Notes under the pieces: model-generated
Database searches by the model: none
The model's input: the letters and a program-made list of their open reading frames with translations, nothing else
What the model was told of the DNA's origin: nothing
Program-made: the position numbers and the translations under genes
Source: Methylobacterium bullatum
GTDB taxonomy: Bacteria; Pseudomonadota; Alphaproteobacteria; Rhizobiales; Beijerinckiaceae
Direction of reading: 5' to 3'
Assembly: GCF_014845095.1 (NCBI RefSeq)
Contig: NZ_NKUG01000036.1
Coordinates: 1-64,000, forward strand
DNA: 64,000 nt
Part shown: piece after piece, positions 1 to 64,000 of the stretch
Position numbering within the stretch: the first letter of the stretch is position 1
Layout of the letters: every line of letters starts with the position of its first letter

Positions 1-32
1 TTCGAGGCTGCTTCGCAGCACCTCAGGATGAG
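1..32. repeat. Partial copy of the 114-bp palindromic intergenic repeat
   Basis: The first 32 bases contain the inward TTCGAGGC and the outer ACCTCAGGATGAG, which form the right-hand end of the repeat seen complete at 22753-22866 and 32001-32114. The left half would lie outside the window. The copy sits just past the 3' end of the minus-strand oxidoreductase gene, matching the intergenic placement of the other copies. Confidence 0.7.
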
Positions 33-71
33 ATCCGGGGTGGGAAGCAAGTAGGCGTCGCGGTCCGCATT

Positions 72-1097
72 CTAGTCCTCGACGACCCGAGCGGTCCGGC
101 AACCTTCGTAAGCTCGCGCCAGGAGCCGCATCGTGTGAAGGTCGCGCTCGGCACTGTAGGCGTCGCGCTCGGCGGGCCGGCGCAGGGCGGAGCCGAAGGC
201 GCGGACCTGTTCGAGGAAGGGCGAGGCCTCTGCGTCGAAGGAGAGGGCTTGCGCCTGCCCGCTGACACCGTCGGTGAGGCTGAGCGTGCCGCCCGCCACC
301 TGCCCCATCGTGTCGATGGCGGTGAGGGCCCCCTTGGTGCCGATCGCTTCGAGGCGGCGGCGTGGCAGCGCGTCAGGGCAATTGTAAGCGACGTGAAGGT
401 TGGCGAGGATGCCGGAGCCGGTACGGCCGATGAGAAGCGCGCCGTCATCGACGGCGTAATCCTGCGCCCTCGCCTGGGTCAGAGCGGCGATGTCCTCGAT
501 GGACTCGTCGAGGAGGAAATCAACGAGGTCGATGCCGTGGGGTGCCAGATCCATCAGCGCTCCGCCGCCTGCCTTCAGCGGGTCGATGCGCCAATTGTCC
601 TGTCCGGCGAAGGAGGTCCAGGCGCGGTCGAGCCAACAGGCATAGACGATGCGGATCGTGGTCACGGCGCCGATGCGGCCCTGGCGGATCGCGTCGCGCA
701 TGGCCCGGTGCGCCGGGTGGTGACGCTGGTCGAAGGCGGTGCCGTAGAAGATGCCGCCTTTGCTAACCGCAGCGACCATCGCCTCGGCGTCGGAGAGCGA
801 GGCCGCCATCGGCTTTTCGCAGAGCACCGCCTTGCCCGATGCGGCGAGGGCCTCCACCGCCTCTCGGTGGAGGTGGTTCGGGGTCGCCACGTAGACCGCC
901 TCGACCTCCGGCTCAGAGAGCAGACCGGCGATGTCGGCATGAGTGCGCGCGCCCTCGGCCTCGGCCGCCGCGCGCGAGGCTTGCCCGGAATCGGACACGG
1001 CAACGAGCCGATGCCCCGCCGCGCGGATGCCCGGAGCCATGTAATCCCGCGCGACCCAGCCGTACCCGACGATGCCCCAACCGATCGAATCGCCCAT
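72..1097 (-). CDS. Gfo/Idh/MocA-family NAD(P)-dependent oxidoreductase
   Basis: This 341-residue protein has the Gfo/Idh/MocA layout. The N-terminus is a Rossmann nucleotide-binding region (WGIVGYGWVARDY), followed by the ATPNHLH segment and the family signature CEKPMA with the usual lysine. The C-terminal alpha/beta domain contains GGGALMDLAPHGIDLVDFL, where the aspartate and histidine are the typical catalytic residues. Family members oxidise or reduce sugars and cyclitols such as inositol. The open frame extends upstream, but the ATG at 1097 overlaps the preceding stop as TGATG and begins right at the Rossmann fold, so that start was chosen. It is the last gene of a unit headed by inositol-phosphate synthase, so an inositol-type substrate is plausible. 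The substrate is an inference; the family assignment is firm. Confidence 0.9.
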   Translation of the reverse strand: MGDSIGWGIVGYGWVARDYMAPGIRAAGHRLVAVSDSGQASRAAAEAEGARTHADIAGLLSEPEVEAVYVATPNHLHREAVEALAASGKAVLCEKPMAASLSDAEAMVAAVSKGGIFYGTAFDQRHHPAHRAMRDAIRQGRIGAVTTIRIVYACWLDRAWTSFAGQDNWRIDPLKAGGGALMDLAPHGIDLVDFLLDESIEDIAALTQARAQDYAVDDGALLIGRTGSGILANLHVAYNCPDALPRRRLEAIGTKGALTAIDTMGQVAGGTLSLTDGVSGQAQALSFDAEASPFLEQVRAFGSALRRPAERDAYSAERDLHTMRLLARAYEGCRTARVVED

Positions 1098-2281
1098 CAC
1101 CAGCGCTCCGGCAGGTCGACGAACTCGCGGCGGCGGACACGGTCCTCGTGGGGCGATTGCTCGCCGCCGACCCAGTCGAGGATCTCGGGTCCGTCCGAAT
1201 GCGACGGATAGGTGACCCGGGACGCGTATTCCGCCTCGTAGCGTTCGGAAGGCCAAGCGACGGTGTAGCCGCCCGCCGGGTCGGGCTCATAGAGAGGGTT
1301 GAGGCGAAGCGACGTTCCCTCGCTCGGCCAGGTCAGACCATCGAGGATGGCGCGCGGGGCTGGCCTCATTCCGGCGCCGGCGACCACGGAGAACGCCTCC
1401 ACATGTCGCAGGTCGGCCGGGCGCCGTGGCGACGGCGCGCGCTTCTCGACGAGGGCGCGGGTGAGTTCGTCGTCGTCATAGACGAGCGCGTCCGGAAACA
1501 GCTCCTCGATCTCGTCCGCCGAGACCGCACGACCGGCCGAGAAGCCCGGCCGCTCGGAATTGTGAATGTGGCTGAGAACGAGCCAGCCATCGTCGCCGGC
1601 ATTCTGGCGGAGGCATTCGAGCACGGCCGGCTTGTCGTCGAGGAAGTAGAACGCGTCGTTGCAGACGACGAGATCCACCGGCGCACCCGGGATCGGCCAA
1701 TGCGGCGAACCGGCGTCGAAACAAACGAACTGCGCCGTCTCGCCGACGACCCAGTGGCGCGCCACCCAAAGCTTGGCGAAGACGACGTCGGCGCCCGCTA
1801 CTTTGACGCCGCGCGCCTGGATCTCGCGCAGATAATGGCCGATGCCGCAGGCGAATTCGAAGACGCAGAGGGGGTCGTTCCAATGCGCTTCGAGGAGCGT
1901 CAGCCCGGCCAGGAAGGTCGGGTCGGTCCAGCGATGCAGGAAGTAATCGCCGACCCGGCCCCAGCCGAGAAAACGCACGGCGTCGCGCAGACTGGCCTTG
2001 CTGCGGTCGCGGACGAGGGCATGGAGGTCCAGCGGATCGGCCGGCGGGCCGGTCCACCAATCGTCCTGATCGGCAAGGAGACCTTCCAGGGCAAGATCAT
2101 CCTGCTCGTTGTCGAGCAGGGCGAGCGTGGATTCGACGAGGTCGTCGCGCCCGGTTCGGAGGTAGGGAATGCCGTCCACGACGGGCCAGCGCACATTCGT
2201 CTCCACGTCGCGCAGGGAATGCGGCGTGTCGGCTTTGAGCGCGTGCCCCGTGTGAGGGGAAAGGAGGTCGAATGGAATCAT
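1097..2281 (-). CDS. Trm112-like N-terminal domain fused to a SAM-dependent methyltransferase-like domain
   Basis: The protein has 394 residues. Residues 1-45 resemble a Trm112-type module (FDLLSPHTGHAL, then RWPVVDGIPYLR) but lack the zinc-binding cysteines of many family members. A class I methyltransferase-like region follows, with FEFACGIGHYLREI as the SAM-binding glycine-rich loop, VKVAGADVVFAKL as the next strand, and DLVVCNDAFYFLDDKP at the motif IV position. The ATG at 2281 leaves a 31-base gap to the upstream HD-like gene; an alternative start at 2341 would overlap it. The stop overlaps the start of the oxidoreductase gene. It lies third in the inositol-phosphate synthase unit, so it may methylate a cyclitol or a small molecule derived from one, but the substrate is unknown. 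Confidence 0.75.
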   Translation of the reverse strand: MIPFDLLSPHTGHALKADTPHSLRDVETNVRWPVVDGIPYLRTGRDDLVESTLALLDNEQDDLALEGLLADQDDWWTGPPADPLDLHALVRDRSKASLRDAVRFLGWGRVGDYFLHRWTDPTFLAGLTLLEAHWNDPLCVFEFACGIGHYLREIQARGVKVAGADVVFAKLWVARHWVVGETAQFVCFDAGSPHWPIPGAPVDLVVCNDAFYFLDDKPAVLECLRQNAGDDGWLVLSHIHNSERPGFSAGRAVSADEIEELFPDALVYDDDELTRALVEKRAPSPRRPADLRHVEAFSVVAGAGMRPAPRAILDGLTWPSEGTSLRLNPLYEPDPAGGYTVAWPSERYEAEYASRVTYPSHSDGPEILDWVGGEQSPHEDRVRRREFVDLPERW

Positions 2282-2312
2282 GACACGCGGCCCATCCTGC
2301 CGCTGCAAACCA

Positions 2313-3236
2313 TCACGGGATTCGCATGTCCCTGAGGACACGGTCGTGGAAGCCCTTCACCGGTCCGGCATGGACCAGTTCCATGTCGTCGAGCACGGTC
2401 GTCATGGTCAGGGACGCAGCCTTAAGGTGCTGGGAAATCTGAAGAACCCGGTCGATGCAATCGGCGGCGTGGAAGGCGCGACCCTCAGCCGTCGCATCGT
2501 CGGGCAGGACTGCGCGCGCCCGCTCAACGGTCTCGCGCAAGGGGGCGTCCAACTCGTCGAGCGCCCATTGCGTGGTGCGCGCCATTATCGGAGCGAGGTG
2601 GTCGCCGAGCAGCATTTCGCCGGTGAAGCCGGCATCCGGCATCGCCGCGTTGTGGAAGTGGTGGCTCATGGCCGCCAGAAAAACCAGGGTGGGGTCGGCC
2701 CGGTAGAACGGGCTCAGCACGACCCCGTAGACCGCCACCATCAGGCAATGTTCGGCATGGTTTTCCGGCGGCTCCAGCAGGATGCGAGGCTTGCCGGGAC
2801 AGGTCACGCCGGCGCGCGGCTGGTGGCTCAGTGCCGCCACGAAGCCCGGCAAAGGACCGCCATGCACCACCCCGTTCGTGCGCAACGCGACGGCCAATCG
2901 CCGCTTCAGCTCGGGGTCGACCGTGGCGGTGACGGCGTCGAGTCCAGACGTCAGAACATCGCCGATTTCCACCTCGCCGAGACCGGCGGAGGCGAGGAAC
3001 GCCGCATCGAGGTCGCAGAGCCGGGAGGCCGCGAGCGCCTTGGCGGTGATGTCGATGGCGACCGTCTCGGGATCGGCGCCACCGGTCAGGGCCGACCAGC
3101 CTTGAGCGAACAGCCGCTCGGCGATGGAGCCGATGCGCCCGGCCGAATGCACGCGCTTGAGGTCGTTGAGCTCGACGAACAACTCGCGCAACGCGAAGGG
3201 GGCAGCCATGCCGCCCCCCGTATCGGACGAGGTCAT
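2313..3236 (-). CDS. HD-domain-like protein of the inositol-phosphate synthase cluster
   Basis: This 307-residue protein has no signal peptide or membrane segment. Its C-terminal half reads like a helical HD phosphohydrolase core: an early histidine pair in NHAEHCLMVAVYG, then FLAAMSHHFHNA where HD proteins have the metal-binding His-Asp, and a later conserved-looking GDHLAPIM. An asparagine stands where the canonical HD aspartate would be, so metal-dependent hydrolysis is not assured. The ATG at 3236 overlaps the stop of the inositol-phosphate synthase gene as ATGA, which supports this start over the one at 3254; a third ATG at 3209 is possible. Next to the synthase, a phosphatase role is the simplest idea, but this is inference. 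The N-terminal 120 residues were not recognised. Confidence 0.6.
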   Translation of the reverse strand: MTSSDTGGGMAAPFALRELFVELNDLKRVHSAGRIGSIAERLFAQGWSALTGGADPETVAIDITAKALAASRLCDLDAAFLASAGLGEVEIGDVLTSGLDAVTATVDPELKRRLAVALRTNGVVHGGPLPGFVAALSHQPRAGVTCPGKPRILLEPPENHAEHCLMVAVYGVVLSPFYRADPTLVFLAAMSHHFHNAAMPDAGFTGEMLLGDHLAPIMARTTQWALDELDAPLRETVERARAVLPDDATAEGRAFHAADCIDRVLQISQHLKAASLTMTTVLDDMELVHAGPVKGFHDRVLRDMRIP

Positions 3237-4426
3237 TGCTGGCCGCCGAGCCACTCGAGCAGCATGTGCTGCTGCTTGCCGAAATCGTGCTCCGGCCCAT
3301 GGCCGTTGGCGACCATCGGCGCCTTGAAGAACGAGGACAGCTGCTCCTGGGGGCCGCTCTCGCCGCGCTTCTTGGCGAGGTCGAGAACGCGGGCGATCTC
3401 GATCACCAGGGGTGCGGCAAGGATGGAATCCTTGCAGAGGAAGTTGACCTTGATCTGCATCCGCTGACCGAGAAATCCGGTGACGTCGATATTGTCCCAG
3501 GCTTCCTTGTCGTCGCCACGCGGACGGTAATAGTGGATGTGGACCAGATGGTCCTCGACCGGATAGCCGAGGATCGAATCCAGCACCGTACCCTTGGTGT
3601 TGAGCTTCGACTGGAGCGAATCCTTGTCGTTCAGGGCGAGACCGTCGCGGTTACCGAGGATGTTGGTGGAGAACCAACCATCCACGTGCAGGGCACGGGC
3701 CTTGAGGGCCGGCGCCAGGACGGTCTTCATCATGGTCTGGCCGGTCTTGCCGTCCTTGCCCGCCAACGGCACGCCGTTCTCGCGGGCGAGTTCGAGCAGG
3801 GCCGGAATGTCGGCGGCCACGCTCGGGGTGAAGTTGGCGTAAGGCACGCCGCTCTGGATCGCCGCATAGGCGTAGAGCATCGCCGGGCTGATCGCCTCGT
3901 CGCTGGAATCGAGACCCTTCTCGAAAGCGTCGCGCGAGTTCAGTGCGGGCGCATCCAGGTTGGGCCAACGTTCCGTGGAGGCGAGGTTGATCACGACGAC
4001 TTCGTCGAGATTGCTCTCCAGGCGAAAACGACGAAGGTCGTTCGCGATGACGGAGACCGCCTCGCGGTGATCGGCGGCGACGATGCGGTTGGCACCCTCG
4101 ATGTTCTTGCAGAACTTGGCGCTGCCGACAGCCGGCCAGGGCTTGATGCCCTTGAGCACCTGGGCGCCGTTCTCGATATCCTGCTTGGTGAGCACGCCGT
4201 GGCCGGTGGCGGCCGAGGCGAGATCGTCGTCGTTGAGATCCCAGCCGCCGAAAACGAGATCCTTGTAATCGGCCAATCCGGCCACCGAGAGGCCTGCGAG
4301 AGGCAACCCGTCGAGGCGGTTCGATCCGGATTTGATCATCTCGATGCCGGCGATGGCGGTGGTGGCGACAGCGCCACCCATACCGACGAAGGCAACGCCG
4401 ACGCGGCGACCGGTCTGCATGCTCAT
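3233..4426 (-). CDS. Inositol-3-phosphate synthase family protein (myo-inositol-1-phosphate synthase)
   Basis: The protein has 397 residues, the size of the short prokaryotic synthases. It carries an N-terminal NAD-binding loop (VGMGGAVATT), the central VVINLASTERWP region, a SGVPYANFTPS segment and the KDGKTGQTMMKT lysine-rich active-site stretch. The C-terminal half contains NILGNRDGLAL, then KVNFLCKDSILAAPLVIE, the usual C-terminal closing motif of the family. The known reaction is NAD-dependent conversion of glucose-6-phosphate to inositol-3-phosphate (1D-myo-inositol 3-phosphate). An AAGGAAG Shine-Dalgarno lies about 10 bases upstream of the ATG. It is first in a coupled four-gene unit. 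The synthase is not universal in alphaproteobacteria, so this unit probably serves a particular inositol-derived product. Confidence 0.9.
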   Translation of the reverse strand: MSMQTGRRVGVAFVGMGGAVATTAIAGIEMIKSGSNRLDGLPLAGLSVAGLADYKDLVFGGWDLNDDDLASAATGHGVLTKQDIENGAQVLKGIKPWPAVGSAKFCKNIEGANRIVAADHREAVSVIANDLRRFRLESNLDEVVVINLASTERWPNLDAPALNSRDAFEKGLDSSDEAISPAMLYAYAAIQSGVPYANFTPSVAADIPALLELARENGVPLAGKDGKTGQTMMKTVLAPALKARALHVDGWFSTNILGNRDGLALNDKDSLQSKLNTKGTVLDSILGYPVEDHLVHIHYYRPRGDDKEAWDNIDVTGFLGQRMQIKVNFLCKDSILAAPLVIEIARVLDLAKKRGESGPQEQLSSFFKAPMVANGHGPEHDFGKQQHMLLEWLGGQQ

Positions 4427-4742
4427 TGGAAAAAGGCTTCCTTCAATGGGTCCATCGGGGCGCGTCTCGTCGATGTTTCGAAATCGCCCTCTGGGACCAT
4501 CGTAACTGGGCTACGGAGCCTTCGTTCCAACCCCGGCCAGAATGCCTTTTTGACGCGGCCTCTCTGAACCGCGTCCGAACGATTACTTAAAATATCGTTA
4601 AATCATAGCCTTAACCGTTCCTTAAGCGTGCCACGCTTGAATCACGGAGCTGTCCCAATGTGGTCACAGCTCCCAGCGAGATGTCCGCTCGCTGAACTGA
4701 TCGAAGCCGCGTCCTAGAACGCCGCGGCACGAACAAGGAACA
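4427..4742. promoter_or_regulatory. Divergent intergenic region with two CtrA-type boxes
   Basis: This 316-base region separates the minus-strand inositol-phosphate synthase unit from the plus-strand lytic transglycosylase gene. It holds an AT-rich patch, unusual for this GC-rich DNA, with two exact TTAA-N7-TTAA sites at 4587-4601 and 4611-4625. That pattern is the consensus of the alphaproteobacterial cell-cycle regulator CtrA. The boxes lie about 120 bases upstream of the transglycosylase ATG and about 160 upstream of the synthase ATG, so either or both could be controlled. No open frame of interest was seen. Confidence 0.55.
4587..4625. promoter_or_regulatory. Pair of perfect CtrA-type boxes (TTAA-N7-TTAA)
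   Basis: Box 1 is TTAA at 4587-4590 and 4598-4601 with the 7-base spacer AATATCG. Box 2 is TTAA at 4611-4614 and 4622-4625 with the spacer CCGTTCC. The two centres are 24 bases apart, slightly more than two helical turns. TTAA is rare in this window, so two exact matches side by side are unlikely by chance. Binding by CtrA is inferred from the known consensus. Confidence 0.6.
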
Positions 4743-5933
4743 ATGATGGGGCTTTTCCCGGAGCCGGCGCATCGCGCCGACGACGCGTGCCGTCTCGTGC
4801 CTGACGAGACCCTCGATCGTGACGAGACGGTTGCTTGGCTGAAGCCCGGCTCCCTTCGCGACAGGAAGAAGGCAAGCACCACGGTATCGGCCAAACTCAC
4901 CCTCGCGAAGATCGCGATCGGCCTGCTGCTCGGCTCGGGACTGCCGCAGAGCGCCTTGGCGCCGGCAGCGACCGCCCACGACCGCATCGACATCCGCGCC
5001 TACGTCGCCAGCGATTTCGCGGCGTCCACGATCGACAAACCCACGGATTGGGATGGGGTTCCCCTCCTCGACCAGGAACCTGCGACGGCCAGCCTGATCG
5101 AAAACGACCTCGCTTCTCTTCCCCAGAGCCGCGAGAGCGACGGACGGGACGTGCTTCGGTTCGGCGACATGAATGTGCCGCGCGACATCGTCGAGACGAT
5201 CCTGAAGGCGTCGTCCGAAACCGGGGTCGATCCGGTCTACATGATGGCGCTGGCCGACAAGGAATCGAGCTTCTCGACCACCGTGAAGGCATCGACCTCT
5301 TCGGCCGAGGGGCTGTTCCAGTTCCTGTCCGCCACCTGGCTCGAACTGCTGCGAACCTATGGCGCCCGCTACGGCTATGAGACCGAGGCGAATGCAATCA
5401 CCGGCCGCGGCAATGCCATCACGATCCAGGACGAAGCCACCCGCACCCGCGTGCTGCGCCTTCGGCAGGACCCCTATGCGGCAGCCCTCATGGCGGGAGA
5501 ACTGATCAAGCGCGACCGCGCCCGCATCGAGCAGCGTATCGGCCGCGAACTGAAGACGTCCGAACTCTATCTCGCCCACTTCCTCGGGACATCGAGCGCC
5601 GGCAAGTTCCTGACGCTGAGCGACGACAACCCGGATCTCGTGGCCAAGCAGGCTTTTCGCGCCGCCGCGCGCGCCAACCGCAGCCTCTTCACCGCGAAGG
5701 ACGGCAAGCACCGCCGCAGCCTCACCGTCGCGGAAGTTCGCGAGCGCCTCGGCGACATGATCGACCGCCGGCTCGACCAGTATGAAGGCGTCACCGCCCT
5801 GGTCGGTACCCAGGACGTCACCCCGGGGACGAACAGCGATCCGAGCCAGGCTTCGGCCCTCCTCGATGCCAGCCTGCGCGTTTCGGCCCCGACCCAGCGG
5901 ATGCAGGTGACCGAGGCTTTGCCGAGAGAGTAG
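4743..5933 (+). CDS. Lytic transglycosylase, SLT (goose-lysozyme-like) domain
   Basis: The protein has 396 residues. After a basic N-terminal stretch there is one hydrophobic segment at about 51-75 (IAIGLLLGSG) that should anchor or export it. The SLT domain begins near residue 150, with the catalytic glutamate E174 in ADKESSF, followed by SSAEGLFQFLSATW, the usual SAxGLxQF-type signature. The later YLAHFLG motif, about 100 residues on, is the expected AYNAG-like helix. Such enzymes cleave the MurNAc-GlcNAc bond in the periplasm, forming anhydro-muropeptides. A GGAAC just upstream supports the first ATG; a second ATG follows at once. The next gene is a class A PBP, so wall synthesis and cleavage genes are neighbours. 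Two CtrA-type boxes upstream suggest cell-cycle control. Confidence 0.88.
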   Translation: MMGLFPEPAHRADDACRLVPDETLDRDETVAWLKPGSLRDRKKASTTVSAKLTLAKIAIGLLLGSGLPQSALAPAATAHDRIDIRAYVASDFAASTIDKPTDWDGVPLLDQEPATASLIENDLASLPQSRESDGRDVLRFGDMNVPRDIVETILKASSETGVDPVYMMALADKESSFSTTVKASTSSAEGLFQFLSATWLELLRTYGARYGYETEANAITGRGNAITIQDEATRTRVLRLRQDPYAAALMAGELIKRDRARIEQRIGRELKTSELYLAHFLGTSSAGKFLTLSDDNPDLVAKQAFRAAARANRSLFTAKDGKHRRSLTVAEVRERLGDMIDRRLDQYEGVTALVGTQDVTPGTNSDPSQASALLDASLRVSAPTQRMQVTEALPRE

Positions 5934-6093
5934 AGCTTCGGAGGAGATTCGGCGCTCGGGCTGCACGGGACCAAAGGGCGTGACGATGCCGCTTCCGGCA
6001 TGGCGTCCACGGTTCTTTCCGGTCTAGAACCGCCAAATCAGCGCCGACGGTAAGCCGACGGGACCTGCACTCCTGGATGACGACCGGCGGCCG

Positions 6094-8568
6094 ATGACAG
6101 ATCAAGAACCGGAACGGCCGAAGGCCCCTGACGTGCCGGATGCCCGAACCGCCGCCCGCGAAGCCGGGCAGGCGGCACGTGTCCTGTTCAGGCATCTCGG
6201 CTTCCTCCTCGCCACGGCCTTACGCGGCCTCGCGCGGGGCTCGCTTTCGACGGGGCGCGCTGCGAGGCGGATGCTCGGCACCCTCGGTTCGAGGCTCACC
6301 GCACGCACCACGTCAGCGCGAGCGAGCGACACGGGCACTCCGCCTGCGGCAGGGATCGCTCCGGCGGCGCAGACGCCACAATCGGGCTGGCGCGGCCGTC
6401 TGCGGCAACGGCCCTACCTCGCTGCCGGTCTTGCGGCCCTCGCCCTGCCGCTGGTCTTCGTCGCTTGCCTCGTCCTCTACAGTTTCGCGACCCTGCCCCC
6501 GCTCGGCGGGGTGGTGCCGGAAGGCGGCCAGCGCGCCCTCACGGTGGAGGCGGATGACGGGAGGGTCTTCGCCACGCGCGGCGCCTTCCAGGGCCAGAAG
6601 CTCACGGCGGCGGACATGCCCGCTCATCTCGCCCAGGCGGTGGTCTCCATCGAGGACCGGCGGTTCTACTCGCATTGGGGGGTCGACCCGCGCGGGCTGG
6701 TGCGGGCGCTCTGGCGCAACACCGTGAGCGGCGGCGTGCGCGAGGGCGCGTCCACCATCACGCAGCAATATGTCCGGCTCACCTCCCTCACCCAGGAGAA
6801 GACGCTGCGCCGGAAGATCCAGGAAGCGTTCCTGGCCCTGCGCGTGGAGAGCACGATGTCGAAGGAGGACATCCTCCTCGGCTATCTCAACACCGCCTAT
6901 TTCGGGGCCGGCGCCTATGGCATCGACGCCGCGTCCCGGCGCTATTTCGGCAAGGGCGCGAAGGCGCTGACGCTGCCCGAGGCGGCGATGCTGGCGGGCC
7001 TCGTCCGGGCGCCGTCGCAATTGGCGCCGACGCGCAATTTCGGCGGCGCCAAGGAGCGCGCCGACATCGTGCTGCAGACCATGGTCGAGACCGGCGCGAT
7101 CACCGCCGCCGAGGCCGACAAGGCACGCGCCGAGACGATCACCCTGCGCACCCCGCCCGAGACGCCGCCGGGCACCAACTACTTCCTCGACATGGTGTCG
7201 GCGGACGCCAAGCGCCTGTCGGACACATCCGGCGACGTCACCCTGCGCACCACCCTGAACCTCGATCTGCAGAGCCTGGCGGAGGGCGTCATCGCCCGGC
7301 GGCTCGATGCGGAAGGGGCCAAGAAGAAGGCGAGCCAGGGCGCCATGGTCGTCCTGAACAAGGAGGGCGCGATCCTCGCCATGGTGGGCGGGCGCGATTA
7401 CGAGGACAGCCAGTTCAACCGGGCGACCCAGGCCAAGCGCCAGGCCGGCTCACTGTTCAAGCTGTTCGTCTACCTCACCGCCTATGAGAAGGGCCTCTCG
7501 CCGGAGACGGTGCTGGTGGACCGGCCGATCCAGATCGGCGATTGGGAGCCGCAGAATGCGAGCGGCCGTTTCCGGGGAGCGGTCCCCCTCCGCACCGCCT
7601 TCGCGCAATCGATCAACACCATCGCCGCGCAGCTCGCCGATGAGATCGGCATGGCCTCCGTGATCGAGACCGCACGCAAGCTCGGCGTCACCTCCGACCT
7701 TCCCAACGTACCGAGCCTCGCCCTCGGCTCGGCCGAAGTCTCCCTGCTGGAGATGACACGGGCCTATGCCGGCGTGCTGGCGAGCGCCCAACCCCTCGAC
7801 ACCTACGGCGTCCATGCCATTCGCGGCCCCGGCCCAGACCCGCTCTACCTGCGCCCCGACGCCAAACCGACGACGCCGCTGCCGGGCGAGAGCCGCGCAA
7901 TGATGCTCGATTCGCTTCAGGCCGTGGTGGATAGCGGAACCGGGCGGGCGGCGCGGATCACCAACCTCGCGGTGGGCGGCAAGACCGGGACGACGCAGGA
8001 TTACCGCGACGCCTGGTTCGTCGGCGTGACGCCGGACCTCGTCGTCGGCGTCTGGGTCGGCAACGACGACAATTCCTCCATGAACAAGGTCGGCGGCGGC
8101 GACCTGCCGGCGGCGATCTTCAAGGACTTCACCCAACGCGCCACCGTGCAGATGGCGTCACGGCGCAAGCGCCCCTCGGCCGCCCGCGCCGAGCCGGCCC
8201 CCGCCGCCAAGGAGACCAGTGCGGCCGGGGCGTTGCGCGGCGTGCCGGAGGTGATCGATACCGGAACTCTCTCGTTCCGTGGCCGGACGGTGCGCCTGCT
8301 GGGCGTCGATGGCGAGCGCGGCGCCCTGGCGCGCCAACTCGCGCGCTATCTGCGCCGGCGCGAAGTCGTCTGTGCCCCGGCGGCCGGCGAGGCGACCGAC
8401 GAGGCGCAGCCCGCGGGCCTGCGCTGCCAGATCGACGGCGACGACCTCGCCTCCCTCATCCTCACGGCCGGCGGTGCCCGCGCGTCTGAGGATGCCCCGT
8501 CGGACCTCCTGGCAGCGGAGGAGCAGGCCCGGTCCGAGCGGGCCGGTTTGTGGCAGCGGGAGCGGTAG
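6094..8568 (+). CDS. Class A penicillin-binding protein (PBP1A-type) with a C-terminal SNase-like extension
   Basis: The protein has 824 residues. A cytoplasmic N-terminus is followed by one transmembrane helix near 108-130. The GT51 transglycosylase domain contains SIEDRRFYSHWGVDPRG, EGASTITQQYVR and RKIQEAFLALRVE. The transpeptidase domain has SLFK (S453), a second motif SIN (S506) and KTGTT (K630). These catalyse glycan polymerisation and peptide crosslinking of peptidoglycan. Residues from about 720 to 824 are unusual: they read like a staphylococcal-nuclease-like fold (RGRTVRLLGVDGERG, a VVCAP strand, DLASLILTAGGARA, then EEQARSERAGLW). The usual SNase catalytic residues are not evident, so this tail is probably a binding module. 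The ATG at 6094 has only a weak Shine-Dalgarno. Confidence 0.9.
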   Translation: MTDQEPERPKAPDVPDARTAAREAGQAARVLFRHLGFLLATALRGLARGSLSTGRAARRMLGTLGSRLTARTTSARASDTGTPPAAGIAPAAQTPQSGWRGRLRQRPYLAAGLAALALPLVFVACLVLYSFATLPPLGGVVPEGGQRALTVEADDGRVFATRGAFQGQKLTAADMPAHLAQAVVSIEDRRFYSHWGVDPRGLVRALWRNTVSGGVREGASTITQQYVRLTSLTQEKTLRRKIQEAFLALRVESTMSKEDILLGYLNTAYFGAGAYGIDAASRRYFGKGAKALTLPEAAMLAGLVRAPSQLAPTRNFGGAKERADIVLQTMVETGAITAAEADKARAETITLRTPPETPPGTNYFLDMVSADAKRLSDTSGDVTLRTTLNLDLQSLAEGVIARRLDAEGAKKKASQGAMVVLNKEGAILAMVGGRDYEDSQFNRATQAKRQAGSLFKLFVYLTAYEKGLSPETVLVDRPIQIGDWEPQNASGRFRGAVPLRTAFAQSINTIAAQLADEIGMASVIETARKLGVTSDLPNVPSLALGSAEVSLLEMTRAYAGVLASAQPLDTYGVHAIRGPGPDPLYLRPDAKPTTPLPGESRAMMLDSLQAVVDSGTGRAARITNLAVGGKTGTTQDYRDAWFVGVTPDLVVGVWVGNDDNSSMNKVGGGDLPAAIFKDFTQRATVQMASRRKRPSAARAEPAPAAKETSAAGALRGVPEVIDTGTLSFRGRTVRLLGVDGERGALARQLARYLRRREVVCAPAAGEATDEAQPAGLRCQIDGDDLASLILTAGGARASEDAPSDLLAAEEQARSERAGLWQRER

Positions 8569-8612
8569 GATCGTTCGCCCGTCGTTGACAGGCGACCATC
8601 CCTCACCCATTT

Positions 8613-8643
8613 GTGTAGTACGCTATATGATAGTAAGCTGCAC
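8613..8643. promoter_or_regulatory. Imperfect palindrome overlapping a -10 element, probable MarR operator
   Basis: The 31-base stretch is centred at 8628. Outer arms GTG/CAC and AG/CT and inner arms CTAT/ATAG are symmetric about that centre. It contains TATGAT at 8626-8631, a good -10 match, and ends 3 bases before the MarR start codon. MarR-family proteins commonly repress their own promoter through such sites. Binding is inferred. Confidence 0.45.
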
Positions 8644-8645
8644 GA

Positions 8646-9080
8646 ATGACCCGTGATCGACAGAGGATCGCGACGGAGTTTTCCTTCGCGCTCAACGCCG
8701 CCGCCAACCGCATGGTGCGGCTGCACAAGCCTTTCCTCGAGCCGCTTGGCCTGACGTTCTCGCAATACCTCGTCGCCCTCGAATTGATGAATGGCTCGCC
8801 GCTGACGGTGGGCGAGTTATGTGCCCGCCTCGACATGGAGACGGGCACCCTGACGCCGCTGCTCAAGCGGCTGGAGGCCGCCGGCGTGGTGACACGGACA
8901 CGCGACGCCTCCGACGAACGCCGGGTGTTGATCGATCTGACCCCGCATGGCCGAGCCCTGGAAGGAGCGCTTCGCGGCATCCCCGACAGGATCCGGACGG
9001 CGTGTCAGCTGACCCCGGAGGCCATCGAAGAGCTGCGCCGCACTCTCGACGGCCTCGCGCGCCCGGTGGCCGCCCCGTGA
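8646..9080 (+). CDS. MarR-family transcriptional regulator, OhrR-like without the sensing cysteine
   Basis: The protein has 144 residues, standard for MarR. The winged-helix region is very OhrR-like: LTFSQYLVALEL, TVGELCARLDMETGTLTPLLKRLEAAGVVTR and DERRVLIDLT. OhrR proteins sense organic peroxides through an N-terminal cysteine in a CFALY-type motif. Here the equivalent position is serine (TEFSFALNAAAN), and the only cysteines are in the DNA-binding helix region and near the C-terminus, so classic peroxide sensing is doubtful. The gene is 35 bases upstream of a dinucleotide-binding reductase gene, probably its co-transcribed target. An imperfect palindrome overlaps its promoter, suggesting autoregulation. 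Confidence 0.88.
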   Translation: MTRDRQRIATEFSFALNAAANRMVRLHKPFLEPLGLTFSQYLVALELMNGSPLTVGELCARLDMETGTLTPLLKRLEAAGVVTRTRDASDERRVLIDLTPHGRALEGALRGIPDRIRTACQLTPEAIEELRRTLDGLARPVAAP

Positions 9081-9115
9081 GGGGGGCGGCCACCCCAAAT
9101 TCAAAGGACACAGGC

Positions 9116-9862
9116 ATGAAAATCGGCGTCATCGGCACCGGCAATATCGGCGGCACGCTCGCCCGCAAGCTCAGCGCGGCGGGACACCAGGTCCGCGTGG
9201 CGAATTCGAAGGGCCCCGACGGCGTGCGCGCCTTCGCCGAGGAGATCGGCGCGACTCCCGCCGATGCCCACGGGGCCGTCGCGGGCGCGGACCTCGTGAT
9301 CCTGTCGATCCCGTTTCCCGCCGTCGCCCAGCTGCCGAAAGACCTGTTCGACGGCCTGCCCGAGGCGACCCCGATCGTCGACACGGGCAATTACTATCCC
9401 GGCCTGCGCGACCCGCAGATCGCCGAACTCGACGCGGGTAAGACGGAGAGCGTCTGGGTGTCGGAACAGATCGGCCGCCCCATCGTCAAGGCGTTCAACA
9501 ACATCCTCGCCCATTCCCTCGCCGAGCTCGGGCGTCCGGCGGGTGCGCCCGACCGGATCGCCGTCGCCGTGGCCGGCGATGCCGAAGCGGCGAAGCGGAC
9601 CGTGATGGACATCGTGGACCAGGTCGGCTTCGACCCGGTGGATGGGGGATCGCTGGCGGAGTCCTGGCGCCAGCAGCCCGCCACCCCGGGTTATTGCTGC
9701 GACTACGACGCGGAGACGATGCGCGAGGCCCTGCTCGCCGCAGTGAAGGGAGAGGCTCCCAAGACCCTGAACCGGGTCTATGGCCTCTTGGGAAAACTCG
9801 GTCCCAATCCCAGCCATGCCGAGATGATCGCCATGAACCGTTCGGTGCATGCGGCCGACTGA
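9116..9862 (+). CDS. NADPH-dependent F420-reductase-like dinucleotide-binding protein
   Basis: The protein has 248 residues. The N-terminus has the Rossmann motif KIGVIGTGNIGGTLARKL, followed by RVANSKGPD, in which an arginine/serine pair after the second strand suggests NADP preference. ADLVILSIPFPAV and VKAFNNILAHSL are typical of the family related to NADP:F420 oxidoreductase and to NADP-dependent oxidoreductases of unknown substrate. The ATG at 9116 is preceded by AAAGGA and begins exactly at the Rossmann strand; the longer frame upstream overlaps the MarR gene and was rejected. Use of F420 is not implied. Placement directly behind an OhrR-like regulator suggests a stress or detoxification role. 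Confidence 0.82.
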   Translation: MKIGVIGTGNIGGTLARKLSAAGHQVRVANSKGPDGVRAFAEEIGATPADAHGAVAGADLVILSIPFPAVAQLPKDLFDGLPEATPIVDTGNYYPGLRDPQIAELDAGKTESVWVSEQIGRPIVKAFNNILAHSLAELGRPAGAPDRIAVAVAGDAEAAKRTVMDIVDQVGFDPVDGGSLAESWRQQPATPGYCCDYDAETMREALLAAVKGEAPKTLNRVYGLLGKLGPNPSHAEMIAMNRSVHAAD

Positions 9863-9965
9863 GAGCGGACGAACCGTAACCCGGGACCATTCGCGGCGCC
9901 GCGCCGATCCGATGGCACCGGGGCGGCGTCCCACATCGTCCCTCGGTCGCCGGCCTTCGGACGGC

Positions 9966-11459
9966 CTACCGGAACGGCGGTTCGTCGAAGCTCCTCAGCT
10001 TGCGCGAATGCAGGCCGTTGCGGTCGGCGCGGAGGATATCGAGGGCGGAGAGGCCGATGAGCAGGTGCTCGGCCACCGCCCGTTCGTAGAAGGCGTTGGC
10101 CGCCCCCGGCAGCTTGATCTCGCCGTGGAGCGGCTTGTCGGACACACAGAGGAGCGTGCCGTAGGGAACCCGCAGGCGGTAGCCCTGCGCCGCGATGGTG
10201 CCGCTCTCCATGTCGACGCCGATGGCGCGGGACAGGTTGATCCGCCGCCGCTCCTGGCTGAAGCGGAGCTCCCAGTTGCGGTCGTCGTAGGTCACCACCG
10301 TGCCCGTGCGCAGGCGCCGCTTCAGGTCGTCGCTGGTCTCGCCGGTGACGCTGGCGGCCGCGGCCTGGAGCGCGAGCTGGACTTCGGCCAGGGCCGGCAC
10401 CGGCACGTCCGGCGGAACCAGCTCGTCGAGGATACGATCCCGGCGCAGATAGCCATGGGCGAGGACGTAATCGCCGATGGTCTGCGACTGCCGCAACCCG
10501 CCGCAATGGCCGACCATGAGCCAGCAATGCGGACGCAGGACCGCCAGATGGTCGGTGATCGTCTTGGCGTTGGAGGGGCCGACGCCGATGTTGACCAGCG
10601 TCGTGCCCTGCATCGACCCGTCGGGGCCGCGCGCCACGAGGTGATAGGCCGGCATCTGGAACTTGTGCCAGGGCGACGCGGCGATGAGGGCCGCCGGATC
10701 GATGCCCGCCGCCTCCTCCCGCGAGACGGTGATACCGCCGGGCAGGATCATGCGCTCGTAGCCGTCCCTGCCGCTGGCGAGCTGCTCCAAGCCGTGCCGG
10801 ATGAAGCCATCGACGTAGCGATGGTAGTTCGTGAGCAGGATCCACGGCTGGACGTCGCGCCAGTCGCAGCCGGTGTAATGGACGAGGCGGCGCAGGGAGT
10901 AATCGACCCGGATCGCGTCGAACAGCGCCAGGGGCTTCGGCTCTTCGACCGGCGCCACCCAGAGGCCGTCGGCGATCTCGTCACCCACCACCGAGAGCAG
11001 CGGGACGGGGAAGTAGGTGGCCAGATCGCGCGGCGTGATCCCGCTGCCCGAGAGGTTGGCGCCGGGCTCCAGCACGTAGGGATAGGGAATTTCCTGCGCG
11101 CTCAGGCCGACTTCGAGGGTCGCACCGTAATCCCGGATCAGGGGCGTCAGCTGCTCCAGCAGGTACGGCCGGAAATGCGCCGGCTGCGTCACCGTGGTGG
11201 CGTAGGTGCCGGGAGACTGGAACTTCGCCGTCGCGCGGGAAAAGCGCGGGATCGGCCCGGACGGGTGATAGGTGATCCGCAATTCGGGATAGCGGAACTG
11301 AAGCCGCTCGGCATGGTCGGGCGCGGCGCCCCCGTCGAGATAGCGGGTCAGGGCGGTCTGGAGCGACTGGATCGCACCCGCGTAGAGAGCGGCGAGGCGG
11401 TCGACGGCGGTCTCGGCATCGCCCACGGATTCCATCGGGCGCCATTCGCTGGTGGTCAC
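9966..11459 (-). CDS. amn: AMP nucleosidase
   Basis: The protein has 497 residues, close to the 484 of the E. coli enzyme. The N-terminal part (FRYPELRITYHPSGP and an RPYLLEQLTPLI segment) matches the AMP nucleosidase-specific domain. The C-terminal part is the nucleoside phosphorylase-like fold, with GVGPSNAKTITDHLAVLRP, MVGHCGGLRQSQTIGDYVLAHGY, and VDMESGTIAAQGY carrying the substrate-binding glutamate. The enzyme hydrolyses AMP to adenine and ribose-5-phosphate in the cytoplasm. The start is a GTG at 11459 with AAGGAGAG placed about 11 bases upstream, better supported than the internal ATG at 11435 or the long upstream extension. It stands alone between oppositely oriented neighbours. Confidence 0.93.
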   Translation of the reverse strand: MTTSEWRPMESVGDAETAVDRLAALYAGAIQSLQTALTRYLDGGAAPDHAERLQFRYPELRITYHPSGPIPRFSRATAKFQSPGTYATTVTQPAHFRPYLLEQLTPLIRDYGATLEVGLSAQEIPYPYVLEPGANLSGSGITPRDLATYFPVPLLSVVGDEIADGLWVAPVEEPKPLALFDAIRVDYSLRRLVHYTGCDWRDVQPWILLTNYHRYVDGFIRHGLEQLASGRDGYERMILPGGITVSREEAAGIDPAALIAASPWHKFQMPAYHLVARGPDGSMQGTTLVNIGVGPSNAKTITDHLAVLRPHCWLMVGHCGGLRQSQTIGDYVLAHGYLRRDRILDELVPPDVPVPALAEVQLALQAAAASVTGETSDDLKRRLRTGTVVTYDDRNWELRFSQERRRINLSRAIGVDMESGTIAAQGYRLRVPYGTLLCVSDKPLHGEIKLPGAANAFYERAVAEHLLIGLSALDILRADRNGLHSRKLRSFDEPPFR

Positions 11460-11665
11460 GCTCTCTCCTTGGGAAGGCTTCGGCCCGAAGGCCGGCGGTG
11501 CCGCCGACGGCCATATGCAAGAATCTATACCGCACCGGCGCCCGATGGAACGATGCGGCCCGCATGGCGGCTCGCTGTCGACCGGCTTGCGCACGGGGGC
11601 GAGTTGTCCGACATGCTCGCTTCGAACGGCTCGGGGCTCTTCCGGGCACCGCCTCTCCAAATCCG

Positions 11666-12268
11666 ATGCGTCTGATGAGCGACCCGATCGACCGGCGGCC
11701 CGGCGAAGAGACCGTCACGCTGCCCGCCTCCCACGATGCAGGGCTCTACTTCATCGGCCGTGTACGGACCCCGTGGGCGACCCGCGCGGAATGCCCCAAG
11801 AACGGGCTTCAGACCGACGCCATCTGCACCCTGGAGGTCGATGCCACCTTCGCCCCCGGCTTGCAGAACGTGGAGGGGGCGAGCCACCTCATCGTGCTCT
11901 ACTGGATGGACCGGGCCGCCCGGGACATCGTGCGCCAGAGGCCGCGCCATGCGGAGGGCAGCCGGGGCACGTTCTCCCTGCGCTCGCCGGCGCGCCCGAA
12001 CCCCATCGCGCTCTCGGTGGTGGAACTCCTCGGCATCGACGGAGCGACCCTGAGCGTCCGGGGGCTCGACTGCCTCGACGGCACGCCGCTCCTCGACATC
12101 AAGCCCTATTACGCCACGACGGATTCGCGGCCGGGCGCCACCGTCGACAGGGCCGGCACGGCGAAGACCTCGGAGGTATCGACGACATTGGAGGTATCGA
12201 CGACATTGGAGGTATCGACGACATCGGAGGTATCCAAGACATCGGACTCGCCGGGAGCAACCCGATGA
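11666..12268 (+). CDS. trmO: tRNA N6-threonylcarbamoyladenosine-37 methyltransferase TrmO-like
   Basis: The protein has 200 residues. The TrmO/TsaA beta-barrel fold is evident: IGRVRTPWATRAECPKNG near the N-terminus, then GASHLIVLYWMDRA, SPARPNPIALSVVELLG and GLDCLDGTPLLDIKPYY. The family methylates t6A37 in certain threonine tRNAs using SAM. After DIKPYY the protein has an added low-complexity tail of about 40 residues containing repeated (L/S)EVSTT-type units encoded by an 18-bp tandem repeat; the tail is unlikely to be catalytic. Starts at 11666 and 11675 are both possible and neither has a strong Shine-Dalgarno. The stop overlaps the next gene's start as ATGA. Confidence 0.85.
   Translation: MRLMSDPIDRRPGEETVTLPASHDAGLYFIGRVRTPWATRAECPKNGLQTDAICTLEVDATFAPGLQNVEGASHLIVLYWMDRAARDIVRQRPRHAEGSRGTFSLRSPARPNPIALSVVELLGIDGATLSVRGLDCLDGTPLLDIKPYYATTDSRPGATVDRAGTAKTSEVSTTLEVSTTLEVSTTSEVSKTSDSPGATR
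12172..12243. repeat. 18-bp tandem repeat (four units) in the 3' end of trmO
   Basis: The unit GGAGGTATCGACGACATT occurs at 12172-12189 and 12190-12207, then with one change at 12208-12225 and with three changes in total at 12226-12243. A degenerate partial unit precedes it. Eighteen is a multiple of three, so copy-number change would keep the trmO frame. Each unit carries GGAGGT, a Shine-Dalgarno core, shortly before the start of the coupled SGNH gene at 12265. Confidence 0.95.
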
Positions 12269-12960
12269 AGGCCCTGCGTCTGGGCATTGCCGGGCTGGCC
12301 GTCCTCGGTGTGGGCTTCGCCGTCGGATGGGTCGAGAAGCCCTCGCGTCTCAACGCCCGGCTCTACGCCACGGACCGGCTGCCTTCGATCCAGGCCCATC
12401 TCGACGATGCACCGAACGGCTACATCCTCCTCGCCGGCGATTCGCAGGCCGAGTTGCAGAGCCCGGCCCAGCGGGTCTGCGGTACGGAGATCGTCAATGG
12501 CGGCATCAGCGGCGCATCGGCTTCGGTCTATGCCGATCTCGTGGCCAAGCTGTCGGTGAAGACCCGCGCCCGCGCGGTGGTGGTCTTCATCGGAACCAAC
12601 GACCTGCAGCGGAAGAAGGAGCCGTTGTCCGACAGGACCGCCCGGGGCTTCGACGACGCGGTGGAGCGGATCGTGACGCGGCTGCAGGCCGGCAGCGACC
12701 GTGTCGTGGTCGCCGCCGTTCCGCCCATCTCCCGTTCGGTGGAAAAGCGCCTCGAACCGGCGGCGGTCGTCGCGTACTCCGCGCGGATCGAGGCCCTGTG
12801 CCGGCGCCTCTCCTGCCGGTACGTGGACCCCTACGCGGATCTGCGCGACGGCGACACCGGGTTCGCCCTGCCCGGCGCCTTGCGCGACGCTCTGCACATC
12901 ACCGATTATCGCCGCGTCATGCGGGCCCTGGAGCCCGCACTCTGCGCCGCAGCGCCCTGA
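12265..12960 (+). CDS. SGNH/GDSL-family hydrolase
   Basis: The protein has 231 residues. An N-terminal hydrophobic segment (LGIAGLAVLGVGFAVGW) should anchor or export it. SGNH blocks follow: block I ILLAGDSQAE with the catalytic serine, block II NGGISG, block III FIGTNDL and block V DALHITDYRRV with the Asp-His pair. The family comprises esterases and O-acetyl hydrolases of sugars or lipids; the substrate cannot be told here. GGGAG 7 bases upstream serves as ribosome binding site, and the start overlaps the trmO stop as ATGA. It ends immediately before the convergent RND pump gene. Confidence 0.8.
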   Translation: MKALRLGIAGLAVLGVGFAVGWVEKPSRLNARLYATDRLPSIQAHLDDAPNGYILLAGDSQAELQSPAQRVCGTEIVNGGISGASASVYADLVAKLSVKTRARAVVVFIGTNDLQRKKEPLSDRTARGFDDAVERIVTRLQAGSDRVVVAAVPPISRSVEKRLEPAAVVAYSARIEALCRRLSCRYVDPYADLRDGDTGFALPGALRDALHITDYRRVMRALEPALCAAAP

Positions 12961-15900
12961 TCAGGCCTCGGCGTGATGGCCCGCCGCCGGGGCCGTCGAT
13001 GCGCCGCCCGCGGGGCGATCCCCCTTCGGAGCCTTGATGCGGTACCAGCCGACATAGAGCGCGGGCAGGAAGAACAGGGTCAGGAAGGTGGCGGCGATGA
13101 TGCCGCCGATCATGGCGTAGGCCATCGGCCCCCAGAAGACCTCCCGCGCGATGGGGATCAGGGCGAGGCTCGCCGCGCCGGCGGTGAGCAGGATCGGCCG
13201 CATCCGGTGGCAGGTCGCCTCCACCACCGCGTCCCATGGGGTGTAGCCCTCGCGGTCGTACTCGTCGATCTGCATCACCAGGATCACCGAGTTGCGGATG
13301 ATGATCCCGATGAGCGCCAGCACGCCGAGGATGGCGACGAAGCCCAGCGGCTTGCCGAAGGGCAGCAGGATCGCCACCACGCCGATGAGGCCGAGGGGCG
13401 CCACGCTCGCCACCAGGAACAGCTTCTGGAAGCTCTGGAGCTGGATCATCAGGAACATCGCCATGGCGAGCAGCATCACCGGCGCCACGGCCGCGATGGG
13501 TCCGCTGCCCTTGGCGCTCTCCTCCACCGCACCGCCGACCGCGAGGGTGTAGCCGTCCGGCAAGGTCTTCTCGAACGCCTTGATGGCCGGATCGAGGGCG
13601 TTGACGATGGTGGGCGCCTGGGTGTCGTCGACGATCGCCGCCCGCACCGTGATAGTGGGCAGGCGGTCGCGGCGCCAGACGATGGGCTGTTCGAGTTCGT
13701 AGCTCACGGTGGCGAAGGCCAGCAGGGGCACGACGCTCCCGTTCGACAGCGGCACCTGCAGGCTTTGCAGCGTCTCGACGGAGTTGCGTTCCGCCGCCTG
13801 GGCGCGGCCGACCACGTCCACGAGGTAGATCGAGTCGCGCACCTGCGTGATCGAGCGACCGCCAACGATGCCGTTGAGGAGCCCGGCGATATCCTCCGAG
13901 GTGACGCCCAGCTGGCGCGCCTTGTCTTGGATGATGTCGACCTTCAGCACCTTGCCGGGCTCGTTCCAATCGAGGTTCGGCAGGCCGACATTCGGGCTCG
14001 ATGCGACGATGTTGCTGAGCTGGAGCGCGAGGCCGCGCACCTTCTGGAGATCGGGCCCGCTCAGCCGGTACTGGATCGGTCGGCCCACGGGGGGACCGAG
14101 GTCGAGGGAGTGGACGAAGACGTCGGTGCCGACGAATTCCTTGGCCGCCAGCGCCTCGAATTTCTGGATCATCTTATCGCGGGCCTCGAGCGAGGAGGTC
14201 ACCACGATGATCTGGCCGAAGAACGCGTTGCCGAGCTGCTGGTCCAGCGGAAGATAGAAGCGCACCGCGCCCTGCCCGACATAGGAGCTCCAGCGCAGGA
14301 TCTCGGGATCGCCCTTCAGCGTCGCCTCGAACCGGTCCATCTGGGCCTTGGTCTCGGCGATGCTGGCATTCTGCGGAAGGGTCATGTCCACGAGGATCTC
14401 GGGACGGTCGGAGGCCGGGAAGAACTGCTGCTGCACGAACTGGATGCCGTAGAGGGACAGGCCGAGCAGGCCGACGCAGAAGGCCACGGTGATCCAGCGG
14501 AACCGCATGGCCGGCAGCAGCAACCCGCGGAAGGTGCGAAGCAGGAAGCTCGGTTTGTCGTGATGCTTCTTGATCGTCTTCGGCAGCAGCTTCACGCCGA
14601 TCAGCGGCGCGAACAGCACCGCCACGACCCATGAAATCAGGAGAGAGGCCGCGATGACCACGAACAGGCTGTAGGTGTATTCGCCGGCCGCCGAGCCGTT
14701 GAAGCCGATGGGCAGGAAGCCCGCCACGGTGACCAACGTGCCCGTGAGCATCGGGAAAGCGGTGGAGGTGTAGGCGAAGGTCGCCGCCTTCTTCAGGGTG
14801 TCGCCCACCTCCAGCCGTGCGACCATCATCTCGACGGTGATCATGGCGTCGTCGACGAGGAGGCCGAGCGAGATGATGAGGGCGCCCAGCGAGATGCGCT
14901 GCAGCGTGACGCCCATCACCTGCATCACCACGAAGACCACGGCGAGGACGAGGGGGATCGAGAACGAGACCACGAGCCCCGCCCGCCAGCCGAGGCTGAT
15001 GAAGCTGACGCCCAGCACGATGACCACGGCCTCGATCAGGGCCTTGGTGAAGCCGCCCACCGCCTCCTCGACGATCTTGGGCTGATCCGAGACGAGGTGG
15101 ATGCCGACGCCGTAGGGCAACTCGCCTTCGAGCTTCTTCATCCGCGCCTTGAGGTCGTGGCCGAAGGTCAGCAGGTTGCCTGAGGGCTGCATGGCGATGG
15201 CGAGGCCGATCGCCGGCTGGCCGTCGAACCGGAACAGGGCGGTGGGCGGATCGGTGAAGCCGCGCGAGATCTCGGCCACATCGGAGAGGCGGAAGAAGCG
15301 GTCGTTCACCCGCAGGTTGATGGTCCTGAGACTGTCCTCGGAAATGAACTGGCCGCCGACCCGCACGGAGACGCGCTCGGGGCCGGCCTGGATCACGCCG
15401 GAGGGGGCGATGGCGTTCTGAGCCTGCAGCGTCGCGATGACGGCGGCCTGGTCGACGCCGAGGCCGGCGAGCTTGCGGGTGGAGAAGTCGAGGTAGATGA
15501 CTTCGTCCTGCGCGCCGAGGAGCTGCATCTTGCCGGCATTGTTGACCTTCTTTAGGTCGGCCCGCACCCGCTCCACGTAGTCGCGCAACTGGCGCATCGA
15601 GACACCGTCGGCGGTGAACGCGTAGACGTTGCCGAAGACGTCACCGAACTCGTCGTTGAAGAACGGCCCCTGGATCCCCTGCGGGAAGGTGCTGCCGATA
15701 TCGCCGATGCGTTTGCGCACCTGATAGAAGATGCTCGGAATCGTCTTCGGCGGCGTCGTCTCGCGCAACTGGACGAAGACCGTGGTCTGGCCGGGCGTGG
15801 TGTAGCTGCGGCTGAAATCGACGGCGTCGATCTGCTGCAATTCCTTCTCGATCCGCTCGGTGACCTGATCCAGCGTGTCGCTGATCGTGGCGCCGGGCCA

Positions 15901-16059
15901 GCGCGCCTGCACGATCATGGTCTTGATGGCGAAGGGCGGGTCTTCCTCGCGGCCGAGCTTCTCGTAGGCGAGGAAGCCCGCCAGCATCGAGATTAGCATC
16001 AGGAACCAGACGAAGGAGCGATGCTCGAGCGCCCATTCGGACAGGTTGAAGTTCTTCAC
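12961..16059 (-). CDS. RND-family multidrug efflux permease
   Basis: The protein has 1032 residues, the normal length for an inner-membrane RND pump with twelve transmembrane helices and two large periplasmic loops. Recognisable parts are the N-terminal ALEHRSFVWFLMLISMLAGF helix, GREEDPPFAIKTMIV, the TM4 segment with LGLLVDDAMITVEMMVARLE carrying the proton-relay aspartates, and the C-terminal IRNSVILVMQIDEYDREG. It works as a trimer with periplasmic adaptors and an outer-membrane channel, driven by the proton gradient. The start is a GTG at 16059 that begins exactly at the conserved N-terminus. It is third in an operon with two adaptor genes, as in TriABC of Pseudomonas. No outer-membrane channel gene is present nearby. 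Confidence 0.92.
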   Translation of the reverse strand: MKNFNLSEWALEHRSFVWFLMLISMLAGFLAYEKLGREEDPPFAIKTMIVQARWPGATISDTLDQVTERIEKELQQIDAVDFSRSYTTPGQTTVFVQLRETTPPKTIPSIFYQVRKRIGDIGSTFPQGIQGPFFNDEFGDVFGNVYAFTADGVSMRQLRDYVERVRADLKKVNNAGKMQLLGAQDEVIYLDFSTRKLAGLGVDQAAVIATLQAQNAIAPSGVIQAGPERVSVRVGGQFISEDSLRTINLRVNDRFFRLSDVAEISRGFTDPPTALFRFDGQPAIGLAIAMQPSGNLLTFGHDLKARMKKLEGELPYGVGIHLVSDQPKIVEEAVGGFTKALIEAVVIVLGVSFISLGWRAGLVVSFSIPLVLAVVFVVMQVMGVTLQRISLGALIISLGLLVDDAMITVEMMVARLEVGDTLKKAATFAYTSTAFPMLTGTLVTVAGFLPIGFNGSAAGEYTYSLFVVIAASLLISWVVAVLFAPLIGVKLLPKTIKKHHDKPSFLLRTFRGLLLPAMRFRWITVAFCVGLLGLSLYGIQFVQQQFFPASDRPEILVDMTLPQNASIAETKAQMDRFEATLKGDPEILRWSSYVGQGAVRFYLPLDQQLGNAFFGQIIVVTSSLEARDKMIQKFEALAAKEFVGTDVFVHSLDLGPPVGRPIQYRLSGPDLQKVRGLALQLSNIVASSPNVGLPNLDWNEPGKVLKVDIIQDKARQLGVTSEDIAGLLNGIVGGRSITQVRDSIYLVDVVGRAQAAERNSVETLQSLQVPLSNGSVVPLLAFATVSYELEQPIVWRRDRLPTITVRAAIVDDTQAPTIVNALDPAIKAFEKTLPDGYTLAVGGAVEESAKGSGPIAAVAPVMLLAMAMFLMIQLQSFQKLFLVASVAPLGLIGVVAILLPFGKPLGFVAILGVLALIGIIIRNSVILVMQIDEYDREGYTPWDAVVEATCHRMRPILLTAGAASLALIPIAREVFWGPMAYAMIGGIIAATFLTLFFLPALYVGWYRIKAPKGDRPAGGASTAPAAGHHAEA

Positions 16060-16121
16060 GGGCGGCTCTCGCGTGAGGCTGTTCGGGTCGGCGCGGCTCT
16101 AAACCCAGCGCGGGGCGGCAG

Positions 16122-17207
16122 CTATTGCGGCTTGTCGGACAGGCGGACGCGCTGGCCTTCGCCGAGACTGCGTGCGCCCGCGAGGACGACACGGTCCCCC
16201 GGTTTCAGTCCCTCGGTGACGGACACGCGCTGGTCGTTTCGTTCCGCCAGGGTGACGTCGCGGCGGGACACGGAATCCCCGGCCTCGTTCACGATCCAGA
16301 CCGCGCTTCGACCATCGGCTTCGAACACCGCCGTCGCCGGCAGCTGGAACCGCGCTTTCATGTGGCGCGAGAGCCCGACCGTGATGGTGGAGCCGAGACG
16401 GAACGCCTCCGGCGGGTTGAGTAGGGTCATCCGAATGCGCCGGGTGCGGGTCTTCTGGTCGGCGAAGGGCGAGATCTCGCGGACTTTGCCCGTCGCCGTC
16501 ACGTCGGGGGCGCTCTGGAGCGCCACGGTGAAGACCGCGTCCTTCGGCATGGCGCCGACCAGATCCTCGGGGATGTCGACCACGGCCTCGCGCTCCTCGG
16601 GCCGGGCCAGGGTCGCCACCGCCTGCCCCGCCGAGAGCACCTGCCCCACTTCCGCGCTGCGGACGGTGACGACACCGTCGAAATCCGCATGCAGCTCGGT
16701 ATAGCCCATCTGGTCGCGGGCCTTCTGCAGGTTGGCCTGGGCCTGGGCGAGACGGGCCTGGGCGGTGTCGCGGCTCGCCACGGCGCTGTCGAGCCGTGCC
16801 TGGCTGACATTGCCGTTGGCGATCAACCGCCGCTGGCGCAACTCCGTGGCGCTGGCATTCTCCGCCTGCGCCGTGGCATCGGCGAGCTCCGCCTCGGCGC
16901 GGGTGAGAGCGAAGCGGGTGACGATGGGGTCGAGGGCGGCGATGCGCTGGCCCTTCTTGACGACATCGCCCATCGTCACGTCGCGGGCAATCATACGGCC
17001 CGCGATCTGGAACCCGATCTCCGACTGGTATCGGGGGGCCACGAACCCGGCGAAGGGCCCGAACACGATGGTGTCGACGGGCTTGGCCTCCGTATAGAGC
17101 ACGGGCCGCACCGGCGGCGGTCCGGCCTCTTCCTCCGCGCCATGGCAGGCGCCGAGGCCGGACAGGGCCACCCCGATCAGGGCGAAGCGAATGCCGGAGC
17201 GGATCAT
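16122..17207 (-). CDS. RND efflux periplasmic adaptor (membrane fusion lipoprotein)
   Basis: The protein has 361 residues. The N-terminus is a lipoprotein signal (IGVALSGLGAC), so the mature protein would be lipid-anchored at that cysteine. The order is typical of HlyD/MFP adaptors: a lipoyl half-motif (FQIAGRMIARDVTMGDVVKKG), an alpha-hairpin rich in Ala, Glu and Arg (AELADATAQAEN to LQKARDQM), the second lipoyl half (LHADFDGVVTVRSAEVGQVLSAG) and a beta-barrel. The stop is 62 bases from the pump gene, and its ATG overlaps the stop of the other adaptor gene as ATGA. Two non-identical adaptors for one pump suggest they form a mixed hexamer. Confidence 0.9.
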   Translation of the reverse strand: MIRSGIRFALIGVALSGLGACHGAEEEAGPPPVRPVLYTEAKPVDTIVFGPFAGFVAPRYQSEIGFQIAGRMIARDVTMGDVVKKGQRIAALDPIVTRFALTRAEAELADATAQAENASATELRQRRLIANGNVSQARLDSAVASRDTAQARLAQAQANLQKARDQMGYTELHADFDGVVTVRSAEVGQVLSAGQAVATLARPEEREAVVDIPEDLVGAMPKDAVFTVALQSAPDVTATGKVREISPFADQKTRTRRIRMTLLNPPEAFRLGSTITVGLSRHMKARFQLPATAVFEADGRSAVWIVNEAGDSVSRRDVTLAERNDQRVSVTEGLKPGDRVVLAGARSLGEGQRVRLSDKPQ

Positions 17208-18322
17208 CGGGCGATCTCCTCGGCGACGGCGACGGTCTGGCCCGGCCGGAGGAACTGGATGCCGGCGACGACCACCTCCTCGCCCGGCTCGACACCGCCG
17301 GACAGAGCGATGGTGTTGGGAGAATACCGGTCGATGGTCACGTTGCGCGGGGCGACCTTGCCGCTGCTCGGATCACGCACCCACACGGCGGGGCCGTTCT
17401 CCCAGCGGTAGAGCGAGGACCAGGGCAGGACGATGGCCGTCTGCGGCCTGAACTTGCCGGTGCCGATGACGATGGCCCCGAGGGACATGGCGGCGGGCGT
17501 GTCCTTCAGGCCGACCTTGACCCGCACGGTGCCGGAGGCGGCGTCCACGCTCGGCGAGATCTCCCGCACCGTGCCGACGGTCCGCACCTTCGGGTCCGCC
17601 TGGAGGGTGATCTCCACCTGCTTGCTCTCGGGCGGGGTCGCCAGCACCGCCTCGAACACGTTGAACACCGCGTCGCGCGGCCCGTCCTCGGCCATGGTGA
17701 GAACGGTCTGGCCCGCCTGGACCACCTGGCCCACCTCGAAGCTGCGGCTGAGCACGATGCCGTCCACGCCCGCCTTCAGGTCGGTATAGGAGAACTGCTC
17801 CTGGGCGGTGCCCAGGGCCGCCTTGGCGGATTCCACCGAGGCCTGGGTCGTGCGGAGCTGCTGCTCGGCGTCGTCATAGCTCGGCCGCGTGGTGTATCCG
17901 CTGGAGAGCAGCATCTCCTGGCGCTTGAAATTGACCTTGGCCTGGGTCAGCAGCGCCTCGGCGGAGGTGAGCGCAGCCTGCGCGTTGTTGAGGTTGGCGC
18001 GTTGCTCCTGCGGATCGAGCTTGGCCAGAACCTGGTCGGCGGTGACGTGATCGCCCACTTCCACCAGACGCACGGCGATCTTGCCGTTGTTGCGGAAGGC
18101 CACGTTCACCTGCGACTGGGCCTGGATGTCGCCGGTGAAGACGAGATCGGCCGCGATGGTGCTGCGCTCGGCCTTCGCCGTGCGGACGGTGGCGAGGCTC
18201 TTTTTCGAGGGAGTCGGGCCGGGTTGGCCGGCATCGTCCTTCGCCTGCGCCGGGAAGCAGGCCAGGGCGGCGAAGCCGAGGCAGGCCACCGTCCGGGCGC
18301 CTTGGTACCGTCGAATGGACAT
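17204..18322 (-). CDS. RND efflux periplasmic adaptor (first of two)
   Basis: The protein has 372 residues. An export signal covers about residues 8-27 (ACLGFAALACFPAQAK). The lipoyl halves are VAFRNNGKIAVRLVEVGDHV and LKAGVDGIVLSRSFEVGQVVQAG, on either side of a long alpha-hairpin (ANLNNAQAALTSAEALL to AKAALGTAQEQF), and the beta-barrel follows. The ATG at 18322 gives a sensible signal peptide; the longer frame from 18355 reaches towards the operator. It is first in the pump operon and divergent from the TetR gene across about 100 bases, so it is probably the main TetR target. Confidence 0.9.
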   Translation of the reverse strand: MSIRRYQGARTVACLGFAALACFPAQAKDDAGQPGPTPSKKSLATVRTAKAERSTIAADLVFTGDIQAQSQVNVAFRNNGKIAVRLVEVGDHVTADQVLAKLDPQEQRANLNNAQAALTSAEALLTQAKVNFKRQEMLLSSGYTTRPSYDDAEQQLRTTQASVESAKAALGTAQEQFSYTDLKAGVDGIVLSRSFEVGQVVQAGQTVLTMAEDGPRDAVFNVFEAVLATPPESKQVEITLQADPKVRTVGTVREISPSVDAASGTVRVKVGLKDTPAAMSLGAIVIGTGKFRPQTAIVLPWSSLYRWENGPAVWVRDPSSGKVAPRNVTIDRYSPNTIALSGGVEPGEEVVVAGIQFLRPGQTVAVAEEIAR

Positions 18323-18394
18323 GGTCGGACCAGACACTGTGACCCCATCCCGCAAAAGCTCTATCGAAACGCCTGTCTATCGGTTATCTTACCG

Positions 18395-18408
18395 ACCGTC
18401 CAGACGGT
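18395..18408. promoter_or_regulatory. Palindromic operator for the TetR regulator
   Basis: The site is ACCGTC-CA-GACGGT, a perfect inverted repeat with 6-base arms and a 2-base centre. It lies between the divergent TetR gene (16 bases to its ATG) and the efflux operon (73 bases to its ATG). Its size and place suit a TetR-family repressor controlling both directions. Binding is inferred. Confidence 0.65.
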
Positions 18409-18423
18409 TTTTAGGGTGTGAAC

Positions 18424-19017
18424 ATGGCGAAGCCGCGCACACGGCGGGAGGATCGGCCGAGCGTCATCCTCGATGCGGCCGAGAGCCTGATCCGTCGCGC
18501 GGGCACGCGCACGCTGACCATCGACGCGGTGGCGGCGGAGGCGGGGCTGAGCAAGGGCGGGGTCCTCCACCATTTCTCCTCGAAGGAAGCGCTCATCACG
18601 GCCATGGCCGAGCGCAAGCTGAAGGAGGTCAAGGAGGGCATTGCCAAGCTCGAAGCGGAGCAGGTGCCGGGCCCCTCGGCCCTCCCCCTCGCGCTGATCG
18701 CCCATGCGAGGCAGGTCTATGCGGAGGAAGAGGGGTTCCCGCGGGCCTTCCTCCTGGCCTCGGCGGAGAATCCCGAGGCGTTCGCCGGATTCAACGTGTT
18801 CCTCCGCGAACGGCTCGCCGGCCTCGAGAAGATCGAGACCTGTCCGGGAATCGGTGCGGCTTTGGTTTTCTCGACGCTGGGGCTGCTGATCACCCGGACG
18901 CTGGGCTTCCATTCCATGGAGGGCGCGCAGTTGGAGCGGCTCTTCGACGGTCTCGAAAAGGTGGCACGCTGCGTGACCGAGGGCGAGATCCCGCCGGAAG
19001 CGTGCGGGACGCCCTGA
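18424..19017 (+). CDS. TetR-family transcriptional repressor of the adjacent efflux operon
   Basis: The protein has 197 residues. The N-terminal helix-turn-helix is clear: VILDAAESLIRRAGTRTLTIDAVAAEAGLSKGGVLHHFSSKEALITAM. The C-terminal half resembles the TetR_C domain with a TLGLLITRTLGF helix and should bind a ligand. A GTG at 18418 is an alternative start two codons upstream. It is divergent from the two-adaptor RND operon, with a perfect palindrome between them. The likely role is repression of the pump until a substrate is bound. Confidence 0.92.
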   Translation: MAKPRTRREDRPSVILDAAESLIRRAGTRTLTIDAVAAEAGLSKGGVLHHFSSKEALITAMAERKLKEVKEGIAKLEAEQVPGPSALPLALIAHARQVYAEEEGFPRAFLLASAENPEAFAGFNVFLRERLAGLEKIETCPGIGAALVFSTLGLLITRTLGFHSMEGAQLERLFDGLEKVARCVTEGEIPPEACGTP

Positions 19018-19023
19018 GCGGCT

Positions 19024-19923
19024 TCACGCGAGGGCGGCCAGGGCCTGGAACACGATGGCATGGCGGGCGGCCAGGGCATCGATATCGGTGGCGTAGCCGC
19101 CGCCGATCACCGCCACGAGGGGAATGCGGCGCCGGCGCGCTTCTCCCACGACGAAGCGATCCCGTGCGGCGAGGCCCGCATCGGTGAGGGCCAGGCGCCC
19201 AAGCCTGTCGTCCACGTGCGGATCGACCCCGGCATTGTAGAATACGATGTCCGGCGAGAGCCCGTCGAGGAGGCCCGGCAGATGCGCGCCGAGGACGGCG
19301 GCGTAGGCCGCGTCGTCGACGCCGTCGACGAGGCCCACATCGAGGTCGCCGGGGATCTTGCGTGTCGGATAGTTCTTCTCGGCGTGGATCGAGAAGGTGA
19401 ACAGGTCCGGCGAGCCGGCGAGACAATCGGCGGTGCCGTCGCCCTGGTGCACGTCGCAATCGACCACCAGCGCCCGGCGGATCGTGCCCTCGTCCTGGAG
19501 CGCCAGGGCGGCGACCGCGACGTCGTTGAACACGCAGAAGCCCGCGCCGGTCTCCCGCCGCGCATGGTGGCTGCCGCCGGCGGCGCTGCCGGCGAGGCCA
19601 TGGACCAGCGCGAGCCGCGCTGCCGCGAGGGTGCCGCCCGCGGAGGCACAGGAGCGGGCGACGACGCTCTCGTCCACCGGAAGGCCGATCTCGCGCTCGA
19701 TCTCCCGCGAGACCAAACAGGAGAGGACCGCATCGACGTAATTCGAGCGGTGCGCGCGGTTCAGCAGGGCCGCATCGGCGGGCTCCGGCCTGACGAAACC
19801 GGAAGGGGCGAGGCCGAGCGCCGCCAGCGTTTCGGCGAGGCGACCGTATTTCCGCATCGGGAACCGGTGCCCGTCCGGCAGGACGGCCTGATAGGCGGGG
19901 TGGACGACGATGGATGGAATCAT
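19024..19923 (-). CDS. Histone-deacetylase-family amidohydrolase
   Basis: The protein has 299 residues, typical for the compact bacterial HDAC-like family. The metal and catalytic residues are in GGSHHARRETGAGFCVFND (the paired histidines) and VVDCDVHQGDGTADCL (zinc ligands Asp and His), with a later NAGVDPHVDDRLGRLALTD carrying the third ligand Asp and IGGGYATDID near the C-terminus. Characterised relatives remove acetyl groups from polyamines or proteins; the substrate is not determined. The ATG at 19923 begins directly at the family N-terminus (IPSIVVHPAY), so the seven-residue extension was dropped. It converges with the TetR gene with 6 bases between. Confidence 0.9.
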   Translation of the reverse strand: MIPSIVVHPAYQAVLPDGHRFPMRKYGRLAETLAALGLAPSGFVRPEPADAALLNRAHRSNYVDAVLSCLVSREIEREIGLPVDESVVARSCASAGGTLAAARLALVHGLAGSAAGGSHHARRETGAGFCVFNDVAVAALALQDEGTIRRALVVDCDVHQGDGTADCLAGSPDLFTFSIHAEKNYPTRKIPGDLDVGLVDGVDDAAYAAVLGAHLPGLLDGLSPDIVFYNAGVDPHVDDRLGRLALTDAGLAARDRFVVGEARRRRIPLVAVIGGGYATDIDALAARHAIVFQALAALA

Positions 19924-20086
19924 GTCGCGTCGGCGATCTGCCACGTCTCGGTCACACCGGCCCCTTCCCTTCGACGAGGAGCCGATCGACTCCGCATTGC
20001 TGTCATACGACTGAAACAGCCTGCCTGTTACGGCCTCGGGCAGGGGCTGGTTCCGTCAGGCGGCGGATGCCCGGAGGGAGCACGGC

Positions 20087-21247
20087 ATGATCGGCAGCAT
20101 CGAGACCGGCGCGATCGTCGCGCTCTCGCTCTGTGCCGCGCTGACCCTGGTCAATTGTCTCAGCATCGCCATCGCCGCATGGCGCATCGGCCGCAACCGC
20201 GGCACGCCGAGCTTTCCCAGCGCCGCGCCGATCTCCCTCGTACGCCCGGTCTGCGGCCTCGAAGCGTTCAGTGAGGAGATGCTCGAGCGCGGCTTCCATC
20301 TCGCCCATCCGGATTACGAGCTGATCTTCTGCGTCGCCGACGGGCGCGATCCCATCGTCCCTCTGCTGCATCGCCTGATGGCGGCCCATCCGGCGGTGCC
20401 GGCTCGGCTCATCGTCGGCGACGAGCGGATCAGCGACAATCCCAAACTCAACAATTGCGTGCGCGGCTGGGAGGCGGCCCGCCACGACTGGGTGGTGCTC
20501 GCCGATTCCAACGTCCTGATGCCGCCGGACTACCTGCAGCGGCTGCAGGCCTCGTGGCGGCCGGATACGGGCCTCGTCTGCTCGACGCCCATCGGCGCAC
20601 GGCCGCATGGTTTCTTCGCCGAACTGGAATGCGCCTTCCTCAATACGCTCCAGGCGCGTTGGCAATATACCGGCGAGAGTCTCGGCCTCGGCTTCGCGCA
20701 GGGCAAGAGCATGCTCTGGCACAAGCCGTTCCTCGACGGGCGGGGCGGCATCCGGGCGCTCGCCGCCGAGATCGCCGAGGATGCGGCGGCGACCAAGCTC
20801 GTGCGCGCGGCGGGCAAGCAAGTGCATCTCGTGGCCGCGCCCTTCGACCAGCCCCTCGGATTCCGGACGTTTCGTGAGGTCTGGTCGCGGCAGGTGCGCT
20901 GGGCGCGCCTGCGCCGGGTCACCTTCCCGCATTTCTTCGCGCCCGAGATCGGCTCGGGCGCGGTGCTTCCCTTCGCCATCGCGGCTCTCGCGGTCCCGGA
21001 CGCTCCGGTCATGATCGGCGTCGTCGCCATGGCCATGCTCTGGTACGGGGCCGAGTATACGCTCGCCGCCCGCGCCGGGTGGCACCGCTCTCCCCGGCTC
21101 CTCCTCGCCTTCCTCCTGCGCGACGCGATCCTCCCCGTCATGTGGGCGAGCGCCTGGATGCAGAGCGCCATCGTCTGGCGCGGTAACGCCATGGACATCC
21201 GCCCCAAGGAGACGCCCCGCCTGCGCACCCGCGCCACGGCGGCGTGA
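20087..21247 (+). CDS. Ceramide glucosyltransferase-like GT21 glycosyltransferase
   Basis: The protein has 386 residues. An N-terminal membrane helix (AIVALSLCAALTLVNCLSIA) precedes the catalytic domain. GT21 motifs are visible: SLVRPVCGLE, FCVADGRDPIV (first Asp), VVLADSNVLMPPDYL (second Asp), EIAEDAAATKLV (third Asp) and SRQVRWARLRR, the (Q/R)xxRW motif. C-terminal hydrophobic segments follow. GT21 enzymes transfer a sugar, usually glucose, from a nucleotide sugar to ceramide or a related lipid. Some alphaproteobacteria make glucosylceramide-like lipids; a hopanoid-linked homologue (HpnI) is the main alternative. No sphingolipid or hopanoid gene is next to it. Confidence 0.8.
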   Translation: MIGSIETGAIVALSLCAALTLVNCLSIAIAAWRIGRNRGTPSFPSAAPISLVRPVCGLEAFSEEMLERGFHLAHPDYELIFCVADGRDPIVPLLHRLMAAHPAVPARLIVGDERISDNPKLNNCVRGWEAARHDWVVLADSNVLMPPDYLQRLQASWRPDTGLVCSTPIGARPHGFFAELECAFLNTLQARWQYTGESLGLGFAQGKSMLWHKPFLDGRGGIRALAAEIAEDAAATKLVRAAGKQVHLVAAPFDQPLGFRTFREVWSRQVRWARLRRVTFPHFFAPEIGSGAVLPFAIAALAVPDAPVMIGVVAMAMLWYGAEYTLAARAGWHRSPRLLLAFLLRDAILPVMWASAWMQSAIVWRGNAMDIRPKETPRLRTRATAA

Positions 21248-21343
21248 GGCCGGATACGGGCTTCGCACGCCCTATTTCTCTTGCGGCAAAACTCTTGCTT
21301 GGCCATTCCCGACGGCAGCCTTCGCCGATGACGGGAACCCACC

Positions 21344-22720
21344 ATGCAAAGCGAATCCACCGGCCTGCATAAGGGCCTGAACGCCTTCCATCTCTGGGGC
21401 ATCGCCGTCGGCCTCGTGATCTCGGGCGAGTATTTCGGCTGGAGCTATGGCTGGGCCAGCGCCGGAACGCTCGGCTTCCTGGTGACCACGACCTTCATCG
21501 CGGCAATGTACGTCGCCTTCATCTTCAGCTTCACCGAGCTCACCACGGCCATTCCGCAGGCCGGCGGCCCCTTCGCCTATAGCCGGCGCGCCTTCGGGCC
21601 CATCGGCGGCTGCATCGCGGGCTACGCGACGTTGATCGAGTTCGTCTTCGCGCCCCCCGCCATCGCGCTCGCCATCGGGGCCTATCTCAACGTCCAGTTT
21701 CCGGGCCTCGACCCGAAACATGCGGCGCTCGGCGCCTACCTGATCTTCATGACCCTCAACATCGTCGGCGTGCAGATCGCCGCCACGTTCGAGCTGTTCG
21801 TGACCATCCTGGCGGTGGCCGAATTGCTGGTCTTCATGGGCGTCGTCGCCCCGGCCTTCAGCTTCTCCAATTTCGCCGCCCATGGCTGGGCCGGTGAATC
21901 CACATTCAGCCTCGCCGCAATCGGCGGCATGTTCGCGGCCATTCCCTTCGCCATCTGGTTCTTCCTCGCCATCGAGGGCGTCGCCATGGCGGCGGAAGAG
22001 GCCAAGGACCCCAAGCGCACGATCCCCATCGCCTATATCACCGGCGTCCTGACACTCACCGTCCTCGCCTTCGGCGTGATGATCTTCGCCGGCGGCTCGG
22101 GTGACTGGCGCACCCTGAGCAACCTCAACGACCCGCTGCCCCAGGCCATGAAGACGGTGGTGGGCGAGTCGAGCGGCTGGCTGCACATGCTGGTCTGGCT
22201 CGGCCTGTTCGGCCTCGTGGCGTCGTTCCACGGCATCATCATGGGCTATTCGCGCCAGATCTTCGCCCTCGGTCGCGCCGGCTACCTCCCCGGGTTCCTG
22301 GCCAAGGTGCACCCCCGCTTCCAGACCCCCCACGTGGCGACCGTGGCCGGCGGCCTCGTCGGCATCGCCGCCATCTACAGCGACAACCTCATCGAGATCG
22401 CGGGCCAGTCCCTCACCGCGAGCATCGTCACCATGGCGGTGTTCGGCGCGCTGGTGATGTACGGGATGAGCATGGCGGCCCTGTTCAAGCTGCGCCGCAG
22501 CGAGCCCGACCTCGCCCGTCCCTACCGAGCGCCGTTCTTCCCCGTCGCCCCCGCCTTCGCCCTGGCCATGGCCGGCATCTGCTTCATCGCCCTGGTCGTC
22601 TTCAACCCGATGATCTTCGCGATCTTCCTGGCCGTGATGGTGGTCGCGGTCGCCGCCTCGCACTTCCTGGCAAAGCCGGTGGAGACCGCTCCCGCCGCGA
22701 CGCTCGATCCGGTCATCTGA
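21344..22720 (+). CDS. APC-superfamily permease, ethanolamine-permease type
   Basis: The protein has 458 residues with about twelve hydrophobic helices. The start LNAFHLWGIAVGLVISGEYFGWSYGW is characteristic of the ethanolamine permease group, followed by AIPQAGGPFAYSRRAFGP. A helix containing FAIWFFLAIEGVAMAAEEAKDPKRTIP is the APC signature. Known relatives import ethanolamine or amino acids with protons. No eut genes (ammonia-lyase or aldehyde dehydrogenase) are nearby, so the substrate is an inference. A large palindromic repeat follows the stop codon. Confidence 0.82.
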   Translation: MQSESTGLHKGLNAFHLWGIAVGLVISGEYFGWSYGWASAGTLGFLVTTTFIAAMYVAFIFSFTELTTAIPQAGGPFAYSRRAFGPIGGCIAGYATLIEFVFAPPAIALAIGAYLNVQFPGLDPKHAALGAYLIFMTLNIVGVQIAATFELFVTILAVAELLVFMGVVAPAFSFSNFAAHGWAGESTFSLAAIGGMFAAIPFAIWFFLAIEGVAMAAEEAKDPKRTIPIAYITGVLTLTVLAFGVMIFAGGSGDWRTLSNLNDPLPQAMKTVVGESSGWLHMLVWLGLFGLVASFHGIIMGYSRQIFALGRAGYLPGFLAKVHPRFQTPHVATVAGGLVGIAAIYSDNLIEIAGQSLTASIVTMAVFGALVMYGMSMAALFKLRRSEPDLARPYRAPFFPVAPAFALAMAGICFIALVVFNPMIFAIFLAVMVVAVAASHFLAKPVETAPAATLDPVI

Positions 22721-22752
22721 GGAGCTAATTGAGACGTTTCTCCAATGCTTTA

Positions 22753-22866
22753 CCTCATCCTGAGGTGCCGCGCAGCGGCCTCGAAGGAGCCTTCCAGGGA
22801 TCGCTTTGGTTTCTGGAGGGCTCCTTCGAGGCCCTTTGCTCCAGCAAAGGGCACCTCAGGATGAGG
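22753..22866. repeat. 114-bp nested palindromic intergenic repeat, complete copy
   Basis: The ends are exact 16-base inverted repeats (CCTCATCCTGAGGTGC and its complement). Inside are a second inverted pair (CCTCGAAGGAGCC against GGCTCCTTCGAGG) and two small hairpins (GCCGC-GCA-GCGGC; CCCTTTGCT-CC-AGCAAAGGG). Transcribed, it would form a branched cruciform-like structure. The same 114-base length and design recur at 32001-32114. No transposase is present, so it is a REP/BIME-like or MITE-like element. Confidence 0.92.
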
Positions 22867-22995
22867 CGGTCTGCTTGGACGATCGCCTTTGGCGGATGAT
22901 CGACGTCGACATGAGTATTCGCTGAGAAATCCAATCAAGCAGGATCTGAGGGCATAGGGCTCGCATCGATCCCCTCTCTTGGCCATAAGGCGGCG

Positions 22996-23694
22996 ATGAA
23001 GATTGGAATCATCGAGGCGGGCGCACCGCCCGCCCGCCTGGCCGAGACCTACCCGTCCTACGGCCGCATGGTGGAGAGGCTCCTCGGCGACCCTGCCGAG
23101 GTGACCACCTTCCCGGTGGCGGAGGGGCGGTTTCCCACCTCTCCCGAGGCGTTCGATGCGTTCGTCGTGACGGGATCGGCGGCGGGCGTCTATGACGACC
23201 TGCCGTGGATCGCGCCGCTCAAGAGCTTCCTGCGCGACCTCGACGGGCGCGCCAAGCTAGTCGGGCTCTGCTTCGGACACCAGATCCTGGCGGCGGCCTT
23301 CGGCGGCACGGTGGAGAAATCGGCCAAGGGCTGGGGCATCGGCCTCCACACCTATGACCTGTTCGAACGCGCGGACTGGATGGACGAGGCGACCCGCGTC
23401 TCGGTCCCGGCGATCCATCAGGATCAGGTCGTCGTTCCTCCGGCGGATGCCCGCATCCTCGGCGGCAACGCCTTCACGCCCTACGGCATCCTGTCCTACC
23501 CGCAACGCCGGGCGATCTCGTTCCAGGTCCATCCGGAATTCGAGACCGATTACGCCACGGATCTGATTGCCGGGCACCGGCCCGCTCTGCCCCACGACGA
23601 GGCGTTTCAGGCAGCCGCCGTCGCCTCGCTGCGCGGCGAGAGCGATGCTGCTCGCGTCGGCGGCTGGATCCGCCGTTTCCTGCAATCGAGATAG
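22996..23694 (+). CDS. Class I glutamine amidotransferase domain protein
   Basis: The protein has 232 residues, a stand-alone glutaminase-like domain. The nucleophile elbow is KLVGLCFGHQILAAAFGG with the catalytic cysteine, and the histidine and glutamate of the triad lie in ISFQVHPEF. The segment VTGSAAGVYDDLPWI matches the GMP-synthase-like stand-alone group. Such proteins usually transfer ammonia, or act on gamma-glutamyl bonds, within unknown pathways. No acceptor-domain partner is next to it. Confidence 0.85.
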   Translation: MKIGIIEAGAPPARLAETYPSYGRMVERLLGDPAEVTTFPVAEGRFPTSPEAFDAFVVTGSAAGVYDDLPWIAPLKSFLRDLDGRAKLVGLCFGHQILAAAFGGTVEKSAKGWGIGLHTYDLFERADWMDEATRVSVPAIHQDQVVVPPADARILGGNAFTPYGILSYPQRRAISFQVHPEFETDYATDLIAGHRPALPHDEAFQAAAVASLRGESDAARVGGWIRRFLQSR

Positions 23695-23737
23695 GGTTTG
23701 CCCGCCTCTGGCTCACGGGCCGCGTCGCAGGGGCGAT

Positions 23738-23824
23738 TGGTGCGGGCGGTCGGAATCGAACCGACACTCTGTCACCAGAACCGGATTTTGAGTCCGGCGC
23801 GTCTACCAGTTCCACCACGCCCGC
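23738..23824 (-). tRNA. tRNA-Leu (anticodon CAA)
   Basis: On the minus strand a 7-bp acceptor stem pairs GCGGGCG with CGCCCGC, and CCA is encoded at the 3' end. The anticodon loop reads CTCAAAA between the stem arms CCGGA and TCCGG, giving anticodon CAA for UUG leucine codons. A long variable arm (TTCTGGTGACAGAGT region) marks it as a class II tRNA, and the T-loop GGTTCGATTCC is intact. Length is 87 bases. It lies alone between the amidotransferase and YqaA genes. Confidence 0.96.
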
Positions 23825-23967
23825 AACATCCGCCTCATGGCACAGGTTCGCCCGGACGGCCAGAGGGGTTTTGCGGGGAAACCTCGCCGCTACGGTTCCG
23901 GCTCGCAAGTCCGGCCAGGTTGTGCTCAAAGGGCCTCGCGCCCTCCCCTTTCGGATAGAAGCCCTTC

Positions 23968-24549
23968 ATGATCCGCCGCCTCTACGAGTGGATACTCGCG
24001 CTCGCGGGCAAGCCGTCGGCCCCCTACGCACTCGGTGCGGTGGCGTTCGCGGAGAGCTCGTTCTTTCCGGTCCCGCCCGACGTGATGCTGGTGCCGATGG
24101 CGGTGAGCCGGCCCGACAAGGTCTGGTTCTACGCGACGATCACCACCCTGTCCTCGGTGGCCGGCGGGCTGCTCGGCTACGCCATCGGCGCCCTGCTCTA
24201 CGATTCCATCGGGGTCTGGCTGTTCTCGCTCTATGGGCTGAACGAGAAGGCGGCGAGCTTCCAAGCCTCCTACGCCCAGTACGGGCATTGGGTGATCCTG
24301 CTGAAGGGGCTCACGCCGATCCCGTTCAAGCTGGTGACGATCACCTCGGGCTTCGCCCATTACGACCTGTTCTGGTTCGTCCTGCTCTCGCTCATCACCC
24401 GCGGGGCGCGCTTCTTCCTGCTCGCTGGGCTTCTGAAGCGCTACGGCGTATCCATTCGCGCCGTCCTCGACCGGCATCTGAATGTCGTCGCGGCCATCAC
24501 GGTGGCCGTCGTCATCCTCGGCTTCGTCCTGTTCAAGGTGCTGCTGTGA
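23968..24549 (+). CDS. YqaA/DedA-family membrane protein
   Basis: The protein has 193 residues with four or five hydrophobic segments. The DedA-family core is present: FAESSFFPVPPDVMLVPMA near the N-terminus and LKGLTPIPFKLVTITSGFAHY later, followed by a membrane-facing arginine segment (LITRGARFFLL). DedA proteins are inner-membrane carriers linked to lipid flipping, membrane integrity and pH homeostasis. The start of dsbB overlaps the stop as GTGA, so the two genes are translationally coupled. Both proteins act at the inner membrane. Confidence 0.87.
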   Translation: MIRRLYEWILALAGKPSAPYALGAVAFAESSFFPVPPDVMLVPMAVSRPDKVWFYATITTLSSVAGGLLGYAIGALLYDSIGVWLFSLYGLNEKAASFQASYAQYGHWVILLKGLTPIPFKLVTITSGFAHYDLFWFVLLSLITRGARFFLLAGLLKRYGVSIRAVLDRHLNVVAAITVAVVILGFVLFKVLL

Positions 24550-25037
24550 TCGATTACTCCACCCTTCTCCGTCTTCGCCGGGCTGCGCTGGCGGTCCTGA
24601 TCGGCTCCGCACTGGCGATCGCGGGCGCCTTCTATTTTCAGTGGGTCCTCGGCTACGTGCCGTGCAAGCTCTGCCTGACGGAGCGCCTACCCTATTACGC
24701 GGCGATCCCGCTGGCCCTCCTGGCCCTGTTCACGCCCGAGCGCCTGACCCGGCTGATCCTCGGGATCGCCGCCCTCGGGCTGCTCTACGGGGCCGGCCTC
24801 AGCGTCTATCACGCGGGCGCCGAATGGGCGTTCTGGGCCGGCCCGTCCGATTGCGGCGGCGGCAGCGGCGCCAATCCCAGCGATGTGGGCGACTTCCTCG
24901 ATACCCTGAAGGCGACGCGGGTCGCCGATTGCTCCACCGCCGCCTGGCGTTTCCTCGGCATCTCGCTGGCCGGCTGGAATGCGGCGATCACCTTCGCCCT
25001 GGCCTCCATCGCCGGGACGGCGGCCCTCAAGCGGTGA
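24546..25037 (+). CDS. dsbB: Disulfide bond formation protein DsbB
   Basis: The protein has 163 residues with four predicted membrane helices. The first redox pair is in VPCKLCLTERLPYY, beside a quinone-binding-type arginine. The second cysteines lie in the periplasmic loop, one in PSDCGGGSG and one in VADCSTAAWRFLGIS, the usual DsbB C-terminal motif. DsbB reoxidises DsbA and passes electrons to quinone. The start is a GTG at 24546 inside the stop of the yqaA-like gene. No dsbA lies in the window. Confidence 0.9.
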   Translation: MIDYSTLLRLRRAALAVLIGSALAIAGAFYFQWVLGYVPCKLCLTERLPYYAAIPLALLALFTPERLTRLILGIAALGLLYGAGLSVYHAGAEWAFWAGPSDCGGGSGANPSDVGDFLDTLKATRVADCSTAAWRFLGISLAGWNAAITFALASIAGTAALKR

Positions 25038-25055
25038 CGAGACGGGGCCGACCTC

Positions 25056-25541
25056 TCAGTTGAGGTCGCCCGGCAGTGCGGGGAGCGGCGCCACGTCGAT
25101 TCCCTCCTCCACCAGCGCGCGCGCCTCGGCGGGACTCGCTTCACCGTAGATCGGCCGGGACTCGGCCTCGCCGTAATGCATGCGGCGGGCTTCCTCGGGG
25201 AAACGGGGGCCGACATTGTCGGCCGTCCGGGTCACATGCTCGCGCATGGCACGCATCAGGGCGCGCAACTGCCGCTCCGGCTCGGCCATCACCGGCACGT
25301 CCGCCGAAGGCACGGCAACGGACGCGCTCGCAGGAGGTTCGACAGTCGAGCGGCTTCGGTCAGGCGACAATGCGACGGTCTTTGCCAGCGCTGGCGCCAT
25401 CATGGCCTTCGCGACCTTGGTCGAGCCGCAGGCCAGACAGGCCACGAGACCGTCCGCCGCCTGAGCGTCGTAGGAATCGCTCGAGCGAAACCAGCCCTCG
25501 AAATCGTGTCCGTTCTCGCAGACGAGCGTGTAGCGGATCAT
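25056..25541 (-). CDS. DUF1178 family protein
   Basis: The protein has 161 residues. The start MIRYTLVCENGHDFEGWF and the later CLACGSTKVAKAMMAP form a four-element Cys/His group resembling a zinc ribbon, the hallmark of DUF1178. The C-terminus contains HVTRTADNVGPRFPEEARRMHYGE and RPIYGEASPAEARALVEEGI, also characteristic. Function is unknown. It follows the nitrilase-like gene at 25 bases on the same strand, and the pairing with a nitrilase and glutaredoxin is common in alphaproteobacteria as far as I recall. Confidence 0.9.
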   Translation of the reverse strand: MIRYTLVCENGHDFEGWFRSSDSYDAQAADGLVACLACGSTKVAKAMMAPALAKTVALSPDRSRSTVEPPASASVAVPSADVPVMAEPERQLRALMRAMREHVTRTADNVGPRFPEEARRMHYGEAESRPIYGEASPAEARALVEEGIDVAPLPALPGDLN

Positions 25542-25566
25542 GGGCGGGATCGGACCGGACGCATGC

Positions 25567-26442
25567 TCACCCGGCCCGCCCGACGCGCTCGACCGTGAAG
25601 GGGCGCGCGTGTTTGAGGGCGGGGATCCGCCCCCTCGCCTCGGTGACGCGGGCGAGGTCGATCTCGGCCAGGATCACGCCGGGCTCCGCCCCGCCGGCAT
25701 CCGCCAGCACCTTGCCCCAGGGATCGACGATAATCGAATGGCCGTAGGTCTCGCGGCCGTCCTCGTGGCGACCGCCCTGGGCGGCCGAGATCATGAACGA
25801 TCCGGTCTCGATGGCGCGGGCGCGGTGGAGCACATGCCAATGCGCCTCGCCCGTCTGCTTGGTGAAACAGGCCGGCGCGCTGAGGATCGTCGCCCCGGCT
25901 TCCGCCAGAGCCCGGTACAGGGCGGGGAAACGCAGATCGTAGCAGATCGCGATTCCGAGCGGCGCCCACGGCGTCTCGGCGACGACCGCGCAGGCGCCGC
26001 CGGTATAGGTGTTGGATTCGCGCCAGCGCTCGCCGTTGGGAAGGTCCACGTCGTAGAGGTGGAGCTTGTCGTAGGACGCGGTGATCGCGCCTTCCGCATC
26101 GATGAGGAAGGCGCGGTTCGCGATCTTGTCGCCGTTCCGCACGGCCAGCGAGCCGATATGGACGACGATGCCGCGCTCGCGGGCCACATCGCGCAGGGCG
26201 GCGAGGGTCACGTCCTCGTCCTGCTCGCGCACGTTGGCGAACAGGCTGGCTTTGTCCCGCTCCACCAGGGAGGTCATTTCCGGCGTCTGGACGTAGTCCG
26301 CCCCCTGGGACGCCGCCTCTCGCACCAGGGCGACGGCGGCATCGCGGTTGGCGAGGGGATCGCGCCCGGACCGCATCTGGACGCAGGCCGCGACGAAGCG
26401 GGGCTCCGTCTTGCTCTGTTCCGTCGATGACGCGTCGCTCAT
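25567..26442 (-). CDS. Carbon-nitrogen hydrolase (nitrilase superfamily, Nit/omega-amidase-like)
   Basis: The protein has 291 residues, the usual size of a single nitrilase domain. The catalytic triad is visible as Glu in QTPEMTSLVE, Lys in YDKLHLYDVDLP and Cys in IAICYDLRFPALY. This group includes Nit1/omega-amidase and deaminated-glutathione amidase, which act on amides such as oxoglutaramate or deaminated glutathione. The ATG at 26442 overlaps the glutaredoxin stop as ATGA, and the long upstream extension was rejected. The neighbouring glutaredoxin fits a glutathione-related metabolite repair role, although that is inference. Confidence 0.9.
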   Translation of the reverse strand: MSDASSTEQSKTEPRFVAACVQMRSGRDPLANRDAAVALVREAASQGADYVQTPEMTSLVERDKASLFANVREQDEDVTLAALRDVARERGIVVHIGSLAVRNGDKIANRAFLIDAEGAITASYDKLHLYDVDLPNGERWRESNTYTGGACAVVAETPWAPLGIAICYDLRFPALYRALAEAGATILSAPACFTKQTGEAHWHVLHRARAIETGSFMISAAQGGRHEDGRETYGHSIIVDPWGKVLADAGGAEPGVILAEIDLARVTEARGRIPALKHARPFTVERVGRAG

Positions 26443-26711
26443 GATTGCACTGCCGGCGCCGACAGGAGCGGGTCGAGCTTTCCCGACCGGTCGAGGGCAT
26501 AGAGGTCGTCGCAACCACCCACATGCGTCTCGCCGATGAAGATCTGCGGCACACTGGTCCGGCCGCCGGCACGCTGGGTCATGGCGAGGCGCGAGCCCGC
26601 GATCTTCTCGACGTCGATCTCGGTGAAGGAAGCGCCCTTCTCCCGCAGCAAGGTCTTGGCGGCGGTGCAATAAGGGCACCAGGCTGTCGTATAGATGGTC
26701 ACCGGAGGCAT
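26439..26711 (-). CDS. grxC: Glutaredoxin 3
   Basis: The protein has 90 residues, a complete monothiol/dithiol glutaredoxin. The active site is TTAWCPYCTAAKTLL, followed by the cis-proline TSVPQIFIG and the glutathione-binding GGCDDLYAL. It reduces disulfides using glutathione in the cytoplasm. The ATG at 26711 directly precedes the first strand; the longer upstream frame has no homology and was not used. Its stop overlaps the nitrilase start, so the two genes are coupled. Confidence 0.94.
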   Translation of the reverse strand: MPPVTIYTTAWCPYCTAAKTLLREKGASFTEIDVEKIAGSRLAMTQRAGGRTSVPQIFIGETHVGGCDDLYALDRSGKLDPLLSAPAVQS

Positions 26712-26829
26712 GGTTTGCTGACGTCCCGCTTCGCTCCCCTCAGCATATAGGGGAACGGCGGTCACCTTCCTACCGACAAGACACCGTCCTGTTACAAAGC
26801 CGTCGTCGGGCCGGGGATCACGTCCCGAC

Positions 26830-27186
26830 TCAGGCGGCCAGCAGCTTCTCGACCTCATTGACGAGATCGCGCAGGTGGAAAGGCTTGGACAGGACCTTCG
26901 CGTCCTTCGGAGCCTTCGAATCGGGGTTGAGGGCCACCGCCGCGAAACCCGTGATGAACATCACCTTGATGTCCGGATCGAGTTCGGTGGCGCGGCGGGC
27001 GAGCTCGATCCCGTCCATTTCCGGCATCACGATATCGGTGAGGAGCAGCTCGAAAGGCTCCTCCCGCAGGCGGTTATAGGCCGACAGGCCGTTATCGAAC
27101 GACAGCACGTCATAGCCGGCATTCTGCAACGCCTTGGCCAGGAACCGGCGCATGTCGTTGTCGTCTTCGGCCAGGAGGATCTTCAT
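26830..27186 (-). CDS. cpdR: CpdR response regulator (receiver domain only)
   Basis: The protein has 118 residues and is only a receiver domain. The acidic pair is in LLAEDDNDMRRF, the phospho-acceptor is D51 in LLLTDIVMPEMDG and the conserved lysine is K101 in VLSKPFHL. The sequence matches the CpdR group throughout. In Caulobacter, unphosphorylated CpdR is a ClpXP adaptor that drives proteolysis of CtrA-pathway factors and others. The last residues, LLAA, fit the hydrophobic C-terminus of proteins that are themselves ClpXP substrates. It is divergent from the N-formylglutamate amidohydrolase gene, and the following glutaredoxin gene is 118 bases away. Confidence 0.92.
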   Translation of the reverse strand: MKILLAEDDNDMRRFLAKALQNAGYDVLSFDNGLSAYNRLREEPFELLLTDIVMPEMDGIELARRATELDPDIKVMFITGFAAVALNPDSKAPKDAKVLSKPFHLRDLVNEVEKLLAA

Positions 27187-27394
27187 CTGTCGGTGTCCCG
27201 CACCCGTGAGTCGCTGAGTTCATTTCATAAAGCGCAGACTTGGTAAACAAGGTGTTGAGATTGGTGGCCGGGCCACGTGCACAGGGGCACACCGTTCGTT
27301 TCACCTCAGGTCGTGTCACAGTGGACACCACCCTCCGCGCACCGCAAAGTGCGGTCATGCGTTTCCCCGTCAGCCCCTGGGCGCCCACGCCGCG

Positions 27395-28303
27395 ATGACC
27401 GAGCCGAGCCTCCGCCGGGATGCAGCGAATCCAGGAGATTTCGCGCCACCCTTCGCCATCGACGAACCGAGGGAGCACACGCTTCCGTTCGTGTTCAACA
27501 CGCCTCATTCCGGTGCGGTCTACCCGAAGGCCTTCCTGGCGGCGTCGCGCCTCGACCCGTTGGCGCTCCGGCGCTCGGAGGACGCCTATGTCGACAGGCT
27601 GTTCGCGCCGGTGGTCGATCTCGGTGCGCCGCTGATGCGCGCGAACTTCCCGCGGGCCTATCTCGACGTGAATCGCGAGCCCTACGAACTCGACCCACGC
27701 ATGTTCGACGGACGCCTCCCGCCCTTCGCCAACACCCGGTCCATGCGGGTGGCCGGCGGCCTCGGCACGGTGCCGAGGGTGGTCGCCGACGGCCAGGAAA
27801 TCTACCGCGGCCGGTTTCCCGTCGAGGAGGCGGTCGCGCGGATCGAGGAACTCTACAAGCCGTATCACCGCACCCTGCGCGGTCTCGTTCAGCGCACGGC
27901 CCGCGTCTTCGGCCACGCCATCCTCATCGATTGCCACTCGATGCCGTCATCGAGCCTGCTGCGCGAGGAGGATTCGAAGGCCGATTTCGTTCTGGGCGAC
28001 AGGTTCGGAACGAGCTGCACCCCAGCCCTGATCGCGGCGTTCGAATATCATTTGCACGCGCGCGGCTTCCGCACCCTGCGTAACAAGCCCTATGCGGGCG
28101 GCTTCATCACCGAGCATTACGGCGAGCCGAATATCGGCCGTCACGCGCTCCAGATCGAGATCAATCGCGGTCTCTACATGAACGAGGCCACCCTCGCGGT
28201 CACGCAGGGCTTCGCCGATCTGGTCTGGATGCTGCGCGAGGTGGTGAAGGCGGTCGCGGAGGAGATGGACAGCCTCACGCCGCGCAGAATGGCGGCCGAA
28301 TAG
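27395..28303 (+). CDS. N-formylglutamate amidohydrolase family protein
   Basis: The protein has 302 residues. The family signatures are FVFNTPHSGAVYP at the N-terminus, RANFPRAYLDVNREPYELDP, the metal-site histidine region ILIDCHSMPSS, and the end GGFITEHYGEP with HALQIEINRGLYMNE. The enzyme hydrolyses N-formyl-L-glutamate to glutamate and formate, the last step of one histidine degradation route. No hut genes are nearby. It would release formate in a strain equipped with formate dehydrogenase, but that link is inference. Confidence 0.88.
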   Translation: MTEPSLRRDAANPGDFAPPFAIDEPREHTLPFVFNTPHSGAVYPKAFLAASRLDPLALRRSEDAYVDRLFAPVVDLGAPLMRANFPRAYLDVNREPYELDPRMFDGRLPPFANTRSMRVAGGLGTVPRVVADGQEIYRGRFPVEEAVARIEELYKPYHRTLRGLVQRTARVFGHAILIDCHSMPSSSLLREEDSKADFVLGDRFGTSCTPALIAAFEYHLHARGFRTLRNKPYAGGFITEHYGEPNIGRHALQIEINRGLYMNEATLAVTQGFADLVWMLREVVKAVAEEMDSLTPRRMAAE

Positions 28304-28407
28304 GCCCCGGCTTTCTGCCCCCGTCCATCCAGGGTTCGAGCGCGCCTGAACGGCTGCACTGAGCCCGACCCCACCGAAGCCCAACCCCACCGAAGAATGG
28401 ATCGCCC

Positions 28408-28436
28408 AAGAAAAAAGGCCGCTCCGAAGAGCGGCC
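28408..28436 (-). terminator. Rho-independent terminator of the sRNA (and possibly galU)
   Basis: The stem GGCCGCTC pairs perfectly with GAGCGGCC over 8 bp across a 4-base loop, at 28417-28436. On the minus strand it is followed by TTTTTT (28416-28411). The T-run places its direction with the minus-strand genes. Confidence 0.85.
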
Positions 28437-28500
28437 CGAAGTCTAGGGAGGAAACGCCCAAGAAGGGCTGCGGGACCGCGACGCCATCGCGATCTCGCAA
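28411..28500 (-). ncRNA. Candidate trans-acting sRNA of the alpha-r8 (MmgR) type
   Basis: Read on the minus strand, the region has a small hairpin (GCCC-TTCTT-GGGC), then a single-stranded stretch with the exact 10-mer TTTCCTCCCT, then a strong terminator hairpin and a T-run. That order and motif match my recollection of the alpha-r8 sRNA family, typified by Sinorhizobium MmgR. The 10-mer contains an anti-Shine-Dalgarno sequence. A candidate promoter lies upstream: TTGCGT near 28530 and TACTTT near 28510, giving a transcript of roughly 80-90 nt. It is downstream of galU on the same strand with about 130 bases between. Family membership is inference by eye. Confidence 0.55.
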
Positions 28501-28627
28501 TGCACAAAGTAAAGTGCGTCGCACAAAACGCAAGAGTGTTTCGCCGTCGAAAGGCTGCACACCGCGCATGCCCCGCCCGCGTCCGCTGCACCATACGGCG
28601 CAGCTTGCAGGTCTCCTCCGTTTTACC

Positions 28628-29494
28628 TCACGATTCGCTGAGCAGACGGGCGATTTCGGCTTTCAGCGGCTCGGCCAGATCCTTGCGCTCGAGCGCGTAG
28701 GCGATGTTCGCGGTGAGGAAGCCGAGCTTGGAGCCGGTATCGTAGGTCCGGCCCTCGTAGCGCATGCCGAAGAAGGATTGCTTCTCGGCGAGTTTGATCA
28801 TGGCGTCGGTGAGCTGGATCTCGCCGCCGGCACCCTTCTCGCCATGCTCCAGGATCGAGAAGATCTCCGGCTGGAGGATGTAACGCCCGGAAATGATGAA
28901 GTTCGACGGGGCGGTGCCCTGTTTGGGCTTCTCGATCATGCCGTTGATCTCGAAGGTCTGCCCGTAGGTCTCGCCGACGCCGACGATGCCGTACTGGTGC
29001 GTCTCTTCGGGCTTCACCTCTTCCACGGCGATGACGTTGCCGCCATGGCGCTCGTAGGCCGAGAGCATCTGCTGCATGCAGCCCTTGCTCAGCATGTCGG
29101 GCAGCAGCACCGCGAAGGGCTCGTCGCCGACGATCTCGCGGGCGCACCAGACCGCATGGCCGAGGCCGAGGGGGGCCTGCTGGCGGGTGAAGCTCGTCTG
29201 CCCGGCGGCCGGGAGATCACGCTTCAACTCCTCGTAGATCGCTTCCTTGCCGCGCTCCTGCAGCATGCGGTCGAGTTCGAAGGCGATGTCGAAATGGTCC
29301 TCGATCACGGCCTTGCCGCGGCCGGTGACGAAGATGAAATGCTCGATTCCGGCCTCGCGCGCCTCGTCCACCACATGCTGGACGACCGGCCGGTCGACCA
29401 CGGTGAGCATTTCCTTCGGGACGGCCTTGGTGGCGGGCAGGAAGCGGGTACCCAACCCTGCGACAGGCAGGACGGCTTTACGAATCGGTTTCAT
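28628..29494 (-). CDS. galU: UTP-glucose-1-phosphate uridylyltransferase
   Basis: The protein has 288 residues. The nucleotide-binding N-terminus [24 protein letters not shown] is the GalU signature. Later motifs include [34 protein letters not shown] and [19 protein letters not shown]. The enzyme makes UDP-glucose from UTP and glucose-1-phosphate, supplying polysaccharide, glycolipid and envelope sugars. The ATG at 29494 was chosen over a TTG one codon upstream. It faces galE across 188 bases, so UDP-glucose synthesis and epimerisation genes are divergent. UDP-glucose could also serve the GT21 enzyme. Confidence 0.95.
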
Positions 29495-29682
29495 CAAGCG
29501 GGACCCGGTCTCTTAAAATGCGGTGGGAACAACCCGGAGGCGGAGGACGATAGCACGTTGTCGCGATCTCGCGAGCAAGAACAAAACCATTTCCACCCCC
29601 GACTCAGCCTAACGCGCCGCATGATCACACGGAGGGTTTGAGGTATATCTTCCGCGAAGTCGGCGGGAATGGAAGTGGGGCC

Positions 29683-30675
29683 ATGGCGATTCTGGTGACG
29701 GGCGGCGCGGGATATATTGGCAGCCACATGGTTTTGGCGCTGCTGGATGCCGGCCATGAGGACGTCGTCGTCATCGATAATCTGTCCACCGGTTTCGACT
29801 GGGTGCTCCCCCCCGAAGTGACCCTCGTGGTGGGCGACGTGGCGGATCAGGCCCTGGTGAAGCGGGTCATCGCCGAGCACGGAATCGACGTGCTGGCGCA
29901 TTTCGCCGCCAAGATCGTGGTGCCGGAATCGGTGGCGGACCCGCTCGGCTACTATCTGGCGAACACGGTCAAGACCCGGGCGCTCATCGAGGCCGCCGTC
30001 GCGGGTGGGGTGAAGCACGTCATCTTCTCCTCCACAGCCGCCGTCTACGGCGAGCCCGAGATCGTCCCGGTACCGGAGGACCTCGTGGCCGCGCCGATCA
30101 ACCCCTACGGCCGCTCGAAACTGATGAGCGAGTGGATGATCGCCGACGCGGCCAAGGCCCACGGCTTCAGCTACGTCATCCTGCGCTATTTCAACGTCGC
30201 CGGGGCCGATCCGCGCGGGCGCAGCGGCCAATCCGCAAGCGACGCCACCCACCTGATCAAGGTGGCCACTCAGGCGGCACTCGGCCGGCGCACCCATCTC
30301 AATGTGTTCGGCACGGACTACCCCACCCCCGACGGCTCGTGCCTGCGCGACTACATCCAGGTGTCCGACCTCGCCGATGCCCATTGCGTGGCGATCGCGC
30401 ATCTGCGCTCGGGCGGCGAGAGCAAGACGCTCAATTGCGGCTACGGGCGCGGCTATTCGGTCCTCCAGGTGATCGAGGTGGTGAAGCGCATGTCGGGCCG
30501 CGACTTCGAGGTGAGGCTGGCGCCGCGCAGGCCCGGCGACCCGGCGCAGATCGTGGCGAAGGCCGACCGGATCCGCGACGAATTGGGATGGCGCCCGCGC
30601 CATGACGACCTCGATGGGATCGTGGCCCAGGCCCTCGCATGGGAAGAGTCGCTGGCCCGGCGCAACCGCCTATGA
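29683..30675 (+). CDS. galE: UDP-glucose 4-epimerase
   Basis: The protein has 330 residues. It starts with the NAD-binding ILVTGGAGYIGSHMVLALL and has the conserved FAAKIVVPESVADPLGYY, the catalytic serine/threonine region IFSSTAAVYGEP and the YxxxK pair in NPYGRSKLMSEW. The C-terminal half has YFNVAGADPRGR and the substrate-binding TPDGSCLRDYIQV. It interconverts UDP-glucose and UDP-galactose. The ATG at 29683 fits the fold; the TTG frame start at 29638 adds 15 unrelated residues. The stop overlaps the next start as ATGA. Confidence 0.94.
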   Translation: MAILVTGGAGYIGSHMVLALLDAGHEDVVVIDNLSTGFDWVLPPEVTLVVGDVADQALVKRVIAEHGIDVLAHFAAKIVVPESVADPLGYYLANTVKTRALIEAAVAGGVKHVIFSSTAAVYGEPEIVPVPEDLVAAPINPYGRSKLMSEWMIADAAKAHGFSYVILRYFNVAGADPRGRSGQSASDATHLIKVATQAALGRRTHLNVFGTDYPTPDGSCLRDYIQVSDLADAHCVAIAHLRSGGESKTLNCGYGRGYSVLQVIEVVKRMSGRDFEVRLAPRRPGDPAQIVAKADRIRDELGWRPRHDDLDGIVAQALAWEESLARRNRL

Positions 30676-31898
30676 CAACGCTCCTTCGCGCCGCCCTCGC
30701 CCTCTGCGTCCTGTTGGCGACCGAGAGCAGGGCACAGGACGCTGTCCGGGTCCCCGCAACCGCGAAACCCGACATTGCGGCCAACGCATCGTTCCGCAGC
30801 TTCATCGATGCCCTGCGGCCCGATGCGGAGGCACGTGGGGTCAGCGCGGCGACCTTCGATGCGGCCTTCCGCGGAGTCTCCTCCCCCGACCCCGGCATTC
30901 TCGCCAAAACCACCGCTCAAGGGGAGTTCGGACGCCCCGTCTGGGACTATCTCGTCGGTGCGGTGTCGACCGGGCGGATCGCCAAGGGGCGATCCCAGGC
31001 GGCGCGTCTCTCCGGCACCCTGTCGGCGATCGAAGCGCGCACCGGCGTGCCCCGCTGGATCATCCTCGCCTTCTGGGGGGTCGAGTCGGATTTCGGGGCG
31101 AGCGGCGGGACCGTCCCGACCATCCGCGCCCTGGCGACCCTGGCCCAGGCGCGCTTTCGCGGGGCGCTGTTTCGCAACGAACTCCTCGACGCCCTGACCA
31201 TCCTTCAGCGCGGCGACATCGCGCCGGAGGCGATGAAGGGATCCTGGGCCGGCGCCATGGGCCAAACCCAGTTCCTTCCGTCGACCTTCCTCAAACATGC
31301 GGTGGATTTCGACGGAGATGGCCACCGCGACATCTGGCGCTCCGAGGCCGATGCCCTTGCCTCCATCGCCGGTTATCTTCAAACGCTCGGCTGGAACCGC
31401 GACCTGTCTTGGGGCTACGCCGTGACGCTTCCCGGCGGTTTCGACCTGACGAAGTATCGCGCAGACCTGTCGGATTTCGCGAAGCGCGGCGTTCGCAGGA
31501 TCGATGGCGAGGCCCTGCCGGCATCGGGAGCGGCGAGCCTGTTCCTGCCCGGCGGTTCGGGCGGCCCGGTCTTCCTGATCACCGACAATTTCGAGGTCAT
31601 CCGGGGCTACAATACCTCGGATTCCTACGCGCTCGCCGTCGGGCACCTCGCCGACCGGCTCGCCGGCGGGCCGGCCTTGGCGGCGCCCTGGCCGACAGGC
31701 GCGGCTCGCCTCGACAAACCGGGCCTGCAGGCACTGCAGAAGGGCCTCGCTACCCGAAACCTCTATGCCGGCGACGCCGACGGCCGCGCCGGACCGAAGC
31801 TGCGCGAAGCGGTCCGCCAGTATCAGATCAAGGAAGGTCTCGTGGCCGACGGCTATGCCACGCCCGCTCTCCTCGAACATATCACGGCGCGCCCGTGA
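30672..31898 (+). CDS. MltB-type lytic murein transglycosylase with peptidoglycan-binding domain
   Basis: The protein has 408 residues. A signal peptide (TLLRAALALCVLLATESRAQ) is followed by the SLT_2 domain. The catalytic glutamate is in IILAFWGVESDFG, and GSWAGAMGQTQFLPSTFLKHAVDFDGDGHRDIW is the family-specific active-site region. A peptidoglycan-binding type 1 domain ends the protein (GLQALQKGLATRNLYAGDADGRAG). It cleaves peptidoglycan glycan strands in the periplasm. The start overlaps the galE stop, so they are co-transcribed, although their functions differ. Confidence 0.92.
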   Translation: MTTLLRAALALCVLLATESRAQDAVRVPATAKPDIAANASFRSFIDALRPDAEARGVSAATFDAAFRGVSSPDPGILAKTTAQGEFGRPVWDYLVGAVSTGRIAKGRSQAARLSGTLSAIEARTGVPRWIILAFWGVESDFGASGGTVPTIRALATLAQARFRGALFRNELLDALTILQRGDIAPEAMKGSWAGAMGQTQFLPSTFLKHAVDFDGDGHRDIWRSEADALASIAGYLQTLGWNRDLSWGYAVTLPGGFDLTKYRADLSDFAKRGVRRIDGEALPASGAASLFLPGGSGGPVFLITDNFEVIRGYNTSDSYALAVGHLADRLAGGPALAAPWPTGAARLDKPGLQALQKGLATRNLYAGDADGRAGPKLREAVRQYQIKEGLVADGYATPALLEHITARP

Positions 31899-32000
31899 CT
31901 CCTGTCATACGAAGCATCTTGCTACTCAAGGGGGATACCGGCGACGGGGGACCTGACGAGGTGGCTCGAATTGAGTTTGCCTCGACGATCCAAGACCTTA

Positions 32001-32114
32001 CCTCATCCTGAGGCGCCGCGAAGCGGCCTCGAAGGAGCCCTCTAAGGATCGCATCAGTCTCTGGAACCCTCCTTCGAGGCCCTTCGCCGAGGCGAAAGGC
32101 ACCTCAGGATGAGG
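32001..32114. repeat. 114-bp nested palindromic intergenic repeat, complete copy
   Basis: This copy has the same ends (CCTCATCCTGAGG and its complement) and the same inner pair around CCTCGAAGGAGCC. It differs at the centre and in the small hairpin (CCCTTCGCCGAGGCGAAAGG). It lies in the 351-base gap between the MltB-like and DUF459 genes. The rest of that gap has no recognisable gene. Confidence 0.92.
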
Positions 32115-32249
32115 TGGTCGGATCGGAAGACCCGATCGATCCCGATCATCCGCTGAAAGGTTCGATCGAACGCCCGCTTAGACGCGGGGCGGATCGTCGG
32201 ATAGGATGGCATTGTCTCGTCCTTCGACGATCAGCAGGCAGGTCGCAGC

Positions 32250-33674
32250 GTGGCATCAAGGACCGTCAAGACCGTACCGAACGGGGCGACCATCGCGGGA
32301 CGGGTGAAGGACGCCGTTCGTCGCGCCTGCCTCCTCGCTCTGTTCGCGACGCCCCCGCTGTTCTCGTCGAGCCCGTCCGCCGTGGCCCAATGGGGGGATT
32401 CCTACGATACCCCTCGCGGCGATTCCTACTACGCGCCGCGCCGCCGCCCCCGCGAGGAGGGTGATTACGGCGCACGCCAGGCCAATCGGCGCTACACCCC
32501 TCCCCCTCAGGAGGCACCGCGCCAGTTCTACTGGCCCTGGGAGGATCGTCCTCAGCAGGTTCAGCCGACCCCCGCGCCCGTGCCATCGGCCCGACCCACC
32601 CGGCCGCGGCCGCCGACCATCGGGGAGAGCCAGCGCTCCTACACGAAGCGGCCGCGTCCCGCTCCGGTGATCGCCCAGCCGAAGCCGGTCCAGCCCAAGG
32701 CGGAGCCGTCGATCCGCATCGCGGTGTTCGGCGATTCGCTGGCGAGCTATCTCGGACGCGGCCTCGACGACGTGTTCGAGGACAATGCCGATGTGGCGAT
32801 CCTCGACCGCTCGAAGGCCGATAGCGGCCTCGTCCGGAAGGACGTGGTCGACTGGCCCAAGGCCGCGGAGGATTTCCTCAAGACGAGCCCGAAGGTCGCC
32901 TACGCCGTGGTGATGCTGGGCGCGAACGACCGGCAGCCCATCCGCGAGGGGACGGAGAATGTCGACCCGGGGACGGAGCGCTGGCGTGAGATCTACCGCG
33001 ACCGCGTGGACGCCCTGGCCAAGGTCTTCGCCAGCCAGAAGATCCCCTTCATCTGGGTAGGCGCGCCCCCCATGCGCAGCGAGCCACTGACGAAAGACAT
33101 CGCGTCGATCAACGACCTGATCCGTGACCGGGTCGCCAAGGCGGGCGGGACTTATGTCGACATCTGGCCGGGCTTCGTCGACGACCGCAACCGCTTCACC
33201 ATGACCGGCCCCGACCTGGAAGGGCAGGAAGCCAAGCTGCGGACGTCGGACGGCGTGCATTTCACCAAGGCGGGCGCCCGCAAGGTCGCGCATTTCGCCG
33301 ACGTGGAACTCAAGCGTCTCATGGGCACGAACCCCACGGAAGCGCCAGCCGTCGCGCCCGTGGCGACCGTCCCCGGCCCCCTCCTCGATGGCGAGGCGCC
33401 GAAGCTCGACGATACCGCCGCGATCGATCGCCAGATCACCGCGATGCTGCCGAGCCTGCCGGAGCCTCCGGGCATCCCCGCCTTGCCGGTGAAGCCCGCG
33501 TTCGGCCCGGTCATTCCCCTCGGCCGCGCCGAAGTGACCCCCGGCGGCACGCTCATCAGCGGACGGCCGCGCGATGGCGACGCATCGGGGAACGTCGAGC
33601 GGGTGCTTCAGCGCGGCTCGGCGCCGATGCCCCAGCCGGGCCGGGCCGACGATTTCAAATGGCCGCCGGGCTGA
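32250..33674 (+). CDS. DUF459-type SGNH/GDSL hydrolase, exported
   Basis: The protein has 474 residues. An N-terminal export segment (ACLLALFATPPLFSSSPSAVAQ) is followed by an Arg/Pro/Tyr-rich linker of about 100 residues. The SGNH domain begins near 150: IRIAVFGDSLASYLGRGL (serine), AYAVVMLGANDRQP (Asn), IPFIWVGAPPMRS, and the end SDGVHFTKAGARKVAHF with the Asp-His pair. A Pro-rich C-terminal tail follows. DUF459 proteins are periplasmic and are suspected to act on envelope sugar O-acetyl groups. The start is a GTG at 32250 with only a weak Shine-Dalgarno, and no upstream ATG competes. Confidence 0.85.
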   Translation: MASRTVKTVPNGATIAGRVKDAVRRACLLALFATPPLFSSSPSAVAQWGDSYDTPRGDSYYAPRRRPREEGDYGARQANRRYTPPPQEAPRQFYWPWEDRPQQVQPTPAPVPSARPTRPRPPTIGESQRSYTKRPRPAPVIAQPKPVQPKAEPSIRIAVFGDSLASYLGRGLDDVFEDNADVAILDRSKADSGLVRKDVVDWPKAAEDFLKTSPKVAYAVVMLGANDRQPIREGTENVDPGTERWREIYRDRVDALAKVFASQKIPFIWVGAPPMRSEPLTKDIASINDLIRDRVAKAGGTYVDIWPGFVDDRNRFTMTGPDLEGQEAKLRTSDGVHFTKAGARKVAHFADVELKRLMGTNPTEAPAVAPVATVPGPLLDGEAPKLDDTAAIDRQITAMLPSLPEPPGIPALPVKPAFGPVIPLGRAEVTPGGTLISGRPRDGDASGNVERVLQRGSAPMPQPGRADDFKWPPG

Positions 33675-33715
33675 GCCCGGCGTGGCGGCACTGAGTTCGA
33701 GAAGAGATCAAGTCG

Positions 33716-33743
33716 CCGGGGCCTGACATAAAGCCGGCCCCGG
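33716..33743. terminator. Hairpin between convergent DUF459 and gltD genes
   Basis: CCGGGGCC at 33716-33723 pairs with GGCCCCGG at 33736-33743 across a 12-base loop. There is no T-run on either side, so it is a terminator-like structure of uncertain function. It sits between the stops of two convergent genes. Confidence 0.45.
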
Positions 33744-33752
33744 ATTGCTACT

Positions 33753-35186
<1,434 letters not shown>

Positions 35187-35258
35187 GACCTAAAGCCCCA
35201 CTCACCCAAAGCGCTCCGCACGAAGCGGAGACCGATTCTTCTTTCGCGAGCGAGCTCG

Positions 35259-35660
35259 CTACGGTCTTAACCAGTTCTCGACGTCGAGCATCGGCACCCG
35301 CGAGAACTCACCGACATTGTCCGTCACCAATACACTGCCATCGCAAATCGCGTGCGACGCGATCAGCAGGTCGTTCGCTCCGATCGGTGTTCCAGCCGCT
35401 TCGAGAAGTCGGCGCAGTTCGCCATAGGTGTGATCGACGGGCACGGAGAGGGATGCGACGGTGATCGCACCCAAAACCGCATCCACCTGCCGGGTCAGGC
35501 GTTCGGATCCTTTCTTGGCGGCACCGAAACGCAGTTCCGAGGCCACCACCACACTCGTGTAGACGTTCGACTCCCCGACCCGCGCAATCGTCTCTCGCAG
35601 GAGCCCGTTGGGAGCGCGAACGAGGGCCGACAGGATGTTCGTGTCGAGCAGGAAGCGCAC
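35259..35660 (-). CDS. vapC: VapC-type PIN-domain toxin
   Basis: The protein has 133 residues, normal for VapC. The four acidic PIN residues are visible in FLLDTNILSALV, VASELRFGA, IGANDLLIASHA and LVTDNVGEF. VapC toxins are RNases, usually cutting tRNA or rRNA. The start is a GTG whose first base is the last base of the antitoxin stop (TAGTG overlap), an arrangement typical of TA pairs. It lies inside the gltB-gltD interval, so it may be transcribed with gltBD. Confidence 0.88.
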   Translation of the reverse strand: MRFLLDTNILSALVRAPNGLLRETIARVGESNVYTSVVVASELRFGAAKKGSERLTRQVDAVLGAITVASLSVPVDHTYGELRRLLEAAGTPIGANDLLIASHAICDGSVLVTDNVGEFSRVPMLDVENWLRP

Positions 35661-35890
35661 TAGAGATCGACCGGCTCCGGAAGTCGGTCCTCGATCTCGG
35701 GCCACGCGTCGTCCAGAGGCATGAGGCGCGAAAGGGTCGACAGGAGGGAAAGCTGTCCGACGGCTTCGAGCGTCAGACGGCCGGCCTCCAAGCGAAGGAT
35801 CGCCTCGTCGCCGGGCAGAGCGAACTCATCCGGGAGCCGGATGGTCTGCTCGTGCCCCTCGCGATGAAGCTTGATCCTCCGTTCGATCAT
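35660..35890 (-). CDS. vapB: VapB-type antitoxin
   Basis: The protein has 76 residues. The N-terminal half (RRIKLHREGHEQTIRLPDEFALPGDE) fits an AbrB/SpoVT-type DNA-binding domain, and the acidic, proline-rich C-terminal half (PLDDAWPEIEDRLPEPVDL) fits a flexible toxin-binding tail. The ATG at 35890 has a strong Shine-Dalgarno (GGAGAAGGG) upstream. It is immediately followed by vapC, with a one-base overlap. It lies 95 bases past the gltB stop and probably represses its own promoter. Confidence 0.85.
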   Translation of the reverse strand: MIERRIKLHREGHEQTIRLPDEFALPGDEAILRLEAGRLTLEAVGQLSLLSTLSRLMPLDDAWPEIEDRLPEPVDL

Positions 35891-35985
35891 GTATCCCTTC
35901 TCCTCAGACACGGTCCGACGCGGGACGAGCGTCCGCATCGATCCCCTCGACGACGTCGGATCGGAACCGATCCGACGTCACAGTG

Positions 35986-40692
<4,707 letters not shown>

Positions 40693-40698
40693 GTTCAT

Positions 40699-41342
40699 AA
40701 CCCCTCAGCCTCGTTCGTCCGTGCCCGCATGCGAGCATGTTTCATGCCCAAATGCCATCCGGCACTCAGGCTCCGTCCTCGACGCGGTCGGATTCGGGCA
40801 GGGTCTTCGGTGAGGAAGCGCCCGCTCTCCGCGGGCTCAGCGCCGGCTTGAATTCAAGCCGTGCGGGCCCGGATCGCCGCGATGGCGACCGGCTTGGAAT
40901 CTCGTTTTTTCGTGAGATTCGACACCCGCTCCAGACCTTCCACGTTCCTCGAAGGCACTTCGTCCCCGGCGATCGCTCGCCGTGGGGACGCCCCGCCAAA
41001 AATGGGACAGCCGTACTGTCCTAATTATGGAAGGTGACAGATTTTAAACGGTCCAGCAAGAGGCTCGCGCGCCCGATGGACAGGTTTGATGCGCCATGCG
41101 ACGCCGCGACCGGCCGAGGCGCAAGGCAGCCTATGAACAGCACTCGCCCCCTCGCCGAATGGCGGCGGATCGAGGCCGCCCGCGACTTGCCGCGCTTCAC
41201 CCGTATTCCCGCCCCATTCGGGCATTCTACAGGGCTTGCCAAGCACAAGCGGCATGCGGGGTGATGGACCGCACGGAGACCTCCTTAGACCTGCGCCAAC
41301 AGTGGGCTACGGAACGACGACACTTCATCGAGACGAGGCACC
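40699..41342. promoter_or_regulatory. Intergenic region upstream of gltB and the adjacent plus-strand gene
   Basis: The 644-base region separates divergent gltB and the hypothetical secreted-protein gene. It contains an inverted repeat GAATCTC/GAGATTC at 40897-40903 and 40914-40920 with T6 in the spacer. A short AT-rich stretch follows near 41020-41050. Small open frames at 41034-41264 have no recognisable features and were not called. Presumably the gltB promoter and one for the plus-strand gene lie here. Confidence 0.35.
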
Positions 41343-42260
41343 ATGGAATCGAGCCGCAGGGCGCCTGTGCGCTCCCATACGATCAGCCTGACCATGCTGG
41401 CGGGGTTCATCACCCTGTCGGCTCTCGGGACGGGCGCGGCCCAGGCACAGTACGGCTACGAGCCCGATCCGTTCCTTCCCCCCCGTGCCGTGGTCTGGCG
41501 CCTCAACGACCGGGGCTTCACCGAAGTGACGCGGCCGCGATTCGACGGCCGGGCCTATATCGTCGAAGCGACCGGCCCCTATGGAGACAGAGTCCGTTTG
41601 TTCGTGGACGCACGGGACGGCGCCGTTCTCGACCGCCAGCGGCTCGGTGTCCCGATGCAGCCGGCACCGGTTCCGGTCGCCCGTCCGGCGGCGCCCGGCT
41701 ATGGCTGGACCGAAGCGGACGAGCAGCCCCGTCGACCGATGCGCGAAGCGGAACGACTGGTTCCTCCCGGCAGGATCCCGAGCCAGGATGGCATCGGCCG
41801 GCAGCCACGTTACGACGTGGCGGCGCGCCCCGAGTCCACCAGCCGCGCCGAACCCTCCGACCGCAATCCGCTGGGCCTGAACCCGGATGCCCGGTCCGGC
41901 GACGTCAGACGCCCGGCGGAAGCAGCACCTGCCCGCAAAATCACCAGATTGGCCCCGCCGGCGAAACCGGCCGCGCCCCGGCTCGCGCCGGAAGCCCCCT
42001 CGCCGTCCCCCGCGGACGCAGCGTCCGACGCTCGGGCCAGCACGCCGCCGGTCGCCGCCATCGAGCAGCCGAAGGCCGAGCCAACGACGCCGGCAGCGAA
42101 TCAGCCCCGCCGCGACACGGCGCAGGCTCCGTCATCCGCCAAGTCTCAGACCTGGAGCGACCCGCCGTCTGACAGGAAGGCCGTTCGGGTCATCGGCGGC
42201 GCGACGGTGGTGCCGGGATCGACCGACAAGGATCAGCAAGGCGACCGTCCGGCCGAATAG
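41343..42260 (+). CDS. Hypothetical secreted Pro/Ala-rich protein
   Basis: The protein has 305 residues. A signal peptide (SLTMLAGFITLSALGTGAAQAQ) ends near residue 35. A short conserved-looking part, PRAVVWRLNDRGFTEVTRPRFDGRAYIVEATGPYGDRVRLFVDARDGAVLDRQRL in the sequence, resembles a PepSY-like fold with its end-on aspartate-rich strand. The remaining 190 residues are low complexity, rich in Pro, Ala, Arg and Ser, probably spanning the periplasm. No catalytic motif was found. A strong bidirectional terminator follows. Confidence 0.7.
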   Translation: MESSRRAPVRSHTISLTMLAGFITLSALGTGAAQAQYGYEPDPFLPPRAVVWRLNDRGFTEVTRPRFDGRAYIVEATGPYGDRVRLFVDARDGAVLDRQRLGVPMQPAPVPVARPAAPGYGWTEADEQPRRPMREAERLVPPGRIPSQDGIGRQPRYDVAARPESTSRAEPSDRNPLGLNPDARSGDVRRPAEAAPARKITRLAPPAKPAAPRLAPEAPSPSPADAASDARASTPPVAAIEQPKAEPTTPAANQPRRDTAQAPSSAKSQTWSDPPSDRKAVRVIGGATVVPGSTDKDQQGDRPAE

Positions 42261-42292
42261 CCGGCACCTCGATTTCCACCATGCCGACAAAA

Positions 42293-42324
42293 GGCGTCGA
42301 GCCATGAGGGCTCGGCGCCTTTTT
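42293..42324 (+). terminator. Bidirectional Rho-independent terminator
   Basis: GGCGTCGAGCC at 42293-42303 pairs with GGGCTCGGCGCC at 42308-42319 over about 11 bp with one mismatch, across a 4-base loop. T-tracts follow on the plus strand (TTTTTCTT) and A-rich bases precede, so it can also stop the convergent fds operon. Confidence 0.85.
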
Positions 42325-42345
42325 CTTCGAAACGCCTCCGGCCGT

Positions 42346-42639
42346 TCAGCCGGCGTCGCTGGCGCCGGCACCCTGGAGGTGCGGATCGTTGGTGGCCGCC
42401 CGAACGGGGCTGTCGTTCTGGTCCGGGGAGGTCGTGATCGCCTTCAACGCCAGCGGATCGAGGCCGCTTCCCTCCGTGGGGCCATGCGCTTCGAGGGCGC
42501 GGCGCATCTTCGGCGTCCAGAACGCGACGATGTGCTTGTGAATGCCGGCGACCGCCTCGTCATCGGGGTAAGATCGGAAGAAGCCCGCGATCTGGTTCGC
42601 CATGCGGACGAGCTTGTCGTTGGTGGTCAGGGCGCTCAT
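42346..42639 (-). CDS. fdsD: Formate dehydrogenase delta subunit
   Basis: The protein has 97 residues. It has the FdsD layout: DKLVRMANQIAGFF near the N-terminus and VAGIHKHIVAFWTPKMRRAL centrally, with a variable tail. FdsD is a small subunit needed for maturation or stability of the FdsABG complex in the cytoplasm. It is the last gene of the fds operon, 42 bases after fdhD, and ends at a bidirectional terminator. Confidence 0.92.
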   Translation of the reverse strand: MSALTTNDKLVRMANQIAGFFRSYPDDEAVAGIHKHIVAFWTPKMRRALEAHGPTEGSGLDPLALKAITTSPDQNDSPVRAATNDPHLQGAGASDAG

Positions 42640-42681
42640 GGGACTGGCTCTGGTCGACGGGTGAAGGGGGGCCGCGCGCCT

Positions 42682-43539
42682 CTAGCGCTCGGCTGCAAGG
42701 AGAAGGCGTTCGCGGCCGGTGAAGACCGTGAGGGTGTCAGACCGGGCGATGGCGCAGAGCGTCATGTCGTGCAGGCGCGCCCGGTCGATGGCCAGCGATG
42801 TCGGGGCCGAGATCGCCACGAGGATCGCGGCGCCGAAGGTCGCGGCCTTTTCGACCATTTCGAACGAGCAGCGGCTGGTGATGACGACGAACCCCTCGCG
42901 TGGGTCGGTCCGCTCCCGCATCAGCGCGCCGATCAGCTTGTCGAGGCCGTTATGGCGGCCGACATCCTCGCGCAGGGCAAGAAGGTTGCCGTCCCGATCC
43001 GCCCAGGCCGCGGCATGGACGGCGCGGGTCGTGTGGTTGAGAAGCTGCGCGTCGCCCATTCCAAGCAGGGCGCGCTGGATCGATTCGATCCCGACCGCCT
43101 GCACCGCATGAGCACGCGGCTCCGCCTTGGGCAGGGCCGCGAGATCGTCGATCCCGCAGACGCCGCAACCGGTGCGCCCGGAGATGGCGCGTTTCCGGGC
43201 AAGGTGCTCGCGCAACCGCCCCGGTGCGAGATCGACCACGAGGCGCAATCCCCCGTCTCCGTCCTCGACCCGGACCGACCTGATCTCGTCGACGGACTCG
43301 ACGATTCCCTCGGTGAGGCTGAACCCGTAGGCGAAATCCACCAGGTCGGACGGGGTCGTCATCATGACCGCGTAGGGCACGCTGCCATAGACGAGGTTGA
43401 CGGGCATCTCGACGGCAAGATCGCGATGCCCTTCGCGGGCCGTGGGGTCGTCGTAGGCCACGACCAGGGTCGGGACACGCCGGCTCGTCGGAGCCGGCGC
43501 GTCGCTCTCGTTCAGATCGTTCCGTTCACTCGGCAGCAT
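42682..43539 (-). CDS. fdhD: FdhD/FdsC, formate dehydrogenase sulfurtransferase accessory protein
   Basis: The protein has 285 residues. The cysteine motif GRTGCGVCGIDD identifies the family, with VYGSVPYAVMMTTPSDLVDFAYGFSLTEG and REDVGRHNGLDKLIGALM. FdhD moves sulfur from IscS to the bis-MGD cofactor, which is required for activity. The start at 43539 overlaps the fdsA stop by 14 bases. In the FDH operon of the fdsGBACD type this is the C position. Its presence inside the operon supports a complete, self-sufficient formate dehydrogenase unit. Confidence 0.93.
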   Translation of the reverse strand: MLPSERNDLNESDAPAPTSRRVPTLVVAYDDPTAREGHRDLAVEMPVNLVYGSVPYAVMMTTPSDLVDFAYGFSLTEGIVESVDEIRSVRVEDGDGGLRLVVDLAPGRLREHLARKRAISGRTGCGVCGIDDLAALPKAEPRAHAVQAVGIESIQRALLGMGDAQLLNHTTRAVHAAAWADRDGNLLALREDVGRHNGLDKLIGALMRERTDPREGFVVITSRCSFEMVEKAATFGAAILVAISAPTSLAIDRARLHDMTLCAIARSDTLTVFTGRERLLLAAER

Positions 43540-46387
43540 TCAATTGCGTCGCGATTCTCGTGAGCGAGAAGTCCTCCTCGAAGAACTTCGCCTGCCAATC
43601 CGACGGCCGGTTGGTCCGTCGCACCTGCACCGCCGTCACCTTATACTCGGGGCAGTTGGTGGCCCAGTCCGAGAAGTCGGTGGTGATGACGTTGGCGCCG
43701 GTCTTGGCGTGGTGGAACGTGGTGTAGACCACGCCCGGCTGCATGCGCTCGGAGACGATCGCCTTGAGGGCGATGTCGCCGGAACGGCTCTCCAAGGCCA
43801 CCAGATCGCCGTGGACGATGCCGCGCACCTCCGCGTCGAACGGGTGGATCTCCAGCACGTCCTCCTCGTGCCAGCGCGAGTTCTCCGTGCGGCGGGTCTG
43901 CGCGCCGACATTGTACTGCGACAGGATGCGGCCGGTGGTGAGGATGAGCGGGAAGCGCGGGCCGGTGCGCTCCTCGGTGGCCACGTATTCCGTGATCATG
44001 AACTTCCCGAGGCCGCGCACGAAGCGGTCCACGTGCATCATCGGCGTGCCGTTGGGGGCGGCGTCGTTGCACGGCCACTGGATCGAGCCGAGCTCGTCGA
44101 TCTTGGCGAAGCTCACGCCCTTGAAGCTCGGGGTGAGCGAGGCGATCTCGTCCATGATCTCGCTGGGATGCGAATAGTTCATCGGGTAGCCCAGCGCGTT
44201 GGAGAGCAGAATCGTGCCCTCCCAATCGCCGTAGCCGGCCAGCGGCGGCATCACCTTGCGCACGCGGCTGATACGCCGCTCGGCATTGGTGAAGGTGCCG
44301 TCCTTCTCGAGGAACGACGCGCCCGGCAGGAAGACGTGGGCGTATTTCGCCGTCTCGTTCAGGAAGATGTCCTGGACGACGATGCATTCCATCGCCATCA
44401 GGCCGGCGGTGACGTGGTGCGTGTCGGGGTCGGACTGGGCGATGTCCTCGCCCTGGATGTACATGCCCTTGAAGGCACCATCGACGGCTTCGTCGAGCAT
44501 GTTGGTGATGCGCAGGCCCGGATCCTTGTCGAGCTGGACGCCCCACAGGGATTCGAAGGTCTCGCGGGTGGCATCGTCCGACACGTGGCGGTAGCCCGGC
44601 AGCTCGTGCGGGAACGAGCCCATGTCACAGGAGCCCTGGACGTTGTTCTGGCCGCGCAGCGGATTCACACCGGCGCCCAGCATGCCGATATTGCCGGTGG
44701 CCATGGCGATGTTGGCCATGCCCATGACCATGGTCGAGCCCTGGCTGTGCTCGGTGACGCCCAGACCGTAATAGATGCCCGCGGCCCCGCCGGTGGCGTA
44801 GAGGCGGGCGGCACCCCGGATGTCCTCGGGGTTCACGCCGATCTTGTCGGCCTGGGCCTCGGGCGAGTGACGCTCCTCGGCGATGAAACGCGCCCAGGAT
44901 TCGAAGTCGCCGAGATCGCAGCGCTCGCGGACATAGGCCTCGTCGATGAGCCCTTCCGTGACGATGACGTGCGCCATCGCGTTGATGAAGGCGACGTTGG
45001 AGCCGGGCTTCAGCGGCAGGTGATAATCGGCCTCGATATGGGGCGACTTCACGAGGTCGATCCTGCGCGGATCGGCGACGATGAGCTTGGCCCCCTCACG
45101 CAGGCGCTTCTTCATGCGCGAGCCGAAGACCGGGTGACCGTCCGTCGGGTTGGCGCCGATGACGAGGATCACGTCGGAATGCGCCACCGAGGCGAAATCC
45201 TGCGTGCCGGCCGAGGTGCCGAGCGTCGACATCAGGCCGTAGCCCGTGGGCGAATGGCAGACGCGGGCGCAGGTATCGACGTTGTTGTTGCCGAAGGCGG
45301 CGCGCACGAGCTTCTGGACGAGGTAGGCTTCCTCGTTGGTGCAGCGCGACGAGGTGATGCCGCCCACCGAATCCTTGCCGTACTTGGCCTGGATGCGCTT
45401 GAACTCCGACGCGGCACGGTCGATCGCGACCTCCCACGACACTTCCTGCCAGGGGTCCGTGATCTTGTCGCGGATCATCGGCTTGGTGATGCGGTCCTTG
45501 TGGGTGGCGTAGCCGTAGGCAAAGCGGCCCTTGACGCAGGAATGGCCCTCGTTGGCCTTGCCGTCCTTGTAGGGGACCATGCGGACGATGCGGGTGCCCT
45601 GCATCTCGGCCTTGAACGAGCAGCCGACGCCACAATAGGCGCAGGTGGTGACCTCGGAATGGTCCGGCTGGCCATGCTCGATGATCGACTTCTCCTGCAG
45701 CGTCGCCGTCGGACAGGCCTGGACGCAGGCGCCGCAGGACACGCATTCGGAGTTGAAGAAGTCGGTGGGGCCGGCAGCCACGCGGCTGTCGAAGCCACGG
45801 CCCGAAATCGTCAGCGCGAAGGTGCCCTGGGTCTCTTCACAAGCGCGGACGCAGCGATTGCAGACGATGCACTTCGACGGATCGTAGGTGAAATACGGGT
45901 TGGACGTGTCCTTGGCCAGGTACTGGTCCGAGGTCGGCTTGACGTGGTTGGCGCCGTCATAGCCGTAGCGCACGTCGCGCAGGCCGACCGCGCCGGCCAT
46001 GTCCTGCAACTCGCAATCGCCGTTAGCGGCACAGGTCAGGCAGTCGAGGGGGTGATCGGAGATGTAGAGCTCCATCACGCCCTTGCGGAGCTTGGCGAGC
46101 TTGTCCGTCTGGGTCGAGACCACCATGCCGTTCTCGGCCGGGGTGGTGCAGGAGGCGGGCGTGCCGCGCCGCCCCTCGATCTCCACGAGGCAGAGGCGGC
46201 AGGAGCCGAAGGCTTCCAGCGAATCGGTGGCGCAGAGCTTGGGGATCTGCGTGCCGGCATGCATCGCCGCCGCCATCACCGAGGTACCGGCGGGAACGGT
46301 CACGCTCATGCCGTCGATGGTGAGGGTGACGGTCTGCTCGTTCACCCGGATCGGGGTGCCGTAATCGATCTCTTTGATGAGGGCCAT
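43526..46387 (-). CDS. fdsA: Formate dehydrogenase catalytic alpha subunit
   Basis: The protein has 953 residues. From the N-terminus come a 2Fe-2S ferredoxin domain (GSCRLCLVEIEG), a His-Cys3 cluster (HPLDCLTCAANGDC), two 4Fe-4S sites (CIVCNRCVRAC; CVSCGACVQAC), and the CAYCGVGCSF cluster that begins the molybdopterin domain. The metal-ligand cysteine is in CARVCHSPTGYG. It oxidises formate to CO2 at a bis-MGD Mo or W centre and passes electrons to FdsB/FdsG. An AAGGAGG Shine-Dalgarno lies 9 bases upstream of the ATG at 46387. The fdsB stop is 13 bases upstream. Mo versus W cannot be decided from sequence. Confidence 0.96.
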   Translation of the reverse strand: MALIKEIDYGTPIRVNEQTVTLTIDGMSVTVPAGTSVMAAAMHAGTQIPKLCATDSLEAFGSCRLCLVEIEGRRGTPASCTTPAENGMVVSTQTDKLAKLRKGVMELYISDHPLDCLTCAANGDCELQDMAGAVGLRDVRYGYDGANHVKPTSDQYLAKDTSNPYFTYDPSKCIVCNRCVRACEETQGTFALTISGRGFDSRVAAGPTDFFNSECVSCGACVQACPTATLQEKSIIEHGQPDHSEVTTCAYCGVGCSFKAEMQGTRIVRMVPYKDGKANEGHSCVKGRFAYGYATHKDRITKPMIRDKITDPWQEVSWEVAIDRAASEFKRIQAKYGKDSVGGITSSRCTNEEAYLVQKLVRAAFGNNNVDTCARVCHSPTGYGLMSTLGTSAGTQDFASVAHSDVILVIGANPTDGHPVFGSRMKKRLREGAKLIVADPRRIDLVKSPHIEADYHLPLKPGSNVAFINAMAHVIVTEGLIDEAYVRERCDLGDFESWARFIAEERHSPEAQADKIGVNPEDIRGAARLYATGGAAGIYYGLGVTEHSQGSTMVMGMANIAMATGNIGMLGAGVNPLRGQNNVQGSCDMGSFPHELPGYRHVSDDATRETFESLWGVQLDKDPGLRITNMLDEAVDGAFKGMYIQGEDIAQSDPDTHHVTAGLMAMECIVVQDIFLNETAKYAHVFLPGASFLEKDGTFTNAERRISRVRKVMPPLAGYGDWEGTILLSNALGYPMNYSHPSEIMDEIASLTPSFKGVSFAKIDELGSIQWPCNDAAPNGTPMMHVDRFVRGLGKFMITEYVATEERTGPRFPLILTTGRILSQYNVGAQTRRTENSRWHEEDVLEIHPFDAEVRGIVHGDLVALESRSGDIALKAIVSERMQPGVVYTTFHHAKTGANVITTDFSDWATNCPEYKVTAVQVRRTNRPSDWQAKFFEEDFSLTRIATQLNAAE

Positions 46388-46400
46388 GGGTCGCGCCTCC

Positions 46401-47960
46401 TTATTCAGCGGCCACGGACATCGGTCCGCGCTGCTGGAAATCCTCGGGGAAATGGGTGATCGCGCTCATGACGGGCATCGGTGTGAGGCCTCCCATGGCG
46501 CAGAGCGACCCATCGGTCATGACGTCGCAAAGGTCGGCCACGACGGCGAGATTCTCGGTGGGACGGATGCCGGCGATGACCTTGTCCATGGTCTCGACGC
46601 CGCGCGTCGCGCCGATGCGGCAGGGGGTGCACTTGCCGCAGGATTCCACCGCGCAGAACTCGAAGGCGAAGCGAGCCTGCTTGGCCATGTCCACGGTGTC
46701 GTCGAACACGACGATGCCGCCATGGCCGACGAGGCCCTTCTTGGCCGCCATCGCCTCGTAATCGAGAGGCGTGTCGAGGAGATGGTCGGGGAAGTAGGCC
46801 CCGAGGGGGCCACCGACCTGCACGGCGCGGACCGGACGGCCGCTCTGCGTGCCGCCGCCGAAATCCTCGATGATCTCGCGCAGGGTGATGCCGAAGGCAA
46901 ACTCGATGAGGCCGCCATGCTTGATGTTGCCGGCGAGTTGGATCGCCAGCGTGCCGAGCGAACGACCCATGCCGTAATCGGCATAGGCCTTGGCGCCGTG
47001 CTCCAGGATGTAGGGCACGGCCGTGAAGGTCATGACGTTGTTGACGAGGGTCGGCTGACCGAGGAAGCCCTTAAGTGCCGGGATCGGCGGCTTGGCGCGG
47101 ACGATGCCGCGACGGCCTTCCAGGCTTTCCAGCAGCGAGGTCTCCTCGCCGCAGATATAGGCGCCGGCGCCCAAGCGCACTTCGAGATGGAAGGCCTTGC
47201 CCGAGCCCGCCACGTTCTCGCCGAGATAGCCGGCGGCCCGGGCATTGACGATCGCTTCCTTGAGCGTCGCGAAGGCCTGGGGATATTCGGACCGCAGATA
47301 GATGTAGCCGCGCGTGGCACCCGTCGCGATGCCCGCGATGGTCATGCCCTCGATGAGGTTGAAGGGGTCACCCTCCATCATCATCCGGTCTGCGAAGGTG
47401 CCGGAATCGCCCTCGTCGGCATTGCAGACGACGTATTTCTGCTCGGACTGGGCGAGCATAACCGTGTTCCACTTGATGCCGGCGGGGAAGCCGGCGCCAC
47501 CGCGTCCGCGCAGACCGGAATCGCGCACCTGCGCCACGATGCCGGCGGCATCGAGCTTCAGCGCGGCATCCAGCCCGTTATAGCCGCTATGCGCCCGGTA
47601 ATCCTCCACCGAGACGGGATCGATCACACCGCAGCGATGGAAGGTCAGGCGCTGCTGACGGGCGAGATAGGTCATCTCCTCGGGCTTGCCGAGGCGAAGG
47701 GCATGCTCGCCGCCGTTCACCAGACCGGCATCGAGAAGGCCGTCGACATCGCCGGGAGTGACGGGACCGTAGGCGATGCGGCCCTCCGGGGTCGCGACCT
47801 CGACCATGGGCTCGAGCCACAGCATCCCGCGCGAGCCCGTGCGGACGATGGTGACGTCGAGGCCGCGGCGCTCGGCGCCGGCGAAGATCGCGCGGGCGAC
47901 ACGGTTGGCGCCGAGACCGAGGGCGACGGCGTCGCGCGGGACATAGATGGTGATGCTCAC
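46401..47960 (-). CDS. fdsB: Formate dehydrogenase beta subunit (NADH-binding, NuoF-like)
   Basis: The protein has 519 residues. An N-terminal thioredoxin-like region is followed by the NuoF-type part: GLRGRGGAGFPAGIKW for NADH, VVCNADEGDSGTFADR for FMN, GAYICGEETSLLESLEG, and the 4Fe-4S cysteines in AVESCGKCTPCRIGATRG. It transfers electrons from FMN to NAD+. The start is a GTG at 47960 overlapping the fdsG stop as GTGA. Confidence 0.95.
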   Translation of the reverse strand: MSITIYVPRDAVALGLGANRVARAIFAGAERRGLDVTIVRTGSRGMLWLEPMVEVATPEGRIAYGPVTPGDVDGLLDAGLVNGGEHALRLGKPEEMTYLARQQRLTFHRCGVIDPVSVEDYRAHSGYNGLDAALKLDAAGIVAQVRDSGLRGRGGAGFPAGIKWNTVMLAQSEQKYVVCNADEGDSGTFADRMMMEGDPFNLIEGMTIAGIATGATRGYIYLRSEYPQAFATLKEAIVNARAAGYLGENVAGSGKAFHLEVRLGAGAYICGEETSLLESLEGRRGIVRAKPPIPALKGFLGQPTLVNNVMTFTAVPYILEHGAKAYADYGMGRSLGTLAIQLAGNIKHGGLIEFAFGITLREIIEDFGGGTQSGRPVRAVQVGGPLGAYFPDHLLDTPLDYEAMAAKKGLVGHGGIVVFDDTVDMAKQARFAFEFCAVESCGKCTPCRIGATRGVETMDKVIAGIRPTENLAVVADLCDVMTDGSLCAMGGLTPMPVMSAITHFPEDFQQRGPMSVAAE

Positions 47961-48430
47961 GACTTCATCTCCGTGAGGGCCGATTCCAGGGAATCTGCGG
48001 TGAGGCGCGCGAGCGGCTCATCGTCGACCAGGGCGCCCGGACCGTTGGCGCAGAGGCCGAGACAATAGACGGGCTCCACGGTGATCTGACCGTCAGGCGT
48101 CGTCCCGTGCCAATCGATCCCGAGGCGGGCGAGAATGTCGGCATGCAACGCGTCCGAGCCCATGGCCTGGCAGGCCTCGGCCCGGCACAGCTTCACCTGA
48201 TGCTTGCCCGAGGGAGCGCGACGGAAGTCGTGGTAGAACGTGATGCAGCCGTGAACCTCGGCCCGGGACAGGTTCAGCGCATCCGCGATCAGCGGTACCG
48301 CGCCCTCGTCCACGTAACCGAAGGTCTCCTGCAAGGCGTGGAGGATGGGGAGCGTGGCGCCTTCGAGATGCGTATGGTCGGCGATGATGCCGGCCGCACG
48401 CTGCGCGCTCCAGGGCTCGTGCTGCAGCAT
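47957..48430 (-). CDS. fdsG: Formate dehydrogenase gamma subunit (2Fe-2S, NuoE-like)
   Basis: The protein has 157 residues. It is a NuoE-like thioredoxin-fold 2Fe-2S protein with CRAEACQAMG and EPVYCLGLCANGP as the cluster cysteines. It works with FdsB in electron transfer to NAD. It is the first gene of the fds operon; the LysR gene is 154 bases upstream on the same strand. Confidence 0.95.
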   Translation of the reverse strand: MLQHEPWSAQRAAGIIADHTHLEGATLPILHALQETFGYVDEGAVPLIADALNLSRAEVHGCITFYHDFRRAPSGKHQVKLCRAEACQAMGSDALHADILARLGIDWHGTTPDGQITVEPVYCLGLCANGPGALVDDEPLARLTADSLESALTEMKS

Positions 48431-48475
48431 TGTTCCTACCTAGTGAACTTGTTGTCGTTCCAAGGTGGTATATCT

Positions 48476-48539
48476 CCGAACGTGAATCAATCGCGCGGTT
48501 CGGTCGGTCGACAATGCTTTTTTGTTATAATTCTATTGT
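48476..48539 (-). promoter_or_regulatory. Probable LysR-regulated promoter region of the fds operon
   Basis: The region holds CCGAAC/GTTCGG as an inverted repeat at 48476-48481 and 48498-48503, and a second pair ACAAT/ATTGT at 48511-48515 and 48535-48539 in an AT-rich tract. On the minus strand a TATACC (near 48470) could be the -10. The second repeat would be centred about 60 bases upstream of the start site, the usual place for a LysR-type recognition site. These are inferences by inspection. Confidence 0.45.
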
Positions 48540-48584
48540 GCGCTGCGAAAGGGCAGTGTGACGAGTGAGTTGCGGGGCAGCCCG

Positions 48585-49493
48585 TCAGAGCGAGGCGATG
48601 TCGTCGGCGACGGTGGGAGCGATCGCCTGGGCCTCGACGATGAGCGCGGCGCAGAGGGGCGTCATCGGGTCCCGTTCCGGCACCACCAGCCCGATCATGT
48701 GGCTCACGTCGGGCTCACCGATCGGAACGGAGCGGACGCGCTCACTCAGGCGGAAGCTGTCGGCGAGGACAGCGGGCATCACGCTCGCCCATTTCGCCGT
48801 GCGGACATGGGTGAGCAGCACGATCATCGAATTCGACTGGAGCAGCGGCGCGGCATCCCGCCCGGCATTGTGCAAGTGACCGTCGATGATGCGGCGGTTC
48901 TGCATGTCCGGCGTGAGCAGGCACAGGGGCAGACGACCGACCTCCTCCCAGCTGACCGAATCCCTCTTGCCGTAGACGCCGTCGATGGCCGTGAGCAGGC
49001 GGTAGCGCTCGCGGTAGAGTGGCACCGCGATGACTTTCCCGAGGGGCTCGTTCTCCAGATAGGTGATTCCGGCGTCGATCTCGTGGTCGGCGATCAGCCG
49101 GCCGATCTCGCCGGAGGTCGTCGAGTGGACGGAGAACCGCACGTCGGGATGGCGGGCACGGAAGGGCGTCGTCAACGAGGCGACGATGGGCGTCGCGGTG
49201 GGAACCGCCGCGAGCCGCAGGGTACCCGACAAACCTCGGCGCAAGCTGGCCACTTCTTCCCGCATGGCGCGCGCGTCGCCGACGATCCGGCGTGCCCAAT
49301 CGAGGACGCGCTCGCCTTCCGGGGTGAACCCCTGGAAGCGGGACCCGCGCTCCACCAGCAGGACGCCGAGTCGCTCTTCGAGCTGCTTCACCCCGGCCGA
49401 CAGGGTTTGCTGAGACACGTTGCAGAATTGCGCCGCCCGGCCGAAATGCCGCTCGCGGGCCAAGGCAAGGAGGAATTCGAGACGCTCGATCAC
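48585..49493 (-). CDS. LysR-family transcriptional regulator of the formate dehydrogenase operon
   Basis: The protein has 302 residues. The helix-turn-helix is HFGRAAQFCNVSQQTLSAGVKQLEERLGVLLVER, followed by the co-inducer domain with LRLAAVPTATPIVASLTTPF and SVHSTTSGEIGRLIADHEIDAGITYL. It starts with GTG at 49493 in the position where LysR proteins begin; the 29-residue extension was rejected. It is upstream of fdsG on the same strand, matching known LysR control of fds operons such as that of Cupriavidus. Formate or another one-carbon compound is the likely effector. Confidence 0.88.
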   Translation of the reverse strand: MIERLEFLLALARERHFGRAAQFCNVSQQTLSAGVKQLEERLGVLLVERGSRFQGFTPEGERVLDWARRIVGDARAMREEVASLRRGLSGTLRLAAVPTATPIVASLTTPFRARHPDVRFSVHSTTSGEIGRLIADHEIDAGITYLENEPLGKVIAVPLYRERYRLLTAIDGVYGKRDSVSWEEVGRLPLCLLTPDMQNRRIIDGHLHNAGRDAAPLLQSNSMIVLLTHVRTAKWASVMPAVLADSFRLSERVRSVPIGEPDVSHMIGLVVPERDPMTPLCAALIVEAQAIAPTVADDIASL

Positions 49494-49916
49494 CGCCGGG
49501 ACCCTATCGTGTTCATCCCCGTTCCGGCCTTCGGCGCGTTCGAAACCTGGATGGGCACGGGCATCCTCGCACGGGATCAAGCCCCCTCCATAGCGGGAAC
49601 GGCGCTATACTGGCGACGGATTCAGCCCCGAAGACGGCTGTAAGATAAATTTAAGTTCGCCGCCGAGCAAAATCGCTTTGAACCCCGCTCGTCATTCGGG
49701 CTCCCTTCGGCCTGGACTACGGGGAAAGCCTCATCCATGCGACGCTGTTGCGGTTGCGCCGTCGACCTCCATGTGGTCTGACACCGGCAATGCCGGCCCG
49801 AAATACGTGATCGAGGCTTGCCTTTCCCGTTGAGCTAGGACTTGCGCGCGACGTCAAAAGTCGCAAGACGCTGCGGGACGACGTAGAACGATACCAAGGG
49901 GAGCCACGAGAGGCAC
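49494..49916. promoter_or_regulatory. Intergenic region upstream of the cytochrome oxidase locus
   Basis: This 423-base divergent gap holds the lysR leader and the promoter for ctaC. No open frame of interest was seen. A GGGGAG Shine-Dalgarno precedes the ctaC ATG. Confidence 0.35.
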
Positions 49917-50768
49917 ATGCGGACCACGCAGGCGCAACACCGGTCATCATGGGGACTTGCTGCGGGCGCTTTTGCTGCGCTCGGCACCGCCCTCGTTTCT
50001 ACAGCCGCCCTGGCGGCGGGCATCGGCCAGCCCGAACCGTGGCAGATGGACCGTCAGGTCGCCGTCACAGAGAACGCGCGGGACATCCACACGTTCGAGC
50101 AGGGCATGCACTGGCTCTCCTTCGGCATCTCGGCCTTCGTGCTGGGCCTGATCGTCTATTGCATCTTCAAGTTCAACGCGAAGGCGAACCCGGTCCCGTC
50201 CAAGACCACCCACAACACCATGATCGAAATCGCCTGGACCATCGTCCCGGTGCTGATCCTGGTGGCGGTGGCCATCCCCTCGTTCCGCCTGCTGCGCACC
50301 CAGCTCTCGGACCCCAAGGCCGACGTCATCATCAAGGTGATCGGTCATGCCTGGTACTGGTCCTACGAGTACCCGGCCGTGGAGAACGGCGGCGGCTTCA
50401 CCTTCGATGCCAATATCGACGAAGACAAGCAGCCCAAGCTGCTGGGCACCGACAACGACATGGTCGTTCCGGTGAACAAGATCGTGAAGATCCAGGTGAC
50501 CGCGGCCGACGTGTTGCACTCCTGGGCGATGCCGTCCTTCGGGTTCAAGATCGACGCGATCCCCGGCCGCCTAAACCAGTTCTGGTTCAAGGCCGAGCGT
50601 GAGGGCACCTATCACGGCCAGTGCTCGGAGCTCTGCGGCGCCCGCCACGCCTACATGCCCATCACGGTGCAGGTGGTGAGCGACGAGGCCTACGCCGCTT
50701 GGCTCGCCGAGGGGAAGACCAAGTTCGCCCGCCTCGACGACGGTTCGAAGTTCGCAGAAGCCAAGTAG
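49917..50768 (+). CDS. ctaC: Cytochrome c oxidase subunit II
   Basis: The protein has 283 residues. A signal peptide (AAGAFAALGTALVSTAALAA) precedes two membrane helices (FGISAFVLGLIVYCIFKF and IEIAWTIVPVLILVAVAIP). The CuA domain has AADVLHSWAMP with a ligand histidine and GQCSELCGARHAYM with the two cysteines, methionine and second histidine. It receives electrons from cytochrome c and passes them to subunit I. It starts the aa3-type oxidase locus with ctaD 107 bases downstream. Confidence 0.96.
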   Translation: MRTTQAQHRSSWGLAAGAFAALGTALVSTAALAAGIGQPEPWQMDRQVAVTENARDIHTFEQGMHWLSFGISAFVLGLIVYCIFKFNAKANPVPSKTTHNTMIEIAWTIVPVLILVAVAIPSFRLLRTQLSDPKADVIIKVIGHAWYWSYEYPAVENGGGFTFDANIDEDKQPKLLGTDNDMVVPVNKIVKIQVTAADVLHSWAMPSFGFKIDAIPGRLNQFWFKAEREGTYHGQCSELCGARHAYMPITVQVVSDEAYAAWLAEGKTKFARLDDGSKFAEAK

Positions 50769-50860
50769 CGGCTTTTTCCGGCGCCGCCCGACGGCACCGG
50801 CTGGACCGGCCCTTCACCGGGTCGGTCCATTCGCAAATCGAGAGATTTAGAGAAACCTGA

Positions 50861-52504
<1,644 letters not shown>

Positions 52505-52572
52505 GGCACTGCCGTCTTCACGATCGCGATCGGCTTCGAAATTGCGATTGTTCTAAAACGACACTAGGGATT

Positions 52573-52602
52573 GCGAGGATCGCGTGAGCGGTCCTCGCTC
52601 TT
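52573..52602 (+). terminator. Possible attenuator hairpin after ctaD
   Basis: GCGAGGA at 52573-52579 pairs with TCCTCGC at 52592-52598, extended by CGC/GCG inside, and is followed by TCTTT. The T-run is short, so termination is probably partial, leaving the ctaB-coxF-ctaG-ctaE genes at lower expression. Confidence 0.45.
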
Positions 52603-52702
52603 TACCGGATGCCCCTCTTCACCGAGCGACATCCCGCAAAGGGCGGCGCCAGAGACGGCGTGATCCGAATTCCGGCCATACCGACAACAGTATCGGGACC
52701 CC

Positions 52703-53665
52703 ATGACGAGCCTGTCGAACAGCGTCTCCGCTGCCGCCGAGCCGCACGATTTCGCGCCGACCCCGATGATGGTCGGTGGTGAGGTCGCGGATTTCTTCGC
52801 ACTCCTGAAGCCGCGCGTGATGGTGCTGGTGATCTTCACCGCCCTCGTCGGCATGGTGGTCTCGCACGTTCACATCCAGCCCGTCGTCGGCGTGATCTCG
52901 CTCCTGATGATCGCGGTGGGCGCCGGCGCCTCCGGCTGCCTCAACATGTGGTGGGATGCCGATATCGACGCGGTCATGACCCGCACCGCGACCCGCCCGA
53001 TACCCGGCGGCCGCATCCAGCCCGGCGAGGCCCTGGCCTTCGGCATCGTCCTGTCGGTGGGCTCGGTGCTGGTGCTCGGCCTCGCCTCGAACTGGCTCGC
53101 CGCTTCGCTCCTGGCCTTCACGATCGTCTTCTACGCCGTCGTCTATTCCATGTGGCTGAAGAGGGCGACGCCGCAGAACATCGTCATCGGCGGCGCTGCC
53201 GGTGCCCTGCCCCCGATGATCGGTCAGGCGGCCGTGTCGGGATCGGTGGGCATCGAATCGACGATCCTGTTCCTCATCATCTTCATCTGGACGCCGCCGC
53301 ATTTCTGGGCGCTCGCGCTGATCAAGGCCGGCGAATACGCCAAGGCCGGCATCCCGATGATGCCCAACGTCGCCGGGCCGCAATCCACCCGCCGCCAGAT
53401 CATCTACTACTCGATCGTGTTGTTCCCGGTGGGCCTCGCCCCGGTGTTCCTCGGCTTCGGTGGATGGCTCTACGGCGTCACCGCCTTCATCGGCGGCCTC
53501 GGGATGCTGGCCTTCAGCGTCCATGTCTACCGCAACCGCGAGGGCGAGGCGGAACGCAAGGCCGCCCTCGGCATGTTCGGCTTTTCCATCCTCTACCTGT
53601 TCCTGCTGTTCTCGGCGGTCCTGGCCGAGCAGGGCCTCGGGCTCTACCGCGCGGTGCTCGCGTGA
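52703..53665 (+). CDS. ctaB: Protoheme IX farnesyltransferase (heme O synthase)
   Basis: The protein has 320 residues with about nine helices. It has the UbiA-type prenyltransferase motifs [23 protein letters not shown] with the DxxxD metal site and [14 protein letters not shown], typical of CtaB. The N-terminus [17 protein letters not shown] is also characteristic. It farnesylates heme B to heme O, which heme A synthase then oxidises for the aa3 oxidase. The stop overlaps the next start as GTGA. Confidence 0.95.
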
Positions 53666-53835
53666 CCTCGATGCCGGAGAAATCCACGCCGCCGCGGCGT
53701 CTGACGCCCGAGGAGCAGCAGCGCCAGCGCAGGCGCTCGATCGCCATCGCCACGGTGCTGTTCGTCCTCGTGGCCATCTTCTACGCCCTGACCATCGCCA
53801 AGCTCGGACCGCAGATCCTCAACCGCCCGCTGTGA
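53662..53835 (+). CDS. CoxF-like small membrane protein
   Basis: The protein has 57 residues (54 if it starts at the ATG at 53671). A charged N-terminus ([18 protein letters not shown]) leads into a single membrane helix ([19 protein letters not shown]) and a short tail, the pattern of CoxF proteins found in rhizobial oxidase loci. The exact role is unclear, possibly in assembly. The GTG start at 53662 overlaps the ctaB stop. It is followed by ctaG. Confidence 0.75.
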
Positions 53836-53878
53836 CCCGATCGACCGGACCGTTCAGCGAAGAGAGTCGGACGTCATC

Positions 53879-54493
53879 ATGACCGACATGCCAACCAAGC
53901 GAAGCAGCACGCCGAACCGCACGGCTTCGGTCACCGCCCTCGCCTGTGCGGGTCTGGCTATGGGAATGGTCGGCCTCGCCTTCGCGTCGGCGCCGCTCTA
54001 CGACATGTTCTGCAAGGCCACCGGCTATGACGGCACGCCGCGGGTCGGGCTCGCTCCCACTCAGGTCGCGATGGACGACAGCATGGTCGTCCATTTCGAC
54101 ACCAATGTCGCGTCGACCCTGCCCTGGCGCTTCGTCGCGGAGACGCCGAAGATCGAGGCGCGTCTGGGCGAGACGAAGACCGTGTTCTTCCGCGTCAAGA
54201 ACACGGGGACGACCCCCTCGACGGGGATCGCGACCTACAATGTCCAGCCCGGGCTCATGGGCAGCTTCTTCGTGAAGATCCAATGCTTCTGCTTCAACGA
54301 GCAGACGTTGCAGCCCGGCGAGACGATGGATTTCCCGGTGGTGTTCTACATCGATCCGGCCGTGCGCGCCGATTCGAACACCGCCCATCTGCAGGAACTG
54401 ACGCTCTCCTACACCTACTTCGCGTCGAAGAACGGCCAGCCCTCGGCCGCCCTGGCGACGACGGACGGCAAGGGTGCGAAAACCAATTTCTGA
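53879..54493 (+). CDS. ctaG: Cytochrome c oxidase assembly protein (Cox11 family)
   Basis: The protein has 204 residues. One membrane helix (AGLAMGMVGLAFASAPLY) is followed by the copper-binding domain with the family signature KIQCFCFNEQTLQPGE, which holds the CFC motif, and PVVFYIDPA. It delivers copper to CuB of subunit I. It lies between coxF and ctaE. Confidence 0.95.
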   Translation: MTDMPTKRSSTPNRTASVTALACAGLAMGMVGLAFASAPLYDMFCKATGYDGTPRVGLAPTQVAMDDSMVVHFDTNVASTLPWRFVAETPKIEARLGETKTVFFRVKNTGTTPSTGIATYNVQPGLMGSFFVKIQCFCFNEQTLQPGETMDFPVVFYIDPAVRADSNTAHLQELTLSYTYFASKNGQPSAALATTDGKGAKTNF

Positions 54494-54508
54494 GGTCGTC
54501 AAATAATT

Positions 54509-54542
54509 TGGCGGGACGCGTTTTGTACGCGCCAGGTTTTTT
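54509..54542 (+). terminator. Terminator-like hairpin after ctaG
   Basis: A stem of TGG with CGCG at 54509-54520 pairs with CGCG plus CCA at 54528-54534 with a bulge, across a T-rich loop. It is followed by TTTTTT at 54537-54542. The bulge weakens it, so read-through to ctaE is likely. Confidence 0.45.
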
Positions 54543-54658
54543 GAGGTCTCAAGCGTGACAACACTGCGCCGTCCCGATTAAGGGTTCCGGTGTAGCCGAA
54601 CGTTCAGAAGGTCAGAGCCGTTCGCGGCATTGGGCCCGGGGTGAGGAGAAGAATTGAG

Positions 54659-55510
54659 ATGGCCGAGGCGCACGCCAAGAATCACGACTTCCATATCTTG
54701 AGCCCGAGCCCTTGGCCGCTGTTGGGTGCCTTCTCCGGCTTCCTCATGGCGTTCGGCGCCGTGTTCTGGATGAAGAGCCTGCAGATCGGCACGCTCAGCC
54801 CCGGCCCCTACATCTTCGGCGCCGGCACGATCGGTGTGCTCTACGTCATGTTCTCCTGGTGGCGCGACGTCGTCCACGAGGCGAATGCCGGCGACCATAC
54901 CCGCGTGGTGCAGCTTCACCACCGCTACGGCATGATCATGTTCATCGCCTCCGAGGTGATGTTCTTCGCCGCCTGGTTCTGGGCCTATTTCGAGGCGGCG
55001 CTCTACACCGCCGACCCGATCCAGACCACGCGCCTGGATTTCACCGGGGGCACCTGGCCGCCCAAGGGCATCGAGGCGTTCGATCCCTGGCACCTGCCGC
55101 TCCTCAACACGCTGATCCTGCTGACCTCCGGCACGACGATCACCTGGGCTCACCACGCCCTGCTGCACAACGACCGCAAGGGCCTGAAATACGGTCTGTG
55201 GCTCACGATCATCCTCGGCGTGCTGTTCACGGCCTGCCAGGCCTACGAGTACAGCCACGCGCATTTCGGCTTCTCGGGCAGCATCTACTCGGCGACCTTC
55301 TTCATGGCGACGGGCTTCCACGGCGCTCACGTCATCATCGGCACGATCTTCCTCGCGATCTGCCTATACCGGGTCTATCTCGGCCAGTTCACAGTCCAGC
55401 AGCATCTCGGCTTCGAGTTCGCCGCTTGGTACTGGCACTTCGTCGATGTGGTCTGGCTGTTCCTGTTCGCGTCGATCTACGTCTGGGGCGCCGGCACGGC
55501 GGCTCACTGA
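54659..55510 (+). CDS. ctaE: Cytochrome c oxidase subunit III
   Basis: The protein has 283 residues with seven membrane helices. Characteristic segments are [50 protein letters not shown]-like [17 protein letters not shown] and [18 protein letters not shown]. Subunit III stabilises the oxidase and holds lipids for oxygen access. A strong GAGGAG Shine-Dalgarno supports the ATG at 54659 over an upstream GTG. Confidence 0.96.
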
Positions 55511-55557
55511 CACCGGTCCCGCCTCATCGAGGCGAAGCGACACAGGTATGAGAATCA

Positions 55558-55580
55558 GGGCGGCGCGAGCCGCCCTTTTT
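55558..55580 (+). terminator. Rho-independent terminator after ctaE
   Basis: GGGCGGC at 55558-55564 pairs perfectly with GCCGCCC at 55569-55575 across a GCGA loop, followed by TTTTT. It ends the ctaCDB-coxF-ctaGE unit. Confidence 0.9.
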
Positions 55581-55650
55581 CGTGCCATGACTGCCGGGAA
55601 CCCCATATGGGGCGGACGGCGGACTCGCCCGTCACCGAGGAGCAAGCATC

Positions 55651-56019
55651 GTGAATCACCCTCGGCCGCTACCGCCGCCAGTTCCCACCGGATTGCGCTG
55701 CCGCTGCCCCCGCTGCGGCAAGGGCGCGATGTTCGACGGCTTCCTCACGTTCCGGCCGTCCTGTGAGGTCTGCGGCCTCGACTATTCGAACTTCAATTCC
55801 GGCGACGGCCCCGCCTTCTTCGTCATGTCCATCGTCGGCATCGTCGTCGTCGGGCTGGCGCTCTGGCTCGAGATCACCTTCGAGCCGCCGATCTGGGTCC
55901 ATGCCGTCGTGGCCATCACCCTGTCGGTCGGGCTGAGCCTCGCCCTCGTGCGCCCGTTGAAGGGAATGCTGGCGGCGCTTCAATTCGCCAACAAGGCCGC
56001 GGAGGGGCGCTTTCGCTGA
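55651..56019 (+). CDS. DUF983 family membrane protein
   Basis: The protein has 122 residues. An N-terminal zinc-ribbon-like part (CRCPRCGKGAMFDGFL and CEVCGLDYSNFNSGDGPAF) is followed by two membrane helices. The family is often found beside oxidase and SURF1 genes, and its role is unknown. The start is a GTG with GAGGAG 9 bases upstream. Its stop overlaps the SURF1 start as TGATG. Confidence 0.88.
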   Translation: MNHPRPLPPPVPTGLRCRCPRCGKGAMFDGFLTFRPSCEVCGLDYSNFNSGDGPAFFVMSIVGIVVVGLALWLEITFEPPIWVHAVVAITLSVGLSLALVRPLKGMLAALQFANKAAEGRFR

Positions 56020-56795
56020 TGCCCAAGCCTGTTCGTCCGGGCGCCGTGCGGGCGCTTGCGGCGCCCGCCATCGCCTCGCTGATCTGCCTTGCCATCCTGT
56101 TGAGCCTCGGCGTCTGGCAGTTGCATCGCAAGGGCGAGAAGGAAGCCCTGATCGGCCGCATCGTCGCTCGCTCGCGCGCCGAGCCCCCTGCCCCTCTCCC
56201 GGCCCGAAACGATTGGGATCCGGCGCGGGACGAGTTCGAGCGCGTGCGGGTGACGGGGACGCTGCTGAACGATCAGGAGACCCTGGTCCACGGTCTCGCG
56301 GCCGGTGCCGTGCCTGGCAAGGCTCTCCAGGGCTTCTACGTTCTGACACCGTTGAAGCGGGACGATGACGGCAGCCTCGTCATCGTCAACCGGGGTTTCG
56401 TGCCCACGGAGTTGAAGGATGCGGCGCGGCGCCAGCCGGGACAGGTCGCCGGATCGGTCACGATCACCGGGATGCTGCGCGGTTCCGAGATACGGACCAT
56501 GTTCGTGCCGCCGCCGGAGCCCGCCAAGGGAGAGTGGTTCCATCGCGACATCGACGGCATCGCCGCTGCGAGGGGGCTCACCGTGATGCCCTATCTCATC
56601 GAGGCGGATGCCACGCCGAACCCCGGCGGCTGGCCCAAGGGCGGACAGCTTCGCGTCGACCTTCCCAACAACCACATGCAATACGCCTTCACATGGTTCG
56701 GCATCGCCGCCTGCCTGGTCGGCGTCTTCGGCGTCTTCGCGTGGAAACGTCTCTCGGAAGAACGGGACGGCTCCGCGAGCAACCCGGCCACATAA
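56019..56795 (+). CDS. SURF1 family protein
   Basis: The protein has 258 residues. It has two membrane helices, one at the N-terminus (AIASLICLAILLSLGVWQL) and one near the C-terminus (YAFTWFGIAACLVGVFGVF), as in all SURF1 proteins. Typical motifs are LGVWQLHRKGEKEAL, FERVRVTGTLL and IVNRGFVP. SURF1 helps insert heme a into oxidase subunit I. It follows DUF983 directly and belongs with the oxidase genes, although a terminator lies between ctaE and these genes. Confidence 0.93.
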   Translation: MPKPVRPGAVRALAAPAIASLICLAILLSLGVWQLHRKGEKEALIGRIVARSRAEPPAPLPARNDWDPARDEFERVRVTGTLLNDQETLVHGLAAGAVPGKALQGFYVLTPLKRDDDGSLVIVNRGFVPTELKDAARRQPGQVAGSVTITGMLRGSEIRTMFVPPPEPAKGEWFHRDIDGIAAARGLTVMPYLIEADATPNPGGWPKGGQLRVDLPNNHMQYAFTWFGIAACLVGVFGVFAWKRLSEERDGSASNPAT

Positions 56796-56890
56796 GGAAG
56801 CCGGCAGGGCTCGGGATCCGGGCTCGCTCTTGCCGGCCGGACGCGTCGCGCTATCCTGACGTCGGACATCCCCATCGCGGAGTGTGGTCC

Positions 56891-57313
56891 ATGCGCGCCG
56901 TCCTCTCCCTGCTGATCGCCCTCACCTGTCTCGCTTCGGAACCGGCCCGGGCCGCAGACGAAGCGGCGAAGCTCGCAGCCAGGGCGACGGTGGAGCGTCA
57001 GATCGAGGCGTTCCGCAAGGACGACGCGGCCACCGCCTATGCCCAGGCCGCCCCGTCGATCCAGGGGATGTTCGCCTCACCGGACACGTTCATCGAGATG
57101 GTCCGGAAGGGATACGGTGCCGTCTACCGCGCCCGCAGCTTCAGCATCGATCGTGTCGAGGAGAGCGGCGAGGACGGTCTCAGCCTGGGCATGACGCTGC
57201 AGGACGAGAACGGCATCGACTGGACTGCGCTCTACAGCCTCGAAAAGCAGAGCGACGGCACATGGCGGATCAATGGCTGCCGCCTCGTCAAGGCGCCCGG
57301 CGACAACGCATAG
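56891..57313 (+). CDS. DUF4864 family secreted protein
   Basis: The protein has 140 residues. A signal peptide (VLSLLIALTCLASEPARA) is followed by a small domain with VERQIEAFRKDDAATAYAQAAPSIQGMF and GCRLVKAP at the end, matching DUF4864. The fold is probably NTF2-like. The function is unknown. It is transcribed alone between SURF1 and the next gene. Confidence 0.82.
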   Translation: MRAVLSLLIALTCLASEPARAADEAAKLAARATVERQIEAFRKDDAATAYAQAAPSIQGMFASPDTFIEMVRKGYGAVYRARSFSIDRVEESGEDGLSLGMTLQDENGIDWTALYSLEKQSDGTWRINGCRLVKAPGDNA

Positions 57314-57533
57314 GTGAGGGCCGGCTGGGATGGTCATGGCCCGGTCTTTCCCGAAGCCTGAAGCTCCCTAAAGAACCCGATCCGCCGGTAGATGCGCCGC
57401 GCCCCCTTCGCGGCTAAAGAAGGCCTCAGGAAACCCTCCGTGACGACCGGTCCTCGTACCGAGCGCGACGGCGCGGTGGGAATTTGGTGAGACACGTTCG
57501 AGGTCTCGCCGGATCGAGGAGGATGAGGTCGAG

Positions 57534-58868
57534 ATGAGCGGAACACAGCCGGTGGATCCGTATTGGGCGGCACTCCTCGCGTTCCTGGACGAAGACGGCG
57601 CGCTCCTTGCCGCCACGGCGGCACCGGACGGGCTCAAGGAGTATCGCCCGGACCTGATCGCCTTCTCGGACCTCGACGACATCCCCTCTGTCCGGCAGGT
57701 GGTTTGCCACAAGGGCCTGATCGAGCAGATTCCGGTACGTCTGCTCGCCGCCAGTTTCGGAAGGGCCAAGCTCGCTTTCTCCAACGAGGTATTCGTCGTG
57801 TTCCGTCTCGGGCACAGCGAGTCGGACCACGTTCGGTCGTTCGAGATCGATCTCGCCAACCATCTCTCCAGTTCCGATCTCGATGCCGGGCAGCCCGCCG
57901 CCCGGCGCAAAGAGGTGACCCGGCCGCTCCTCCGGCGGCCCGTCGCATCCGCGAGAGGCGTGGGCGTGCCCCGCATCGTGGCAGCCCTTCAATCCCCGAC
58001 GCTCCTCAACAACTGGGCGTCCGCCGGCGGATGGAATCTGGAAGCGGCCAAGCTCGGCGATCATGACGGCTTGGCGGAATCGGCCCTGCTGCAGGTTCCG
58101 TCCTGGGACGGGAGCGACGAGAACGTCGCGGCAGTCCTCGTGACCACCCCGCTTCAGCTCGAGGAAGCCAGAACCCATTTGCCCAACGCCGCCCATATCT
58201 GGATCATCCACAACGGGCGCGCGGGACTTCTTCCGCCGAAGCTCATCGACGAGGTGGATGGCGTCATCACCTTGTCCCGCAAGGTCCTCGCCCTTCAACG
58301 CACCCATCATCCGGCGTTGCTGCACAAACCGTCCTGGGTGATCGCCCCCTGGTACGAGCCCGAGCGGCGTTACCGATGGAGCGCGGACCGCGCCTGGACG
58401 ATGAAATCGCGGCCGAACACGCGCGATCGCTACGACTTGGCGCTGACCCATCAGGTCATCGAACTGGCCAAGCGGCGATCCGTCGACATCGTCATGTACG
58501 GACAGGACACGGTGGGAGGCTTTCTCGACGGGCGCGCCAAGGACGAGTTGCAGAGCTCGTGTTCGTGCTACGTCAGTCCCCTGCCGCCCTGGGCGGGGTT
58601 CGGCCTGGCGCAGCACGAGTGCCTGTCGGGCGGCGTTCCGCTGGCGGGCCTGCTTTGGGGCGACTTGAAAGAGGACCTTCCGGCCCCGTATCCGGCTCTC
58701 ACCGAGACGCTGGACGATCTGGCCGAGACCATACGGCGGCTCTGCACCGAGGAAGCCCATGCCGAGGCGGTGTCTGAGGCGGGGCTGGACTACATCGCTC
58801 AGGCGCGAACGAAGTCTCGGACGGAGCGGGCGATCGAAAGGTTCCTCGACGAGGTCGGCGGAGCTTGA
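57534..58868 (+). CDS. Unrecognised protein, possibly a GT-B-type glycosyltransferase
   Basis: The protein has 444 residues with no signal peptide or membrane helix. I do not recognise the family. The middle has AAHIWIIHNGRAGLLP and VDGVITLSRKVL, a pattern often found where a GT-B N-terminal lobe meets the linker, and the C-terminal part has WAGFGLAQHECLSGGVPLAG, resembling the donor-binding loop with glutamate of GT4 enzymes. Without a search this is only a hint. The next gene is threonine synthase, unrelated. Confidence 0.4.
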   Translation: MSGTQPVDPYWAALLAFLDEDGALLAATAAPDGLKEYRPDLIAFSDLDDIPSVRQVVCHKGLIEQIPVRLLAASFGRAKLAFSNEVFVVFRLGHSESDHVRSFEIDLANHLSSSDLDAGQPAARRKEVTRPLLRRPVASARGVGVPRIVAALQSPTLLNNWASAGGWNLEAAKLGDHDGLAESALLQVPSWDGSDENVAAVLVTTPLQLEEARTHLPNAAHIWIIHNGRAGLLPPKLIDEVDGVITLSRKVLALQRTHHPALLHKPSWVIAPWYEPERRYRWSADRAWTMKSRPNTRDRYDLALTHQVIELAKRRSVDIVMYGQDTVGGFLDGRAKDELQSSCSCYVSPLPPWAGFGLAQHECLSGGVPLAGLLWGDLKEDLPAPYPALTETLDDLAETIRRLCTEEAHAEAVSEAGLDYIAQARTKSRTERAIERFLDEVGGA

Positions 58869-59001
58869 TCGATTCGGTCTTCGCGGAAACGGCGCCGCTT
58901 CATTCATCTATCGGCGAAGCGTGATCCCGGACGTCGGCAATTTCCGGCTTTCGACAGCGCCATCCACTTCGTGTAGACCGGCCCCCTTCCCGGAGGCCCC
59001 T

Positions 59002-60414
59002 TTGCTACACGTTTCGACCCGCGGCGCCGCGGCGCCCCTCAGCTTTTCCGATGCTCTCCTCGCCGGCCTCGCCCGCGACGGCGGTCTGTACCTGCCCGAG
59101 AGTTGGCCGCAGATTTCCCGTGACGAGATCGCCGGGCTCGCCGGACAGCGCTACGCCGACGCGGCCAAGCTCGTCCTGCGGCCGCTGATCGACGGCGAGA
59201 TCGCGGATGCCGATCTCGACCGGATGATCGAGGACTCCTACGCCACCTTCCGCCACCCGGCGGTGTGTCCGCTGGTGCAGCTCGACGACAACCTGTTCCT
59301 GCTGGAGCTCTTCCACGGTCCGACGCTGGCGTTCAAGGACGTGGCGATGCAGCTCCTCGGCCGGCTGATGGACCACGTCCTGCGGTCCCGCCGCTCCCGC
59401 GCCACCATCGTCGGCGCCACCTCCGGCGATACCGGCAGCGCCGCCGTCGAGGCCTTCCGAGGGCTCGATCAGGTCGACATCTTCATCCTGTTCCCGCATG
59501 GCCGCGTCTCCGAGGTGCAGCGCCGCCAGATGACGTCGGTGGGCGCGGACAATGTCCACGCCATCGCCATCGACGGCAATTTCGACGATTGCCAGAACAT
59601 CGTCAAAGCTTTGTTCCAGCACGCGGATTTCGCCGACGAGCTGCGGCTTTCCGGCGTCAACTCGATCAACTGGGCGCGGGTCGCCGCTCAGGCGGTCTAT
59701 TACTTCACCAGCGCCGTGGCCCTGGGCGCACCGCACCGCCCCGTCTCCTTCTCGGTGCCGACGGGCAATTTCGGCGACATCCTCGCCGGGTGGGTCGCCA
59801 AGCGCATGGGCCTGCCCATCGAGCGCCTGATGATCGGCACCAACGCCAACGACATCCTGGCCCGCACCCTGGAGCATGGCGCCTACGAGGTTCGCGGCGT
59901 CCAGCCGACCACCTCGCCCTCCATGGACATCCAGATCTCCTCGAATTTCGAGCGCCTGCTGTTCGAGGCCCTGGGCCGCGACGCGTCGAGCCTGTCGCGA
60001 CTGATGGCCGGTCTCAAGCAATCGGGCGGCTTCCACCTCGACGAGGCGGTCCTCAAGGCCGTCCGTGACGAGTTCGATGCCGCCTCGGTCCCGGAAGAAG
60101 CCGTCATCGCCGAAATCGCGCGGGTCCACCGGGAGATCGGCATGGTCATCGACCCGCATACCGCCATCGGCGTTCATGCCGGCCGGCGCCTTCTGGAGAA
60201 AGACGGTAAGACCCCCGTCGTCGCCCTGGCCACCGCACATCCGGCGAAGTTTCCGGATGCGGTCGCACAGGCGACGGGGGGCCATCGCCCGGCCCTGCCG
60301 CCGCACCTCGCCGATCTGCTGGATCGGAAGGAGCGTTTCATCCGCGTCGCCAACGATCAGGCGGCGGTGGAAGCTTTCATCCGCGCACATTCACGCATCA
60401 CGGCGGGGAACTGA
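59002..60414 (+). CDS. thrC: Threonine synthase
   Basis: The protein has 470 residues. It has the PLP lysine in LFHGPTLAFKDVAMQLLG, the phosphate-binding VGATSGDTGSAAVEAF and the later FSVPTGNFGDILAGWVAKRMGLP. It converts O-phosphohomoserine to threonine. The N-terminus of the family, MxxxSTRG, aligns here with a TTG-initiated LLHVSTRG; GGAGG at 58992-58996 is 5 bases upstream of that TTG, and no ATG fits. The adjoining M16 peptidase gene starts 6 bases after the stop, a pairing often seen in alphaproteobacteria. Confidence 0.93.
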   Translation: MLHVSTRGAAAPLSFSDALLAGLARDGGLYLPESWPQISRDEIAGLAGQRYADAAKLVLRPLIDGEIADADLDRMIEDSYATFRHPAVCPLVQLDDNLFLLELFHGPTLAFKDVAMQLLGRLMDHVLRSRRSRATIVGATSGDTGSAAVEAFRGLDQVDIFILFPHGRVSEVQRRQMTSVGADNVHAIAIDGNFDDCQNIVKALFQHADFADELRLSGVNSINWARVAAQAVYYFTSAVALGAPHRPVSFSVPTGNFGDILAGWVAKRMGLPIERLMIGTNANDILARTLEHGAYEVRGVQPTTSPSMDIQISSNFERLLFEALGRDASSLSRLMAGLKQSGGFHLDEAVLKAVRDEFDAASVPEEAVIAEIARVHREIGMVIDPHTAIGVHAGRRLLEKDGKTPVVALATAHPAKFPDAVAQATGGHRPALPPHLADLLDRKERFIRVANDQAAVEAFIRAHSRITAGN

Positions 60415-60420
60415 GAACCC

Positions 60421-61716
60421 ATGAACCAGCATTTCGCGACCCATGGCGCTTCTCCCGGCCTGAAGGTGTCCCGCCTCTCCAACGGCATCACCGTCACCAC
60501 GGAGACGATGCCCGGTGTCGCCACCGCGACCCTGGGCGTCTGGGTTGGCGCCGGGTCGCGCCACGAGAGGCCCGACGAGGGCGGCCTCAGCCACCTCATC
60601 GAGCACATGGCGTTCAAGGGGACCGAGACCCGCTCGGCCCGCCGGATCGCCGAGGACATCGAGAATGTCGGCGGCGACATCAATGCCGCCACCAGCGCCG
60701 AGGGTACGAGCTACACCGCACGCGTGCTCGGCGAGGATGCCGGCGTCGCCCTGGACGTCATCGGCGACATCCTGACCCGCTCGGTCTTCGACGCGGGTGA
60801 ACTCGCTCGCGAGAAGGGCGTGATCCTGCAGGAATACGCCGCCATCGAGGATACGCCCGACGACGTGGTCTACGAGGCCTTCACCGCGGCGGCGTTTCCG
60901 GACCAGCCGATCGGCCGTCCGATCATCGGCACGCCGCAGACCATCGCGAGCTTCGACCGCGACGCCATCGAAGCCTATCTCGCCCGCGAATACACCCCGG
61001 ACCGCATCGTCGTGGCCGCAGCGGGCGCCATCTCGCACGAGGCCATCGTCGAGGCGGCCGAGCATCATTTCGGCGGGATGCCGGCGACGGTCGCCCCGGA
61101 CATGGTCCCCGGCACCTATGTCGGCGGCGAGAAGCGGATCCAGAAGAAGCTCGAACAGGCCAATCTCGTGCTGGGCCTGCCCGGCCTCTCGTTTCGCGAC
61201 GAAGGCTATTACGCCCTCCACATGTTCGCGCAGGTGCTCGGCGGCGGTCTCACCTCGCGGCTCTGGCACGAGGTGCGCGAGACCCGCGGCCTCGCCTACG
61301 AGATTCAGGCGTTCCACTGGTCCTTCGTCGATTGCGGCCTGTTCGGCATCGGCGCCGGCACGTCCGGCTCGGATCTCGCCGAACTCGTCGACGTGACCCT
61401 GGCCGCCACGGCCAAGGCGGCGCGCGATGCCGATTCCGTGGAGGTCGCCCGCGCCAAGGCGCAGGTGAAGGTGGCACTCCTGTCGGCCCTGGAGACCCCC
61501 GGCGGCCGGATCGAGCGCAATGCCCGCCAGATGCTCGCCTGGGGCCGGGTGATCCCGCCTCAGGAAGTCATCGCCAAGATCGATGCCGTCACGGTGGATG
61601 ACGTCAGGGCGGCGGGATTGCGCCTGCTCTCGGGCGCTCCGACGCTCGCGGCGATCGGCCCGATCAAGAAGCTCCCGTCCCTGGAAAAGATGACGGGCGT
61701 GCTGCGGGCGAATTGA
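60421..61716 (+). CDS. M16-family zinc metallopeptidase (processing-protease-like)
   Basis: The protein has 431 residues. The inverted zinc motif HLIEHMAFKGT (HxxEH) is near residue 60, and the downstream glutamate is in LAREKGVILQEY. The second half is the non-catalytic partner domain. The family is homologous to the mitochondrial processing peptidase beta subunit. Its bacterial substrates are poorly known. It starts 6 bases after thrC with a GGGGAAC Shine-Dalgarno. Confidence 0.92.
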   Translation: MNQHFATHGASPGLKVSRLSNGITVTTETMPGVATATLGVWVGAGSRHERPDEGGLSHLIEHMAFKGTETRSARRIAEDIENVGGDINAATSAEGTSYTARVLGEDAGVALDVIGDILTRSVFDAGELAREKGVILQEYAAIEDTPDDVVYEAFTAAAFPDQPIGRPIIGTPQTIASFDRDAIEAYLAREYTPDRIVVAAAGAISHEAIVEAAEHHFGGMPATVAPDMVPGTYVGGEKRIQKKLEQANLVLGLPGLSFRDEGYYALHMFAQVLGGGLTSRLWHEVRETRGLAYEIQAFHWSFVDCGLFGIGAGTSGSDLAELVDVTLAATAKAARDADSVEVARAKAQVKVALLSALETPGGRIERNARQMLAWGRVIPPQEVIAKIDAVTVDDVRAAGLRLLSGAPTLAAIGPIKKLPSLEKMTGVLRAN

Positions 61717-62051
61717 GGGGCGCCGCCGGCCGGGCGGCTCGGCGTCGAGGATAAGGCTTTCGACGACCGACCGAACGCCCGGCAAAGGGTCGTGGGTATG
61801 ATCTCATACCGGCGATTGTCGCCCCTGGGAGCAATCCGGGCGTACGCCTCCACGTTTCAGAAGTGTGTCCGGCTTGTTTTGGCCGCAAAAGGACGCGATC
61901 CAAAACGTCTCGGCGCTACGCCAAGAAGCAGTGGGTGCCGCGATTGCGGGCAAGCCGCTCGCCTTGTCCGTGGACCCCCCCGCCGGTACGACTGGGCCAC
62001 AAGCTGAGCCGTATTCCTCGTCAGTGCCCGCCCGGCCGGAACACTCGCCCG
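61717..62051. other. Intergenic region with an inverted repeat
   Basis: This 335-base gap has GTTTTGG at 61876-61882 and CCAAAAC at 61900-61906, an inverted repeat with a 17-base spacer. No gene or terminator was clear. The stretch may hold the promoter of the GGDEF protein. Confidence 0.3.
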
Positions 62052-64000
62052 TTGCGCAGATCTTTCCTCGTCCTCACCGCCTTCGTCTCGCTCCTGATCG
62101 GCTTCCTCGGAACGGGGATGCCGGCTTCGGCCGTGGAAGCCGTGCGCGTGACCCTCGACGCTCCGGCGATCGATCTGACGCCGATGATCGAGCGCTATCG
62201 CTCGGACGGCGACCTGATCCAGATCTCCACCGCCCCCGGCAAAGACGGCATCGTCCGGCGCATCGTGGTGAAGGCCCGCGACAGCGGCGCGCGGCCCGAC
62301 TGGATGGTCTTCGCGCTCACCAACGACACCGACGAGCAGGTCGACCGGGTCCTCGTGGCGCCCCATTTCCGTCTCGTCGGCTCGGGCGTGATCTGGCCGG
62401 ATCTCGGCGGCTCGCGCATCGCGGCGATCACGGCGAGCCAGGGCATCAGACCCGAGCGGGACGAGAACCCGGAAGCCGACCAGTTCGTGATCACCCTCGA
62501 TCCCGGCGCCACCGTCACCTTCGTCGCCGAGCTGAACGGGCCGAACGTGCCGCAGGTCTATCTCTGGGACCAGGAAGCCTACCGCAAGAAATCCACCGGC
62601 CTGACGCTCTACAAGGGCATCATCATCGGCATCGCCGGCCTTCTCGCCCTGTTCCTCACGATCATCTTCGTGGTGAAGGGCGCGATCATCTTCCCCGCGG
62701 CCGCAGCCCTCGCCTGGGCGGTGCTCGCCTATGCGTGCATCGATTTCGGGTTCCTGCAGCGGGTCTTTCCCGTCACCGAAGTGGCCGAGCGGGTCTACCG
62801 GGCCTCCGCCGAGGCGGTGCTGGGGGCGACGCTCCTCGTCTTCCTGTTCGCCTATCTCAACCTGAGCCGCTGGCATGTGCGCTACGGCCATGTGGCCTTC
62901 TTCTGGCTCGCGTTCCTGGCCGGCCTCGTGGGCCTGGCGGTGTTCGACCCGCCGGTGGCGGCGGGCGTCGCCCGCATCTCCATCGCCGCCGTCGCCGGCG
63001 TCGGCCTGCTGCTGATCGTCTATCTGGCCATCCATAACGGCTACGACCGGGCGATCCTGCTGGTGCCGACCTGGTTCCTGCTCCTCGTCTGGGTCGTGGC
63101 CGCGGGCTTCGCCATCACCGGCCAGATCGGCAGCGACCTCGTCCAGCCGGCGCTCATCGGAGGCCTCGTCCTCATCGTCATGCTCATCGGCTTCACGGTG
63201 ATGCAGCACGCCTTCACCGGGGGCGGGATGACCCATTCCCTGGTCTCGGACACCGAACGGCGTGCCCTGGCCCTGACCGGCGCCGGCGACGTGGTCTTCG
63301 ACTGGGACGTGCCGGCCGACCGGGTCTTCGCCGGACAGGAGATCGAGAACCAGCTCGGCCTCAAGCGCGGCACCCTCGAGGGGCCGGCCTCGAACTGGCT
63401 CGGCCTCGTCCACCCCTTCGACGTGGACCGATACTCGGCCGCCCTGGACACGGTGATCGAGGAACGGCGCGGCCGCATCGTCCACGATTTCCGCCTGCGC
63501 TCCACCGAAGGCCTCTATGTCTGGTACCGGCTGAAGGCCCGGCCGGTGATCGGACCGGACGGTGAGGTCATCCGCATCGTCGGCACCATCTCGGACGTTA
63601 CCGAGGTGAAGACGGCCGAGGAGCGTCTGCTCTACGACGCGATCCACGACAGCCTCACCGGCCTGCCCAACCGCGAATTGTTCAACGACCGCCTCGACGC
63701 CGCCCTCGCCTTCGCGAGCCAGGACGCGCGCCTCAAACCGACGACGATCCTCCTCGACGTCGACCGGTTCAAGGCGATCAACGACGCCATCGGTCTTTCG
63801 GCGGGCGATTCGATCCTGCTCACCCTGTCGCGCCGTCTCGGCCGGCTTCTACGCCCGCAGGATTCCCTGGCCCGCATCGCAGGCGACGAGTTCGGACTGA
63901 TCCTGCTCTCGGAGCGCGAGCCGGACCGCATCCTCGCCTTCACGGACATGATCCGCCGGGCCATCGCCACGCCGATCACCTATGCCGACCGCGAGATCTT
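62052..64000 (+). CDS. 7TM-PAS-GGDEF signalling protein (cut by window end)
   Basis: At least 649 residues are in the window and the gene continues beyond it. A signal peptide (SFLVLTAFVSLLIGFLGTGM) leads into a periplasmic part of about 140 residues, then seven hydrophobic helices, as in 7TMR-DISM receptors. A PAS domain follows (VVFDWDVPADRVF to IVGTISDVTEV) and a GGDEF domain begins at about residue 535 (HDSLTGLPNRELF) with AGDEFGLI near residue 609. The first glycine is replaced by alanine, which is often still active. An EAL domain may follow outside the window. The start is a TTG at 62052 with weak support; it is the only one giving the signal peptide. Confidence 0.8.
   Translation, partial: MRRSFLVLTAFVSLLIGFLGTGMPASAVEAVRVTLDAPAIDLTPMIERYRSDGDLIQISTAPGKDGIVRRIVVKARDSGARPDWMVFALTNDTDEQVDRVLVAPHFRLVGSGVIWPDLGGSRIAAITASQGIRPERDENPEADQFVITLDPGATVTFVAELNGPNVPQVYLWDQEAYRKKSTGLTLYKGIIIGIAGLLALFLTIIFVVKGAIIFPAAAALAWAVLAYACIDFGFLQRVFPVTEVAERVYRASAEAVLGATLLVFLFAYLNLSRWHVRYGHVAFFWLAFLAGLVGLAVFDPPVAAGVARISIAAVAGVGLLLIVYLAIHNGYDRAILLVPTWFLLLVWVVAAGFAITGQIGSDLVQPALIGGLVLIVMLIGFTVMQHAFTGGGMTHSLVSDTERRALALTGAGDVVFDWDVPADRVFAGQEIENQLGLKRGTLEGPASNWLGLVHPFDVDRYSAALDTVIEERRGRIVHDFRLRSTEGLYVWYRLKARPVIGPDGEVIRIVGTISDVTEVKTAEERLLYDAIHDSLTGLPNRELFNDRLDAALAFASQDARLKPTTILLDVDRFKAINDAIGLSAGDSILLTLSRRLGRLLRPQDSLARIAGDEFGLILLSEREPDRILAFTDMIRRAIATPITYADREI

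Follow-up and report, generated by a model that had tools for sequence, protein, structure and literature searches.

Between the gene for N-formylglutamate amidohydrolase (FGase) and a galU-like gene of Methylobacterium bullatum lies a gap for which a small regulatory RNA had been proposed from the sequence. The locus raises the question of whether this gap holds an RNA gene of its own, to which family such a gene belongs, and what its promoter and its pairing motif suggest about its control and action. The window analysed here is the whole stretch of 64,000 nucleotides (NZ_NKUG01000036.1, positions 1 to 64,000). The gap has the 324 bases given in the preliminary description, running from the FGase stop at 28303 to the last base of the galU-like gene at 28628, and its minus strand very probably carries the gene of a regulatory sRNA, a Methylobacterium representative of the known MmgR (alpha-r8) family.

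Family membership and genomic neighbourhood

In a cmscan search of the whole window, the Rfam model RF00519 (suhB/mmgR, the alpha-r8 family) covers 28401-28475 on the minus strand with 75.8 bits against a cut-off of 41 (E 6.7e-14), and the match is full-length, taking in all 77 model positions (1-77). The assignment to the alpha-r8/MmgR family, for which the preliminary description had proposed a covariance-model search, is thereby borne out. The model R1 matches 28405-28512 with 131 bits, the window copy (L001) being among R1's own training rows, while SorY (RF02651) reaches 30 bits over 28409-28500, far below its cut-off of 111 bits. Besides a score over the gathering cut-off, the locus features a single-stranded UUUCCUCCCU behind a weak hairpin, a Rho-independent terminator and an FGase neighbour. 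The sRNA gene is placed at 28410-28501 of the minus strand on the basis of RF00519, R1 and the folding z-score; its transcript is predicted to measure about 92 nt, with putative 5' and 3' ends.

The convergent FGase gene occupies 27395-28303 of the plus strand (PF05013, 1.3e-75), and its protein is closest to those of Methylobacterium (97% in sp. E-045). Upstream of the sRNA, on the minus strand, lies the galU-like nucleotidyltransferase gene (28628-29497; PF00483), for which the earlier name galU presumably fits. The bases 28405-28512 are 100% identical to a 2.8-Mb Methylobacterium bullatum record labelled plasmid 1, a label which may be doubtful at such a size. All 80 FGase loci kept have homologues of the window's FGase and response regulator, which we take to be cpdR, and by model R1 the sRNA is present at 62 of them. 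In the published account, most species have one alpha-r8 copy adjoining FGase (PMC12559287). The earlier placement next to galU holds for the gene upstream here; the usual partner is FGase, and galU accompanies the sRNA only in the Methylobacterium loci examined. Among the 38 Methylobacterium/Methylorubrum loci (L035-L072), the exact 10-mer and galU occur together in 24, and both are absent from the stretch in the other 14 (L036, L038, L040-L045 and L067-L072, with short flanks in L040 and L041), as if the sRNA and galU had been lost or moved jointly. At the 42 loci L073-L114, galU was not found by tblastn of the fetched stretches. Beside the FGase gene of Microvirga puerhi (L079) there are two alpha-r8 copies, at 6952 and 7888 (minus strand), about 940 bases apart.

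As it shares its strand with galU and lies about 150 bases past the end of that gene, and as no E. coli-type promoter was found in the scan, the element might be just the 3' UTR and terminator of galU, processed or read through and devoid of a promoter of its own. This is improbable in view of the 38 of 62 sRNA-bearing loci which fall outside the L035-L072 block and in which tblastn detected no galU, of the conserved positions of the upstream operators described below, and of the further sRNA copies elsewhere in this genome. Taken as an alpha-r8 gene in its own right, the locus clearly belongs to a known family and occupies the site usual for it, and control of the S. meliloti type has apparently been kept, to judge from the motifs, here with two operator-like sites. 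The sRNA gene itself is an expected family member; less ordinary are its extra hairpin and the high number of copies that a genome can have.

Predicted structure of the RNA and its conservation

The hairpin, the 10-mer and the 8-bp terminator with T6 described earlier are all present on the minus strand within 28411-28540. The weak family hairpin GCCC-UUCUU-GGGC (28456-28468, minus strand) is seen in both the sequence and the predicted fold, and is followed on the minus strand by GUUUCCUCCCUAG, which contains the 10-mer UUUCCUCCCU (= TTTCCTCCCT) at 28454-28445. The 10-mer is unpaired in the predicted fold and would be the Shine-Dalgarno-pairing site. Behind it stands the terminator, GGCCGCUC-UUCG-GAGCGGCC followed by T6 (28436-28411, minus strand), with an 8-bp stem; the scan places the Rho-independent terminator and its T run at 28410-28437 and gives it nine pairs, eight of which are those noted before. 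On the 5' side a further hairpin is predicted around GCGAUGGCGUCGC (28469-28499, minus strand), outside the pairs of the Rfam model and based on the fold and on changes seen on both sides of the stem. The transcript is modelled as probably about 92 nt long with an additional 5' hairpin, whereas MmgR of S. meliloti is described as a 77-nt RNA (PMC7143759, PMC12559287). The folding energy, another check proposed at the outset, turned out favourably: the predicted 92-nt transcript (28501-28410) folds with -46.1 kcal/mol (z -4.28), and none of 200 shuffles folded as well.

Conservation was assessed in an alignment (A1) of 53 rows, comprising 47 distinct Methylobacterium copies and six Microvirga-block rows from five loci, without L003 and identical duplicates. 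The 5' extension, left unpaired by the Rfam model, forms a hairpin in RNAalifold, with changes on both sides at columns 18-42 (two sequences), 20-40 (seven) and 23-37 (six), for which the rows broken or gapped number five, none and seven, respectively. The terminator stem is also changed on both sides, at columns 82-97 to 85-94, while the four pairs of the family hairpin never vary in A1 and are uninformative on covariation. Over the whole structure 98.4% of cells are paired and 33 carry changes on both sides; shuffling gives means of 94.8% and 9.7, and sliding the partners gives 43-60% and 0-10, respectively. These figures are to be read in the knowledge that the structure was derived from A1 itself and that the test is consequently biased in its favour. 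Counted by pairs, seven show changes on both sides, a value reached by 45 of 500 shuffles, which counts against the structure. Twelve bases, GCGATGGCGTCG, are invariant in 53 of 53 rows; this is a statement on the aligned rows, exceptions outside A1 being L073, with a T inserted in the conserved hairpin, and the plasmid copy L229, with one substitution. Another plasmid copy (L228) reads GCTC/GAGC in the stem of the second hairpin.

A frame of 14 codons runs from an ATG in the 5' hairpin to a TAG behind the 10-mer, and a dual-function RNA which also encodes this peptide was considered, the frame being open in 55 of the 56 Methylobacterium copies examined, duplicates included. It is open in 8 of 15 Microvirga copies and 2 of 23 others, and three plasmid copies have AAG in place of its stop; moreover, variation across 19 distinct Methylobacterium frames affects four columns at the first codon position, one at the second and three at the third, which is no excess at position 3. 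On this evidence of frame conservation and codon positions the peptide was judged very unlikely.

Putative promoter and PhaR operator-like sites

The -35/-10-like pair of the preliminary description survives as a putative promoter at 28506-28534 of the minus strand, drawn from a comparison of the copies by eye, with CTTGCG (28534-28529) as -35 and TACTTT (28511-28506) as -10; it is weak by the standard measure, a scan of 28200-28800 for sigma-70 sites of the E. coli type having found none. The CTTG is kept at the same distance in many sibling copies and differs in L007, L008, L021, L029 and L034. Because of the -35/-10 pair emerging from this comparison, a transcription start near 28501 is probable.

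The putative -10 is surrounded by two 12-mers, TTGTGCRNYGCR, one at 28526-28515 and the other at 28507-28496, and both match the operator of the PhaR (AniA) regulon (TGCRNYGCASMA, or the core YGCRNYGCR). Site 1, TTGTGCGACGCA (28515-28526, minus strand), stands between the putative -35 and -10, and its complement TGCGTCGCACAA is identical to the footprinted operator of the phasin gene phaP1 of B. diazoefficiens, for which TGCRNYGCASMA is the published PhaR consensus (PMC6201568). Site 2, TTGTGCATTGCG (28496-28507, minus strand), extends over the end of the -10 and the predicted start; it has one mismatch to the B. diazoefficiens consensus (PMC6201568) and conforms to YGCRNYGCR, the core of the motif which is published for S. 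meliloti as NYGCRNYGCRN (PMC12542648). In the same S. meliloti report, PhaR binds the mmgR promoter in EMSA, the shifts are abolished when the palindromes are excluded or mutated, and manX is among the genes bearing such a site (PMC12542648). MmgR of S. meliloti shares with the window copy the family model match, the 10-mer, the terminator and a PhaR-type palindrome in the promoter.

The arrangement is conserved across FGase loci: in all 24 Methylobacterium copies there which have the 10-mer in its exact form, YGCRNYGCR starts at -69 and at -50 relative to it. Upstream of all exact-10-mer FGase-locus copies the 9-mer occurs at least once in 62 of 62 and at least twice in 61 of 62 (the two overlap in L098, L099 and L112), against a background of 0.056-0.085 per 80 nt in the same loci, which are related, so that the counts are not independent. 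Among 32 genus copies taken as best matches from L001-L034, the window's included, 31 have at least one 9-mer and 19 at least two; the two-operator layout is departed from in L002, with one, and L003, with none. Site 2 overlaps the predicted start of the transcript, so that its conservation may in part reflect the needs of the RNA.

Across this genome the 12-mer pattern gives 29 matches against 15 for the reversed control, two places being counted on both strands, and since about 10 of the matches fall inside predicted frames (by a rough script) the pattern alone is not specific. With frames from this script, it also precedes genes for a phasin (PF09361), a 3-hydroxyacyl-CoA dehydrogenase (PF02737), a MaoC hydratase (PF01575) and an EIIA-man protein (PF03610). 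The phasin gene (L158) has, about 40 bases ahead of its start, a perfect palindrome, TTGTGCAGCGCACAA, which from its sequence is likely a PhaR operator. The genome has one match to PF05233 (PHB_acc), which we take to be the PhaR domain. A phaR deletion has been studied in M. extorquens AM1, in work which by its own account left sRNA transcripts aside (PMC6520949). There are, in these motifs, signs that the storage-plastic sensor PhaR controls the sRNA.

Sibling copies, proposed mode of action and wider meaning

In this genome RF00519 finds three copies and R1 adds a fourth on contig C283 (47.6 bits with R1; 28.4 bits with RF00519, below the cut-off), where the copy at 19262-19368 keeps the 10-mer and the GGCGATGGCGTCGCC hairpin. 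In contrast to these four copies, S. meliloti is described as having no alpha-r8 sRNA other than MmgR (PMC7143759, PMC12559287). Across 59 genomes of the genus, this one included, 454 matches were obtained at E up to 0.001, with 3-16 per genome and a median of 7, and 119 genomes outside the genus, from a draw of 121 from the order, gave 0-6 matches and a median of 1. Both counts include below-cut-off matches, with stricter filters in both searches, and weak matches can be due to chance, because the control set also gave matches (in Caulobacter vibrioides and Thermus composti, a single one of which exceeds the cut-off); owing to kinship within the genus the rank test is descriptive only. Multiple alpha-r8 copies have been reported in many genera, with duplication and lateral transfer cited (PMC12559287). 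Among the publication titles listed by literature searches, none deals with these Methylobacterium copies; for alpha-r8 phylogeny, PMC12559287 cites its reference 42. That the window copy is a relic whose expression has been lost is scarcely credible, for although the C283 copy is weaker, the window copy has all the elements of the family and the top score among the copies of the genome.

Matches were also found in 38 of 72,556 plasmid records, 22 of them from Methylobacterium or Methylorubrum. Nine of 15 listed plasmid copies were fetched, six with the exact 10-mer and three with TTTCCTCCCA; no gene is common to the seven annotated neighbourhoods, the remaining two being unannotated there. 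In these copies (L225-L233) no listed feature lies under the match, and six of the records measure 35-53 kb.

Directly established are the family match, the conserved place beside FGase, the conserved structure and the two sequences at the promoter which match the PhaR operator. The mechanism proposed is that the locus encodes a trans-acting alpha-r8/MmgR sRNA, which would be started near 28501 and stopped in the T run. PhaR would repress its gene and release it once titrated by PHB granules, and production of the sRNA under such titration is what the PhaR-type sites suggest. By analogy with its relatives the RNA would bind Hfq, and UUUCCUCCCU would cover the Shine-Dalgarno regions of target mRNAs, lowering their translation, the targets probably being transport and carbon-storage genes. 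The closest parallel is with the SisA-D RNAs of Caulobacter crescentus, which share the 10-mer behind a weak hairpin, the presence of several siblings and, for sisA, the position adjoining FGase (PMC12559287). SisA, with the same 10-mer as the window RNA, is reported to repress an mRNA by 10-mer pairing upstream of the start codon, which compensatory mutations demonstrated in E. coli in the presence of C. crescentus Hfq (PMC12559287); the translational repression predicted in the preliminary description agrees with this. Because of this homology the window RNA should act like SisA, and its 10-mer should repress targets in the same way.

The exact 10-mer complement, AGGGAGGAAA, has six occurrences in the genome. 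Four are antisense to alpha-r8-like copies, namely the three found by RF00519 and the one on C283; the other two lie inside a long open frame (L118) and in an intergenic hairpin that follows a transporter-like gene (L117). With neither of these two at the start of a gene, pairing with the real targets is probably imperfect. SisA-D are titrated by the sponge CrfA (PMC12559287), whereas here the genome-wide search for the exact 10-mer complement alone supported no sponge. The intergenic hairpin of L117 (C270:33744-33753), AGGGAGGAAACGTCTCCCT, is complementary to the 10-mer; it was rejected as a sponge, the complement being changed in the closest match (G008) and the matches in G004 and G003 ending before it. 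Patterns placed before ATG gave 14 places against 20 for the reversed control with GGGAGGAA-N(1-11)-ATG, and 14 against 4 for the control with AGGGAGGA-N(2-12)-ATG, so that only the AGGGAGGA pattern is in excess; one place in either list lies antisense to the sRNA copy on C13. Neither of these genome-wide searches singled out a target, and both yielded candidate sites only. A CoA-transferase gene (PF01144) was dismissed as a target, GGGAGGAA being kept here and in 3 of the 29 other genomes with upstream read (30 of 31 searched).

Taken as a whole, the locus is with good confidence best explained as an Hfq-type, Shine-Dalgarno-masking alpha-r8 sRNA which is derepressed when PHB titrates PhaR. 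In the aligned copies the hairpin segment GCGAUGGCGUCG is as invariant as the target-pairing 10-mer, and this hairpin may be a second binding site. A joint reading, which we hold tentatively and with more doubt than belief, is that of an amplified, partly plasmid-borne Methylobacterium alpha-r8 family of up to 16 members in a genome, which has gained the hairpin around GCGAUGGCGUCG as a new 5' module, perhaps a second binding site, and whose FGase-side copy would be placed through two operators under PHB-titrated PhaR, tying the level of the storage polymer directly to broad Shine-Dalgarno masking.

The published pair of PhaR and an alpha-r8 sRNA is now placed in methylotrophs studied for chemical production, with exact coordinates available for testing. 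The findings raise the question of why a genus should have up to 16 siblings with one pairing motif, which the Caulobacter work leaves open for four, and the extra hairpin and the expansion in copies are the parts worth following.
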